Assembly (NCBI GenBank): GCA_021292105.1
Contig: CM037864.1
Span: 40,848,514 to 40,912,513 of the forward strand
Direction of reading: 5' to 3'
From: Anadara kagoshimensis
Lineage: Eukaryota > Mollusca > Bivalvia > Arcoida > Arcidae
DNA length: 64,000 nucleotides
The notes under the pieces were generated by a model, which was not told the origin of the DNA, ran no database searches, and saw nothing but the letters and a program-made list of their open reading frames with translations. The position numbers and the translations under genes are program-made. Below, in pieces: positions 1-64,000 of the stretch; within the stretch, counting starts at the first letter, position 1, and every line of letters starts with the position of its first letter.

Positions 1-250
1 GATTGGAACTTTTTTTTATTATCAGCATAAGTATGTAAGATTTTGTTCAATAGAACTCTATCTTAGTGAGTGAACAGTTGGAACAGTCAATTTTTAACAA
101 GGTAGTTATAGTTGTTTTTCTTTTATGAAAAGTGTTAAAATGTCAGTTTATATTTTGTGGGTTTTTTTTTTAAGTTACAAACCATTGTAAATATAAGGAA
201 TGACATTTGTCATTCCTTAACTAAAGAACATTGGGGGAGAAATTGAACAG

Positions 251-330
251 TCTGGGTAGCTCAGTTGGTTAAGTACTTGCCTATAGTCTGGAAGGTCCCA
301 GGTTTGATCCTTGGTACATTCTTTCTACTT
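251..330 (+). repeat. tRNA-derived SINE head
   Basis: The sequence contains a box A-like stretch (GGGTAGCTCAGTTGG) and a box B-like stretch (GGTTTGATCC) about 35 bp apart, followed by CATTCTTTCTACTTCC. The same head and tail order recurs at 54286-54365, so this is an interspersed SINE rather than a functional tRNA gene. No clean cloverleaf or CCA-ready acceptor stem is seen. Confidence 0.6.
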
Positions 331-437
331 CCTGTTACATACTCAATGATAACAACCAGTAGCTGATGTTGAGATAAAATGCACTGCATGAGCAAGCACG
401 GGTTGTTATGAGCAAGCATATTTACATATCCATTACA

Positions 438-1332
438 CAGGGTTCCCACTCTTTTCTCTTTTAAAAATTCCAGGGCTTTTCCAGGTTTTTTTAAGTTTTT
501 TTCACACTTTTCAAGGACAGGATTTCTTGATATAACCCTAAAACCCCGAGTTTAACGTTCACGTACAAAGCCCTAAAATCACTACCACATAAGACGTCAC
601 TGTGTGAATGATAAAGTTCTGTCCAATGATAAGACCTCGACCCACGTATCCACGCTGGTGTAAACTTAAATATTACCAACTTTGGGCACGAATGCAGAAT
701 GTGTAAAACTTCTTCTGGTCCAAGGTAAAATATTCTCTCGATGTTTAAGAAACACAATTCTTTTAAGTTACAAATTAAGTCCGTCACTTCATAAACGTCT
801 AATGCCGTTAGCTCTGAAAAATGTCCTTGATGTTGGTATGATACAGAAAGAAATACTAAAGAAGATTCGTCTAAATTCACCAAATCCGATTTTAAACAGA
901 CATCATTCAATATTATTGCTTTCGGAAACTTCGTTCCTTTTACAAAGCCAAGCGTTTCTCTTGATATAAAATATTTAACAATATTAATGTTGGACCGCCA
1001 CATGGTATAAAATCTAAGTTACTTTGAAGACATTAAAACCATGACAACATCATATTATTTCTCATCAATTACAAACGCATTGATGACTTGATCGGCACTT
1101 ATAATTGTTAATACGAAAAATGAATTGGTCGTTTCCGTGTTTAGCGACTAGGAATTGTCGTGCAAGTAAGAGTTATCTCTCTTTCCCCTTACCAACGTAA
1201 CGTATCGGCAAAATTCAAGACTTTTTCCCGGATTTTTAATTTTTTTGTGGAATTCAATGGTTTTCCCGACCGGGAATTAATAAATTGAAATTCCCGGGGT
1301 TTTCCCGTTTTCAAGGATGCGTGGGAACCCTG
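438..1332. mobile_element. hAT-like DNA transposon, non-autonomous
   Basis: The ends are inverted: CAGGGTTCCCAC at the left and GTGGGAACCCTG at the right, with GGAAAA/CCAGG-rich subterminal sequence on both sides. The hexamer ATTACA lies directly outside each end (432-437 and 1333-1338), a candidate target duplication. The termini look like animal hAT elements, although hAT normally makes 8-bp duplications. No transposase is visible; the interior holds the open frame at 491-1003. The right half (from 926) and 58 bp of flank are repeated at 3704-4167. Confidence 0.65.
491..1003 (-). CDS. LRR/F-box-like open frame inside the hAT-like element
   Basis: This is a 170-residue open frame from an ATG at 1003, lying entirely inside the 438-1332 element. 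It has no transposase motifs. Residues about 70-120 show a leucine-rich pattern (LKELCFLNIERI, then VLHILHSCPKLVIFKF) like the repeats of F-box/LRR-type animal proteins. This suggests a host gene fragment captured by the transposon, which is an inference from the pattern and not a database match. The first 26 residues are duplicated in the partial copy at 3704-3781, where the frame then runs into DIRS sequence. No promoter or splice sites are evident, and whether it is expressed is unknown. Confidence 0.4.
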   Translation of the reverse strand: MWRSNINIVKYFISRETLGFVKGTKFPKAIILNDVCLKSDLVNLDESSLVFLSVSYQHQGHFSELTALDVYEVTDLICNLKELCFLNIERIFYLGPEEVLHILHSCPKLVIFKFTPAWIRGSRSYHWTELYHSHSDVLCGSDFRALYVNVKLGVLGLYQEILSLKSVKKT

Positions 1333-1390
1333 ATTACATATGTGAATTAATGAAAAAGGATTGAGCCATAATAAATTAATATCCAGATTT
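926..1390. repeat. 465-bp direct repeat, left copy
   Basis: Identical to 3704-4167 except for one T in a T-run near 1242. It spans the right half of the hAT-like element plus 58 bp of flank. The two copies bracket the DIRS fragment exactly. Confidence 0.9.
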
Positions 1391-3703
1391 CATTACACAA
1401 CCTTCGATAAGATGTTCAGTGTTATCTCCCTTGGCGGCCGCCAGATGGCCTCGCTATATAAAGTCGGATGCGCATCCCCGCATCCATTCTCCAACTTGGC
1501 GCGCTTCGTTCAGCTTCCGATTTAAATCCTTCATCATCCTTCGTCTCAGTGAAAAATAATCGGGAAAAAATTTAGTAATTTTGTTCTTTTCCCTGTTCTA
1601 TTATTTTTCGATCTATATTTACTATCGACGTGTCTAAGTAAGACAGGGATGGCGGATAATATCAGCCTTCGTGCTGGAACAATTACAGAGTTTGAAAATG
1701 GTGTCAATCAGGATTCCGAAAACACCAATAACCTCAGAAATCCTCAAGCCAGTAAAAACATGGTAGAGAGTGAAAATCACAAGGACAAAAAATTGTCTAG
1801 TGCTAGAAAAAGTCGCAAAGACCATGCAATTTCTGAAGATGAATCGGAAAGCAGTTCAGACTCCAATTCGGAGGGGAACTCTTCAGATTCTGATTCCGAG
1901 AGTTCAGGAAACGAATCTGATAAGAACCATCGTCGCAAAGTGGTTAGGTCCGTACATTCTGAGACAATCAGTATTAGAAACGGATTTTCAGACGACGAAG
2001 AGCCAAGTGTTAATATTTCACAGGCATCAGAGAGATCGGGAACTTATCGAAGGTTTGATCCCCTTCGGGTATCAAAACCAACAGCCTCAATGCCGAAAGA
2101 TCTGGCTAAGTCTGTTGCAAAATACTTCTCGGCGTATATACCAGACTCAACTTTACAAGAATCTATCTTGGACACAGCACCAGTACCCTCGTGTGAAGGT
2201 ATTGGGGTCCCACAGACGGACGATTTCGTATACCCAATTCTTGAGGAGTTGGGAAAATCAGCCGAAAAGAGTGTCGAGAAAGGAATCATTACAGCGCAAA
2301 AACGTATGATTCATACAATGGGACCACTATATAAAATGTGGACTATTTTAGAATCTATTAAAAACCAGGCTCATACTGGAAACATTGACACTTTAGACAT
2401 TTTTCAAATGCTTGATTTAACGGAAAAATCTATGTGTTGCGTTGGTCAAGCTAATCTAGCCTTGACTCATCACCGGCGGATGAATATCTGTGTTAAGATA
2501 AAAGGGGACAGTAAGGAAGGATCGAAAATGTTGAAAAACAGTGAAACCAAATTGGCAAATGATGGACAGTCTTTGTTTGGAACTCTATTTGAAAAGGACA
2601 TGCAAAAAGCGGTGAAAAGAGCAGAAAAAGCCAAACAATTTGTGACACTATTGAAAAAAGGTCAAATGAAAAGAAAGGTCAAACATCAGTCACGTGACTC
2701 TATCAACAGAAAGAGATTTCGACCGGAAGTTAGTTACGCTAACAGGAATAGAAACTACGAATGGAAGCCCTTTCGGAGCCAGCCCTCAAATGGACGAAAA
2801 TTTGAGGGCAGAGATAAATCTTCAAAGTCAGGATTCAGGAAACAAAACTACAGCAACAACAGGTATGTTACAGTCACAAATACAATTGACGAACAATTTC
2901 CAAGGCAGTCTTTTGCCAGGAAAAAATGTGCACAATCAGTGTCCAGATCTATCGTTCACCGATCATATGGTAACGTTATGTTGGACAAATTTACAGGTCT
3001 TGCCACAAATTCTAAAATTAAATCTGGTCCGATCAGCTTACAAGCTCAAATTGGCCGGCAGATTAAAACACTTCCGGTCAAATTGGGAAAAGATTACAAG
3101 CGATCGGATAATATTGGACACTGTTCAAGGTCTGAAACTGGAGTTCACAACTCCACCATATCAACATCAGTTGCCTCATCAACATATTCTGTCAAAAAGC
3201 GAAGTCCAAAATATGGACATGGAAATTCAAGAACTTTTAGAAAAAGAGGCAGTGGAAATTGTTCGTCAAGATCAAATTCATTTTCTAAGCAATATGTTTC
3301 TCGTCCCAAAAAAGGATGGAGGGAGTCGACCTGTCATAAATTTGAAAGCCCTAAATCATTTCATAGAATACAAACACTTCAAAATGGAGGGGGTTCACAT
3401 GTTAAAAGATTTACTAAAACCAAACGACTTCATGTGCAAATTGGACCTCAAGGATGCTTACCTGTGTGTTCCAATTCACAGGGACCATCAAAAATTTCTG
3501 GGCTTCAAGTGGAAAAATCAATTTCTCCGCTTCAAATGCTTAGCATTCGGCCTAGCATCAGCACCAAGGATCTTCACAAAACTACTAAAACCAGTAGTAG
3601 GGTTGTTAAGAAGACTGGGTCTAAGACTGATTGTATACCTGGACGACTTGCTCCTTATGGCCACGTCCAGGGAAAAACTTGTACAATTTCGAGATTCCAC
3701 AGT
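1391..3703 (+). mobile_element. Truncated DIRS-type tyrosine-recombinase retrotransposon
   Basis: The fragment begins with an untranslated leader carrying a TATA box and continues through a gag-like frame into a DIRS-type reverse transcriptase, which stops just after the YLDD motif. RNase H, tyrosine recombinase and the right terminal repeat are all absent. It is bracketed by the 465-bp direct repeat. DIRS elements normally integrate without target duplication, so this arrangement is not a standard insertion. The near-identity of the flanks suggests a recent event. Confidence 0.75.
1455..1463 (+). promoter_or_regulatory. TATA box of the DIRS leader
   Basis: TATATAAAG lies about 190 bp upstream of the gag-like ATG, in a GC-richer stretch of the element's 5' region. 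A start site about 30 bp downstream (near 1490) is expected but cannot be seen. Confidence 0.45.
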
Positions 3704-3742
3704 AAACTTCGTTCCTTTTACAAAGCCAAGCGTTTCTCTTGA
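1649..3742 (+). CDS. DIRS gag-like ORF1
   Basis: A 697-codon open frame starting at the ATG in GGGATGGCGG. The N-terminal 130 residues are Ser/Glu/Asp-rich and low-complexity. A middle part follows (about residues 150-330, with YFSAYIPDSTL and GQANLALTHHRRMNI) of the kind seen in DIRS ORF1 proteins. A Lys/Arg-rich, possibly nucleic-acid-binding stretch follows at about 310-400. From about nt 2694 the frame overlaps the RT frame, and its C-terminal third may be only an accidental open frame over RT coding sequence. The last 13 codons lie in the duplicated hAT sequence, so the natural stop is lost. It is called gag-like by position and composition, not by a diagnostic motif. Confidence 0.6.
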   Translation: MADNISLRAGTITEFENGVNQDSENTNNLRNPQASKNMVESENHKDKKLSSARKSRKDHAISEDESESSSDSNSEGNSSDSDSESSGNESDKNHRRKVVRSVHSETISIRNGFSDDEEPSVNISQASERSGTYRRFDPLRVSKPTASMPKDLAKSVAKYFSAYIPDSTLQESILDTAPVPSCEGIGVPQTDDFVYPILEELGKSAEKSVEKGIITAQKRMIHTMGPLYKMWTILESIKNQAHTGNIDTLDIFQMLDLTEKSMCCVGQANLALTHHRRMNICVKIKGDSKEGSKMLKNSETKLANDGQSLFGTLFEKDMQKAVKRAEKAKQFVTLLKKGQMKRKVKHQSRDSINRKRFRPEVSYANRNRNYEWKPFRSQPSNGRKFEGRDKSSKSGFRKQNYSNNRYVTVTNTIDEQFPRQSFARKKCAQSVSRSIVHRSYGNVMLDKFTGLATNSKIKSGPISLQAQIGRQIKTLPVKLGKDYKRSDNIGHCSRSETGVHNSTISTSVASSTYSVKKRSPKYGHGNSRTFRKRGSGNCSSRSNSFSKQYVSRPKKGWRESTCHKFESPKSFHRIQTLQNGGGSHVKRFTKTKRLHVQIGPQGCLPVCSNSQGPSKISGLQVEKSISPLQMLSIRPSISTKDLHKTTKTSSRVVKKTGSKTDCIPGRLAPYGHVQGKTCTISRFHSKLRSFYKAKRFS

Positions 3743-3788
3743 TATAAAATATTTAACAATATTAATGTTGGACCGCCACATGGTATAA
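2694..3788 (+). pseudogene. DIRS reverse transcriptase, C-terminally truncated
   Basis: The frame is open from a GTG at 2694. The RT fingers and palm are recognisable from about nt 3220. Motifs in order are FLVPKKDGGSRPVINLK, CKLDLKDAYLCVPI (first catalytic Asp), FGLASAPRIFTKLLKPV and YLDDLLLMA near 3636-3647 (catalytic YxDD). This spacing and wording is typical of DIRS-group RTs. After about 20 more residues the element breaks at 3703 and the frame continues into duplicated hAT sequence to a stop at 3788. RT thumb, RNase H and recombinase are missing, so it cannot encode a complete enzyme. It overlaps ORF1 by about 1 kb in another frame. Confidence 0.8.
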
Positions 3789-4167
3789 AATCTAAGTTAC
3801 TTTGAAGACATTAAAACCATGACAACATCATATTATTTCTCATCAATTACAAACGCATTGATGACTTGATCGGCACTTATAATTGTTAATACGAAAAATG
3901 AATTGGTCGTTTCCGTGTTTAGCGACTAGGAATTGTCGTGCAAGTAAGAGTTATCTCTCTTTCCCCTTACCAACGTAACGTATCGGCAAAATTCAAGACT
4001 TTTTCCCGGATTTTTAATTTTTTGTGGAATTCAATGGTTTTCCCGACCGGGAATTAATAAATTGAAATTCCCGGGGTTTTCCCGTTTTCAAGGATGCGTG
4101 GGAACCCTGATTACATATGTGAATTAATGAAAAAGGATTGAGCCATAATAAATTAATATCCAGATTT
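3704..4167. repeat. 465-bp direct repeat, right copy
   Basis: Copy of 926-1390 with one T deleted. It joins directly to the truncated RT at 3703/3704 and carries the right terminal repeat of the hAT-like element again, followed by the same downstream flank. Confidence 0.9.
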
Positions 4168-4812
4168 TTATTTATGAAGTAAGTTTTCAAAACAAGGCAG
4201 ATGGCAGATTTTATTTTTTTTCATATTATATTTTTCAGAACCTTTAAAGACTGCTGGAAAAAGGCAAAAAAGAAGATGTGAACAATTATAACTTTTATTC
4301 AACAATTTCTTGTATTTTATTTGTTTAAAAGTAAAAATGCTAAACATTTTGTGGAAAAAACATGTTAAAAAACATATTTTTTTTAGCATAAGATGACATT
4401 ATGCTCCAAAACTTACCATTTTCAAATATTTTTTGGGCAAGAATGTCCACCACAGACTCCCTAGTCATGCGTAAAATTGCTGCCTATAGGTTTGTTAAGA
4501 AACTGAGTGCAAGCTTGAATTTTGTAACTTAATTTTGCTATCATAATATCATAATCTCTAAAAACCAGTACATACGATAGCAAAAATCTCTCGATCAGAA
4601 TGCAAATTCATTCATGGTTCCAATACTTGACTGAATTCAAAATTCCCTGATATTTTACTAACAGAATTCCATTTGTCCCTGACATTCTTATGCACTACAA
4701 GACAAGAATACTGCTGGGTAGAGCAAGATATGCTATTTACATTTATGTCATCAAACTGTTAGTAAAGATGAAAATAATGGCAAAGTACAAAGGGACATGA
4801 AATATTTAAGCA
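4168..4812. other. No recognisable feature
   Basis: AT-rich sequence without convincing coding potential or repeat structure. Confidence 0.5.
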
Positions 4813-4990
4813 CAGTCAAGCCTGTCTATAAAGGCCACCCAAAGGAACCAGTAAAAGTGGCCTTTATGGGCAGGTGGCCTTTTTGTACAGGTTCAAATAA
4901 CATGAATAAAGTGCATTGGGATACATTTTTACTGGCCTTTTAAAGCAGGTGACCTTAATATAGAGATGGTCTTTAAGGCAGGTTTGACTG
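4813..4990 (+). mobile_element. Pogo/Tigger-type MITE, GGCCACC family
   Basis: 178 bp with inverted ends CAGTCAAGCCTG and CAGGTTTGACTG, and internal repeats of AAAGGCCACC. It is homologous throughout to 11215-11393 in the opposite orientation. It has no coding capacity. CAGT ends with TA-type targets point to a non-autonomous pogo/Tigger family. Confidence 0.75.
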
Positions 4991-7158
4991 TAGTAACATG
5001 TGAAAGGGAAACAAAAAAGTTTCTAGTCTGTAAATATAATATGTCCTGTTCAATTCAGAAGTTTTGGAGGAGTAGGCTGGATACGAAATGAACATGATTA
5101 AAATTTCTAAGGGGTGTAACTCTTGACAAAGAAATACAAAATTCCCTGACATTTCCTTAATTTCCTTCCATACTAGAGCTGTAAAAGCTCATTACCAGAA
5201 TAGTCTTTCAGATGAGACTCAAAACTGAGGTCCCATGTCTCAGTGCACGCTAAAGACATCTATGTAGAGTTCGAAAAAGAGTAGGCCACCTATGGCCGCT
5301 ACAGAGGAAACTTACAACGAATGAAACAGACTGAGCAAGAAGATAAGATAATTAATTTTTGAAATTCCCTGATAATTCCCTGATAATTCCCTGACCTTAA
5401 TATTTTTTTTTTAAATTTCCTGACTTTTCCTTTAGGCATAGAAACTATGTCATGAGCTAAGAATTCAGTAACAAAGAACATAAACTCTATCACCATCAAA
5501 TTATATCTCATTGTCACCATTACACCTCATCTGGAATGAAATACAAAGCACACATTTTATCTGTCAGATGTTTCAAAAAACCATCAAGTTTAGAACAGAG
5601 CCTATATACCAGTAAGTATTATAGGAAGGTCTACAGACAGACTAATCACAATTGCTCGTTTAAGTCTTCAATCATCGAGGCAGCCCCAATAGATTTTTTT
5701 CCTACATTTTAATTAATATCCACATCAGGACAATCAATCAAATGGCTCAGCACTATTAAAGAATTACGAAATCTCTTTTATTATCAATTTTCTGGTCAAC
5801 ATATTTCTCATTTGAAATCAGCCTAACTACTTATCTGTTTAAGCATAATAGAAAAAAATTGAAATCTGTTTACATTTTTGTAATAATTTTGTTCTATAAA
5901 ACTCTGTTTGAGACCAAAAATTAATGTAATGAGGTTGGCAGCTGTGCCACATGATCAATACCTCTTAACGTTTGTGCGGAACATTTTGGAAAACGTCAAT
6001 GTCACAAATTCCCGGAATAACAGCGATTTTACGAGAAAACTCCATATTGTGAGATTCCATGTCCATTGGAAAAAGCCTTTCGCTGACACGTTAGAAGCTA
6101 TCACATGGTACAGCGGCGAAACCCCATTATATGACCATAAATACCATTCATAAAGTGACATTACTCATTTTTTGCTAATGGATATATGCTTGACATCATT
6201 TTTTGGCTGTTCCAACAACTGGACATGCATGTAGTAAATAGCAGGTTTTTTTTAGTTTTTTTTCAGGATTAAAAAACCAAAATAAGATTTTCCAAAAAAA
6301 GTGAAATGCAAATATAACCATTGAACTGTCTAGAAGATTTATAATTTTCATTAATTAACTAATCGTAATGTGCTAGCAAGTGTTTTTCATTTGCTTTGCA
6401 CGATAATGAAAGGCATGGCATTATAAACTCCATTTAAAGGCATTTCATTGGTTAAATGAATACCCTCAATGTCTTTGACAAACGTTTTGTTTTGGTCAGC
6501 AATTTTTATTTTGACATATCCCAGACAGTGATGCTCTATTTTCTACAATAACATTCCCTGGCAAAACACAACATTTAATAACTTCATGTCTCTCCATCCT
6601 GATCAACATGGACATATTTTTTTTCTGAGGAAAACTTGTTAGCAGAAATCCATTTAACCACCTTCTAAATGTCTTCTTTCATTCATAAAACAGATAATTT
6701 CTATTTAAAGTCACATTTAGATTGGTTTCAGCAACTTAACACCAATACTGCTTGACAGTAATTACACATTGGGAATAATATTGGATTTTATTTTTTGCCC
6801 AGAAAATTCTATGGGTAGACAAAACAACAACAACTTCAACATAAACAAACAGCTTGACCAAACTTCCATAACATTTTATTTCATCTGGAATATGATTTGT
6901 TACAAATTTAATATGATGTAACATTAAATTATTATCAGAAAGTCTTTCAGACATCAATCAAACTTAATTGAGATACTTGGATAATTATTACATCAACCAA
7001 GATTAATCAAAATCTAACTAACATTAGAAACAATTTCTAAAAAACATCAACCTGCATGTCTACCCACATTATCATGAAAACTGTTAGACATCAATTTTAT
7101 TGATAAATTAGCACACTTCTAATGAAATGTAATTGTACAATAAATAATTACAGAATTA
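4991..7158. other. No recognisable gene
   Basis: AT-rich non-coding DNA with short, unsupported open frames. No splice-flanked exon or clear repeat boundary was recognised. Confidence 0.45.
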
Positions 7159-7419
7159 ACTAGAACTGTCTCTTGAGAGTTAAATACCCCCCATCAGCCC
7201 TAACATTTAATGTTTTCCAGCAACCTTGACCTTTCCAATATGAACTTGGCTCAAGGTCATGACATGACACACCTTTGGACCTATGAAGTTTTATTACAGT
7301 CGTCCAATTGGCCAAAGCAATTATGTACTATGGTCCAGACATGGTTTTATATGAACAGACAGACAGACATGGCGATTCCTATATACTCCCCTCAAACTAG
7401 TTAGCAGGGGGTATAAAAT
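7159..7419 (+). mobile_element. AACTAGAACTGTCTCT...GGGGGTATAA element, single-unit form
   Basis: Begins AACTAGAACTGTCTCTTGAG, contains GACCTTGACC and a GACA run, and ends GCAGGGGGTATAAAA. A colinear relative lies at 17536-17800, and reverse-strand relatives with the same ends lie at 52932-54122 and 58195-58452. No terminal inverted repeats or coding sequence. Confidence 0.65.
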
Positions 7420-7470
7420 CTTCCAACATCCATTTACCTTTAGACTAATGGCAATGGGCATTCTACTTAC

Positions 7471-7538
7471 CTGTAGACAGGTGGTTAGAAATTATATGCC
7501 ATCACTTTCTGTATTAGCAATCTCTGGTTTTACACATG
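7471..7538 (-). pseudogene. Decayed duplicate of the 8.6-kb exon
   Basis: On the minus strand this segment reads KPEIANTESDGI in the frame matching KPEITKTESDGV of the exon at 8600-8829, then hits TAA. It is followed by a good donor (CAG/gtaagt at 7471/7470), as in the other exon. A weak acceptor (CCTGAG) lies at its 5' edge. It may be a duplicated alternative or terminal exon, or a dead copy; the stop favours a dead or truncating exon. Confidence 0.4.
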
Positions 7539-7733
7539 CTCAGGCCACAAATAAGGCACTCAGTCTCTCATTCTGACCAAGTTGAAATAGTCCAATGAGA
7601 CGTAGATTGTGCCAAGTATAGAGTACCAAGTAGACTTTTGTCAAGTGCTATTCTTGATTGTAATTAAATTGTCAAAATGTAAGCTAAATTCAAAATTAAA
7701 AACATAAATTTATCTAGTGTCAAGTTTAAAGTA

Positions 7734-8523
7734 CAGTCAAACTTCAGTTATTCGAAGTGAATAGGTCTTTAATTTCAGGTTAAAAAAATTTAGGGGTTCA
7801 AATAATCAAAGTACGGAACTTCGAACTTGCTTACGTTAAGTTAGGACACAATGGTGGCATTACAAAAACCAAGTGTTGTAGTGATGTTATGCGTAATGGG
7901 AAATTATTAAACAAAATACTGTCATTTTAATATTTAATTCAAATAAAAATGGGACATAATACACATGGTTATACATACAATTTCCCGTTATTTTTGGTTA
8001 CATCGCCGAAACCGGTAACAACTGATCAACAAGATAACATCCACTAAGAGGCAATACACATCTGTAATACACGTTCTTACGTAACGGAAACGGAAGAAGA
8101 TAAAATAATTTCCAAAATGGAAATGTGGACAAAACGAAAGTCACTCTTTATCGCAAATAAAGTGTTTATTACATGCACATGGACATTTTGTGACTGTATC
8201 ATCAATATTAAATCAATTATAAATTGTTGCTAATTATGGATAGATGGGAGATTATGGTCAAAAGAATGTTTTACTTTGCATTTCGCTGTGCACGTGTACT
8301 TCCTTCTATTTCAATGTTTTTAGTGTTACACCTAAGATTATGACTATTGCTTGTACGGACTACCGGTAATTAGGATTAATAAGGATTAATTCGAAATAGG
8401 AAGTTCGAATAAAAAAAGTTTTTTAAATAAAAATTATAGTGCAGGGCGGTCACGACCTGCAGAGAACTTCAAATAACCTAAGGTATTCGAAAAATTGAAG
8501 TTCGAATAACCAAAGTTTTACTG
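7734..8523. mobile_element. Tigger-type MITE, 790 bp
   Basis: The inverted ends begin CAGTCAAACTTCAGTTATTC and, read inward from the right, CAGTAAAACTTTGGTTATTC. TA lies outside both ends (7732-7733 and 8524-8525). TTCGAA-containing motifs repeat in the subterminal regions. No transposase frame. The TA duplication and CAGT ends are those of pogo/Tigger elements. Confidence 0.8.
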
Positions 8524-8599
8524 TATTTGATGCTTAGCACACAACATAATGCCTAATTCTTGGCACCATGCCAAACATTTTGAAAAAATAGTGACTTAC

Positions 8600-8829
8600 C
8601 TGTACCCTGGTGGTGGGGCATTAGGATCCAGAAAGTCTACACCATCACTTTCTGTTTTAGTGATCTCTGGTTTTATAATCTCTGTAGTGGTAACACTGTT
8701 TCCCCCAGTGGTGGTGGCACTGTTCTCCACAGTGGTAGTGACATTGTTCTCTGTAGTGGTGGTGTTGTTCTCTGTAAGAGTAGTATTCTCTGTCATGTTA
8801 TTCAGGTATGTTGTATCTGTGTGTGTCCA
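8600..8829 (-). CDS. Candidate internal exon, Thr/Asn-rich
   Basis: The minus strand is open across 230 bp, from an acceptor (CCTATAAACAG at 8830 and above) to a strong donor (CAG/gtaagt at 8600/8599). It encodes 76 codons plus two bases: a Thr/Asn/Glu-rich tract of TTTTENN- and TTTVENS-like repeats, then a conserved-looking end with DGVDFLDPNAPPPGY. Such tracts are common in secreted or extracellular mucin-like linkers. The protein is not recognised. The polypyrimidine tract is weak. Degenerate ACTACA repeats could also arise from a minisatellite, but the matching donor and homologous C-terminal segment at 7471-7538 support a real exon of a minus-strand gene whose other exons were not found here. 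Confidence 0.5.
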
Positions 8830-8946
8830 CTGTTTATAGGAAACTTACACCAAACACCTGCTACTGTAACAAAAAAGAAAACAATGAGTAAATATTAGAA
8901 GGTTTATGTTCGGCCACCTAAAGTGAGTGGCAAGGGTTAAATTCCC

Positions 8947-9188
8947 CTGGCCTGGTTTCACAATAATTCCTTAGCTAAGATTTTCCTTAACTTAAATCTT
9001 GCAAAATTTAAAATCCTTGTAATTTTGTTAATTTTGAAGATATTCAGGAACTTAAGGTGTCAATTTTAAGATAATTGCTAGAATTAAACATTTGCATTTA
9101 GTTTTGACAAAAATATTCACCAGCAGTTCCAAAAAGAGATTACCAAAATTTGCTAAGTTTAAGGAATGATTGTGAAACCGGGGCCTGG
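8947..9188. mobile_element. TTCACAATCATTCC MITE, copy 1
   Basis: Inverted ends: CCTGGTTTCACAATAATTCC at the left and GGAATGATTGTGAAACC at the right. The interior shares GTTTTGACAAAAATATTC and CAGCAGTTCCAAAAA with the second copy at 9981-10252. Non-coding. Confidence 0.7.
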
Positions 9189-9980
9189 TCTAGGGTCTTC
9201 AAACTATTGATTTTACTTTGGGACTCTTGATATTTCAATGTTAAAAGTCCGACGGTCATGCTTATTTTGACAAGATAACACTACTTTTTCTATATGATAA
9301 CATAACTGACATGGACGTTTTAATGTTGACTTTCAAAACCTCATGTGGGACCTGCTGAAAATAAAACCAAAAGGCCCGGGACCTTCTGTTAAAAACATAC
9401 TTTTAAACCCCTAGAATGGTATAAAACTTAATCTAAATATTGTCATAATTAATACCATAATCATGCAATCATGCATTATTTGACAAATATTTGACTTTGT
9501 AAATAATGAACACTTTTGAGCAAAAACTTTCAAAACCTGCATGTTGTGTCATAATATCAAAATGAATATACACTAATCTGATCCTACAACCGCAGACCTA
9601 CAGTTGTCTCTGAATAATTCAAATGCGATACATTATTACATTATTATCAAAATTGTATCAATAATAGTGACATTTAATACATATTTAACCGGATACTGTC
9701 TATTCAGTTCATTAATATATATACATAATTTAATAAATATACTGAATCACATTTTGTGATTAAAGCTTCTAAATATGCTTCACACCAGATGTGTCTTTGT
9801 TCCTAATCAGAGGTTCAAAATTCTCCGGGACCTATTGATTTTACATTGGAACCCTTGATATTTAAACTGTAAAAGTCAGATGGACCTGTCATTTTTACCA
9901 GGATAATTCTACTTTTTCTTCATGATGTTGGACTTCCAACATTTTATGTGGAACCTGCCAAAAAATGAAGGCAAAAAGTC
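9189..9980. repeat. Diverged direct repeat pair beside the two MITEs
   Basis: The stretch 9195-9380 (CTATTGATTTTACTTTGGGA...) is a diverged homologue of 9822-9975 (CTATTGATTTTACATTGGAA...). Each abuts one of the two MITEs. AT-rich sequence with no recognised feature lies between. Confidence 0.5.
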
Positions 9981-10252
9981 TTGGCCCCAGTTTTACAATC
10001 ATTCCTTAGCTAAGATTTTTCTTAACTTAAATCTGGCAAAATTTGAAATCTTCATAATTTTGTTGATTTTTAAGACATCCCGGAGTTTAAGATCTCATTC
10101 TTTAAGATCACCTCTAGATTTAAATACATGTGTATTTCCATTTAGTTTTGACAAAAATATTCATCAGCAGTTCCAAAAATAGATAACCAAATTAAACTAA
10201 ATTAAAGTTAAGGAAAATCTTAGCTAAGGAATGATTGTGAAACCAGGAACTG
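9981..10252. mobile_element. TTCACAATCATTCC MITE, copy 2
   Basis: Ends TTTTACAATCATTCCTTAGC and GCTAAGGAATGATTGTGAAA. Colinear with copy 1 at 8947-9188. Non-coding. Confidence 0.7.
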
Positions 10253-11214
10253 GACCTTCCAATACAAAACATTATTTTGAATTCTAGCTAATATACATCT
10301 ATTCTTTTACATACCATATCCAGTGTCTGTACAAAGTCTGGATATTTATAATCAGTGGTCTCAATATGTCTTTATTTTGTCTTGTTTTTCCCTCATTGCT
10401 GTTTTGATCATAACATGTTCTTTATTGTATTTGCTATTGACAATTTAAAATCAAATTTTTATTCTACTTATAAAGGTCCTCCTATTAAAAGCAAACAGCA
10501 ACAATTGCTCCTAAATATACTGTATACATGTCAAAACTAGATACTTGAGATTTCTTTTCACAATATTTGTCACCATGTCTATAAATACATCTGTGCTTAT
10601 ATAAGTACAGCCTTGTCAAAAGTTTAACACTAAGCTAATGAATAAGAACTGAATCACTAGCTCATCTCAGTTCATTGTTAACTACATCACCATAGCAGAA
10701 GAGAACCACAGAAGAGTTTCAACACTCAATTGCAACAGAATACCTTTTAAACAACAAGCCTGTCAGTTTTAATTGTAAATATGCTGCAGTACCCCTGCTG
10801 CTTTTAACCTGAGGTGGCATAAGCTTTGCAGCCACTTAATGACACCACCATTGGATGTGATGCTGTTTGTAGGCCCTGTCCAGTATAGAAGTAGAAATAG
10901 GAACTCAATTTTGGACAGGTCTGTACTGTATTTAATATCTTAACTGTCTGTTAATAATTATATACCAATAGCCCTTGAGTGGATTAAACCATAAATCACT
11001 GCTTCATTTAAATCATGAAATATTGCAATAATGACCATTATTTTCACAGAGCTAATTGCTGTATTGAACAGTACCATTCATTTTATAAATATTTCATGGA
11101 AATAATTCCTGGTCAGAATAGAAGACACCTTATTTGAATGTCTGTTTATGCTGGTGCCTTATAAATCATACACGTAAAATCTGTGAAATATTTTTTTTAA
11201 CTAATCTTTATATA
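10253..11214. other. No recognisable feature
   Basis: AT-rich DNA; the short open frames lack codon or motif support. Confidence 0.45.
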
Positions 11215-11393
11215 CAGTCCAACCTGCCTTAAAGGCCACCTCTATATAAGGGCCACCTGTTTATAAAAGCCAGCAGAATTGTATCATAATTGTTCTTTAT
11301 TCATATTATTTGAACCTGTATATAAAGGCCACCTGTCCATAAAAGCCACTTTTACAGGTACCCTCTGGTAGCTTTTATAGACAGGTTTGACTG
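11215..11393 (-). mobile_element. Pogo/Tigger-type MITE, GGCCACC family, inverted copy
   Basis: 179 bp, with TA on both sides of ends CAGTCCAACCTG and CAGGTTTGACTG. Reverse-complement homologue of 4813-4990. Confidence 0.8.
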
Positions 11394-11686
11394 TATATGA
11401 TGGATAGTATATTATCATGCAAGTGTTTTTTTCTAAAACTATTAAATATTGTCATGGTGACAAATATTAAAATCTTTAAATTACTTTATAAAAATGCCAG
11501 CTAAGGTATTCTAAGTTGGACTTTATAACTTGAAGCCATATCTGAGATTACAAATACTGAATGCGAGGGCATCTGACATATCATGGAAGTTAACTAAAAA
11601 CACTAAATTTGCAAGTTAAATGCCAATTGGAAAATCAGTCACTTGGTTCCGACATTTGTTGGGGCCTGCTGAATGGCTAACCGGTT

Positions 11687-12040
11687 TATTATATAGGTGC
11701 TGGCTACCAGTATATATTATATAGGTGCTGGCTACCAGTATGTATTATATAGGTACTGGCTACCAGTATATGGCTACCAGTATGTATTATATAGGTGCTG
11801 GCTACCAGTATGTATTATATAGGTGCTGGCTACCAGTAAATATTATTTAGGTGCTGGCTACCAGTATGTATTATATAGGTGCTGGTTACCAGTATGTATT
11901 ATATAGGTGCTGGCTACCAGTATATGTCTACCAGTATGTATTATATAGGTGCTGGCTACCAGTATATGGCTACCAGTAAGTATTATATAGGTGCTGGTTA
12001 CTAGTATATGGCTACCAGTATGTATTATATAGGTGCTATG
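11687..12040. repeat. 28-bp minisatellite
   Basis: About 13 units of TATTATATAGGTGCTGGC followed by TACCAGTATG. Several units are shortened by extra TATGGCTACCAG insertions. The minus-strand open frame across it (HILVASTYIIHTG repeats) is a by-product of the 28-bp period. Confidence 0.95.
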
Positions 12041-12266
12041 TATTTGTAATTTCAAACTTCCAAGTTATGCAGCCCTAATCTTGTTCTTGAAACCACCCTG
12101 CCACAAAGGTCCCCAGACAATTTTTACCAAGGCTTTATATAGTAAAAATATTGACTGTTGAGGGTAAATCTGCTATGAAACAAAAACGCACAATATGTAC
12201 ATTCATCCAAGTGTTTGTAAAGGGGAGGTAACTTGCACATTACATAAGTCTAGTTATGGTTAACAA

Positions 12267-13721
12267 AACAAGAAGGCCATGCGGCCCTGGGTGCTCACCT
12301 GAGAATAAATTGAATTCTACACATTTTTCCAATAATGTCATGAATAGAGGGTTAACAGAGTTCATTATTAGTTAATATGAACTTGACCTAGCTTTTGTCC
12401 TGAAAATTGTTCTGGGCAAATTATATAAAGATTGGACAAATAAATATGGACTCTAGAGAGTTAACAAAGTTTTTCTATGATTTGACCTAAAGACCCAACA
12501 TGACACATACAAACCTGACTTAGCTTTTGTCTTAAAAATCATTCTGGACATAATTAAATGAAGATTGGACAAACAGAATGGACTCTAGAATGTTAACAAG
12601 GTTTTTCTATGATTTGACCTAGTGACCTACTTATTGACCCAACATGACCCATATACAAACTTGACCTTGCTTTGGTTATGAACATCATTAACAAATTATG
12701 TTCAGATTGGACAAAAAATATGGACTCTAAGAGCGTTAACAAGGTTTTTCTATCATTTGACCTAGTGACCTACTTATTGACCCAACATGACCCATATATG
12801 AAATTGACCTACTTTTGGTCATGAACATCGTTCTGGACAAATTTATGAAGATTGGACAAAAAATATGGACTCTAAAGTGTTAACAAGTTTTTTTTTTTCT
12901 ATCATTTGACCTAGTGACCTACTTATTGGCCCAACATGACCCATATACGAACTTGACTTAGCTTTTGTCCTAAATATTGTTCTGGACAAGTTTGATGAAG
13001 ATATAACTAAAACTGTAGCCTCTAGAGTGGTAACAAGGTTTTTCAATCATTAGACATAGTGACCTACTTATTGACCCAACATGACCCATATACAAATTTG
13101 ACCTTGCTTTGGTCATGAACATTGTCCTGGACAAATTATATTAAGATTGGACAAAAACATGGACTCTAGAGTGTTAACAAGGTTTTTTTCTATCATTTGA
13201 CCTAGAGACCTACTTATTGACCCAACATGACCCATATACAAACTTGACTTAGGTATGTCCTGAACATTGTTCTGGACAAGTTTGATGAAGATATAACTAA
13301 AACTGTAGCCTCTAGAGTGTTAACAAGGTTTTTCTATCATTAAACCTAGTGACCTACTTATTGACCCAACATGACCCATATACAAACTTGACCTTGCTTT
13401 GGTCATGAACATTGTCCTGGACAAATTATATGAAGATTGGACAAACACATGGACTCTATAGAGTGTTAACAAGGTTTTTTCTATCATTTGACCTAGTGTC
13501 CTACTTTATTGACCCAACATGGCCCATATACAAACTTGACTTAGCTTTTGTCCTGAACATTGTTCTGGACAAGTGTGATGAAGATATAACTAAAACTGTA
13601 GCCTCTAGAGTGTTAACAAGCAAAAGTTGACACACAGTGGACGACGGATGACGCATGATGCACGACGAACAAAGATTGGTCACAATAGCTCACTTGAGCA
13701 CTTTGTGGTCAGGTTAGCTAA
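12267..13721 (+). mobile_element. Pearl-like element E1
   Basis: Head AACAAGAAGGCCATGCGGCC, then a core of tandem units of about 140-150 bp carrying TGACCTACTTATTGACCC and GTTAACAAGGTTTTT, then a tail ending in a hairpin (TAGCTCACTTGAGC / GGTCAGGTTAGCTA). The head and tail match E2-E5 but the core monomer is different. No coding capacity. The layout resembles bivalve pearl/Helentron-type non-autonomous elements. Confidence 0.75.
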
Positions 13722-14248
13722 ACAGTATGCAGAGTACAAAAAAAATGACGTTAAAAAGGTCAAAGTAATACTGCTTGGAATGGTTATACAGGTTTTTTTT
13801 TTTTTTTTTTTTTTTGCAAATTACATTCCCCATGTTTCCCCATGTACCCCCACTTCCACTCAGGGTACATAAAACTTTGACAGGGTACATAGGGAAATGT
13901 TACCTGCCAAAAATCAGTACCACTTATAATATTCTAACAAACGACCATCTGTTAAACTCATTCTATGACAGTTATAAAGTACTGTGATATTGTCTTTCAG
14001 AGATGATGTAATGAGATCTCTATCTTAAAATGAAAACTAAAATCTATTAATCAGAATTTACTTCCTGCTTTATAATCTAGATAAAGACAGAAATTAATTC
14101 TTCAGAAATCTTATCCAGGTGATTTATATAAAAATACAAAAATAAAAAATCAGTTTTCCGGATATGTCATAATACAGTTGTATCTAAATGCAGAAACAGT
14201 GTGTAAAGGGGAAGTAACTCATACATTTCAGAAGTCTAGTTATAATTA
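13722..14248 (+). repeat. 0.5-kb segment, tandem copy 1
   Basis: Runs from GTACAAAA/GCAGAATAC-like sequence to GTAAAGGGGAAGTAACTC and GTCTAGTTAT. Homologous to 15957-16437 and to 16441-17210. Includes a 24-base poly-T at 13793-13816. Confidence 0.8.
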
Positions 14249-15955
14249 AACAAGAGGCCCATGGGCCTTAACTCTCACCTGTGACCTTTGAAGCCATGAG
14301 CTTCATTCAAATATCAAAATGATAATTCGGCCAACATTCTAATATACATCCCTATACAAAAAGTTTATAGTTTTTAAGATAAATAACCATTTAAGTACTT
14401 GTTTGTATCTGTGATCTTGACATTTGAACCCATGCTCTTCATTCATAAATCAAAATGACCACTGTGCCAGTACCAACAATATTCTAATATACATGCCTAT
14501 ACAAAAAGTTCATAGTTTTCAAGATAATTACCCATTAAGGTATTCATTCGCATCTGTGACCTTGACCTTTGAACCCATGACCTTCATTCATATATCAAAA
14601 TGATCATTAGGATAATACCTAAATATTCTAATATACATGCCTATACAAAAGGTTTATAGTTTTTGAGATAAATAATCATTTCAGACCTTGTTCACATCTG
14701 TGAACTTGACCTTTGAACCCATAACCTTCATTTATATATCAAAATGGTTGTTAGGCTAATACCTACAATATTCTAATATACATGCATATACAAAAAGTTA
14801 AGTTTTCAAGATAATTTACCATTCAGGCATTCATTCACATCTGTGACCTTGACCTTTGAACCCATGACCTTCATTCCTATATCAAAATGATCTTTAGGAT
14901 AATACCTAAAATATTCTAATATACATGCCTATACAAAAAGTTCATAGTTTTTGAGATAAATAATCATTTCAGTACTTGTTTACATCTGTGACCTTGACCT
15001 TTGAACTCATGACCTTTATTCATATATCAAAATGACCATTGGGCCATTACCTACAATATTCTAATATACATGCCTATACAAAAAGTCTATAGTTTTAGAG
15101 ATAAATAATCATTTCAGTACTTGTTTACATCTGTGACCTTGACATTTGAACTCATGACCTTTAATTATATATCAAAATGACCATTGGGCCATTACCTACA
15201 ATATTCTAATATACATGCCTATACAAAAAGTTCATAGTTTTGCAGATAATTAACTATTTTGGTAAACTTGTACATCTGTGACCTTGACCTTTGAACCCAT
15301 GAACTTAATCAATATATCAAAATGATCGTCATGTCAATACCTACAATTAACCAAAAGTCCTACATCATTATCACCAGAAATGTTTAAAAAATAGCATTTT
15401 TTATCAAAGGTCAAAACTGGGACATGACCTTGACCTTTGACCTTGACATCAATCGGAAGAAAATCGCAAGACAAGATCAACAGTGAAAACGCCATACAAT
15501 TATCTTCAGCCATTATGAAGTTATAACAATAAATGTCTCATTTTAAAAATTACATAATTTTACGCAAAAAACGCGTAACCTATTTTTCGTCCAATTTTCA
15601 TGAAAAACACAATTTTAGTGTATCTAGGTATCCTGAATCCAAATATCCAATCAAAATTTGCCTGCACCTTTTGGTTTCAGAGAAGAAGATTTTTTTGTCT
15701 TTTGGCTATTTATAGTAACGGCAGCCATATTGTTGGGCGTGGTCAAACCCCGAACACAATTTTGAAAGCCTGTTACCCAGGCATAATAATCACCAAGTTT
15801 CATCAAATTTGGCTCAGTAGTTTTGGAGGAGAAGATTAAAATGTAAAGTTTACGCACGACGCACGACGGACGGCGAACGACGAACGATGAACGATGAACG
15901 ACGGACGGTGATAGATAGCAATAGCTCATTTGAGCCTTTCGGCTCAGGTGAGCTA
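14249..15955 (+). mobile_element. Pearl-like element E2
   Basis: Head AACAAGAGGCCCATGGGCC. The core has about eight units of roughly 145 bp containing CTGTGACCTTGACCTTTGAA and ATTCTAATATACATGCCTAT, diverged from but homologous to the E3/E4 monomer. The tail carries GACGGACG-type repeats and a hairpin TAGCTCATTTGAGCC / GGCTCAGGTGAGCTA. The minus-strand open frame at 15651-16154 is a by-product of the tail. Confidence 0.8.
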
Positions 15956-15956
15956 A

Positions 15957-16437
15957 AAAACAAAGGTACGCAGAATACGAAATGAATTTAGTTAAAAAGT
16001 CCAAACTTATACTGCTGGGAATAAATAACCAGGTTTTTGGCAGATTATATGACCCCATGTATCTGCTAAAAGCCCAGGGTACGTAAAATTTGATGAGGGG
16101 GACATGTAACTTGCCAAAACATTGTATTACTAATAATATTCTATCAAACACCATCTGTTGTACTATAAAGTATTTTTATATCATTTCTCAGAAATGATGT
16201 AATAAGAATTCTATCTCAAATGAAATCACAATTACATTAATCAAAATTCCTTCCTGCTTTATTATCTAGATAAAGACAGAAATTAATTGTTCAGAAATCT
16301 TATCCAGACAGATGATTTATATAAATACTAAAAATAAGAAATTAGTTTTCCGGAAATGTCATAATATGATTGTATCTAAATGCAGAAACTGTGTGTAAAG
16401 GGGAAGTAACTCATACACTGCAAAAGTCTAGTTATTG
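15957..16437 (+). repeat. 0.5-kb segment, tandem copy 2
   Basis: Homologous over its length to 13722-14248, ending GTGTAAAGGGGAAGTAACTC and GTCTAGTTAT. The next copy follows after only an A-run, without a pearl-like element. Confidence 0.8.
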
Positions 16438-16440
16438 TAA

Positions 16441-17210
16441 AAAAAAAAAGTAAGCAGAATACGAAAGTTAAAAAGTCCAACCTTATACTGCCCCATGTAC
16501 CTGCTGAAAGCTCATGGTACATAAATCTCTGACATGGAACATGGGGACAGTTGAGTAGAATTGAGTAATGAAGTTTAACGTTCCAGTCAAAAATATTTCA
16601 CTTATATCGAGATGTTGCCAGCTATAGGTGAAGGTGCAGAAATTTTGCCTGTGCATTGCGCTGATGGCATTATACAGCAGAGTTTTTTATTGTGCCAAGT
16701 ATACCAAGATAGGGACCTCGTTTTTTTAAAGTTCCCATCTGAAAGAACCTTGACTTTCATTTTGTAATGCCAAGTGCTTGGCAGAAGAAGTGACTACCCA
16801 ATTTTAAGTCTTGGGTCAGACCTGGCCGAGGTTTGAATCCACAACCACCCACTTACGGAACGAGCACTCTACCGACTGAGCTACCGCAGTGGTTTAGAAC
16901 ATGGGGACATATACCGGTAACCTGCAAAAAACAACTGTATCACTAATAATATTTTAACAAGCACCATCTGTTGTACTCATTCCTTGTCATATAAAGTATC
17001 TTAGAAACGATGTAATGAGAGTACCATTTAAAATGAAAACATAAATCTATTAATCAAAATTTCTTCCCTGCCATATAATTCAGATAAAGATAGAAATTAA
17101 TTCTTCAGAAATCCTATCCAGATAATTTATATAAATACTAAAAATAAGAAATTAGTTTTCCGGAAATGTCATAATACAAATGTATCTAAATGTGGAAACA
17201 GTGTGACGAC
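16441..17210 (+). repeat. 0.5-kb segment, tandem copy 3 (SINE-interrupted)
   Basis: Begins AAGTAAGCAGAATACGAAAG. Interrupted at 16560-16896 by a SINE with a 13-bp target duplication, then resumes to ATGTCATAATAC. Confidence 0.8.
16560..16896 (-). mobile_element. tRNA-derived SINE with target duplication
   Basis: 337 bp on the minus strand. The tRNA-like head at 16830-16896 carries GAGCTACCGCAGTGG and CCTCGGTCAG-type boxes in reverse. GAACATGGGGACA lies directly on both sides (16547-16559 and 16897-16909), marking the insertion. Same family as 35119-35460, 52252-52600 and 60435-60755. Confidence 0.85.
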
Positions 17211-17535
17211 AAACACGTAGGTACTGCATGAGATATCGAGTTACTAATCAAATTGGGTTTTATTTTCCCAATGACATTTAGCATTTATCTCTCGTTTGGA
17301 TACGGAAGAAATTTTGTTTCTTTTCCGGTAATATATAAATTCTAATTACAATCTGGAGGACTTTTATTACAAACCATTCTAATATTCAGTGTGGTATTAG
17401 GAAAAGATCACTGTACAAAAAAATCCAAATTTATTTCACAAACAAAATCTTTATATGAATTATTTTCCATAATTAGACATCTGTTCAAATGCTGAAATTA
17501 GATCTTAAGAGTAGAATGTGTCTGTAACAAAATAA

Positions 17536-17800
17536 GCTAGAACTGTCTCTTGAGAGCCAAATACCCCCATCTCAACATTTTAATGTTTTCCTGCGACCTT
17601 AACCTTTCTGATATGACCTTGGTTTAAGGTCATGGCACACCTTTGGACCATTAAGATTATTCGTGTGAAGTTTTATGACAGTCGTCCAAAGCATTGATGA
17701 GATATGGCCTGGAGAAGATTTTACACAGACAGATGGACAGACAGACAGACATGGTGATTCCTATATACCCTCCTAAAACTAGTTTGCAGGGGGTATAAAA
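17536..17800 (+). mobile_element. AACTAGAACTGTCTCT...GGGGGTATAA element, single-unit form
   Basis: Starts GCTAGAACTGTCTCTTGAG and ends GCAGGGGGTATAAAA. Colinear with 7159-7419, including the GACAGACAGACATGG stretch. Confidence 0.65.
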
Positions 17801-18845
17801 ACATTTGAAAAACATATGCCACCAGGCCCTAATATACTGTTAGTGTAGGTTTATTCAGCTGAACTAATATTTGTTTATTTTCTGGTGTGAAAATTTGTAC
17901 CACTCGTAAAATATACATTATGGTAAATAGCCTACTGTCTAAAGACGGAACCATGCGACACATGCTAAATAGCTAATTTTGTGATTTTCAATCTCAAAGT
18001 GGCTTTTATAAATTTGTGAATATTGCACCCTGGGAAAAGGTTAGAAATTGAAAAAAAAAACGCAAAAATTTGTCCCATTGAAATTAAATACATTTACAAT
18101 ATCATAACTGTAAATTTAGTCTAATCAAACTTATGTATTATATATGTGTCAACTATAAATCTATTTATAGTAACAATGACTTTCACCTTTGATCTATGAC
18201 ATCTAAAATCAATAAGCTTCTTTTAAGAATATTCGATGAAATTAGATTGAAGAAAACATGAAAATTTATCATAGCAAACTTAATATGCACAGAAATTCCT
18301 AAATAAATAGTAAAAGTGATCTTGACCTCTGACCTACAAATCCAATATACTTTTTTATTACCAAAAATACCAGTTTATAAAGTTTGATGAAATTACATTG
18401 AAGCAAACCAAAGTTACTGTGTGGAAACCAATATTTTAAAGAAGAAGAGTGTAGCCAGATCAAATACTATATATTATAATGCTTACCGATTGCCTACATT
18501 GAACTATTCTTAAAAAACTTGGTTCATTGATCAATGACTTAGTTGCTTACTATATGACATCATATGCATAAATGATTGAAAAATCATGTGTCTTTTTAAG
18601 CTGTAGTACAAAAAGGTGCATGAAAACATTTTTCTGTGATGTCAAAATATAAAATAATTTTTAACGCAAAAGCAGTATTTCAGAACATGAAAGAGTATAG
18701 TCTGTCAGCGATATTGTGGCAGAGTGTTTATAAACAGGGCCAGTTTATTATACACAAAAGGTATTAATACCTGTTATATACGTATATTCATGCCTTTCTG
18801 CGTTTATTTGTCAACCCCACCTTTATATACCCCTATTTTAGGCTA
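17801..18845. other. No recognisable gene
   Basis: AT-rich. 18170-18370 contains two weak GACCTTGACC/GACCTATGAC-type units like pearl cores but without ends. Confidence 0.4.
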
Positions 18846-20116
18846 CCGTAATCCTTCTATGTATTCGGACGAATTTTAATAATTTCATTTTCAAGTGTCC
18901 GGGAATTTAGAGGAAATATGAAAATTATACACTTGGAAAAATGGGGGTGTCCGAATATTTAGAGTTGTCCGATATTTAGGAGCCGATAATATGTCTCGCT
19001 GCCCTCCCGGTAATGCAAGACACTATCAACGACGATACGCACATGGATATCATCTATAGTATCAATTTTCAAATAAAGTTCATGTTGAAATTACCTTTTG
19101 TGTTGTTTATTTCACAAAAAAGTCGTTTTTTGAAGTGTTTGTTGACCAATAATCATGATCCAATGTGTAATACACATCGAAGGACGCCATTCTTTGTAAG
19201 CAAATCGCGTGATTTTTGTCAGTAGTTCCCACCGTTTGAGGTTCACCGTTACCCCACTTCGTCTTCTGTCACTGTCTACGGTCAAAATTTTTATAATTAA
19301 TAATGGTCAAGAATATTTTTTAGTCAAGAAATTCCACATTTTGTACGATTAAGAACCAGGACATGTATGAATGGGATTCGCCGTGATCAATATAGCTTTT
19401 GTTAAAAATCGATGTTATCACTCACAGAACACAATAGTTTACAAATACATTGTTTTAACTCACGTTTCAAACAATTTTAATCTTAGGAAAAACAATAAAT
19501 ACATCGTAATGGCCATCTTCCCGTTTTTAGACAAATGAAAGTATCAGAAGATCGGGAATTCCCATTAGTTGACATGCACTGAATCAGAAGGGATTCCACA
19601 AGTTTCTCATCCAATGAAATTCATTGATAACGTCACTTCCTGAAAAAATGTCTTTGATATTTGATTTGTGTGCCGACAGAACTTCTGGTCTCGTACGATG
19701 TTTCTTACCCACGATTTTTAATTTCAATCAACTTTCACTTTCAAAGAATATTAAAACACTTAATACAGGTATAGCTATATTCAGCTTACATTAAAAACGT
19801 AAATACATCGTAAAATACTTGTCCTCAAAGTTACAATCATGACTCCATCACGCAAATACACAACGCAACAAACACATAAAAATAACAAATTTTAATGTAA
19901 ATTACCAACAAAACAACAACATTTTTTCTTGTTTTTATTCAATATTAATTATAAGCAATATGTATTGCTTGTTACGGGTGAATTCCAACAAAATCGCGTC
20001 CGGATTTAGAGGCAAAAAAATGCCGTCCGAAATTAGAGGAAATTTGAAAATTATTGAAATTTCAAAATTGGGGTGTCCGAAAACATAGAGTGTCCAAATA
20101 TATAGAAGGATTACGG
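18846..20116. mobile_element. CCGTAATCC-ended TIR element, copy 1
   Basis: Ends CCGTAATCCTTCTATGTATT and, at the right, ATATAGAAGGATTACGG, with TA outside both. GTCCGAA and TTAGAGGAAAT motifs recur in the subterminal regions. The 1.27-kb interior matches 61334-62619 in inverted orientation. No transposase motif is recognised. Confidence 0.85.
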
Positions 20117-21720
20117 TATTTACATTATATAGACTCCTCAATGTTTAAAAACACTCTGGCATAATATCACTGACGGACTATACCAGTATTTATTTTAAAG
20201 GTATCTTTAATAAAAACATTTCATGAGAAAGAAAAAACCCTGTTCCTATTTTAAACAAGAGCTGCCTCTCAAGGAGACTAATACCAACAGCAGACCAGCC
20301 ATCAACAGACCCACCATCCGGATTTTGTGACAAACAAATTCCATAAATGCAGGTCATTGTTTTTCAGGGCAATGACTCTTCTATATAGATTAACTAGTTC
20401 AAAGTATTTAATATAAATATTGGAAAGCTTGTAGGTAAAAACTGACATGATATTTGGTATCTGTGGTCTTAAGCATAGAGTTTATGTATATGATTGTTCC
20501 ATGAAATTAGGAAAATGTATGCTAACAACACCATAGATACCAAATGTCAAATCAGATTTGCTTTTGAAGTTTGCTTTTTAAGAAAAAACAGGGTTTTTTT
20601 TTATAATTTTATGATCAAACCCAATGTTCCTCTTCAATCACACAATAAAGATACTTAATAAATAAACTTAAAATTGGTCAAATATTCTTTACGGTTAGTT
20701 AATGTCAGGAAAGCAATCTGTCTACAAACGACTGTCAAGCTGATTACTATATCATGTATATACCACCCCCCCCTAAACTTTGCTTACGGGTGGGGGGGGT
20801 TATAATTAAGCATTACCTGCCACTTACTATGAAGTCTTCAATACAAATCACTATAAACATACCCAAGAAAACTGCAAATAAAAACCTCCTGTTCTTGTTT
20901 GAAATAAAGCATTATCTATACCTTTATGTAACTTTTAATGCAAACAACCCAACTTTAAAGAAAGAAAATTGCAATTTAGACCTGTTTCCATTTAAAATTA
21001 AGCATTAACAAAACTGTAGCAAAATTATTTGCAATTTAAAAATTCACTTATACCTTTACAATTAAAAAGAAATATATACAAACCTACATTAACAATGATT
21101 TCCTCTTCTGTTCCATGCAGAAATGATTGAAAATTACACACTCGATCAACAACACACAAGTTATATAAGTAATAAGTTCATATATCACATGCAGTTATCA
21201 TGTGGTATTACATTTTCATTACTATAATAATAAATGTTGTCCTCACATATAACACATTATAGTTCATTTCATCTTAAAATTTCTAAGACTTTATGCTCTA
21301 TGGATTTACAAGACAGATAATTCAACTTGGAATGTAAAACGTCTTTTCATTCCCTAAGGTCATTTGTCATAGCTTTAATATATTGAATACATAAAGTTGT
21401 GATATATTCCATATTGCGAAATATTGTAAATCTTAAAAAGTCAGAAGACATGAAAAATACAATACATCATGTCGACTTGTAATGGTAGAGTTTTCAAATT
21501 GATTCTGGTAATATAACAGAAATTATATACATGTATGACAGTATAGAGTACATAAGTCAAAAATTTTAATGACATCCTCGATAAAATTGTTGATGTTCTA
21601 TATTTAATGTCAAGAAGCTCTCTAAATACTGTGCTCCTAACTTGTAGTTTACCAGGGTCTAAAGTGCATGCTTAACTGTGCCTCTTTCTGCTTAGGTTAA
21701 AATCTCAATCAGGGCAACCT
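20117..21720. other. No recognisable gene
   Basis: Contains a G-run next to a C-run forming a short inverted repeat near 20763-20801 (CCACCCCCCCC / GGGTGGGGGGGG) and otherwise AT-rich sequence. The ORFs are unsupported. Confidence 0.4.
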
Positions 21721-22045
21721 GCACTGTGGTAGCTCAATTGGTAAAGTTTCATCAGTGGGAGGTTGTGGGTTCGAACCCTGACCGGGTCCGACCCAATACT
21801 CACTCGGAACAGTTCCTATACTGAGAAAGTTTGTTGGGGCAACCACTGTGGTAGCCCAATTTGTAATGTTCACTCCATAAGTGGGAAGGCATGGGTTCAA
21901 ACCCTGACTGGGTCTGACCCAATACTCATTCAGAGTAGTTGCTATACTGAGAAATTTGTCAGTTCCCTTGATGAAGGTCAGTGGTTTTCTAAATAATGTA
22001 CTGAGCACTCTGGTTTCCTCCATCATTCATGAATTGACCATATCA
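21721..22045 (+). mobile_element. SINE pair with two tRNA-like heads
   Basis: Two heads in tandem: GTGGTAGCTCAATTGGTAAA with GGTTCGAACCC near 21769, and GTGGTAGCCCAATTTGTAAT with GGTTCAAACCC near 21893. A SINE-type central domain follows (GAGAAATTTGTCAGTT, then CTCTGGTTTCCTCC at 22010). This looks like dimerisation or insertion of one SINE into another. Confidence 0.65.
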
Positions 22046-22168
22046 AGTAAGTGAAAATATCTTCAACTGAGGCAAATACAGCCAGTAATCCCCTCTACTG
22101 ACTCATTTAAAACCACAGGTCCTAAAACAAGAAATTCACAGATTCAAAAAAACATTGTCATTTTAGTC

Positions 22169-22670
22169 AATCCAGATGATCATTTTAGACAAACAACCAA
22201 TCCATCAAGTCCAATCAATCCAGATTATCATTTCAAGACATGCCACCAATCCATTAAGCTCAATCAATCCAGATGATCAGTTTATCCAGATGATCATTTC
22301 AAGACAATCCACCAATCCATTACGCTCAAATGATCCAGATGATCATTTTAAGACAAGCAACCAATCCATCAAGTTCAAGCAATCCAATTGATCATGTTAA
22401 GACAAGCAGCAAATCCATGAAGCTAAATACATTCAGATGATCATGATCATTTTAAGACAATCCGCAAATTCAGCAAGCTCATTTAATTCAGATATCATTT
22501 AAAGACAAGCCACCACTCCATTAAGCTCAATCAATCCAGATAATAATTTTACGACAAGCCAGCAATCCATCAGGTCCAAACCAATTCAGATTATCATTTC
22601 AAGACAAGCAAGCAATCCATCAAGCCAAATAAATCCAGATTATCATTTTAAGACAAGCCAGTTAAACAAG
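22169..22670. repeat. 46-bp minisatellite
   Basis: About 11 diverged units of AATCCAGATGATCATTT followed by AAGACAAGCCACCAATCC and ATCAAG. Non-coding; the open frame on it reflects the repeat. Confidence 0.9.
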
Positions 22671-22902
22671 GTCACACTGTACACATCTAACGTTTTCTAT
22701 TCTTAAGACTTAGTGTTGTGAATATTTACTTAATTTAGCAGGGTTTTTAGCCAGAAAGATTTAATAGAATCAATGCTGGATAATTACTGGATAGTATTTA
22801 TAGTCACAGACACTTATATCATTATAGCCCCCTCCGAGGTAAACAACCATTTATCTTTTACAGATGATTTAACAACTTAGTTGAACTTAACATCTTCTCT
22901 AG

Positions 22903-23054
22903 GAGAGGCTGTGGTGGTCTAATGAATAAGACATCAGTCTTCAAATCCAGGGTCTCTAAGTGCTTTGAGTTCGAGTCCCGCTCAGACCACATGTGGGAAA
23001 ATGCTGGCCTTTACTAGTTCACAAACTAATTAGTGGTATTGTCAGGTGTAATTT
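22903..23054 (+). mobile_element. tRNA-like SINE with long variable arm
   Basis: GTGGTGGTCTAATGAATAAG resembles box A and GAGTTCGAGTCCC resembles box B, with a 3' GACCACA partly complementary to the start. The anticodon stem does not pair well, so it is taken as a SINE derived from a type II tRNA. It runs into the hAT-like MITE at 23055. Confidence 0.45.
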
Positions 23055-23346
23055 CAGGGATTTATCAGGGTCTTTTGGGAAAAGGCCCTAAACTAAAAAT
23101 TGGGAAAAACTATCAACTTTTTGCTCATTTTGGGAAAACTTTGATGCCATTAATGATTAAATCTAATGCTTTTAGTGTATTGAGTTGATCAAAGATTGAG
23201 AAACATCTATGACCATACTTCAGCTATGTATCTGGTACGATTTTCTAAATGGGAATTTTTTCAGCCCATTTTGGGAAAAAATCAATGTTTTTCCATTGGG
23301 AATGGGGCCGAATTTCAGCCCTAAATAGGCCCTTGATAAATCCCTG
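23055..23346. mobile_element. hAT-like MITE, 292 bp
   Basis: Inverted ends CAGGGATTTATCAGGG and CCTTGATAAATCCCTG. AATTT is duplicated at 23050-23054 and 23347-23351. GGGAAAA repeats lie inside. Non-coding. Confidence 0.75.
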
Positions 23347-23850
23347 AATTTATAAACCATACCTTTAACAAATAACTTCTTTAATCATTAAAGATAGGTA
23401 ACCTTAATAGCATATAAAAAGGATTGCAAAAAAAAAAAAAAAAAAAAAAACAATTTCTGGTAAAAATAAAATTGTTTTCATCACAGGTTATCAGTTAAAG
23501 CAAAATTACAAATTATTGTAGTTACTGAAACTTATATTTAGATATGTTGCAAATTTTGATGTGACCTTTAGTACTAAAAACAGCATTTGCATTTTGCTTT
23601 AAAATGTATTTTTATCCTTTACATTTGTTGGAAATTCAAAATGATCTGAAGTATACTAAGTTTTTAGCATTTTATATAGTTTAAGTATTAAGGTTGAATG
23701 AAATAAATCATTAGTTTGACAACAGTTCACAGTTACAATTTTTCTAGACATCGATTTTCATATTTTATATTAGGGAAAAAAGTAGCTTCTAGGTACTTAC
23801 TAGCCTTGAATTGTAATGGTAATAATATCTAACATTTAATACAGAGAAGT

Positions 23851-24017
23851 AATGCTATGTAATGCCATGTAATGCTTAAATTACATGCATTTTTGTCTAT
23901 GTAATGCATTACATTACAATTACATGTAATGCAAAATTTAGGGCATTACACATTACATGCATTACTTTGAGAAAATGTAATGCATTACAGGGCATTACAA
24001 TTACAAATTAGCATTAC
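23851..24017. repeat. Cluster of TGTAATGCATTACA-type palindromes
   Basis: Overlapping ATTACAT and ATGTAAT heptamers, including the palindromes TGTAATGCATTACA and ATTACATGTAAT, are packed in about 165 bp. It could be the remnant of a hAT-type terminal region. Confidence 0.6.
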
Positions 24018-25992
24018 CCCATGCCTGGAAGTGGTACGCTTGTCTGCGGTGTACTGACTGTAAGCTAGCATGTTAAAGTCGCCCTGAGTGTGTGCTAGAC
24101 TATAAAACACACTCGCACTTCACATGCATACACGAAAATGTTCATAGATTAATCCATAGACATTAATAAAATAGTTTTCATCATGAAAAATTGCTGATGT
24201 GATGTTAAGCAACATATAAGCACCAAATCAACCAATTTTTTAGAAAATAAACTGGTCATTTAAGATAATCTACTCATTTTAGAGCATTTCACAAAACTAA
24301 ACTACATACTTTGTTACTAAACATTTGAATTGGTAATACTTTTATGATAAAAGAAATCTAGCTGAACAAGCACCTTCAGTAAATTACAATTAAATACCTT
24401 TCTATGAATTGCACTTATGTTCAAAGGGCCATAACTCCCAGGAAAATAAGCAAACCAACTCAGGTTGATGATATGTGCATTTCCTATCAATATTGATGCT
24501 TTGCAACAAGTTTAATAAAATAATGCCTCAGAGTTTCAGAGAATTACTCCGGACAAGAAGTGTTTGAACGGACAGATGGAAAGATCGATGGAAAGACAGA
24601 TATTCAAATTTATTAACCCTTTTTCTTTAAAAGGTGGTACTTGGTCATAGCCAATGAAACCAAGAAAAAGAAATAATAGAAGGAAATGTAAGAAACGCCA
24701 AACAACACAAGACAAGGAAAGACAGACACCTGTTGGTCACAACTTCAGATGACATTTGTTATAATGAAATGGCATTATTTTATTATGGTGATTTTGATGT
24801 ACTATTACAAAAGCCTTAACAGCCATCCTGCTTATTTTACAACTATCTGTGCATAAATTAAAAAAAAACCCAGATTATTTCAGAAAAACCCCAAAGCGTG
24901 AAGAGTTACATTTTTATTGAAACGTGTGAAATGTTAGTTCCATTGAAGCTATATCTAACAAGATATCCAAGTTTGAATCCAACAACCCACTCAAAACTAG
25001 TTAAAAAGAAGTTAAACTATAAAAAGTAATGCAGCCTAGCTGGCATCGCTTCCTAGATATTTGAGACAAGTTTTAATCACTGATCTATACCATAAACAGG
25101 TTTATAAAAATTAAATGTATTGTCAAACAACATTAACCTGTCCGCATGACCTTTCATTAAAATATTTATTATGGACTAGTACATTCATGTATAGGGAACA
25201 GTATGTATTTTGTTTATGCCATGGAAAACTGTATGTACAACCAATGTGTATGTATTAACTATGAACCCATATATTGGGTGGATCATCATATATGCATATT
25301 CCTAATAAAAGGTCAAGATGACAGGTCAATGTTGTTTGCCTATACACTCTGCAATCATCAGACAACAATAGATATATGTTCTGTATCAAACGATGATAAA
25401 TTGTGTTAACTTTTGACATTTGTATCTGTTATCAATATCATCATCCTTGTGTTTTATTGCACAACACAAAATGATCCAATTTATACCATATAAAACTGCC
25501 TTGATTATGTAACACAGAATATCTTCCTTAAGTATCAAACACCCAGAGAGAAAAAAAGAGAAAAGAAATTTAAAAGCAGTGCTGAAAATGTCCTTAAAGA
25601 CATAAAGAGAGTAAATCATGGCAGACAATTGAAAAACACCAGTTACAATAACAGAATGAATTAAGGGATTTTTTGTCCATTTTAAGTACAGCTTAAAGGC
25701 AGGTTTCAGGGAACTGAACATATTTTAGATTGGTTTTTACTAATTTTAAAATTTATAATTGTGAGCTTATTGTTTTCAAAATTAAATACATATTATTGAT
25801 GGGTTCTGGAAAACATGAGGAAATTAGCAAGCACCAGTTGCCAGCAACCCTTGCCGACAATTCTTGCAGTCCCAAAATTGCACACATAGAAAAATTGTTG
25901 CGGGACAGAAACAGATATAACAAATATTAGATGAACATCTCCGATCAAACAGAAATTTATTATGATTAGAATTTGATCATGTATTGGTAGTT
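24018..25992. other. No recognisable gene
   Basis: Contains a mollusc-style interspersed repeat around 24425-24600 (AAAGGGCCATAACTC to GACAGATGG/GACAGA). The rest is AT-rich. Confidence 0.4.
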
Positions 25993-26190
25993 TCTGTCTG
26001 GCATGTTCACCCAGAAAAAAACAGGAAAGTAGGTCAACCAAAAACAACATGGCAAAGAACAACAAAGAAAGGGAGAACACAACTGGGATAGAAGAGATGG
26101 GCATCAGCAAGGGCAGCTGCTAAAGACAGAGCATCATGGAAAAGGTGTATTTGGGCCTTATGTGCCAGTGAGCACAAAGAGGATAGGTGA
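25993..26190 (+). pseudogene. LINE ORF2 C-terminal relic
   Basis: The frame carries GQPKTTWQRTTKKG from 26032, then after an in-frame TAG WASARAAAKDRASWKRCIWALC, ending HKEDR and TGA at 26188-26190. This is the characteristic C-terminus of animal LINE ORF2 proteins (GRPKTTWRRT ... A.DR..W...V.ALC). Only this tail remains, as expected for a 5'-truncated insertion, and one stop inactivates it. Confidence 0.75.
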
Positions 26191-26814
26191 GGCGATGTTC
26201 TTTAAATAATACTAAATATGGCCTTTATTTGATTGAACATACATGTATACAGCTGTCATCATCTATGAGCATTGGCTAGGTCTTATGTAATGGTAGCAGA
26301 CTGAAATTTATTGTTAAATATTGTATATAGTTTTAATAATAGTTTATATAGTTTTAATAAATAAATTATCTGTTTTAAACTTGAAATTGTCTTGTACTGT
26401 ACTGTGATGTCTTTTGTGTCACCCTGTTTTGTGTTTGTTTACTTTGAGTTATCTTTCTTGGTTCACTGACCATATCCTTTGGTCACCTTAGGTCTATTTT
26501 CATTGGTTAATTACAAGTTGTATTTCTAGTCAGACTAAGAGTTGTTTTTAATGCAGTCAGACATAGGCTTGTTTGGGTGTGGCATTGTCCCTATAGAGAA
26601 TAGTTTCTACAGATTCATCATACACATATTTAAAAGGTGCACAATGTGAAGTTGTATTTGGCAGTCCATAGTTTTTATCATCTTTGGAACACATCCATTG
26701 ATGTAAATCATTCTATAGAAATTGTGAAATAACACCAAATAAACGATATACAACAACCCACTGGATCGTGTAATTTCTGTGAAAGAACCACGGTTACATA
26801 ATGGTAATGCAAAA
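26191..26814. other. No recognisable gene
   Basis: Probably LINE 3' untranslated sequence followed by unassigned DNA. Confidence 0.35.
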
Positions 26815-28852
26815 AACAAGAGGCCCATGGGCCTGATACGCTCACCTGATAACTAATGGCTAGCTGATAGATTTAAAGAAAACATAAATACTAAACCCCA
26901 ATGACTTTTTTTTTCATCATGATAACTGTTGTATCAATACCTACAACATTCTAGTATACATGCCTATACAAAAAGTTAATAGTTTTCAAGGTAATTAACC
27001 ATTTCAGTATTGTTTCACATCTGTGACCTTGACCTTGGAACCCATGACCTTTTTCTATACATCAAAATGATCATTGAATCTATACCTACAACATTCTAAT
27101 ATACATGCCTATACAAAAAGTTTATAGTTTTCGAGATAATTACCATTTCGGTATTGTTTCACATCTGTGACCTTGACCTTTGAACCCATGACCTTTTTCT
27201 ATACATCAAAATGATTGTTGTATCAATACCTACAACATTCTAATATACATGCCTATACAAAAAGTTTATAGTTTTCGAGATAATTAACCATTTCGGTATT
27301 GTTTCGCATCTGTGACCTTGACCTTTGAACCCATGACCTTTTTCTATACATCAAAATGATCGTTGTATCAATATCTACAACATTCTAATATACATGCCTA
27401 TACAAAAAGTTTATAGTTTTCGAGATAATTAACCATTTCAGTATTGTTTCACATCTGTGACCTTGACCTTTGAACCCATGACCTTTTTCTATACATCAAA
27501 ATGATCGTTGTATCAATACCTACAACATTCTAATATACATGCCTATACAAAATGTTTATAGTTTTCGAGATATTTAACCATTTCGGTATTGTTTCGCATC
27601 TGTGACCTTGACCTTTGAACCCATGACCTTTTTCTATACATCAAAATGATTGTTGTATCAATACCTACAACATTCTATTATACATGCCTATACAAAAACT
27701 TTATAGTTTTCGAGATAATTAACCATTTCGGTATTGTTTCACATCTGTGACCTTGACCTTTGAACCCATGACCTTTTTCTATACATCAAAATGATCTTTG
27801 TATCAATACCTACAACATTCTAATATACATGCCTATTCAAAACGTTTATAGTTTTCGAGATAATTAACCATTTCGGTATTGTTTCGCATCTGTGACCTTG
27901 ACCTTTGAACCTATGACCTTTTTCTATACATCAAAATGATCGTTGTATCAATATCTACAACATTCTAATATACATGCCTATACAAAAAGTTTATAGTTTT
28001 CGAGATAATTAACCATTTTGGTATTGTTTCACATCTGTGACCTTGACCTTTGAACCCATGACCTTTTTCTATACATCAAAATGATCGTTGTATCAATACC
28101 TACAACATTCTAATATACATGCCTATACAAAATGTTTATAGTTTTCGAGATAATTAACCATTTCCGTATTGTTTCGCATCTGTGACCTTGACCTTTGAAC
28201 CCATGACCTTTTCTATACATCAAAATGATCGTTGTATCAATACCTACAACATTCTAATATACATGCCTATACAAAAAGTTTATAGTTTTCGAGATAATAA
28301 TTATAATCAGAGGTAAAAAAAATTAGGTCACGACCTTCACAATTGACCTTGACCTCATTTTCAAGATACTAACAAGAAGATGTCAAAACTGAAAACCCCA
28401 TGTCATTATCTGGTCAAATAGTCAAGTTATAACAATTTGAAGCTATTTTACGATTTTTTCAAAATTTGACGCAAAAACGCGTAACCTATTTTTTATCCGA
28501 ATTTTACAAAATGAACAAACTATAGGCTTAAGACCCTAGAGAAGTCAAATATCACATCAGATTTTTTCTCCAATCAGTACTTTCGGAGAAGAAGATTTTT
28601 TAAGATTTTTGCACCCCTAGGTCACCTTGACCTAGTTATGGTAGCCATGGCAACGCCACGAACAAATCTGAATTGCACCGGCCCATATATACTTCTGACA
28701 AAGTTTCATTAAAAACTGTCTGGTAGTTTCAGAGGAGAAGTCGAAAATAGGTGTTAACGACGCACACACGCACACACGCACACACGCACACACGCACATA
28801 CACACGCTGCGCTATGCCATAAGCTCACATGACCTTCGGTCAGGTGAGCTAA
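26815..28852 (+). mobile_element. Pearl-like element E3
   Basis: Head AACAAGAGGCCCATGGGCC. The core at about 26930-28290 has nine 145-bp monomers, each with TGACCTTGACC (the first at 27022 and then every 144-145 bp). The tail at 28300-28852 has a CACACACACG microsatellite and hairpin AGCTCACATGACC / GGTCAGGTGAGCT. Alternate monomers read TTTCACATC and TTTCGCATC from 27166 on, an incipient dimer. No coding sequence. Confidence 0.85.
28641..28654. promoter_or_regulatory. RFX X-box-like palindrome
   Basis: GTAGCCATGGCAAC fits the two-half-site X-box bound by RFX factors. It lies in the tail of E3. The E4 tail has GTAGCCATAGCAAC at 46773-46786. Confidence 0.35.
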
Positions 28853-31379
28853 TAATGGAAGCTTTTCTCCGTTTTAAACTCATACATCACAAAAAATATG
28901 TATTGCAATACATATTTAGCCATAATCGTTGCAGCTCTCCTGTTGATAATTTGGATATGATACTTAAGTATTTGAGATGTTTCATTTTAAGCAGACATGT
29001 TTTATTGCAAGACAAAACATACTATTTTAGTGGTGACATAAATTTGTACAAGGAACCAATTCCATTACAAATTTAATTGACACAACAGAAATTAAAGCCA
29101 AGAAAAAATTAACCACATCATATCCTGTTGCTTATTTAGGATAAGATAATTTTGAAAAGTGGATTTTAATTTGCCATTTCTTTCATTTTTTCAGTTCACA
29201 GCTTATTTTAACTTTAAATATTCATATGTGCCCCTCATCCTTTAAATTTAACTGCATTAAGAATGCACGGATATTGTCAATTTTAATTTGTGCTCTTGTA
29301 CCAAATTGCAATATGATACGACAACCTTGTATTAAAATTGCTATATTATTATGTACGGTAATTATTTTTGACACAGCACTTAGATAGCACTTAATACTCC
29401 ATAAAATACATCACTCAAGCCACAAGGTCTGGTCTAGAATGTCGTCAGAATTAAACAATGTGATATATTAGGGTATGATTGGGTTTGACATGTACACATG
29501 TACAAAGAACCTTATAAAATTATCGTCACTAATGTAACATTACCAAAGTTAAGATCCATTTTTGTGAAGTGCTTGTCAGTCGAACACAAAATGAACTACC
29601 GGTAACTATTACTGTATTTTTCACACCATTGGAAGTCGTCAGGCTGATCGATATGAAAATTTGTATGTACAGGAACCATTATGGCCAAAGTTTGGCACTG
29701 TCTCAAAAAATACATCACAATGCTTTGCCAAACTGAATCATGGTACACAATGTTGTGGCATACTGGTACCTAAATGCACCAGCAGTATATAAACATTATT
29801 AGTTTTTAAACCCAGTAAAGATGTTTTCACTTATATGGAGTAGGATCACAAATAGTGAGGAACTGGGTGTCCAGAGAAAACCACCAACCTTCAGCAAGGA
29901 GACTGACAAACTTTCTCACTAGGATCTGTCCATAAGTGGGATTTGACTCATCATCGAAAACAAAAAATGTCCGACTGGCGATTTTTCACGTCGGTCAAAA
30001 TAAATTTTTGTCGGACATGTCTGGCAAATATGACCGTTTCCGGACCTCATCATTTGAGTCTAGTTTAGGTGAGAAGCACTGTAATTTGTAAATGTGCACT
30101 TTAGACGATTTGGTCACTAAAGCCCCAAGGTTGATGAGGAAGGCTAATAACATGCAGGTAGCAATTTTCTCCAAATATTCATGGTCAAAGGTCAAGGTCA
30201 CTAACATAGTGTCCCATTTAAAAGATCAGGCAAACCAGATAAAATTAACCTAAGAAAAAAAACCTTTCCAAATAGCATGACAAATATCTTTGTTTTTCAC
30301 AAATTTGATGAAAATTAACTAAAACCTGAGGATATGTCCTTGTCATGTCAAAATATTTGTTTTTTTCAGAGACATTATTTCACAATTAATGTATGTTCCC
30401 ATGAGGATTACAAAAACTGTTAAAAACTGAAGCTATACTGTTGATTTTATTCCATTTAGAGAACAATTTGTGTCATTTTAAAAAATGTAGTTGTCAAGAA
30501 AAAGACAAGAAATCAATCTTAAAAAATGAAAAATCAATATGCAAATTTAATCTCCATAGCGATTATAAACTGAAGATGCTGTCTATTGGTAATTGTAAAC
30601 TGCCTAATGATGGAAGATTTGAAGTTAAATCTATGACAAAAGAATAATGAGTGGGCAAATAAGAAAACAGGGTTTAACATTCAATCAAGACTACCTGACT
30701 TATATTGAGATGTCACCATAAATATACCCATTTGCAATGTGCTTATTAATTACAATGAGCGGAAAGAGTTATATGCCTACCATAATAATTAAGGCATCAA
30801 TTATCCAGTCCCATCTGATGCACTAAAATGAACAGTGATAATTCAGAGTAAAAAAGTTTAAAACTGTTTAAATGCTGTAAAACTTTACAAAATCAATGAA
30901 AATCTAGTTAAATTTCAAGGCTGTTTGTCTGTGCACAGTATCTTAAGACTTTCAAATTCTCACACTGAAATTGAAATTTCCGGTGTGTAAGCGAAGTTGC
31001 AGATTTGATTTTTTAGGGGTTTTACTTTTAAAAGTCTGGGCTGGGTAATTGATGGATCGACGGCCATGCCCACAATGTTCCAACAAAGGTCAGGCATGCT
31101 TGAATTACACACAAAAGGAAAAAAACAGGGCCTGAATTGTGCCACTCAATGATGTTACTGACACTAGTAAGTCATTAATTGTTATGACACTGCTTTGGTA
31201 TCGTGATGGCGGCCAGTGTTAGAAACATATGAGGCTTGGCCGGCAATACATCAATTTGACCCAGATCTGAGACAAGTCCAGTGGATGGTAACATAGTTTT
31301 ACATTTCAGGAAAAATCAGTTTTACATGTATTGTCAAAATTCAAAGTTTGATTATCAATGATATTTTATCAATTTTTTA
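28853..31379. other. No gene; one SINE domain
   Basis: 29850-29935 holds a reverse-strand SINE central domain (CCAGAGAAAACCACCAACC, then CAAACTTTCTCAC). The rest is AT-rich with no supported coding sequence. Confidence 0.4.
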
Positions 31380-31570
31380 AATTTTTTTTTATATATATCA
31401 CTTTTTTCTTTTTTATTATTCATATTTATTTCCTAAAGTATGCCAATCTTAAACGTCTATCATATTTCTCATCAGATTTTATGAAATTTGCCATTTTTTA
31501 GGCTAAAGACACTAGAAAAGCTTAATATATCAAATCAGATTTGTCTTCAATGATTGATAGTATCGGGGCT
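31380..31570 (+). repeat. Degenerate pearl-like tail
   Basis: AGGCTAAAGACACTAGAAAAG and ATCAAATCAGATTTGTC correspond to the E3/E4 tail (AGGCTTAAGACCCTAGAGAAG, ATCACATCAGATTTTTTC). Only part of the tail is present. Confidence 0.45.
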
Positions 31571-31939
31571 CTTAACTGACCCAGAATGTGCTGGGGGCAC
31601 CTGGAAATTCCACTTATGACCCACATAACAATCTTCTCCCGACGGGTTCTAGATTACAGTATTCATGACCTGGATCACCCATAAATTTACAAATTCTGAA
31701 ACTAGTGATTTTACAATTTTGAAAATAAGGCAACAAATGTGGTGCCGAATTGCATAATATGACTTTTAATACATGAAGTGAATAAAATAACAAATGCTTT
31801 AAAATATAGTCACATTTTAAACATATTTCAGAACTGCCAACCCCTGGGCAACTATTCAGTAAGATCAAAGACATTTTTCAGTAAGATTGCACCAGTTTCC
31901 GTAAGATTTTACAAAAGTCAGTTTTTATCAAATAGATGT

Positions 31940-32205
31940 GTTTTAATTAGACTGTTAAGGCTACAAAATCACCTAAATCACACTCTTTATGTTTTTTTTG
32001 AGTTTATATGAATATCGTCAATATCGCCATGTGCGATATTTAGATCAACTAGACTTTTACTGCAATTGACGAAAAAATCTCCCTTTTTGCTCTGTTTTAT
32101 GAAAGACCATGTTGAAAAATACGTCGGTTTAGCTTTTGGGCATATTGTTCTTTTTTTTCTGAGCGACTCTCCATAATACGCCAGATCTGCTTTGCGTTTT
32201 CTCAT
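31940..32205 (-). pseudogene. BED-type zinc finger fragment
   Basis: From an ATG at 32205 the minus strand encodes a basic start (MRKRKAD ... LRKKRT), then FFVNCSKSLVDLNIAHGDID, and after a slip in an A-run SKKHKE. This matches the layout of BED-type fingers of hAT-related and ZBED-like proteins (C..C..DF...HGG..DI..H...KKHK). One Cys and one His of the finger are missing and the A-run shifts the frame, so it looks inactivated. No transposase catalytic region follows. Confidence 0.45.
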
Positions 32206-32588
32206 TTTTGAGATGTAACAGTTACCGCGAGAAACTTTTAAATCACACAGGTGCTTGATTATTACGCTTCAGAATGTCTTTAAAATGCTTTACTATCAAA
32301 CGCTCTCCCGACTTTGCGTAACGACAGTGATCGCTGGCTATCTTTTTAATGCTTTATTGTAATCTGCATGCGTTTCCAGGACAGTTTTCTAAAACATGGT
32401 TTGGCAGGTCTGATATTTTAGCGACCTATCTACAACTATAATGATTATGAAGCCATAACACTGGTAATAATACTCACATCATGTTGAAAGACAGGTGTCG
32501 GATTACTTTGGTTTTAATCCAATTATTTACAAAGGATCCCTTAAAATCATCTGGATATGTTTTTCAATTTGTATAAAAAATTGTTTTT

Positions 32589-33105
32589 TATGAAATGGTT
32601 ATTGCCCTATACGTGTCAATAACAAATGTGTTATTACCACATATTTTTAAACCCGTATTTTACAGTCTATGCTACGCTAAGCTAAGCCTTTGGCCAGGTG
32701 AGCTAATAAAGTATGAAGTGGTTATTGCCCAGTACGTGTCAATAACAAATGTGTTATTACCACATATTTTTTATACCCCTATTTTATAGTCTACATGTAA
32801 ATGGGCTTTATAACTTTATGATTGGCTGTAAATATATCAATTTAGTTATAATCAATAGAAATTTGTCATATTTGGATGCAAAAACATAAATATGGTTTTC
32901 GATCTGCCATTTTGTTTTCGTCATACGGTCAAATCGTTTTTTGCAGTTCATCAGATCAAAGATCGATCATGAATCATTTAGACAGCAACTTTTTGGAAAA
33001 ATATCAATAAAATTTTGTTTTAATTCAAAATTGGACTATTTGATCCTATTCAATTGATGTATGCGTACGGTTATATGGGTATAAAAAATATGTGGTAATA
33101 ACATC
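32589..33105. repeat. Direct and inverted GTTATTACCACAT repeats
   Basis: About 80 bp at 32589-32669 are repeated at 32712-32790 (GGTTATTGCCC to GTTATTACCACATATTTTT). An inverted copy (GGGTATAAAAAATATGTGG) lies at 33078-33105. Between the direct copies is a pearl-like tail end (GGCCAGGTGAGCTAA, 32690-32705). Confidence 0.65.
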
Positions 33106-34039
33106 TGCCTTTTTTAACTTAAGCCTCTGGGACCTAATTATTTACTTTTGCATGCTACAATGTACACATCAAAGTCAACAGAGGTATTCCCAATATGTAC
33201 TATAAAAGAACATTTGGTCAAATCCACCCAACTTATTGTGGTTTGTAGGCTGTAGAAGCTAGGTAACCATTAAATCTTCATTTGTAAATTTGAGGCCAGA
33301 AAGAAGGTATTTTACATGTAGACTTTGATTAATACTATAAGATCCACCAGAGGTGGGTGTGCTTAACAAGTGAGCATGGTAGGAGGCTATATAGTGCATG
33401 CTGCACCAAAACATTTTTAAAATTTAAAGACATAATAATGCATTTTGGAGCATTTTAATGAACTAATAAATAATTAAATATAATGTTTTGAAACCCCTTG
33501 GACCCTCCTGAAAATGGGCCTGATTTTGAAACCCCCCTCCCCCTCTCTGGCTTTAGTACTGTAAAGGAATCTATATAAAGTGGTTTTCCTTTTTAAGTTA
33601 TCATGATCCTGTCTGGTTTTATTTCTATTGCCATCAATAGAAGATATTCCCACATTGACTACTCTAGAATTAATTCAGCTTCAAACATACTTTTTTAAAA
33701 ATTAATTTGCACAGGTTATATTCATATGCCTGAATCAAAATATACGTTAAATTTCAACTTTATTTTTTTTTTTTTTTTAAATCATTTACCATTTTTCAAT
33801 ATTATCTTATGTTTTAAGTATGATAAGACACATATTGGCTTCCGTTTTGATAAAAAATTTATACGTAAAAATCTTACCCCTAGGAGATGTGCAGATGCTA
33901 AATGACAAATCGGACTGAAACACTACTTAGGACACCATATTCCCCAGTCACAGTATACTGATACAGAATGAACCAGTTGATATTCTGTCCTTTTAATACC
34001 AAGCACTATCAAGAGTGTTTTATTTCCAATTGCCACCAG
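33106..34039. other. No recognisable gene; repeat fragment at the right
   Basis: 33826-33945 (GGCTTCCGTTTTGATAAAAA...) is homologous to 59417-59530. The rest is unassigned, with poly-T near 33763. Confidence 0.4.
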
Positions 34040-35118
34040 TAAAGAATGGAACAATCTAGAGGATTAGTTCCGAATTCATTCGGAACATCCTCTGGATGTG
34101 AAATGATAAAGGCGACAACTTTTCCCTTTTTAGCAGCATATTCTTGCATCTTGGGAACCTTGAAAACTACTCGATAGATTTTGATAAAAATTTCTGAGGT
34201 TATGGAGTCTAATGCGATCTAGCTATCTAACTTGGTGAAATTTTTGGGAAAAATCGGTATCACACTTAATTTTATGGTCAAAAATGCAAAAAATGGATTT
34301 TTCAGAAAACAGTCAAGTTTAACGCACTCCCGTTGAATAACCGTTCATTGTACGAAAAAGTCGTCCATTGACCGAAAAAAGTTTAAGGTCTCACGAAAAA
34401 AACGGTATTTTTATATTTTTTCTATCTTGTACACAAAATCCACAATAAGTGTTTAAAGTCCACAGTGTATGAACGGAACTGTACGCAAAAAGGTAGCTAC
34501 TGTTCGGCGAAGCGAGAGACAATGAGGTCAACGAGTAAATTGTTTCTTATTTTCTTGTTGCGTAAATAGCAACTCAAAATCAAATACGGTAAATAAGCAG
34601 TTGTTCTCTATCTTCTTCTTGGGCGTATTTGTATGTTTTAGAATCTCAAAATAAATTAAATATTCCATAAAGAACAGTCATGAACACGTATTTGAGCATT
34701 ACTTGGCCTATCTAAAATGTAGATTTATGCTCATTTATTCGAAAATATCCAAGAACTTTAAAATACATGATGAAAACAAACCTTTTTTCAATCAGTCTAT
34801 ATAGTTACAAAATCTACTTTGGCACTGAAACATTCAAAATATTGATTCAAACGACATGACTGACAAGATGTTACTGTACCGGTAGTTTATATTTTGTCTG
34901 TACCGGTAGTGAGTTTCTAGTAACAGAAACACTGTACCGGTAGTTTTATTGTGATACGTTAACTTCAGTCTCTCTGAGATACTGGGGAAATTTCTCTTTT
35001 TTCCAGTCAGAGATTTTTAGTACATGTACTTTTATGCTTATTATGCTACCATATGATTTTATCTAATTAGTTGTATAAGTATTATGGTAATACAGCCACC
35101 ACGCCCTTTTAAACATAA

Positions 35119-35460
35119 CTCGTGTGGTAGCTTAGTTGGTAGAGTGCTCGCTCCGTAAGTGGGAGTCGTTGCTTCGAACCCCGACCAGGTCTGACCCAAA
35201 AGTGGGAAGTGACTGTTTTTTCGCCAACCACTCGGCATTACGAAATGAAAGTCACGGTTCTTTCGGATGGGAACTTAAAATAAACGAGGTCCCGTGTCAT
35301 GGTAGGCTTGGCGCGATAAAAAACCCTTGTAAATTGCCATCGGTGCAACGCACAGACAAATTTATGCACCTTCACCTATAGCTAGCGATTTCTTGATATA
35401 AGTGAAATATTCATGACTGGGACGTAGAACACATTTACTCAACTTCTCTTAAACTTGTGA
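35119..35460 (+). mobile_element. tRNA-derived SINE
   Basis: The head GTGTGGTAGCTTAGTTGG with CTCGCTCCGTAAGTG and GCTTCGAACCCCGACC resembles a Thr-type tRNA. The body contains GAAATGAAAGTCACGGTTC and ATGCACCTTCACCTATAG, as in the copies at 16560-16896 and 52252-52600. It is nested in the CACAGTG element. Confidence 0.8.
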
Positions 35461-35670
35461 TATTGCTTTGGCCAAAAAAAGATAGTCGTAAAATAATATA
35501 CTTTCATTTACACGGATGGTTTCTTACCATTGTTGTTACTGCAAATAATCTTCATACATTTTTATTTTTTAGACATTGAGCTTGAACTTAAGTTTAGAAC
35601 TACTCGCACCTTAAAGTCGTCCTGAGTGTGCACTAGTACAATGAAAACCATAAACTTTAAGTTAACTTAA

Positions 35671-36731
35671 TGTTCTCTGCGCCAGAAGGCGCATAAGGCC
35701 TCAACGCTATCCTTCCATTTTTGTCTGTCCTTCGTTGTTGCTTTGGCCATCTACTTCATCCAGCAGCGTTTTTTTTCCTTTTTCGTCGTTCCCCTCCATG
35801 TGGACTTAGGTCTTCCCTTTTTTCTCTCTGGCTGCCGCCCTAGTTTTGTCTTTCAGTCATTTGTTCCCTCTTTCCTTAGTATATGTCCGAACCAGTTCCA
35901 CTTTCTTCTCCTGATCTCATAGCTTATGTTGTTAAGTCTAGCTGTTTTCAATATTTTTTTCATTAGGTATTTTCTGTTGCCATCTTATTCTTAGTATCCT
36001 TCTGAGGCAATATGTTTGAAAGCCGTTTGTAAGAGTTGTTCATCTTTCTTCGTTCTTTTCCACGTTTTACTTTCATAAAACAATACTGGTCCAACTAAGG
36101 TCTTAAATAGATGCATCTTTGTATTTTTTCCAATATTTCTGGTGTTCCAAATCCTTCTAAGTCTATTTCTTTGAATTTAATTTAATTTAAGCCCTATCCT
36201 TGATTCCTCTTCAGTCATTTTCCTAGTCTTATCATTCAGGTCTTAGAATTTGGAGGATAAAAGTGCTATATCTTCCGCAAACCCAAGACCTAACAATAAT
36301 GTTGTAAAGTCACTTCTTATTTCTCTTCTCACTCCATTTGTTGTTTTCTTTATCATCCAATCTATAACTATTAGAAAGAAACCATGACATTACACATCCC
36401 TGTTTTACACCACTTTTAATAGCGAACCACTCTGATGTTTCATTTTCTTCAATGACAGCACATTCGAATCACTCACATATCCCTCTTATAGCATTAGTGA
36501 TTTTGCTTGTAAACCAATAGCTCTTGGTTATCGTCTAAAGACTCTTCCTGTGCACCGAGTCGAATGCCTTTTCAAAGTCCACAAAGTATGTGTATATTGG
36601 AGTTCTGAATTCATTTGCTTGTTCCAGTATTTTTCTCAGGATGCTCTGTTGTTACTCTCCCTGGTCTAAATCCTGCATGTTCCTTCCTGAGTCTCTTGTC
36701 CACTCCTGTCTTAATCCTTGCAATAACCATA
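35671..36731 (-). pseudogene. LINE reverse transcriptase pseudogene
   Basis: The minus strand carries, in order and in more than one frame, HAGFRPGR, VDFEKAFDSVHRKSL (then a stop), IKSGVKQGCVMSWF, GFAEDIALLSS near 36272 and KGRPKSTWRGTTKKE. These are palm-to-C-terminus motifs of animal non-LTR ORF2. The catalytic pair normally read as ADD is AED here, and several frameshifts and stops are present, so it is dead. The endonuclease and N-terminal RT are absent. The clade cannot be fixed by eye. It lies wholly inside the CACAGTG element. Confidence 0.8.
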
Positions 36732-38285
36732 CAGCTAAATTCCTTGCTAATGACTGATAGTAAACTCACTAGCAAATCTCACGCACATAGATTTATTCTC
36801 AGAGGGTAATAATCTTGTTCTCGTCGCGAATAGTAGCTTATGTTTTATAATCTTTCTATATTATACATGTAGCTATCACCCCCTCAGTTCTTGCAATATG
36901 GAATTTTGAGTAAGAAATTGCCATAAACATGCTACAGTATACGATATATTTTAATGGAATTGCAAAATGTACAATAATTAAGGGGCTATTGGTCTTTAAT
37001 ATTGTCCATAGCATATTTTGCTTCAATAGAAAAACATGATTTATAATTTATAATTGAATTACAAAAAATTCTAGTATCAAACTGAAAATTTCATCTAACT
37101 CGCATGGATGACGTGAAAGAGAAACGTAGCTACCGGTACAGAAACAATACAGATGTTGAAAACTACCGGTACAGTTCTAACTTTAGACCACTGAAGGAAA
37201 ACTTGCTTTTTCAGTGTAAATACGAGTTTTGTAACATTCTGTACACGAGTTAGGGAATCTAAGAATATTTTTCTACATATAGGTACTGATAATGGAACAT
37301 ACAATGTGAAATAATACGTATTTTACATCATTTACCTAGAAGTGAGAAGCCCACGGCTCGACGTTTGATGATGTTCATCATCATATTTATTATATAACTT
37401 GACACTTTTCTGAGAGCATATGGCTACCACTAAAGCTTTATATAGTGAAGATGGATTAAATAAAAGGGATAAACTAAATCCATAAAAATTGAGCTAGAAA
37501 GATGGATAATCAACAACCTCGTTTCTCCCGATACACCTTCTTCTCGCTTCGACGAACAGTAGCTACCTTTTTGCGTACAGTTCCGTTCATACACTGTGAA
37601 GTCGACCCTATCATAAAAATAAAAAAAATCCGCGAACCGGCACGTGCAGACTGGGGGAATGAATTTTCTCAAAAACGCAGTCATTTCTTTAGTTATCAAC
37701 TTGAAAGTCGGTCAAAATATATTTTAAAGTATTAAGAAAATAACGGTATTTTTATATTTTGTCTATGTTTAGTACAAAATTTACAATAACTCTTTAAATT
37801 ATAAATTTCTATTCCCCAAAAATATTGCGCTAAGCTGCACGAGCGAATCTGATTTCTGTTTATGCATATCATTATAATTATCCAATCAGCGGTCAGCATC
37901 TCGGAAATGCCTTCAAGAAGCCATGTTTGACAAACAGTTACGATGGGGAATGTGGCGTTATTAGATGTTATTATGAAGTGTTATATGCCGTAAGAAACTA
38001 AATGGAATGTTTTAACTCATTATGGACAAAAGACACAAGTTTTCAATAGCGGAAAACCATGGTGTATCGTGCTGCCTTCAACTGTAACCCCAATTCAGGT
38101 GGCCAAAGCGGACGACAAAGATTTGTTGTCGAGGAGTTGTGCCGAAATCAATGCGTCAAGCACTTTGAGATGGAGGTGTTCGTACACAACCAGCAGACTG
38201 ATGATGTCAACATAATCGATGTGGTTGATTCCAGATGCAGTGCCTAGATTTGGGCAGCTCAAACAGACGCTAACGAGACGGGGGT

Positions 38286-38303
38286 GGGGGGGGGGGGGGG
38301 GGG
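38286..38303 (+). repeat. 18-base G run
   Basis: An uninterrupted run of about 18 G preceded by GGGGGT; potential G-quadruplex and a likely assembly-length uncertainty. Confidence 0.9.
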
Positions 38304-38692
38304 TTACAACGAAAGAATCCAGCATGGCGCCGGCCCAAAACTTTACAGAAGAGGCGAAAACTTGAGGTAATTTATTTGAGTAAAAGTTTATTTTTGTGAA
38401 AATATTTTTGCGTATTATTATACCAATATCATGGCCAATCTAAAAATATAGCTTCTCAAGTACAGAAAATGACTGCTCCCGAACCAGTTGACACATGTAA
38501 ACACAATCGGTCAAGGTCACAAAAACTAACGATTACACACGTTTGTTCAGTAGTGACAAAAAACACGAAAAATACACTGCAGAAGGTATGTGCATATATT
38601 TACTCAACAATAAGATTTTTAAATAACAAAAATGGTATCGCCGATCGTGACAAAAATGAGAAGTAATGCATGGATTTTAAAATATATTTTAC

Positions 38693-38785
38693 GGGTGCAA
38701 GACGTTTCGTCCCATGCCATTTTGTACCATATTCAGGACTTTTCGTCCAATACTTCTAAGACGTTTCGTACCATAGGCCTCAAAT
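38693..38785 (+). repeat. Partial left end of the TTTCGTCCC element
   Basis: GGGTGCAAGACGTTTCGTCC, then CCATATTCAGGACTTTTCGT, repeats the start of the element at 38897 but lacks its remainder. Confidence 0.75.
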
Positions 38786-38896
38786 AGAGGACACACAAGA
38801 TTGCGGATACTGATCATATAGCCTTTGTAAAATTAAAACATAACTTGGTTGTACCAAAAGTTGAGACTTATTTGCTTGAAGTATGATACTTTTTAA

Positions 38897-39996
38897 GGGT
38901 GCAAGACGTTTCGTCCCATAGGACTTTTCGTCCCATGCCATTTCGTACCATATTCAGGACTTTTCGTCCCATACTCGTAAGACGTTTCGTACCATAGGAC
39001 TTTTCGTCCCATGATATTTCGTAACGTCTTCGGGACTTTTCGTTCCATAATTTTAAGATTTACCATAACATTTCGTAGCTTGTCAATGCCTTTTCGTACC
39101 GTTACATTCCTTTTAACTTTTATCTTGGTGTTATTGTGCGATTTTTAATGGAAATTTGACGATGTCCAGAGCACAAAACAATAGTTTATTCACGATTTAA
39201 ATACAAGTATTTAATTTATTTTCTTATTATGTATACATAGATATATTACTATGTTCGGAACATTGTCAAATTCTCTCGTAAGAATTGCAAATAACTGGGA
39301 TATTCATGACGGTTCGGGCAAGATTGTATAAGCTCCGAAGTTTTTACATATACTATACCCTTTTCATAAGATTTATTTGAAGTAAGTCTCTTTTGATGCC
39401 CCGCGCTTCTTCGTGTTTGTAGAACGTTTCCTGTGAAATGACTATCCCAATATTTTGCATCTTAACCCACGCTGCTTAACAAACATGTATCGAACAACAA
39501 AAGCTTGTGGAAAAATGATTTGTTTTCATTTTTTGTGCAAAAAAACAAACAAACCAATAATAATCAGTATTCCCGATCAGTTTATCTGTTTATCTGTTTA
39601 TGGCTTTAAAGTTTATTAATTCAACTTCACGCAAATATAAAGCGTGGTTATTTAAAGTCCAATAATAATTTTGAAAAATTAATAATAATAATAAATATAT
39701 CCAAGCTGTGTTTGACTTAATATAAAAATAATTAAATTTTATTTTAAAAAATAATAAAATAAATATCTCCAAGCTGTGCTTGACTTAATATAAAAATAAT
39801 TAAATTTTATTCACAAAATAATAATAATAATAATAATAAAACAAAAAACAAATGAATAAATAATATTTATTTATCTCTTTAGATAATATAACAATGTTAC
39901 GAAATGTCTTGGGACAAATATGGGACGAAAAGTCCCGAATATGGTACGAAATGGCATGGGACGAAAAGTCCTATGGGACGAAACATCTGTAATCCC
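38897..39996. mobile_element. Long-TIR element built from TTTCGTCCCAT motifs
   Basis: The ends are inverted over about 90 bp, each made of alternating TTTCGTCCCAT, GGACTTTTCGTCC and TTTCGTACCAT units. TTTTTAA lies directly outside both ends, a candidate 7-bp target duplication. The interior is AT-rich, with an (AAT)n tract at about 39818-39840 and a roughly 45-bp direct duplication (CCAAGCTGTG...ATTAAATTTTATT) at 39700 and 39765. No transposase. The superfamily is not assigned. Another end-like fragment lies at 47329-47433. Confidence 0.75.
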
Positions 39997-40004
39997 TTTT
40001 TAAT

Positions 40005-40225
40005 ATCTCATAAGCCCCAAGCTTCCCCATGTTTGTAGAACGTTTCCAGTGAAATGGATATTCATTCAATTAAGCATCTTGACCCACGGACAAGCTGCAA
40101 AATACACAAACTGAACAACAAAGGCTTGTGGAAAAATGTGTTTTGTTTTTATTGGTTTTTTAACAAAAGTAAGAAATCCAGAGACTTTATGGATGTAAAG
40201 TTTATTTAATGTCGCATAATGATAA
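40005..40225. repeat. Diverged copy of 39390-39640
   Basis: TGTTTGTAGAACGTTTCC, GTGAAATG and GCTTGTGGAAAAATG occur in the same order in both, so sequence inside the TTTCGTCCC element resembles its right flank. Confidence 0.6.
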
Positions 40226-40885
40226 AGCGAGAAAAAAAAATAGTGTGCTGGCATAAAATACCCTACTGCAAAATTATTTTGAAATTGGCATGATTTATAG
40301 ATAACGATATTTTTGCAGAGATTTATATAGTATTTTAATTATGAGAGTGATAATTCAAATAAATAAATAAAGTCATGTTCATTAGTCTGTATTTCTAATA
40401 TTAATTTAGTGAATATGAGAATTTTGTTTTTGTGCCAATTGTTTTACCAAAAAAAAACTGTCACGAGTATATTGTTAATTGAAACGATTTATTTCTTAAT
40501 TTTAATTACTGTTTTGCTTGTTTAGTGGACATTCCTCATTAAGAGAATCCCCTCGTCACTAATCCCTTTGCAGATTCAAGATGATCGTCAGATACTGATC
40601 CTCAGTATCGGTAGTGATTACGGGAGTTGCCGATGTTTATTAATTACCTGTAACCCAGATATCACTAATTAACTCCATTCACTTATACCTTATCGTGTAC
40701 ACAAGTTTTTACTTCACATACACACATACACAGAGAGAGAGAGACGAAGCGCACAAAACTGCAGATTAAAATCTCTGGTGTAGCTCTCAACTTTCATTTC
40801 AGAGAAATCTATACATTTCAAAATTGTATGTAAATTTCTCATACAATGGGTATAAGTATTATTTATTATAGAAATGTTTAAAAAA

Positions 40886-43800
40886 AACAAGAGGCCCATG
40901 GGCCTGATACGCTCACCTGATAACTAATGGCTAGCTGATAGATTTAAAGAACACATAAAAACTAAACCCCAATGACTTTTTTCTTTACATCAAAATGATC
41001 GTTGTATCAATACCTACAACATTCTAATATACAAGCCTATACAAAAAGTTGATAGTTTTCGAAATAATTAACCATTTGGGTATTGTTTCACATCTGTGAC
41101 CTTGACCTTTGAACCCATGTCCTTTTTCTATACATCAAAATGATCGTTGTATCAATACCTACAACATTCTAATATACATGCCTATACAAAAAGTTTATAG
41201 TTTTCGAGATAATTAAACATTTCCGTATTGTTTCGCATATGTGACCTTGACCTTTGAACCCATAACCTTTTCTATACATAAAAATGATTGTTGTATCAAT
41301 ACCTACAACATTCTAAAATACATGCCTATACAAAAAGTTTATAGTTTTCGAGATAATTAACCATTTTGGTATTGTTTTGCATCTGTGACCTTGACCTTTG
41401 AACCCATGACCTTTTTCTATACATCAAAATGATCGTTGTATCGATACCTACAACATTCTAATATATATGCCTATACAAAAAGTTTATAGTTTTCGAGATA
41501 ATTAACCATTTTGGTATTGTTTCACATCTGTGACCTTGACCTTTGAACCCATGACCTTTTTCTATACATCAAAATGATCGTTGTATCAATACCTACAACA
41601 TCCTAATATACATGCCTATACAAAAAGTTTATAGTTTTCGAGATAATTAACCATTTCAGTATTGTTTTCCATCTGTGACCTTGACCTTTGAACCCATGAC
41701 CTTTTTCTATACATCAAAATGATCGTTGTATCGATACCTACAACATTCTAATATACATGCCTATACAAAATGTTTATAGTTTTCGAGATAATTAACCATT
41801 TTGGTATTGTTTTGAATCTGTGACCTTGACCTTTGAACCCAAGACCTTTTTCTATACATCAAAATGATCGTTGTATCGATACCTACAACATTCTAATATA
41901 TATGCCTATACAAAATATTTATAGTTTTCAAGATAATTAACCATTTTGGTATTGTTTCACATCTGTGACCTTGACCTTTGAACCCATGACCTTTTTCTAT
42001 ACATCAAAATGATCGTTGTATCAATACCTACAACATTCTAATATACATGCCTATACAAAAAGTTTATAGTTTTCGAGATAATTAACCATTTTGGTATTGT
42101 TTTGCATCTGTGACCTTGACCTTTGAACCCATGACCTTTTTCTATACATCAAAATGATCGTTGTATCGATACCTACAACATTCTAATATATATGCCTATA
42201 CAAAAAGTTTATAGTTTTTGAGATAATTAAACATTTTGGTATTGTTTCGTATCTGTGACCTTGACCTTTGAACCCATGACCTTTTTCTATACATCAAAAT
42301 GATCGTTGTATCAATACCTACAACATTCTAATATACATGCCTATACAAAAAGTTTATAGTTTTCGAGATAATTAACCATTTCAGTATTGTTTTTCATCTG
42401 TGACCTTGACCTTTGAACCCATGACCTTTTTCTATACATCAAAATGATCGTTGTATCGATACCTACAACATTCTAATATACATGCCTATAGAAAATGTTT
42501 ATAGTTTTCGAGATAATTAACCATTTTGGTATTGTTTTGAATCTGTGACCTTGACCTTTGAACCCAAGACCTTTTTCTATACATCAAAATGATCGTTGTA
42601 TCGATACCTACAACATTCTAATATATATGCCTATACAAAATATTTATAGTTTTCAAGATAATTAACCATTTTGGTATTGTTTCACATCTGTGACCTTGAC
42701 CTTTGAACCCATGACCTTTTTCTATACATCAAAATGATCATTGTATCAATACCTACAACATTCTAATATACATGCCTATACAAAAAGTTTATAGTTTTCA
42801 AGATAATTAACCATTTCAGTATTGTTTCACATCTGTGACCTTGACCTTTGAACCCATGACCTTTTTCTATACATCAAAATGATCGTTGTATCGATACCTA
42901 CAACATTCTAATATACATGCCTATACAAAAAGTTTATAGTTTTCGAGATAATTAAACATTTCCGTATTGTTTCGCATATGTGACCTTGACCTTTGAACCC
43001 ATAACCTTTTTCTATACATAAAATGATTGTTGTATCAATACCTACAACATTCTAAAATACATGCCTATACAAAAAGTTTATAGTTTTCGAGATAATTAAC
43101 CATTTTGGTATTGTTTTGCATCTGTGACCTTGACCTTTGAACCCATGACCTTTTTCTATACATCAAAATGATCGTTGTATCGATACCTACAACATTCTAA
43201 TATATATGCCTATACAAAAAGTTTATAGTTTTCGAGATAATTAACCATTTTGGTATTGTTTCACATCTGTGACCTTGACCTTTGAACCCATGACCTTTTT
43301 CTATACATCAAAATGATCGTTGTATCAATACCTACAACATCCTAATATACATGCCTATACAAAAAGTTTATAGTTTTCGAGATAATTAACCATTTCAGTA
43401 TTGTTTTTCATCTGTGACCTTGACCTTTGAACCCATGACCTTTTTCTATACATCAAAATGATCGTTGTATCGATACCTACAACATTCTAATATACATGCC
43501 TATACAAAATGTTTATAGTTTTCGAGATAATTAACCATTTTGGTATTGTTTTGAATCTGTGACCTTGACCTTTGAACCCAAGACCTTTTTCTATACATCA
43601 AAATGATCGTTGTATCGATACCTACAACATTCTAATATATATGCCTATACAAAATATTTATAGTTTTCAAGATAATTAACCATTTTGGTATTGTTTCACA
43701 TCTGTGACCTTGACCTTTGAACCCATGACCTTTTTCTATACATCAAATGATCGTTGTATCAATACCTACAACATTCTAATATACATGCCTATACAAAAAG

Positions 43801-46800
43801 TTTATAGTTTTCGAGATAATTAACCATTTTGGTATTGTTTTGCATCTGTGACCTTGACCTTTGAACCCATGACCTTTTTCTATACATCAAAATGATCGTT
43901 GTATCGATACCTACAACATTCTAATATATATGCCTATACAAAAAGTTTATAGTTTTTGAGATAATTAAACATTTTGGTATTGTTTCGTATCTGTGACCTT
44001 GACCTTTGAACCCATGACCTTTTTCTATACATCAAAATGATCGTTGTATCAATACCTACAACATTCTAATATACATGCCTATACAAAAAGTTTATAGTTT
44101 TCGAGATAATTAACCATTTCAGTATTGTTTTTCATCTGTGACCTTGACCTTTGAACCCATGACCTTTTTCTATACATCAAAATGATCGTTGTATCGATAC
44201 CTACAACATTCTAATATACATGCCTATAGAAAATGTTTATAGTTTTCGAGATAATTAACCATTTTGGTATTGTTTTGAATCTGTGACCTTGACCTTTGAA
44301 CCCAAGACCTTTTTCTATACATCAAAATGATCGTTGTATCGATACCTACAACATTCTAATATATATGCCTATACAAAATATTTATAGTTTTCAAGATAAT
44401 TAACCATTTTGGTATTGTTTCACATCTGTGACCTTGACCTTTGAACCCATGACCTTTTTCTATACATCAAAATGATCATTGTATCAATACCTACAACATT
44501 CTAATATACATGCCTATACAAAAAGTTTATAGTTTTCGAGATAATTAACCATTTCAGTATTGTTTCACATCTGTGACCTTGACCTTTGAACCCATGACCT
44601 TTTTCTATACATCAAAATGATCGTTGTATCGATACCTACAACATTCTAATATACATGCCTATACAAAAAGTTTATAGTTTTCGAGATAATTAAACATTTC
44701 CGTATTGTTTCGCATATGTGACCTTGACCTTTGAACCCATAACCTTTTTCTATACATAAAAATGATTGTTGTATCAATACCTACAACATTCTAAAATACA
44801 TGCCTATACAAAAAGTTTATAGTTTTCGAGATAATTAACCATTTTGGTATTGTTTTGCATCTGTGACCTTGACCTTTGAACCCATGACCTTTTTCTATAC
44901 ATCAAAATGATCGTTGTATCGATACCTACAACATTCTAATATATATGCCTATACAAAAAGTTTATAGTTTTCGAGATAATTAACCATTTTGGTATTGTTT
45001 CACATCTGTGACCTTGACCTTTGAACCCATGACCTTTTTCTATACATCAAAATGATCGTTGTATCAATACCTACAACATCCTAATATACATGCCTATACA
45101 AAAAGTTTATAGTTTTCGAGATAATTAACCATTTCAGTATTGTTTTTCATCTGTGACCTTGACCTTTGAACCCATGACCTTTTTCTATACATCAAAATGA
45201 TCGTTGTATCGATACCTACAACATTCTAATATACATGCCTATACAAAATGTTTATAGTTTTCGAGATAATTAACCATTTTGGTATTGTTTTGAATCTGTG
45301 ACCTTGACCTTTGAACCCAAGACCTTTTTCTATACATCAAAATGATCGTTGTATCGATACCTACAACATTCTAATATATATGCCTATACAAAATATTTAT
45401 AGTTTTCAAGATAATTAACCATTTTGGTATTGTTTCACATCTGTGACCTTGACCTTTGAACCCATGACCTTTTTCTATACATCAAAATGATCGTTGTATC
45501 AATACCTACAACATTCTAATATACATGCCTATACAAAAAGTTTATAGTTTTCGAGATAATTAACCATTTTGGTATTGTTTTGCATCTGTGACCTTGACCT
45601 TTGAACCCATGACCTTTTTCTATACATCAAAATGATCGTTGTATCGATACCTACAACATTCTAATATATATGCCTATACAAAAAGTTTATAGTTTTTGAG
45701 ATAATTAAACATTTTGGTATTGTTTCGTATCTGTGACCTTGACCTTTGAACCCATGACCTTTTTCTATACATCAAAATGATCGTTGTATCAATACCTACA
45801 ACATTCTAATATACATGCCTATACAAAAAGTTTATAGTTTTCGAGATAATTAACCATTTCAGTATTGTTTTTCATCTGTGACCTTGACCTTTGAACCCAT
45901 GACCTTTTTCTATACATCAAAATGATCGTTGTATCGATACCTACAACATTCTAATATACATGCCTATAGAAAATGTTTATAGTTTTCGAGATAATTAACC
46001 ATTTTGGTATTGTTTTGAATCTGTGACCTTGACCTTTGAACCCAAGACCTTTTTCTATACATCAAAATGATCGTTGTATCGATACCTACAACATTCTAAT
46101 ATATATGCCTATACAAAATATTTATAGTTTTCAAGATAATTAACCATTTTGGTATTGTTTCACATCTGTGACCTTGACCTTTGAACCCATGACCTTTTTC
46201 TATACATCAAAATGATCATTGTATCAATACCTACAACATTCTAATATACATGCCTATACAAAAAGTTTATAGTTTTCGAGATAATTAACCATTTCAGTAT
46301 TGTTTCACATCTGTGACCTTGACCTTTGAACCCATGACCTTTTTCTATACATCAAAATGATCGTTGTATCGATACCTACAACATTCTAATATACATGCCT
46401 ATACAAAAAGTTTATAGTTTTTGAGATAATAATTATAATCAGAGGTACAAAAAATTAGGTCACGACCTTTACAATCGACCTTGACCTCATTTTGAAGATA
46501 CTAACAAGAAGATGTCAAAACTGAAAACCCCATGTCATTATCTGGTCAAATAGTGAAGTTATAACAATTTGAAGCTATTTTACGATTTTTTCAAAATTAA
46601 ACGCAAAAATGCGTAACCTATTTTTTATCCGAATTTCACAAAATGAACAAACTATAGGCTTAAGACCCTAGAGAAGCCAAATATCACATCAGATTTTTTC
46701 TCCAATCAGTACTTTCGGAGAAGAAGATTTTTTAAGATTTTTGCACCCCTAGGTCACCTTGACCTAGTTATGGTAGCCATAGCAACGCCACGAACAAATC

Positions 46801-46988
46801 TGAATTGCACCAGCCCATATATACTTCTGACAAAGTTTCATTAAAAACTGTCCAGTAGTTTCAGAGGAGAAGTCGAAAATAGGTGTTAACGACGCACACA
46901 CGCACGCACGCACACACGCACACACGCACGCACATACACACGCTGCGCTATGCCATAAGCTCACATGACCTTCGGTCAGGTGAGCTAA
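40886..46988 (+). mobile_element. Pearl-like element E4 with higher-order satellite core
   Basis: Head AACAAGAGGCCCATGGGCC, nearly identical to E3. The core at about 40960-46430 has 37 monomers of 144-145 bp, each with TGACCTTGACCTTTGA (first at 41095, last at 46312). The tail at 46430-46988 is homologous to E3's, with a CACG microsatellite and hairpin ending GGTCAGGTGAGCTAA. Private variants recur every 12 monomers, for example CGCATATGTGACC at 41240, 42979 and 44717, and CTATAGAAAATG near 42486, 44225 and 45965. No coding sequence. Confidence 0.9.
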
Positions 46989-47807
46989 AAAGTAAAAACT
47001 TTGAAGATCATCAAAGTTGCAAGAATACCCCCGACCCGTCAAAAGATTAAAATTTCAATTTTCTACCATTTTTAAATTCAATGGGTATAAGTATTTTTAA
47101 CACGTTGCAATTAGAATTTTAGCAAAAAATGAAAATAATCAAATTCTTTATCATAGTTGCAAGTATACCCCCGGACCGCGATAGTTCGCTCCAGGCTAAT
47201 AACGATATGTAGGAGTTGCCAATCTCGGGTTTTATATGTCTCTGTCATAACACAGTAAAAAAAAAAAATAAAAAAAAATAAAAAATAAATAAATAAAATG
47301 TCTTTAAAAACTCATTGAAATGTTACAAAATGTCATGGTACGAAACGTCTTATAATTATGAAAAGTCCTGAATAAGGTGCGAAATGTCTCGAAAATGGTA
47401 CGAAATGGCATGGGACGAACGAAACGTCTGTAATTCTATTTTACCCTACCTCTCTTCCCCCCCCCCCCCCCTTTAGCTGGTAATGCTAAAATGGCTAAAA
47501 CTTAATTTTAACACTGTAAAAATAAAATAATAAACAAATCTTAACGTATGATACCCCCTCCCCATTTGTTTAAGATCTACACCAATGGCAATGAAAGACT
47601 CACCTTAGAATACAATATCTGTTGTGATATTGGTCCAAAGATTAAACAGTTGGTTAAACTTCCAAATTAGCATAATTTTATCATAATACAAACTTGGATA
47701 CATGTATTGTGAACTGTATCGTACAAAAATTTATTGTGATATATTGCTGTAGACCTATTAAGCAGTAACTCGAATTTTAAAGTCTTAAATATGACCCAGC
47801 CAATGTC
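46989..47807. other. Short repeats, no gene
   Basis: Contains two TTGCAAG(A/T)ATACCCCCG motifs (47020 and 47158), A-rich sequence at 47250-47300, a fragment of the TTTCGTCCC element (47329-47433, GGTACGAAATGGCATGGGAC) and a C-run near 47457-47471. Confidence 0.6.
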
Positions 47808-47993
47808 ATGAATGTTCCAACCCAGGATATTTTTTTTTTTACATAAGGCGAACATTCTACCACTAAGCTACAAAGGTAGTGAAATTAGTATTATACATGA
47901 GGTTAGATTTAAATCCCTCTTTGACAGATCTATCCTTGTGCGAGACAATTTATCAGTTCGCTTGTCGAAGGCTGATGATTTTTTTAGCTCACC
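47808..47993 (+). mobile_element. SINE, left part (interrupted by E5)
   Basis: A reverse tRNA-like head (ACATTCTACCACTAAGCTAC) is followed by the SINE central domain GTGCGAGACAATTTATCAGT and GAAGGCTGATGATTTTT. The domain resumes after E5 at 49798 with CAGGTACTCTGGTTTCCTCC. Related domains occur at 21950, 29850 and 58505. Confidence 0.7.
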
Positions 47994-48000
47994 TGAGCCA

Positions 48001-48032
<32 letters not shown>

Positions 48033-48052
48033 GTCCGTTGTCTGTCGTCGTC

Positions 48053-48091
<39 letters not shown>

Positions 48092-48139
48092 ACGAACCAC
48101 TGGGCAGATTTCAACCAAATTTGGCACAAAGCACCACTA

Positions 48140-48178
<39 letters not shown>

Positions 48179-49797
48179 CCCTCTTTAAAGGGGAGATAAT
48201 TGAGAATTATTGAAACTTTGTTGGTATTTTTCAAAAATCTTCTCAAAAACTATTCGGCCTGTAAAGCTTAAACTTTTGTGGAGGCATCCTTAGGAAGTGT
48301 AGATTCAAGTTTGTTCAAATCATGGTCCCCGGGGGTAGGGAGGGGCCACAAGAGGGGGATCAAGTTTTACATAGGAGTATATAGAGAAAATCTTTAAAAA
48401 TCTTCTTCTCAAAAACTATTAGGCCTGAAAAGCTCAAATTAAAATGGAAGCATCCTGAGGTAGTGTAGATTCAAGTTTGTTCAAATCATGGTCCCCGGGG
48501 GTAGGGAGGGTCACAAGAGGGGGATCAAGTTTTACATAGGAATATATAAAGAAAATTTTTAAAAATCTTTTCTCAAAAACTATTAGGCCAGAAAAGCTCA
48601 AATTAAAATGGAAGCATCCTCAGGTAGTGTAGATTCAAGTTTGTTCAAATCATAGTCCCTGGGGGTAGGGTGGGGCCACAAGAGGGGGGTCAAGTTTTAC
48701 ACAGGAATATATAGAGAGAATCTTTAAAAATCTTCTCCTCAAAAACTATTAGGCCAGGAAAGCTCAAATTAAAATGGAAGCATCCTCAGGTAGTGTAGAT
48801 TCAAGTTTGTTCAAATCATGGTCCCCGGGGGTAGGGAGGGGCCACAAGAGGGGGATCAAGTTTTACATAGGAGTATATAGAGAAAATCTTTAAAAATCTT
48901 CTTCTCAAAAACTATTAGGCCTGAAAAGCTCAAATTAAAATGGAAGCATCCTCAGGTAGTGTAGATTCAAGTTTGTTCAAATCATGGTCCCCGGGGGTAG
49001 GGAGGGGTCACAAGAGGGGGATCAAGTTTTACATAGGAATATATAAAGAAAATTTTTTAAAATCTTTTTCTCAAAAACTATTAGGCCAGAAAAGCTCAAA
49101 TTAAAATGGAAGCATCCTCAGGTAGTGTAGATTCAAGTTTGTTCAAATCATAGTCCCTGGGGGTAGGGTGGGGCCACAAGAGGGGGGTCAAGTTTTACAC
49201 AGGAATATATAGAGAGAATCTTTAAAAATCTTCTCCTCAAAAACTATTAGGCCAGGAAAGCTCAAATTAAAATGGAAGCATCCTCGGGTAGTGTAGATTC
49301 AAGTTTGTTCAAATCATGGTTAAATAATAGTGTATTTTCCATGCTGTATTCTTTTATATAAGTATTTTGATATAAAGTTAAATATATTGTTTATGAGAAA
49401 TATTAATTGTACTTGTATTTAAAAGCTAATTTTTAATGTAAATCCTGCTGTATTCTATAATTTCTATTTGCCATTTCCCGATTACAGTATTCGGCCTATG
49501 CATTTTCTCTCTTTTGAGATTGGTAGATTGCATGATGAAAATTTTTTTTTAAATTATTTCATTGGTTGAAATGCTGTAAGAAAAAGGTAACGGAATAAGC
49601 CGAGGCTTGTCGAAACATCAACCTTTTACGGTACATAGAAATACTTACAAATTGTTTAGTGAAAAGCATCGGTAGGAAGTATAGATTTCAGTTTGTACAA
49701 AACCTCCCTCCCCTGCACTCACTTCAATACTGAACTCATTTCGGCTTCTACCTAGCAAGTTGCTCAGGTGAGCGATGTGGCCCCTGGGCCTCTTGTT
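47994..49797 (-). mobile_element. Pearl-like element E5 with trimeric core
   Basis: Reverse orientation: the tail hairpin TAGCTCACCTGAGCC / GGCTCAAGTGAGCT comes first, then a (GTC)n-like stretch. The core has six monomers of 164-166 bp (starts at 48324, 48490, 48654, 48820, 48986 and 49152), and the head GGCCCCTGGGCCTCTTGTT is at the right end. Monomers 1-3 and 4-6 form two near-identical trimers. The core sequence (CCCCGGGGGTAGGGAGGGGC, AAAACTATTAGGCC) is unrelated to the E2-E4 core although the ends match. Non-coding. Confidence 0.85.
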
Positions 49798-50070
49798 TCA
49801 GGTACTCTGGTTTCCTCCAACATCAGAATACAAGTGAAGCAATCTTGGCTGGGGCATAAAACACCCATCACTTTGATCCAACATCCCAAAACTTATTGCC
49901 TTAAGTGACAGAATCTTGATTGTGGCATAGCAAAATTACTCCACTCCACCATTCCATTTGCCACATTGAGGCGCTTTGAAAGATACCTTAAAAACTGAAG
50001 CCCAGTGCCATGACAGGCATGACACTTAAGAAAATCCTCCCTGCAGATTTTCCAGAGCACACAGCAAATG
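49798..50070 (+). mobile_element. SINE, right part
   Basis: CAGGTACTCTGGTTTCCTCC continues the SINE broken at 47993. Downstream CTTAAAAACTGAAGCCCAGT and GGCATGACACTTAAG resemble 57608-57650. Confidence 0.6.
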
Positions 50071-52251
50071 TCCATTTCTACCACTTCACTTAGTATAGCT
50101 GGTGAGTGTGAGTGGTGACAATAAAGTGATAAAAATGGAATACAAGTATATAAAATGCAAGATCCCATTCAGTCTGTCAATCATTTGTCACCATACTTGG
50201 TACAACTGTAAGTCCTAAAAAAATCAATTTTCTCTGCTTTCTCCAGCCCCTTTATAATGATTATAAAGACAGACAACAAATTGGGGCACTAAATTGCAGC
50301 TTTATTGTACAAGTATGTTTAATATTAATTTTTATTATACTTTAGGATGAGAGAACAGCACTACATGAGACTGTCAGTACTCCTGAACAGTATGATAAAA
50401 AAACTGAGTGAAATAGCTTGTATGTTGATCCAGGCAGAGTGTGATATAAACACAGAGCACTGATCTTAGAGAGGTATTGTAAATGATAAAGCAACTGTTG
50501 AAAATAACCACACTTATATTTAATGGAGTAGAGTAAAATCTCATTATAATGTTCCTCAATAATTTAACATCACTTATCCACTTATTGCCACACAATTTGG
50601 TAGGACCTCAATATATCACCAAACCTCTCTATAATTTATGTACTAAAATCTGATTGAGCAAATGGTAGCAATCAATTTGGTATTTCTTAAGTTTGCTAAT
50701 TTGTATTTATATAAGTTAGTTTATTATGTCTTGCATTTTTCTTCCAACAAAAAACTGGCCTTGATGGCTGAGTGTTGAAACCCCTTGCTCACATTTGACA
50801 CAATAAAAACCCCAAAGTATAAGAAATTCTCCTCGTCTTCAGTGGTTTTCTCCATGTACTCTGGTTTTCTCCTCCATCCCAAAATTTACCCCGACTCAAT
50901 ATGAGTGAAAGAATTATCTATACTGATGTATCACACCATTACTCTACACCATGGTGTTTACTGTAGGAACAAATGTAAAACGATATGAGATGATGTAATT
51001 ATGTTCCGCATGTATACAAAATTTATTTGTATAGGTAAAAAATAACATAGCAATGCTGGTGACGGTGGAAGGGGAGTGGTTGATTATTTGTCACTAAAAG
51101 AGACTACTCTAGTTATGTAAAATTAAACTATTGTGTTATTATTATCTTGTTTTAACTTTGGTGATGATGAGATATGTATCGTCATTTTCAGCAAGAATTT
51201 CACACTACAAATACATTGTATTCATTTATATTTTGGCAGGTATATATTCAGTGCAATGCAGATCCAGTCCATTTAAAAGGCAGAGGAGAAGTGAAATATC
51301 TGAGACAAGTCTAAAGGAAAAGAGAATACATATAATATCTCATGTGTACTGGTCAACTTGCATTTAAAATATTTTGGAAGTGGTTTTAATAACTCAATTT
51401 GCACAGCTTGGCATTCAGGAATGATGTACTGGACATAACACAGCTGAACATGTTCAAGGTCTAGATTCTTAACTGCAGTTTTGCAACAAGTTGACCAGTA
51501 CTTAAAGATACTTTAGATGAACAGATTGTTCAGTTGTAATGTCTATTACTGTAAACTTAAATGCAAAAACATCAATTATATGTGCCCTTAAGCATAAATA
51601 TTTGTACTATAAAAGAGTATCAAGGTTATTTCATTACATGCAATTGTTTATGTATTATATAGATTAAAATATTATGTTGATTATTTACTTAATAGTTAAG
51701 ATTTTTCCATAGATCCCACTCCTCACTCCAAGAAAAACTGACCAACATTTAGGGGATTTTGACAGAATTTAATACTGGGGTCCACTGCTAGAACCAAGTA
51801 CACATGCAATATTAGATATTGAGCTTTTGATACTGACAATTTCATTTACACTGCCATCTGTAAATAACTATAAAATGTATATTTGTCATAAATTTATAGT
51901 AATCTATAGAGTAGAAATGTCTAGTATTTGCAGTATTTTTATGATCAAAATCTATAAAGTTGTTTTTCTTGAAAAACAATTTTCATGGAATTTTTTTTTA
52001 ATTTGGGGTGAGAAACAATATAAAAATAATTGTTTCAGCTGAAAAACTTCAAATTTATAAGCATGGTCTTTTCAATGATGTATTTTTGTGGAAATTTTCA
52101 GTCTATAATAATTTTATACTCATTTCAATCTGGTCATATCAGATATGACCAGTTTGAAATTTATGGATGGCAGTGTATATGTCTACTCCAAGGGGACATT
52201 GGTGACAGATTGGTCAGTGTGGGTGCTCAGAGATCACATCTTTTAGAGATC
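50071..52251. other. No recognisable gene
   Basis: AT-rich. A SINE-tail fragment (GTACTCTGGTTTTCTCCTCC) lies near 50857. No supported exon. Confidence 0.4.
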
Positions 52252-52700
52252 ACTGCGGTAGCTCAGTTGGTAGAATGCTCGCTCCGTAAGTGACAGGTTG
52301 TGGGTTCAATCCCCAGCCTGGTCTGAGCCAAGACTTGAAAGTGGGTAATGACTGTTCTTTCGTCAAGCACTCTGCATTACAAAATGAAAGTCACAGTTAT
52401 TTCGTATGGGAATTGAAAAAAACGAGGTCCCTTGTCACGGTGGGCTTGGCACTCTAAAGAACCCTGCTGTATAATGCCATCAACACAACGCACACACAAA
52501 ATTTCTGCACTTTTGCCTATAGCTGGCGGCGTCTTGACATAAATGAAATTTTCAAGGATGCTTAACACCATTACTCAACTCTTACAAAGTTTGAATCCAA
52601 CTTAGGACTAGTCCCAGTTGATGAGTCAATGATGTCGGTGGTTTTTTCAGGCACTCCAGATTCCTCCAACAATCCTGAAATGACCCACCTAGATTTAAGT
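52252..52700 (+). mobile_element. tRNA-derived SINE
   Basis: The head CACTGCGGTAGCTCAGTTGG with GCTCGCTCCGTAAGTG and GGGTTCAATCCCC gives the clearest box A/box B of the family here. The body is colinear with 35119-35460, and a tail domain (GCACTCCAGATTCCTCC) lies near 52652. Confidence 0.8.
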
Positions 52701-52931
52701 GAAATAATCTAGATTGGGCATAAACTTTACTTTAGTTACAACAGTAAATTTTAAAAAGAGGTGTCTGTGACTTGGGATATGAGCAAAATGGTTCCAAATG
52801 AATTTGATTTTTGGCATTGTGTCATGTTGCTACTTGTTGCCAAATTAGTACAATATCCTCACAACAAGAAGGTGTGTACAACTCATAGATGCAGTCAATT
52901 GTTTGTAGTCTACCAGTTACACTTGCCATTT

Positions 52932-54122
52932 AATTATACCCCCCCTCAAACGCTTGTCTGTCTGTCTGTCCATCTGTCCTGCTTCGTGTCCGGAACAGAA
53001 CTTTTGAACTGTAGCACCTAGGATAATCAAACTTGGTATGTTGATGCATCATGGGAAGGCGATGTGTCATGTACCAAATTTAGGTCACTGTGACCTTGAC
53101 TTTGACCTTTGATCTCTATCATCAGTATGATAGTAAAACCTTGTGCATCTTCGTGTCCGGAACAGAACTTTTGTACCGTAGCACCTGGGATTATCAAACT
53201 TGGTATGCGGATGCATCATGGGAAGGTGATGTGTCATGTACAAAATTTAGGTCACTGTTACTTTGACCTTTGACCTCTGTGATAGTAAAACCTTGTGCAT
53301 CTTCGTGTCTGGAACAGAACTTTTGTACCGTAGCACCTAGGATTATCAAACTTGGTATGTTGATGCATCATGGGAAGGCAATGTGACATGTACCAAATTT
53401 ATGTCACTGTGACCTTGACTTTAACCTCTATATTAGTAAAACCTTGTGCATCTTCGTGTCCGGAACAGAACTTTTGTACCATAGCACCTAGGATTATCAA
53501 ACTTGGTATATGGATGCATCATGGGAAGGCGATGTGTCATGTACCAAATTTAGGTCACTGTGACCTTGACTTTTACCTTTGACCTATGATATGAGGAGTA
53601 CCCATTTTGTTTAATCAACTCCTCTTACAGCTTTTAACCAAGAAGTCTGAAACTTTGCAGGATGTTTCTATATACATTGAACATGTGCACCTCCTATTTT
53701 TGTTGGATTATATTATTTTGTTCATATTTTATGGGTAGTTTAACTTAGTCATTTTTCAACAATATTCCATATGAGGGATACCCGTTTTGTGTAATCAACT
53801 CCTCTTACAGCTTTTAACAAACAAGTCTGAAACTTTACAGGATGTTTCTATATACATTGAACATGTGCACCTCCTTTTTTGGCTGGATTATATAGTTACT
53901 TCATTATATGTGATCGATTTTTTTAAAACTATGCATAGATATTGAGCATCATAAGAACATGTGAACCTGCCATTATCTGTTTCATCACATGTATGTTGTC
54001 GAATTATTAACATTTTCATACACAGAATTTTTCACATTACAATTTGGCCATACATACAATTTGTCCCCAGATCAAAAGTTGGGAACGGTTGGTTTTAGCC
54101 TCTTTCAGAGACCGTTCTAGTT
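52932..54122 (-). mobile_element. AACTAGAAC...GGGGGGTATAA element with tandem core
   Basis: On the minus strand it starts AACTAGAACGGTCTCTGAAAG (54122 downward) and ends GAGGGGGGTATAA. The core has four units of about 150-165 bp with CTTCGTGTCCGGAACAGAAC (52983, 53150, 53301 and 53451) and two of about 165 bp with TAATCAACTCCTCTTACAGC (53610 and 53795). The ends match the single-unit relatives at 7159, 17536 and 58195. Confidence 0.7.
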
Positions 54123-54285
54123 ACTCTAGCTGTATTACTGTTAAAGTTTGGTGGCCCTCGGAAGTGATGGACTGGCAGTGTGCGATGATAAAGACCACCC
54201 GAGGGAAATTTGGGTGAAATTTCCCACTTGGGACCATGGGAAACTAAACAATGATGAGAGGAATGTAGCGGTCACGGTAGATCAT

Positions 54286-54365
54286 AAGTAGAGCACTCGC
54301 CTATAGTGCAGAAGTTCCCGGGTTCGATCTCCAGTCCGATCCTGCATTTTTCTTTCTGCTACATT
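54286..54365 (+). repeat. tRNA-derived SINE head
   Basis: AAGTAGAGCACTCGCCTATA and CGGGTTCGATCTCC with CATTTTTCTTTCTGCTAC, the same order as 251-330. Downstream, TTTGGTCCAGAACGAGGC is repeated 47 bp apart. Confidence 0.6.
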
Positions 54366-54584
54366 TGGTCCAGAACGAGGCTTGAAATCTCGACCCGAGT
54401 TCCAATGCATTTGGTCCAGAACGAGGCCTGTCTATTATATTTTTTGTATCACGAAATGCGAAAAATGCGTTTCGTTGAGTGACAGCGATGTTGTTCTTGT
54501 CGTTGAACCAAGTCTGTGGTGTAATAGTGGCACCAACCGGTTTCAGCCAGATTTCGTTGAGCAAAGGCACAAGAATTTGAAATT

Positions 54585-54620
54585 ATTCTCTAGATTGTTC
54601 CATTCTTTCCCGCGAAACCC
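54585..54620 (-). repeat. Inverted fragment of the GAATGGAACAATCTAGAGG repeat
   Basis: CTCTAGATTGTTCCATTC followed by TTTCCCGCGAAACCCC. The same piece occurs at 59328-59370, with GGTGTCGCCA following in both. Confidence 0.7.
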
Positions 54621-54654
54621 CTTAAGGTGTCGCCAAACTAGTAAAGGACATTAC

Positions 54655-55520
54655 CACACTAAGTAAAGAATGGAACAATCTAGAGGATTAGTTCCGAATT
54701 CATTCGGAACATCCTCTGGATGTGAAATGATAAAGGCGACAACTTTCTCCTTTTTTGCCGCATATTCTTGCATCTTGGGAACCTTGAAAACTACTGCATA
54801 GATTTTGCTAAAAATTTCTGAGGTTATGGAGTCTAATGCGATCTAGCTATCTAACTTGGTGCAATTTTTGGGAAAATTCGGGATCATACTTAATTTTGGG
54901 TCAAACATGCAAAAAATGAATTTTTCATAAAAAAATTCTTTTTGACAGTTGTTTATCCCTCCTGCTCAATAACCGTTCATTGTACGAAAAAGTCGTCCAT
55001 TGACCGAAAAAAGTTTAGGATATTGCGGAAAAAACGGTATTTTCATATTTTTTCTATGTTGTACACAAAATCCACAATAAGTGTTCAAAGTTGACCCTAT
55101 CATCTAAAATAAAAAAAATCCGCGAACTGGCACGTGCAGCCGTTGAATGAAAATTTTCCACATTAAACAGCTTGTTTTTGAAACGCCACTTTAGTTATCA
55201 ACTTGAAAATCGGTCAAAATATATTTTAAAGTATTAAGAAAATAACGGTATTTTTGTATTTTTTCCATTTTATGTAGAAAATTCATAATTAATGTTTGAA
55301 TTCAACCCTGTCTGCCAATATAAAAAAGTCCGCCGAAATGCACGTGGTAAATCGTATGATTTCAATGACAAGGTCAAAGTTCAATGCATCACTTAACCAA
55401 TCAGCGTTCGGCAACTCCAACCCTCCCCAACTGCCAAAGAAGCCATTTTGAACTTGAACTACAGACAAAACATGGCGTTGAAACTTGAAAGTTTACTCGA
55501 GGCTTTATCCGATACACTGA
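54655..55520 (+). repeat. GAATGGAACAATCTAGAGG repeat, copy 2, uninterrupted
   Basis: Homologous to 34040-34460 plus 37599-37990. At 55076-55100 it shows the empty target site of the CACAGTG element (GTGTTCAAAGTTGACCCTA). Near 55400 is a CCAAT-box-like AACCAATCAGCG. An ATG at 55471 opens MALKLESLLEALSDTLTDRL, followed at once by a stop that overlaps a possible donor (CT/GTAAGG). Whether this is a first exon is uncertain. Confidence 0.7.
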
Positions 55521-57473
55521 CAGATAGACTGTAAGGGTACGTTTCTAATGACGATGGTGTTAGTTCTCCGAAAAACGGAGGGAAGTATAACAGAAACAAA
55601 CCTTCTTTGTTATCAACCATTGTGACATGTGGATTTACCAAAACACCCAGAAGGATTTTTCGGCAATATAATGTCAGGTTAGTATAGTTAGACCATTGGT
55701 TTTGTTTATGTGAAACGTTCGTGAAACCAGACAAAGTGATTATTCCAAGTAATTTGCTTTTTAGATCCCGAGATCGGCATCAAACAGAAGCTACTCCTCG
55801 GACAATGTGCCATAATTTTCTACAGTACAGGCTTGTCGAAAGTTTAATTCTGAGCCGTTCATCTCTCAGCAACTGGAGTTGTCGATAGCTCGGCAAATAT
55901 TTCATGGGGCCTCGGCACTTTTGTCTACAGCTTGCTGCTAATCCAGTACTCTAATTAGCTGGGGAAACAAAGCGATACACCTGCAACAGGGGGAGGGGAT
56001 GGGGGGAGGGAGCTGAACTTGTTGGTAAATAATTTATGCACTGTCAATGCGAAGTATACATGTAAGCGCCAAAGGCGAGTTTTTCTAGGGGGTATGAGGG
56101 CATAAAAAATATAACAAAAATGATACATTTTCCATGAATTTCGACCTTTATCTACAAAAAACAAATTAAATAAAATTGGATAAATTTTTAGAATTAATTT
56201 TTCAAAAGCAAAGCATTTGTCTCCATTGATACTTGGTATCTATTTTTTATGGTATTTTGACATATGTAATTCAAATATCAGTGCTGTTAGTTGCAGGGGA
56301 AATGGTTGAACTGGTAAATATGGACAAGTAAATATGATGAAATTTGTTGTGTTCGTTGAATTTTGAGATTTTCTTGAAAATCTTGAAGTGACCATGTAGT
56401 TGTTTGAATGGGTTGTGATTTGGGTGTACATGTGCTACCAGCCCATCCGTTCTTGCAAATTTTAGCTTGTCAAGGCACTGTGCAATAATAGTGTGTTTAC
56501 CCAACTCAGTTTACAACCCATCATGACACTTTTTCTCTATCTAAGCAGTAAAGTTAGTACCGTTTTAATGGCCGGACTGTAAAATGTACAAATTTGCCAC
56601 AAGAACTTGTCTAGCATGACTCAGACTTGGACTATTTGGCTAGTAAGTTCTGATTAAACCCAAAACAAATTCGAACGACCACGGCTTTTCTATAACTGAA
56701 ATGTACATCGATTCATATGCATTGGGTTAACTTTTGTTTTGCTGTCAAGTTTTAAAATATACCGGTAACTGTCATAGAATTAGTTTTACCATTTTTAAAT
56801 ATGATATTTGACAAAATTAACTTACACAAGGTCATATGTGCACATGCCCAGCTACGCCGTTGTACTAGAGTCCTTCCTTATTTTAGATGACTTCATATAC
56901 ATGTATAAGATTACAAAAGTGTGCATGTGTTGTGCATGTAATGTTAATTATTATTTTTGAACAATCTAAATTATGTTTCAGAATGTGAATTGCATATTAC
57001 TGATAAGCTAATATAGATTGTGATTTGCTACCACACCACTGGGCACCAATTTGGTATTTATGATTGGTACCCATCCCAAGTCAGAAGTATTATAATCAGT
57101 TACCCAACATGTGTTTCCCCCTAATTTTTCAGTCTTACTTTTAGTGTATTCTTGATGGACCTTGCTATTTCCAAGAACATTTTATCAGCTACTGAGCTAT
57201 GTCCATCTCGCACTCAGAAGTGAGATTCTAACCTAGGTATTGAGAGACACTGATCTGTAACAGTAAGCTTGTGTTTTATCTATTTAGATAACTTAATCAT
57301 CAAGACCTTGGCTTCACAGTATAAAAATTACATTGTTAGCTCAATAGGTTTTTTCAGGTACTCTGATTTCCTCAACCCTCTCAGAATTGAAACCTTCAGA
57401 ATTTACCTCTTTGTTATAACATAAGAATCTTGAGTGGGGTATTATACAGCGTCACTCACTCCATCATTCAGAA
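55521..57473. other. No recognisable gene
   Basis: Includes a G-rich stretch near 55988-56012. No splice-supported exon or repeat family was recognised. Confidence 0.4.
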
Positions 57474-57690
57474 ACCACTGCAGTAGCTCAATCATTAGAT
57501 TGCTTGCTCCATATGTGGGAGGTTGTGGGTTCGAATCCCAGCCACTTAAAAATAAGTACTGACTGTTATTTTACCATAAATTGAGCATTTAGAACACAAA
57601 GAGACCTTAAAAACTTATGTCCCGTGCCACGGCAGGTGTGATACATAAAAAAACCTCACCGCACATTTGATCATGTTGATCACTGGTGAG
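57474..57690 (+). mobile_element. tRNA-derived SINE
   Basis: Head CACTGCAGTAGCTCAATCAT and GGGTTCGAATCCC, then CTTAAAAACTTATGTCCCGT and CACGGCAGGTGTGATAC. Confidence 0.7.
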
Positions 57691-58194
57691 TTTTTAAATT
57701 TTTATGTACTTATTTATATAATTTAATCAGATTTTTTTATTTCTTGAAATCTACTTCTATCCTGGAATAGAATGCGTTGCTTTGTGGTCCGTTTTAATTT
57801 TCTGTTGCAGCTTTGATGGTTCATCAACTAAACCACCTATCAATATACAGCTGGTTTGGATGTCAGCAATTTGACAGCCTGAAACAGGATCTTGAAGAAT
57901 CTTGACTGGGGAAGTAATTAAAAATAAAACACCATTAGCCCACTCCATCAAGATAAGTGATAGAATATTAGAATCTTAACCAGTATGAAGCATCATTACT
58001 CAACTTCACCAACTCTTAGTACAAGTGAAAAAATCTAGTCTGGGAAGTAAAACACCATTTCTAGACTCCCATCATCTCAGAACTGACCGTCTCAATATAA
58101 GTGAAAGAATCTTGACTTGGGTGTAAATAGTTTTTATCCATTTCACCATTCCCGAACTGATCGTCTAGATACATGCCAGTATAATATAACTGGT
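57691..58194. repeat. SINE-tail-like repeated units
   Basis: Three diverged units with AGTGA(T/A)AGAAT.TT.. and CACCATT(A/T).C.CAC/CATC motifs (57890-58160) resemble the 3' parts of the local SINEs. Confidence 0.4.
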
Positions 58195-58452
58195 TTTTAT
58201 ACCCCCGCTTAAAAAGTTGGGGTATATACCGGTAGTGATAGGGGTGTCCGTTCGTCCTTCCGTTACACCCTTAGGGTACCTATCTCTTATCCGCAACTTC
58301 TCCTAAACCGTTCAATGGATTTTCATGAAACTTTTACACAATCTTTGTGATATAATGTAGATGTGCACTTTCTATTTAAAAATTTGATCCGATGGATTTT
58401 TGGGAGCAGGGGGTATTTTTTTGTGAGCTTGTGGCTCACAGTTTTTCTAGTT
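58195..58452 (-). mobile_element. AACTAGAA...GGGGGTATAA element, single-unit form
   Basis: The minus strand runs from AACTAGAAAAACTGTGAGCC to GCGGGGGTATAAAAA. It shares ends with 7159-7419, and an internal GGGGTATATACCGGTAG lies near 58219. Confidence 0.6.
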
Positions 58453-58495
58453 CTTAACTAAAGTCAAGAGTATTTTTACTTATATCAAGGCAGTT

Positions 58496-58745
58496 ATATC
58501 GTGAATGATGGAGGAAACTGGAGTGCCAAGAGAAAACCACAGACCTTTGGAAAGCAAACCAACAAATTTTCTCACACTAAGATGTATTAAACCAACATGG
58601 CCTTTTACTTGCGTAATGGTTGCTTAGTGGTAAATACCTTTGTGAACAGAAAAGAGACTCAGAGACAAACGCACATGGAAAACCTATACTTTGAATCTGG
58701 GCCCTTCCCATACTAACAGAATGCTTTGCCATTGAGCTACCTGGT
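58496..58745 (-). mobile_element. SINE central domain plus tRNA-like head
   Basis: Reverse SINE domain (GGAGGAAACTGGAGTGCC, AGAGAAAACCACAGACC, AAATTTTCTCACAC) is followed by a tRNA-like segment (GGTTGCTTAGTGGTAAATAC) and a second reverse one (TTGCCATTGAGCTACCTGG). Confidence 0.6.
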
Positions 58746-58939
58746 CACTTGTTGAGCACAATCCCTCACACCTTAATCGATCGATTGAATGAGTTTTTCC
58801 TAGTCTAGAATATTTCACTTATATCAAGACGTCACCAGGTCTGTTTTAAACATTTGTCAGTTTTGACAGGCAAGTACTGTAGATACGAGTACCAGCCTAA
58901 CCTGGACACCCCATGTAGACAGTGTGTCATTTACATATG

Positions 58940-59325
58940 TAATTAAAGGTCATGAGTTCAAAGGTCAAGGTCATAGAAAAATGGTTAATTATCTGGAAAA
59001 CTATCAATTTTTATACATACATTTGTATATGGGCATGTATATTGGATTGCCATAGGTATTTGTACAACGTTCATTTGAGATGTAAATGAAGGTCATGAGT
59101 TCATAGGTCAAGGTCATGGATACAAAAAATATGTAAATTGTTAATTATCTGGAAATTTAAAGTTTTTATATAGGTATAGGCATGTATATTGGAATATTGT
59201 AGGTATTGATACAACGGTCATTTTGCTGTAAGGTCAAGGTCACAGATGCAAAAGTATACTGAAATGGTTAATTGTCTGGAAAACTATCAACTTTTTGTAC
59301 AGGCATGTGTATTGAAATACAATTG
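58940..59325 (-). repeat. Isolated pearl-core monomers, inverted
   Basis: About three units in reverse complement of the E2-E4 monomer (AAAGGTCAAGGTCA, GGTTAATTATCTGGAAAACT, GGCATGTATATTGGA). Neither the AACAAGAGGCCC head nor the AGGTGAGCTA tail is present. Confidence 0.75.
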
Positions 59326-59327
59326 GA

Positions 59328-59530
59328 ATCCTCTAGATTGTTCCATTCTTTCCCGCGAAACCCCTCAAGGTGTCGCCATACTAGTAAAAAAAACTACACT
59401 AAAAACAATATTATGTTGACACATAGTGGCTTCCATTTTGATAAAAAAATCTATAAGTAAAAATCTTACCCATAGGGGATGTGCTGAGTCTAAATGACAA
59501 ATAAAAACAGAAATACTACTTAGGATACCT
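59328..59530 (-). repeat. Inverted repeat-family fragments
   Basis: 59328-59370 matches 54585-54620 (CTCTAGATTGTTCCATTC). 59417-59530 matches 33826-33945 (TGGCTTCCATTTTGATAAAA). Confidence 0.65.
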
Positions 59531-59784
59531 TAGAACAAAGGCCTTACGGTAATCGACGTAGGAAGACATGTACTATACAAGGTTCATTGTTCTCTACAAA
59601 TCATTTTTGGTAAATAGATTTTGTTCATGTAATATATATTTTAGTTCTGTCAAATCCCATCAATATTATCATCTGGAAACCAACATGGCAGCTGTTGCCA
59701 CTGCAGATGAAATTCCTTAGTGTCTCCTGAAAGGCAACATCCTGGTATTTTGTTCCTGTTTTCAAGGTCAGCCAAATCCCTGGG

Positions 59785-60125
59785 TTTACTAGTGAAATAT
59801 TGTCTTTTCCTCTCTGTATAATTGGGTTCAATAGCCTACTGTGCCATACCCCCAAAAACTGGTGTAGAATGGTTATTTCTATTCCGTCTTATTTGTTCAT
59901 TTGGTTCAATACTGTTCCATGCGAAATGCTGTAATGTTTTTGCAAAACTATTGTTTCCATGTCATCTTATTTATTCATTGAGGTTCAGTTGTGTTCCATG
60001 TGAAACCCCATAAAATTGATACAGAACGAGTAATATTATTTCCATTTCATCCTATTTATTCAATGGGATTCAACAGTGTTCCATTATGATACCCCAAATT
60101 TTTTGTGTGGAACTATTGTTTCCAT
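59785..60125. repeat. Degenerate minisatellite of about 80 bp
   Basis: Four units with GGTTCAATA.TGTTCCAT (59824, 59904, 59981 and 60068), each followed by CC(C)..AAA and TATTTCCAT/TGTTTCCAT. Confidence 0.75.
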
Positions 60126-60434
60126 TGCATATGGACTTGAAACTGAAAGTAATTTTTCCCTTAAAATTGCTCTATCAAGGAAATGGCCATGTCAACTTTT
60201 CAGAAACAAAAAAGGTTATTGGTCATGTGCTACCCTGTCAAATCTTTTTTTTTTCAAAAAATTTTAATGTTGAAACTAACGTAAGACATCTATTAAACAG
60301 TTAAATTTGATATTATATGTTTTCTGGATAATTAAATGAAATACAATTATAGTCCACAAGGTGATCCATGAGATTTATACATTTGTGCTTAAATTTGTAT
60401 CTGGGTAAAAGTAATATCGATTGATTTAATAAAT
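60126..60434. other. No recognisable feature
   Basis: AT-rich sequence only. Confidence 0.4.
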
Positions 60435-60755
60435 GGGGGTGTATGTCCCAGTCAAGAATATTTTGCTTATATTGAGACATCACCAGCTATAGTTGAACTG
60501 GCATAAATTTTATCTGTGCAGTGTGGTAAGGGCAATGTGCAGGGAGTGCCTTTTAACATGCCAGGCCTGTTTGGACATGGGCCATGAGGTCTCTTCATAA
60601 GGACCCAATGACTTTTCATTTCTAAATGTCAAGTTCTTGACAAAAGAACAGTCACTGCTTATTTCTTGGTCAGACCCCAGCTGGGGTTCAAACCCATGAC
60701 CATCCACATACAGAGTGAACACTCTACTGACTGAGGTACTGCCTGTAGTGGTCAA
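60435..60755 (-). mobile_element. tRNA-derived SINE
   Basis: The reverse head CACTCTACTGACTGAGGTAC with GGGGTTCAAACCCATGACC lies at the right end. The body is colinear with 16560-16896 (CAGCTATAGTTGAACTGGCA, AAGGACCCAATGACTTTTCA). Confidence 0.8.
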
Positions 60756-60830
60756 AAAGAAAGCTATGTGATCATAAATGATAATAATTAACCGATCAGA
60801 GCTGAAAAAAATTATATGCGGTATCATAAT

Positions 60831-61062
60831 TCTGAATATTAATGAGTGAATAATGAATATTTATGATGGATCATGAATATTTAAAGATGGATAATAAATA
60901 TCTATGGATAATATCTAACAATATCTTCGACAGCAGGATAATGAATATTTATGAATACCTTTTGACAGGATAATGAATATTTATGAGTAGATAATGAATA
61001 TTTATGAATATCTATGACTAGATAATGAATATTTATGATTGTATAATGAATATTTAATGATA
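60831..61062. repeat. AATGAATATTTATGA minisatellite
   Basis: About nine irregular units of GATAATGAATATTTATGA with 2-10 bp spacers. Confidence 0.9.
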
Positions 61063-61333
61063 GAAAAATGGTAAGCTCATAAAAAACATGTACTTCCAGT
61101 ATTGTGATTATTAATGATTTAGATATAAATGATAGATGGGTAATTACAATATAAAATAATGACATTGTTACATGTTATAGCTGCCCTGTCTGTCAATGTT
61201 ATCAATCATCAACTTAACAATCTATTTCTCTTTTAATATTGGCTTCAAGTAAAAATTTACACAGACAATGCACCATGTGTCAACTAATATGACATTTGTG
61301 GCTGGGGCTATCTATTAGTTTCATGTTCATTTA

Positions 61334-62619
61334 CCGTAATCCTTCTATGTATTCGGACCCTCTATGTTTTCGGACACCCCAATTTTGAAATTTCAATAAT
61401 TTTCAAATTTCCTCTAATTTCGGACGGCAATTTTTTGCATCTAAATCCGGACACGATTTTGCTGGAACTCACCCGGAACACGGGGTACATATTGCTTATA
61501 ATCAATATTGAATTAAAACAAGAAGAAACGATGTTGTTTTGTTGTTAATTTACATTGAAATGCGTTATTTTTATGCGTCTGTTGCGTTGTGTATTTGCGT
61601 GAGGGAGTCATGATTGTAACTTGGAGGACATGTATTTTACGATGTATTTACATTTTTGTAAGCTCAATGAGGCCATACCTGTATTAAGTGCTTTAATTTT
61701 CTTTGAGAGTGAAAGTTGATTGAAATTAGAACTCTTGGCTACGAAACATCGTACGAGACCAGAAGTTCTGTCGGTACACAAATCCAACATCAAAGACATT
61801 TTTTCAGGAAGTGACGTTATCAATGAATTTCATTGGATGAGAAAACTCGTGGAATTCCCTCTGATTCAGTGCATGTCAACTATGGGAATTCCCGATCCTT
61901 CGATACTTTCATCTACCTAAGAACGGAAAGATAGACATTACGATGTATTTATTTTTTTTTTTTTTTTGAAAATGAAAATTGTTTGAAATGTGATTTAAAA
62001 CAATATATTTGTAAACTATTTTGTTCCGTGAGTGATAAATTTGATTTTTTAAGAAAAGCTGTATTGATCACGCCAAACCTCATTCATACATGTCCTCGTT
62101 CTTAGCGTACAAAAATATTGAATTTTCTTGACTGAGAAATATTCTTGACTATTATTAACTATTAAAATTTTGACCGTAGACAGTGACAGAAGACGAAGTG
62201 TGATCACGGTGAACATTAACCGTTGGGAATTACTGACAAAGATCACGCAATTTACTTACAAAAAAATGGCGTCCCTCGATGTGTATTGCACATTGGATCA
62301 TGATTATTGGTCAACAAACACTTCAAATATAACTTTTTTGTAAAATAAACAACACAACAGGTAATTTTAACCTATTCTTTATTTGAAAATTTACATTATA
62401 TATGATATTTATGTGCGTATAGTCGTTGATAGTGTCTTGCATTACCGGGAGGGCAGCGAGACTTGCTTACGATCAGACATCCGGTCCAAAATATCGGACA
62501 ACTCTAAATATTCGGACACCCCCATTTTTTAAGTGTATTATTTTCATATTTCCTCTAAGTTCCCGGACACTTGAAAATGAAATTATTAAAATTCGTCCGA
62601 ATACATAGAAGGATTACGG
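61334..62619. mobile_element. CCGTAATCC-ended TIR element, copy 2 (inverted)
   Basis: Ends CCGTAATCCTTCTATGTATT and ACATAGAAGGATTACGG, with TA on both sides. The interior is the reverse complement of 18846-20116. An open frame at 61720-61920 (66 codons, with HRTRPEVLSVHKSNIKDIF) is largely shared with copy 1 as sequence, but no protein family is recognised. Confidence 0.85.
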
Positions 62620-62828
62620 TAATTCACAATTTTGATTTCACATGTGATGTGTGTAGCCAGCTAAACAGGAGGTGCTCACTCTTTTGGAGCAACTGGCCTT
62701 ACCTCCCTGGTGAAAATGTATATGTTTTTAGTAAATTTGCCATTTATCTAAGTTTTTAATTTGCTTTTAAGATTGTGGTTGGAACATGGACCAGTATGTT
62801 TGTGTTCCATTCTACAGGCAAATATATA

Positions 62829-64000
62829 CAGTTGGGTCCGTTTATAACGAGATCGCATATTATGAGATATCGTTTTTAACGAGAACCTGTAAGGACCCCC
62901 TACCATAATGCCTATAATTTGTAGCAATTTCATACCGGAAAGAGCGAGATCGCTTACAACGAGATATCGTTTTTAACGAGTAGAAATATTTGTCCCAAAG
63001 TTAATATTTACCTATAAAATTCACCTGTTATAACGAGACATGTTTTGATAGTAATGTTAATCGGCAGTCAAAGGTGACAACTTAGACATACCGCATTGCA
63101 GGTGAGAGTCAATGAACTGTAACGCCTTTGCTGATTACTTTTCACTGTTTTTAATAAAGATTATTTCATGAACGAATTTGAACGTGTTTGTTGTGTTTTC
63201 ATAATGTCTACCAAGAAAAGGAAAGCCATATCACTTGATGCAAAATATGAAATTCTTCAAGAGATTGAGAAAGATCAAAAATCAAAATCAAGATTATGGA
63301 TTGGCTTCTAGTACTCTGAGTACAATCTTAAAACATAAGAACCGTATTTTGGAAAATTTTAATTTAAACAAATTTGAACCAAAGTGAAAAAGATTCAGAT
63401 CAGGTAATTATTCTGATATAGAGGATGCACTTTGTAAATGGTTTACATCTGTTAGGTCGAATGACATTGCACTTAGTGGTCCGTTTTTGGCTTCCAAAGC
63501 AGAAACACTTGCAAAGGACTTAGGTTACCATTAATTTGTTGCTACTAATGGATTTATAGAACGTTTTAAACAACATAGAGGAATTAATTGCCAGTCTGTC
63601 TGCGGTGAAAGTAAATCCGTTGATCAAACGATAATCGACGACTGGAAAACTGAAAAGTAACCCCTTATAACCCGTGACTATGCCCCATGTGACATTTATA
63701 ATGTTGATGAGACAGGACTCTATTATAAGCTTCAACCAAGTAAAACATTACACTTCAAAGGTGAGGCCTGTCATGGGGGAAAGCGTAGCAAAGAAAGAAT
63801 CACTGTATTGCTAGGATCTAACATAGACGTCACCGATAAGCTTGTCACCCCTGTTATAGGAAAGTTTGGAAAACCAAGGTGCTTTAAAAATGTAAAAAGT
63901 TTACCTGTAACGTATCGCAGTAATAAAAAATCATGGATGAACAGTAATTTATACATAGAATGGGTACAATCTCTCGACAAGCAAATGACCAGGAAAAACA
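62829..64000 (+). mobile_element. Tigger/pogo DNA transposon, 5' part
   Basis: TA (62827-62828) precedes the terminal CAGTTGGGTCCGTTTATAAC. Subterminal AACGAGATCGC and GAGATATCGTTTTTAACGAG motifs are repeated (62851-62882 and 62944-62981). The transposase frame follows at 63204. The right end lies beyond the window. Confidence 0.85.
63204..64000 (+). pseudogene. Tigger-type transposase pseudogene, 3' end outside
   Basis: From the ATG at 63204 the frame starts MSTKKRKAISLDAKYEILQE, the N-terminal helix-turn-helix of CENP-B/Tigger transposases. A +1 shift around 63289 moves the frame to QDYGLASSTLSTILKHKN, completing that DNA-binding domain. The second (Tc5/CENP-B) domain follows at about 63400-63640 (NGFIERFKQHRGI). 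The DDE catalytic domain begins with YNVDETGLYYKL, its first Asp at 63706-63708. Stops at 63385, 63532 and 63658 plus the frameshift make it non-functional. Remaining catalytic acidic residues lie beyond the window edge. Confidence 0.9.

Follow-up and report, generated by a model that had tools for sequence, protein, structure and literature searches.

A recent, non-autonomous DNA transposon family with CACAGTG ends and 5-bp target duplications in Anadara kagoshimensis

The window analysed here, a stretch of 64,000 nucleotides from the genome of Anadara kagoshimensis, carries an inserted element of 3138 bp, the parts of which are collected in Table 1. The first-pass annotation of the window had described inverted ends of about 57 bp starting CACAGTG, a flanking AAGTC on either side, and a paralogous copy of the host repeat which lacks the insert, and each of these observations is borne out. 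Across 34456-37603 the junctions read AAGTC, CACAGTGTATGAACGG...CCGTTCATACACTGTG, AAGTC, and in a consensus of 38 copies the left and right ends differ by one mismatch in 57 bp, at position 47 (G or T). The flanks of the element, joined after removal of one AAGTC, align with 54959-55302 at 83.2% identity across the junction, with 17 gap positions, and the uninterrupted target within this paralogous site (AAGTT, 55088-55092) is one substitution away from AAGTC. The reading of 34461-37598 as an inserted element is confirmed.

Table 1. Features of the element and of its paralogous empty site (positions in the window).
Feature	Position	Strand	Basis
Whole non-autonomous element, 3138 bp	34461..37598	.	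junctions; full-length relatives, e.g. L043, L060, L075
Left target duplication, AAGTC	34456..34460	+	
Left 57-bp terminal inverted repeat, CACAGTG start	34461..34517	+	end consensus
Subterminal motif CTGTACCGGTAG, left 1 of 3	34874..34885	+	
Subterminal motif CTGTACCGGTAG, left 2 of 3	34898..34909	+	
Subterminal motif CTGTACCGGTAG, left 3 of 3	34932..34943	+	
SINE, presumed tRNA-like start, limits approximate	35123..35446	+	
Segment absent from shorter copies (about 2.7-2.9 kb)	35507..35770	.	
Presumed LINE reverse-transcriptase remnant, broken, antisense, limits approximate	35670..36775	-	antisense frames
Subterminal motif CTGTACCGGTAG, inverted, right 1 of 2	37130..37141	-	
Subterminal motif CTGTACCGGTAG, inverted, right 2 of 2	37163..37174	-	
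Right 57-bp terminal inverted repeat	37542..37598	-	end consensus
Right target duplication, AAGTC	37599..37603	+	
Paralogous host repeat without insert, target AAGTT at 55088-55092	54959..55302	+	

The interior of the element is common to the copies that were compared with the consensus by BLAST. It includes a SINE, whose start we take by eye to be tRNA-like and copies similar to which are also found outside the family, and a stretch of broken antisense frames which, by eye, we take to be the remnant of a LINE reverse transcriptase. The SINE was called neither by ARAGORN, which found no tRNA within the window, nor by Rfam, which gave no match in 33500-38500. As both pieces are present in the copies generally, except in those with internal deletions, they were taken up before the family amplified; the earlier annotation was therefore right to place a SINE and a LINE inside the element, and mistaken in having the element receive them later. 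The five CTGTACCGGTAG motifs behind the ends are all directed inward, are absent from the rest of the window, and retain their 3+2 arrangement in 28 of 38 copies; these motifs may represent binding sites for the mobilizing enzyme. Coding potential was sought in ten frames of the consensus (47-75 codons) which lie outside the SINE and LINE, with no Pfam match above cut-off: nine were without a match at E up to 1, and the tenth reached PF19433 at 15.6 bits (E 0.011), under the cut-off. Two frames of the window likewise had no Pfam match, and a transposase was recognised in none of the frames of the consensus, with which the other copies were compared by BLAST only.

The element belongs to a multi-copy, recent, non-autonomous DNA transposon family of several hundred copies. 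In the source genome (1.115 Gb in 36 contigs), the first 33 bp of the end occur exactly 465 times and their reversed control not once, so that the repetition of the end is not due to chance; the first 24 bp, at up to 3 mismatches, occur 681 times (control 0), from which we estimate roughly 340 elements. Individual copies were examined at exact 24-bp ends among the matches listed, which lie mostly on contigs C1 to part of C4 and constitute a non-random sample of target duplications. Tallied by genome coordinates, with doubly covered places removed, these comprise 61 distinct elements, 40 of them with both ends. Among the matches listed, perfect 5-bp duplications flank 35 of the 40 paired copies and duplications with one mismatch another 2, and a 6-bp match occurs in 0 of the 40; the three exceptions have either no duplication (C1:18553346) or 4 bp only (C1:38292296 and C2:23440084). 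Tabulation over other copies, as suggested by the first-pass annotation, thus makes 5 bp the rule and no other length, and its description of the element as a DNA transposon that is non-autonomous, begins and ends with CAC, and duplicates 5 bp of target holds good in many copies. Divergence from the majority consensus is 4.19% on average (range 2.24-5.87, 38 copies), and the outermost sequence of the end is almost invariant among the copies in that consensus; together these observations suggest that the family spread recently, with its ends under constraint.

The sites chosen for insertion have a composition of their own. Across 56 sites among the matches listed (35 paired copies and 21 single ends), the duplications follow the pattern R-N-N-N-Y, with A or G in first position in 44 of 56 and C or T in last position in 46 of 56, where 47% and 53% were expected. 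The base immediately outside the duplication is C in 44 of 101 flanks, counting both ends of each element, over a background of 16%. Within the duplications, G and C account for 74 of the 280 bases of the 56 sites (26.4%), compared with 33.3% in the flanks.

The interpretation that we favour, and to which we give somewhat better than an even chance, is that of a non-autonomous cut-and-paste family, supplied in trans with a DDE transposase of the broad CACTA/EnSpm-Mirage-Chapaev-Transib (CMCT) clade. In the portion of PMC12730594 that concerns CMCT lineages, duplications of 2-5 bp are reported for these, along with CA..TG termini for most of them, and the CACAGTG family has both. The ends and the duplication length are the two grounds for this placement, in which we have modest confidence. 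They are shared with the clade at large (EnSpm/CACTA, Mirage, Chapaev, Plavaka, ESTA, Lanisha and Transib), genes of which are present in the source genome, with none found between family ends among the elements examined. EnSpm/CACTA duplications are usually 2-4 bp, and the family differs from such members in its longer duplication of 5 bp. Under the CMCT interpretation, a DDE transposase predicted to be encoded elsewhere in the genome would bind the 57-bp CAC...GTG ends, backed by the five inward CTGTACCGGTAG motifs; the element would then be excised and joined, with a 5-bp stagger, to target sites matching (C)-R-N-N-N-Y-(G), and the stagger would leave the 5-bp duplication. A single ancestral unit, with the SINE and LINE remnant already inside it, would have been amplified recently to the several hundred copies now present.

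The predicted enzyme has candidate sources in more than one gene family. Genes for DDE transposases in which C(2)C and H(3-4)H can be read lie elsewhere in the genome, and none was found between the ends of the family in the elements examined. The CACTA-type model PF02992 has 98 matches in the genome, several of which fall into equal-score groups with open frames of 815-918 codons, a pattern that suggests recent activity, and the hAT model PF05699 has 150 scored matches among 724 candidates. On contigs C1-C3, the number of matches within 10 kb of the 86 listed ends is 0 of 41 for hAT, 0 of 21 for the CACTA type, and 0 of 11 for RAG1-like genes. An autonomous copy between the same ends, the discovery of which had been proposed as a check on the original reading, was sought among the 61 distinct elements touched; none was found, be it with a RAG1L transposase or, as the case which that annotation had set against itself, with a transposase of another superfamily. 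Long spans that might have been autonomous copies (8.9 kb at L047, 4.9 kb at L004/L085, 4.4 kb at L065, 4.3 kb at L066, and 3.8 kb at L042) are ordinary copies with insertions, of which that in L065 has frames that resemble, by eye, those of a reverse transcriptase. L020/L076, considered as a divergent autonomous end, has only 49 bp in common with the family, followed by a minisatellite and no gene. A minisatellite of units resembling GACGCATAATGTCCAAAC occupies L020:1534-1924 and L084:3619-3878 (contig C1); in one locus it follows immediately upon the outermost 45-49 bp of the end. Sites with the outer 16 bp alone and the next three bases different numbered 0 (reversed control, 1 and 1), and a full-text literature search for the end sequence, with 12, 14, and 16 letters, returned nothing but an unrelated paper.

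Searched with the Pfam model of RAG1, as distinct from a Transib model, the genome gives one match, at 30.8 bits with a cut-off of 25. The corresponding open frame of 825 codons (L080:7451-9928, minus strand of contig C8) belongs to a distant RAG1-like DDE family: in the stretch of residues 584-716 its product can be matched to RAG1 structures in the PDB (best E 2.6e-5), and the whole protein is assigned to no Pfam family by hmmscan at E up to 1. We rejected this locus as the source of the enzyme, as the surrounding 18 kb contain no such ends, and TIR/TSD pairs there are only weak. An open frame of 714 codons at L083:1318-3462 is a relative of L080 (28% identity), for which a search of the PDB at E up to 10 gave nothing and Pfam gave no match close to its cut-off; the stretch in which it lies, 5 kb or more in length, is found near-identical at four places, itself included. 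Judging the motifs by eye, L080 and L083 have D, D, C(2)C, H(4)H, and E positions in common, a pattern described for the CMCT clade in the part of PMC12730594 that deals with it. The L080 protein finds 235 candidate places in the genome, 55 of them scored. One RAG1-like fragment (C6:30867555), considered as a partner, starts 112 bp outside the end of an ordinary element, and because the gene lies outside that element its proximity is treated as coincidence. Taken together, these comparisons show that the genome contains distant RAG1-like DDE genes; they are not evidence that such genes move the CACAGTG family.

A second transposon family with CAC ends came to light within the first. Nested in the family copy at L047 on contig C1 is an element of 5820 bp (L047:2654-8473), with inverted ends of about 790 bp (87.7% identity) starting CACGGGGGTAATCC, broken reverse-transcriptase-like frames, and a 5-bp duplication, GAAAA, seen in this one copy. 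Its ends number 628 genome-wide at up to 2 mismatches (control 0). In one copy of 4.7 kb, the middle 2 kb were examined and a transposase proper to this family was not recognised; the region holds only repeats and what we take, by eye, to be a Harbinger-like fragment. The combination of CAC ends with a 5-bp duplication is accordingly not confined to a single family in this genome, the second being known from one duplication. In the window itself, arrays of a repeat of ~145 bp (14277-15890, 26934-28232, and 40989-46364) also match the interior of this second family. Two more inverted-repeat pairs, with related ends (CCGTAATCCTTCTATGTATTCGGA) and each 1.3 kb apart, are found at 61332-62621 and 18846-20116.

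Against the CMCT placement in its broad form must be weighed the narrower proposal of the first-pass annotation, that the element is a non-autonomous Transib or RAG-like (ProtoRAG-type) transposon, for which a RAG1-type transposase would cut at the CACAGTG heptamer and insert with a 5-bp stagger. Much of what inspired this proposal stands, namely the CAC start, a heptamer exactly that of the RSS consensus, the 5-bp duplications, and the non-autonomous structure, and a distant RAG1-like DDE family may be added from the source genome. However, the link to RAG is lowered by three tests, of target composition, end consensus, and nonamer. The duplications of ProtoRAG, Transib, and RAG are reported to favour GC in the relevant section of PMC8289069, and the AT-rich duplications of the present family therefore count against a Transib or RAG-like identity. 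The end of the element, CACAGTGTATGAACGGA, agrees with the protostome RAG-like TIR consensus given in an extract of PMC7204232 (CACTWMCAAACKTYKBB) only as far as CAC, and has no AAA at positions 8-10. As for the nonamer-like motif that had been noticed 17 bp after the heptamer, GCAAAAAGG, its best match at that spacing is 6 of 9, a score that 47% of shuffles reach or exceed, which is the level of chance. Only some Transib/RAG-like members have a block resembling the nonamer, spaced at 12/23 or about 20-22 bp, and spacings of 20-22 or 12/23, rather than 17 bp, are those which a legend in PMC8355894 gives for Transib. Further points against this proposal are that the lone match to the RAG1 model is weak, belongs to a protein without Pfam assignment, and has no family ends around it, and that a survey of molluscs, in the part of PMC10294476 which presents the counts, includes one Transib among 14,275 DDE elements. 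Between the ends of the 61 elements touched, no RAG1L/RAG2L or Transib gene was recognised, the RAG1 model being the one searched. A RAG link for the CACAGTG family is thus unproven, and we consider a Transib or RAG-like element proper an unlikely, minority option within the CMCT clade.

Two other explanations depart further from that clade or from what has been described of it. A hAT element of the hAT5 type, likewise non-autonomous, would share with the family its 5-bp duplications, which are described for hAT5 in the corresponding part of PMC12730594. Genes of the hAT type are, as noted above, plentiful in the source genome. The ends of hAT elements usually follow YARNG, from which the terminal CACAG departs, although this is the general hAT consensus and may not be that of hAT5; as no hAT match on C1-C3 lies near a listed end either, we regard a hAT5 origin as improbable. 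It is also conceivable, and to our minds very doubtful, that an undescribed DDE lineage, which duplicates 5 bp at AT-rich R-N-N-N-Y sites, serves at least two CAC-ended families in this genome. The abundance of the second family, its CAC ends and its 5-bp duplication would agree with such a lineage, as would the fact that neither family is tied to any described enzyme, but no transposase for it was found in the copies examined, the duplication of the second family is known from one copy only, and a new superfamily is not required so far. A more specific conjecture, which we think rather unlikely to hold, would place a recently active, undescribed lineage within the RAG1/Transib/CACTA clade. 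This lineage would pair ends that carry the V(D)J heptamer CACAGTG in its exact form with a 5-bp stagger and an AT-rich R-N-N-N-Y target, and two or more high-copy families (with CACAGTG and with CACGGGGG ends) would depend upon it.

We therefore retain the broad CMCT clade as the probable home of the enzyme, and caution that CACAGTG ends and 5-bp duplications alone do not diagnose a relative of RAG. At present, what A. kagoshimensis offers is a well-documented non-autonomous family. Should the enzyme turn out to belong to the Transib or RAG-like transposases, then these several hundred recent copies would richly document, from nature, the evolution of RAG-type ends and targets outside the vertebrates.
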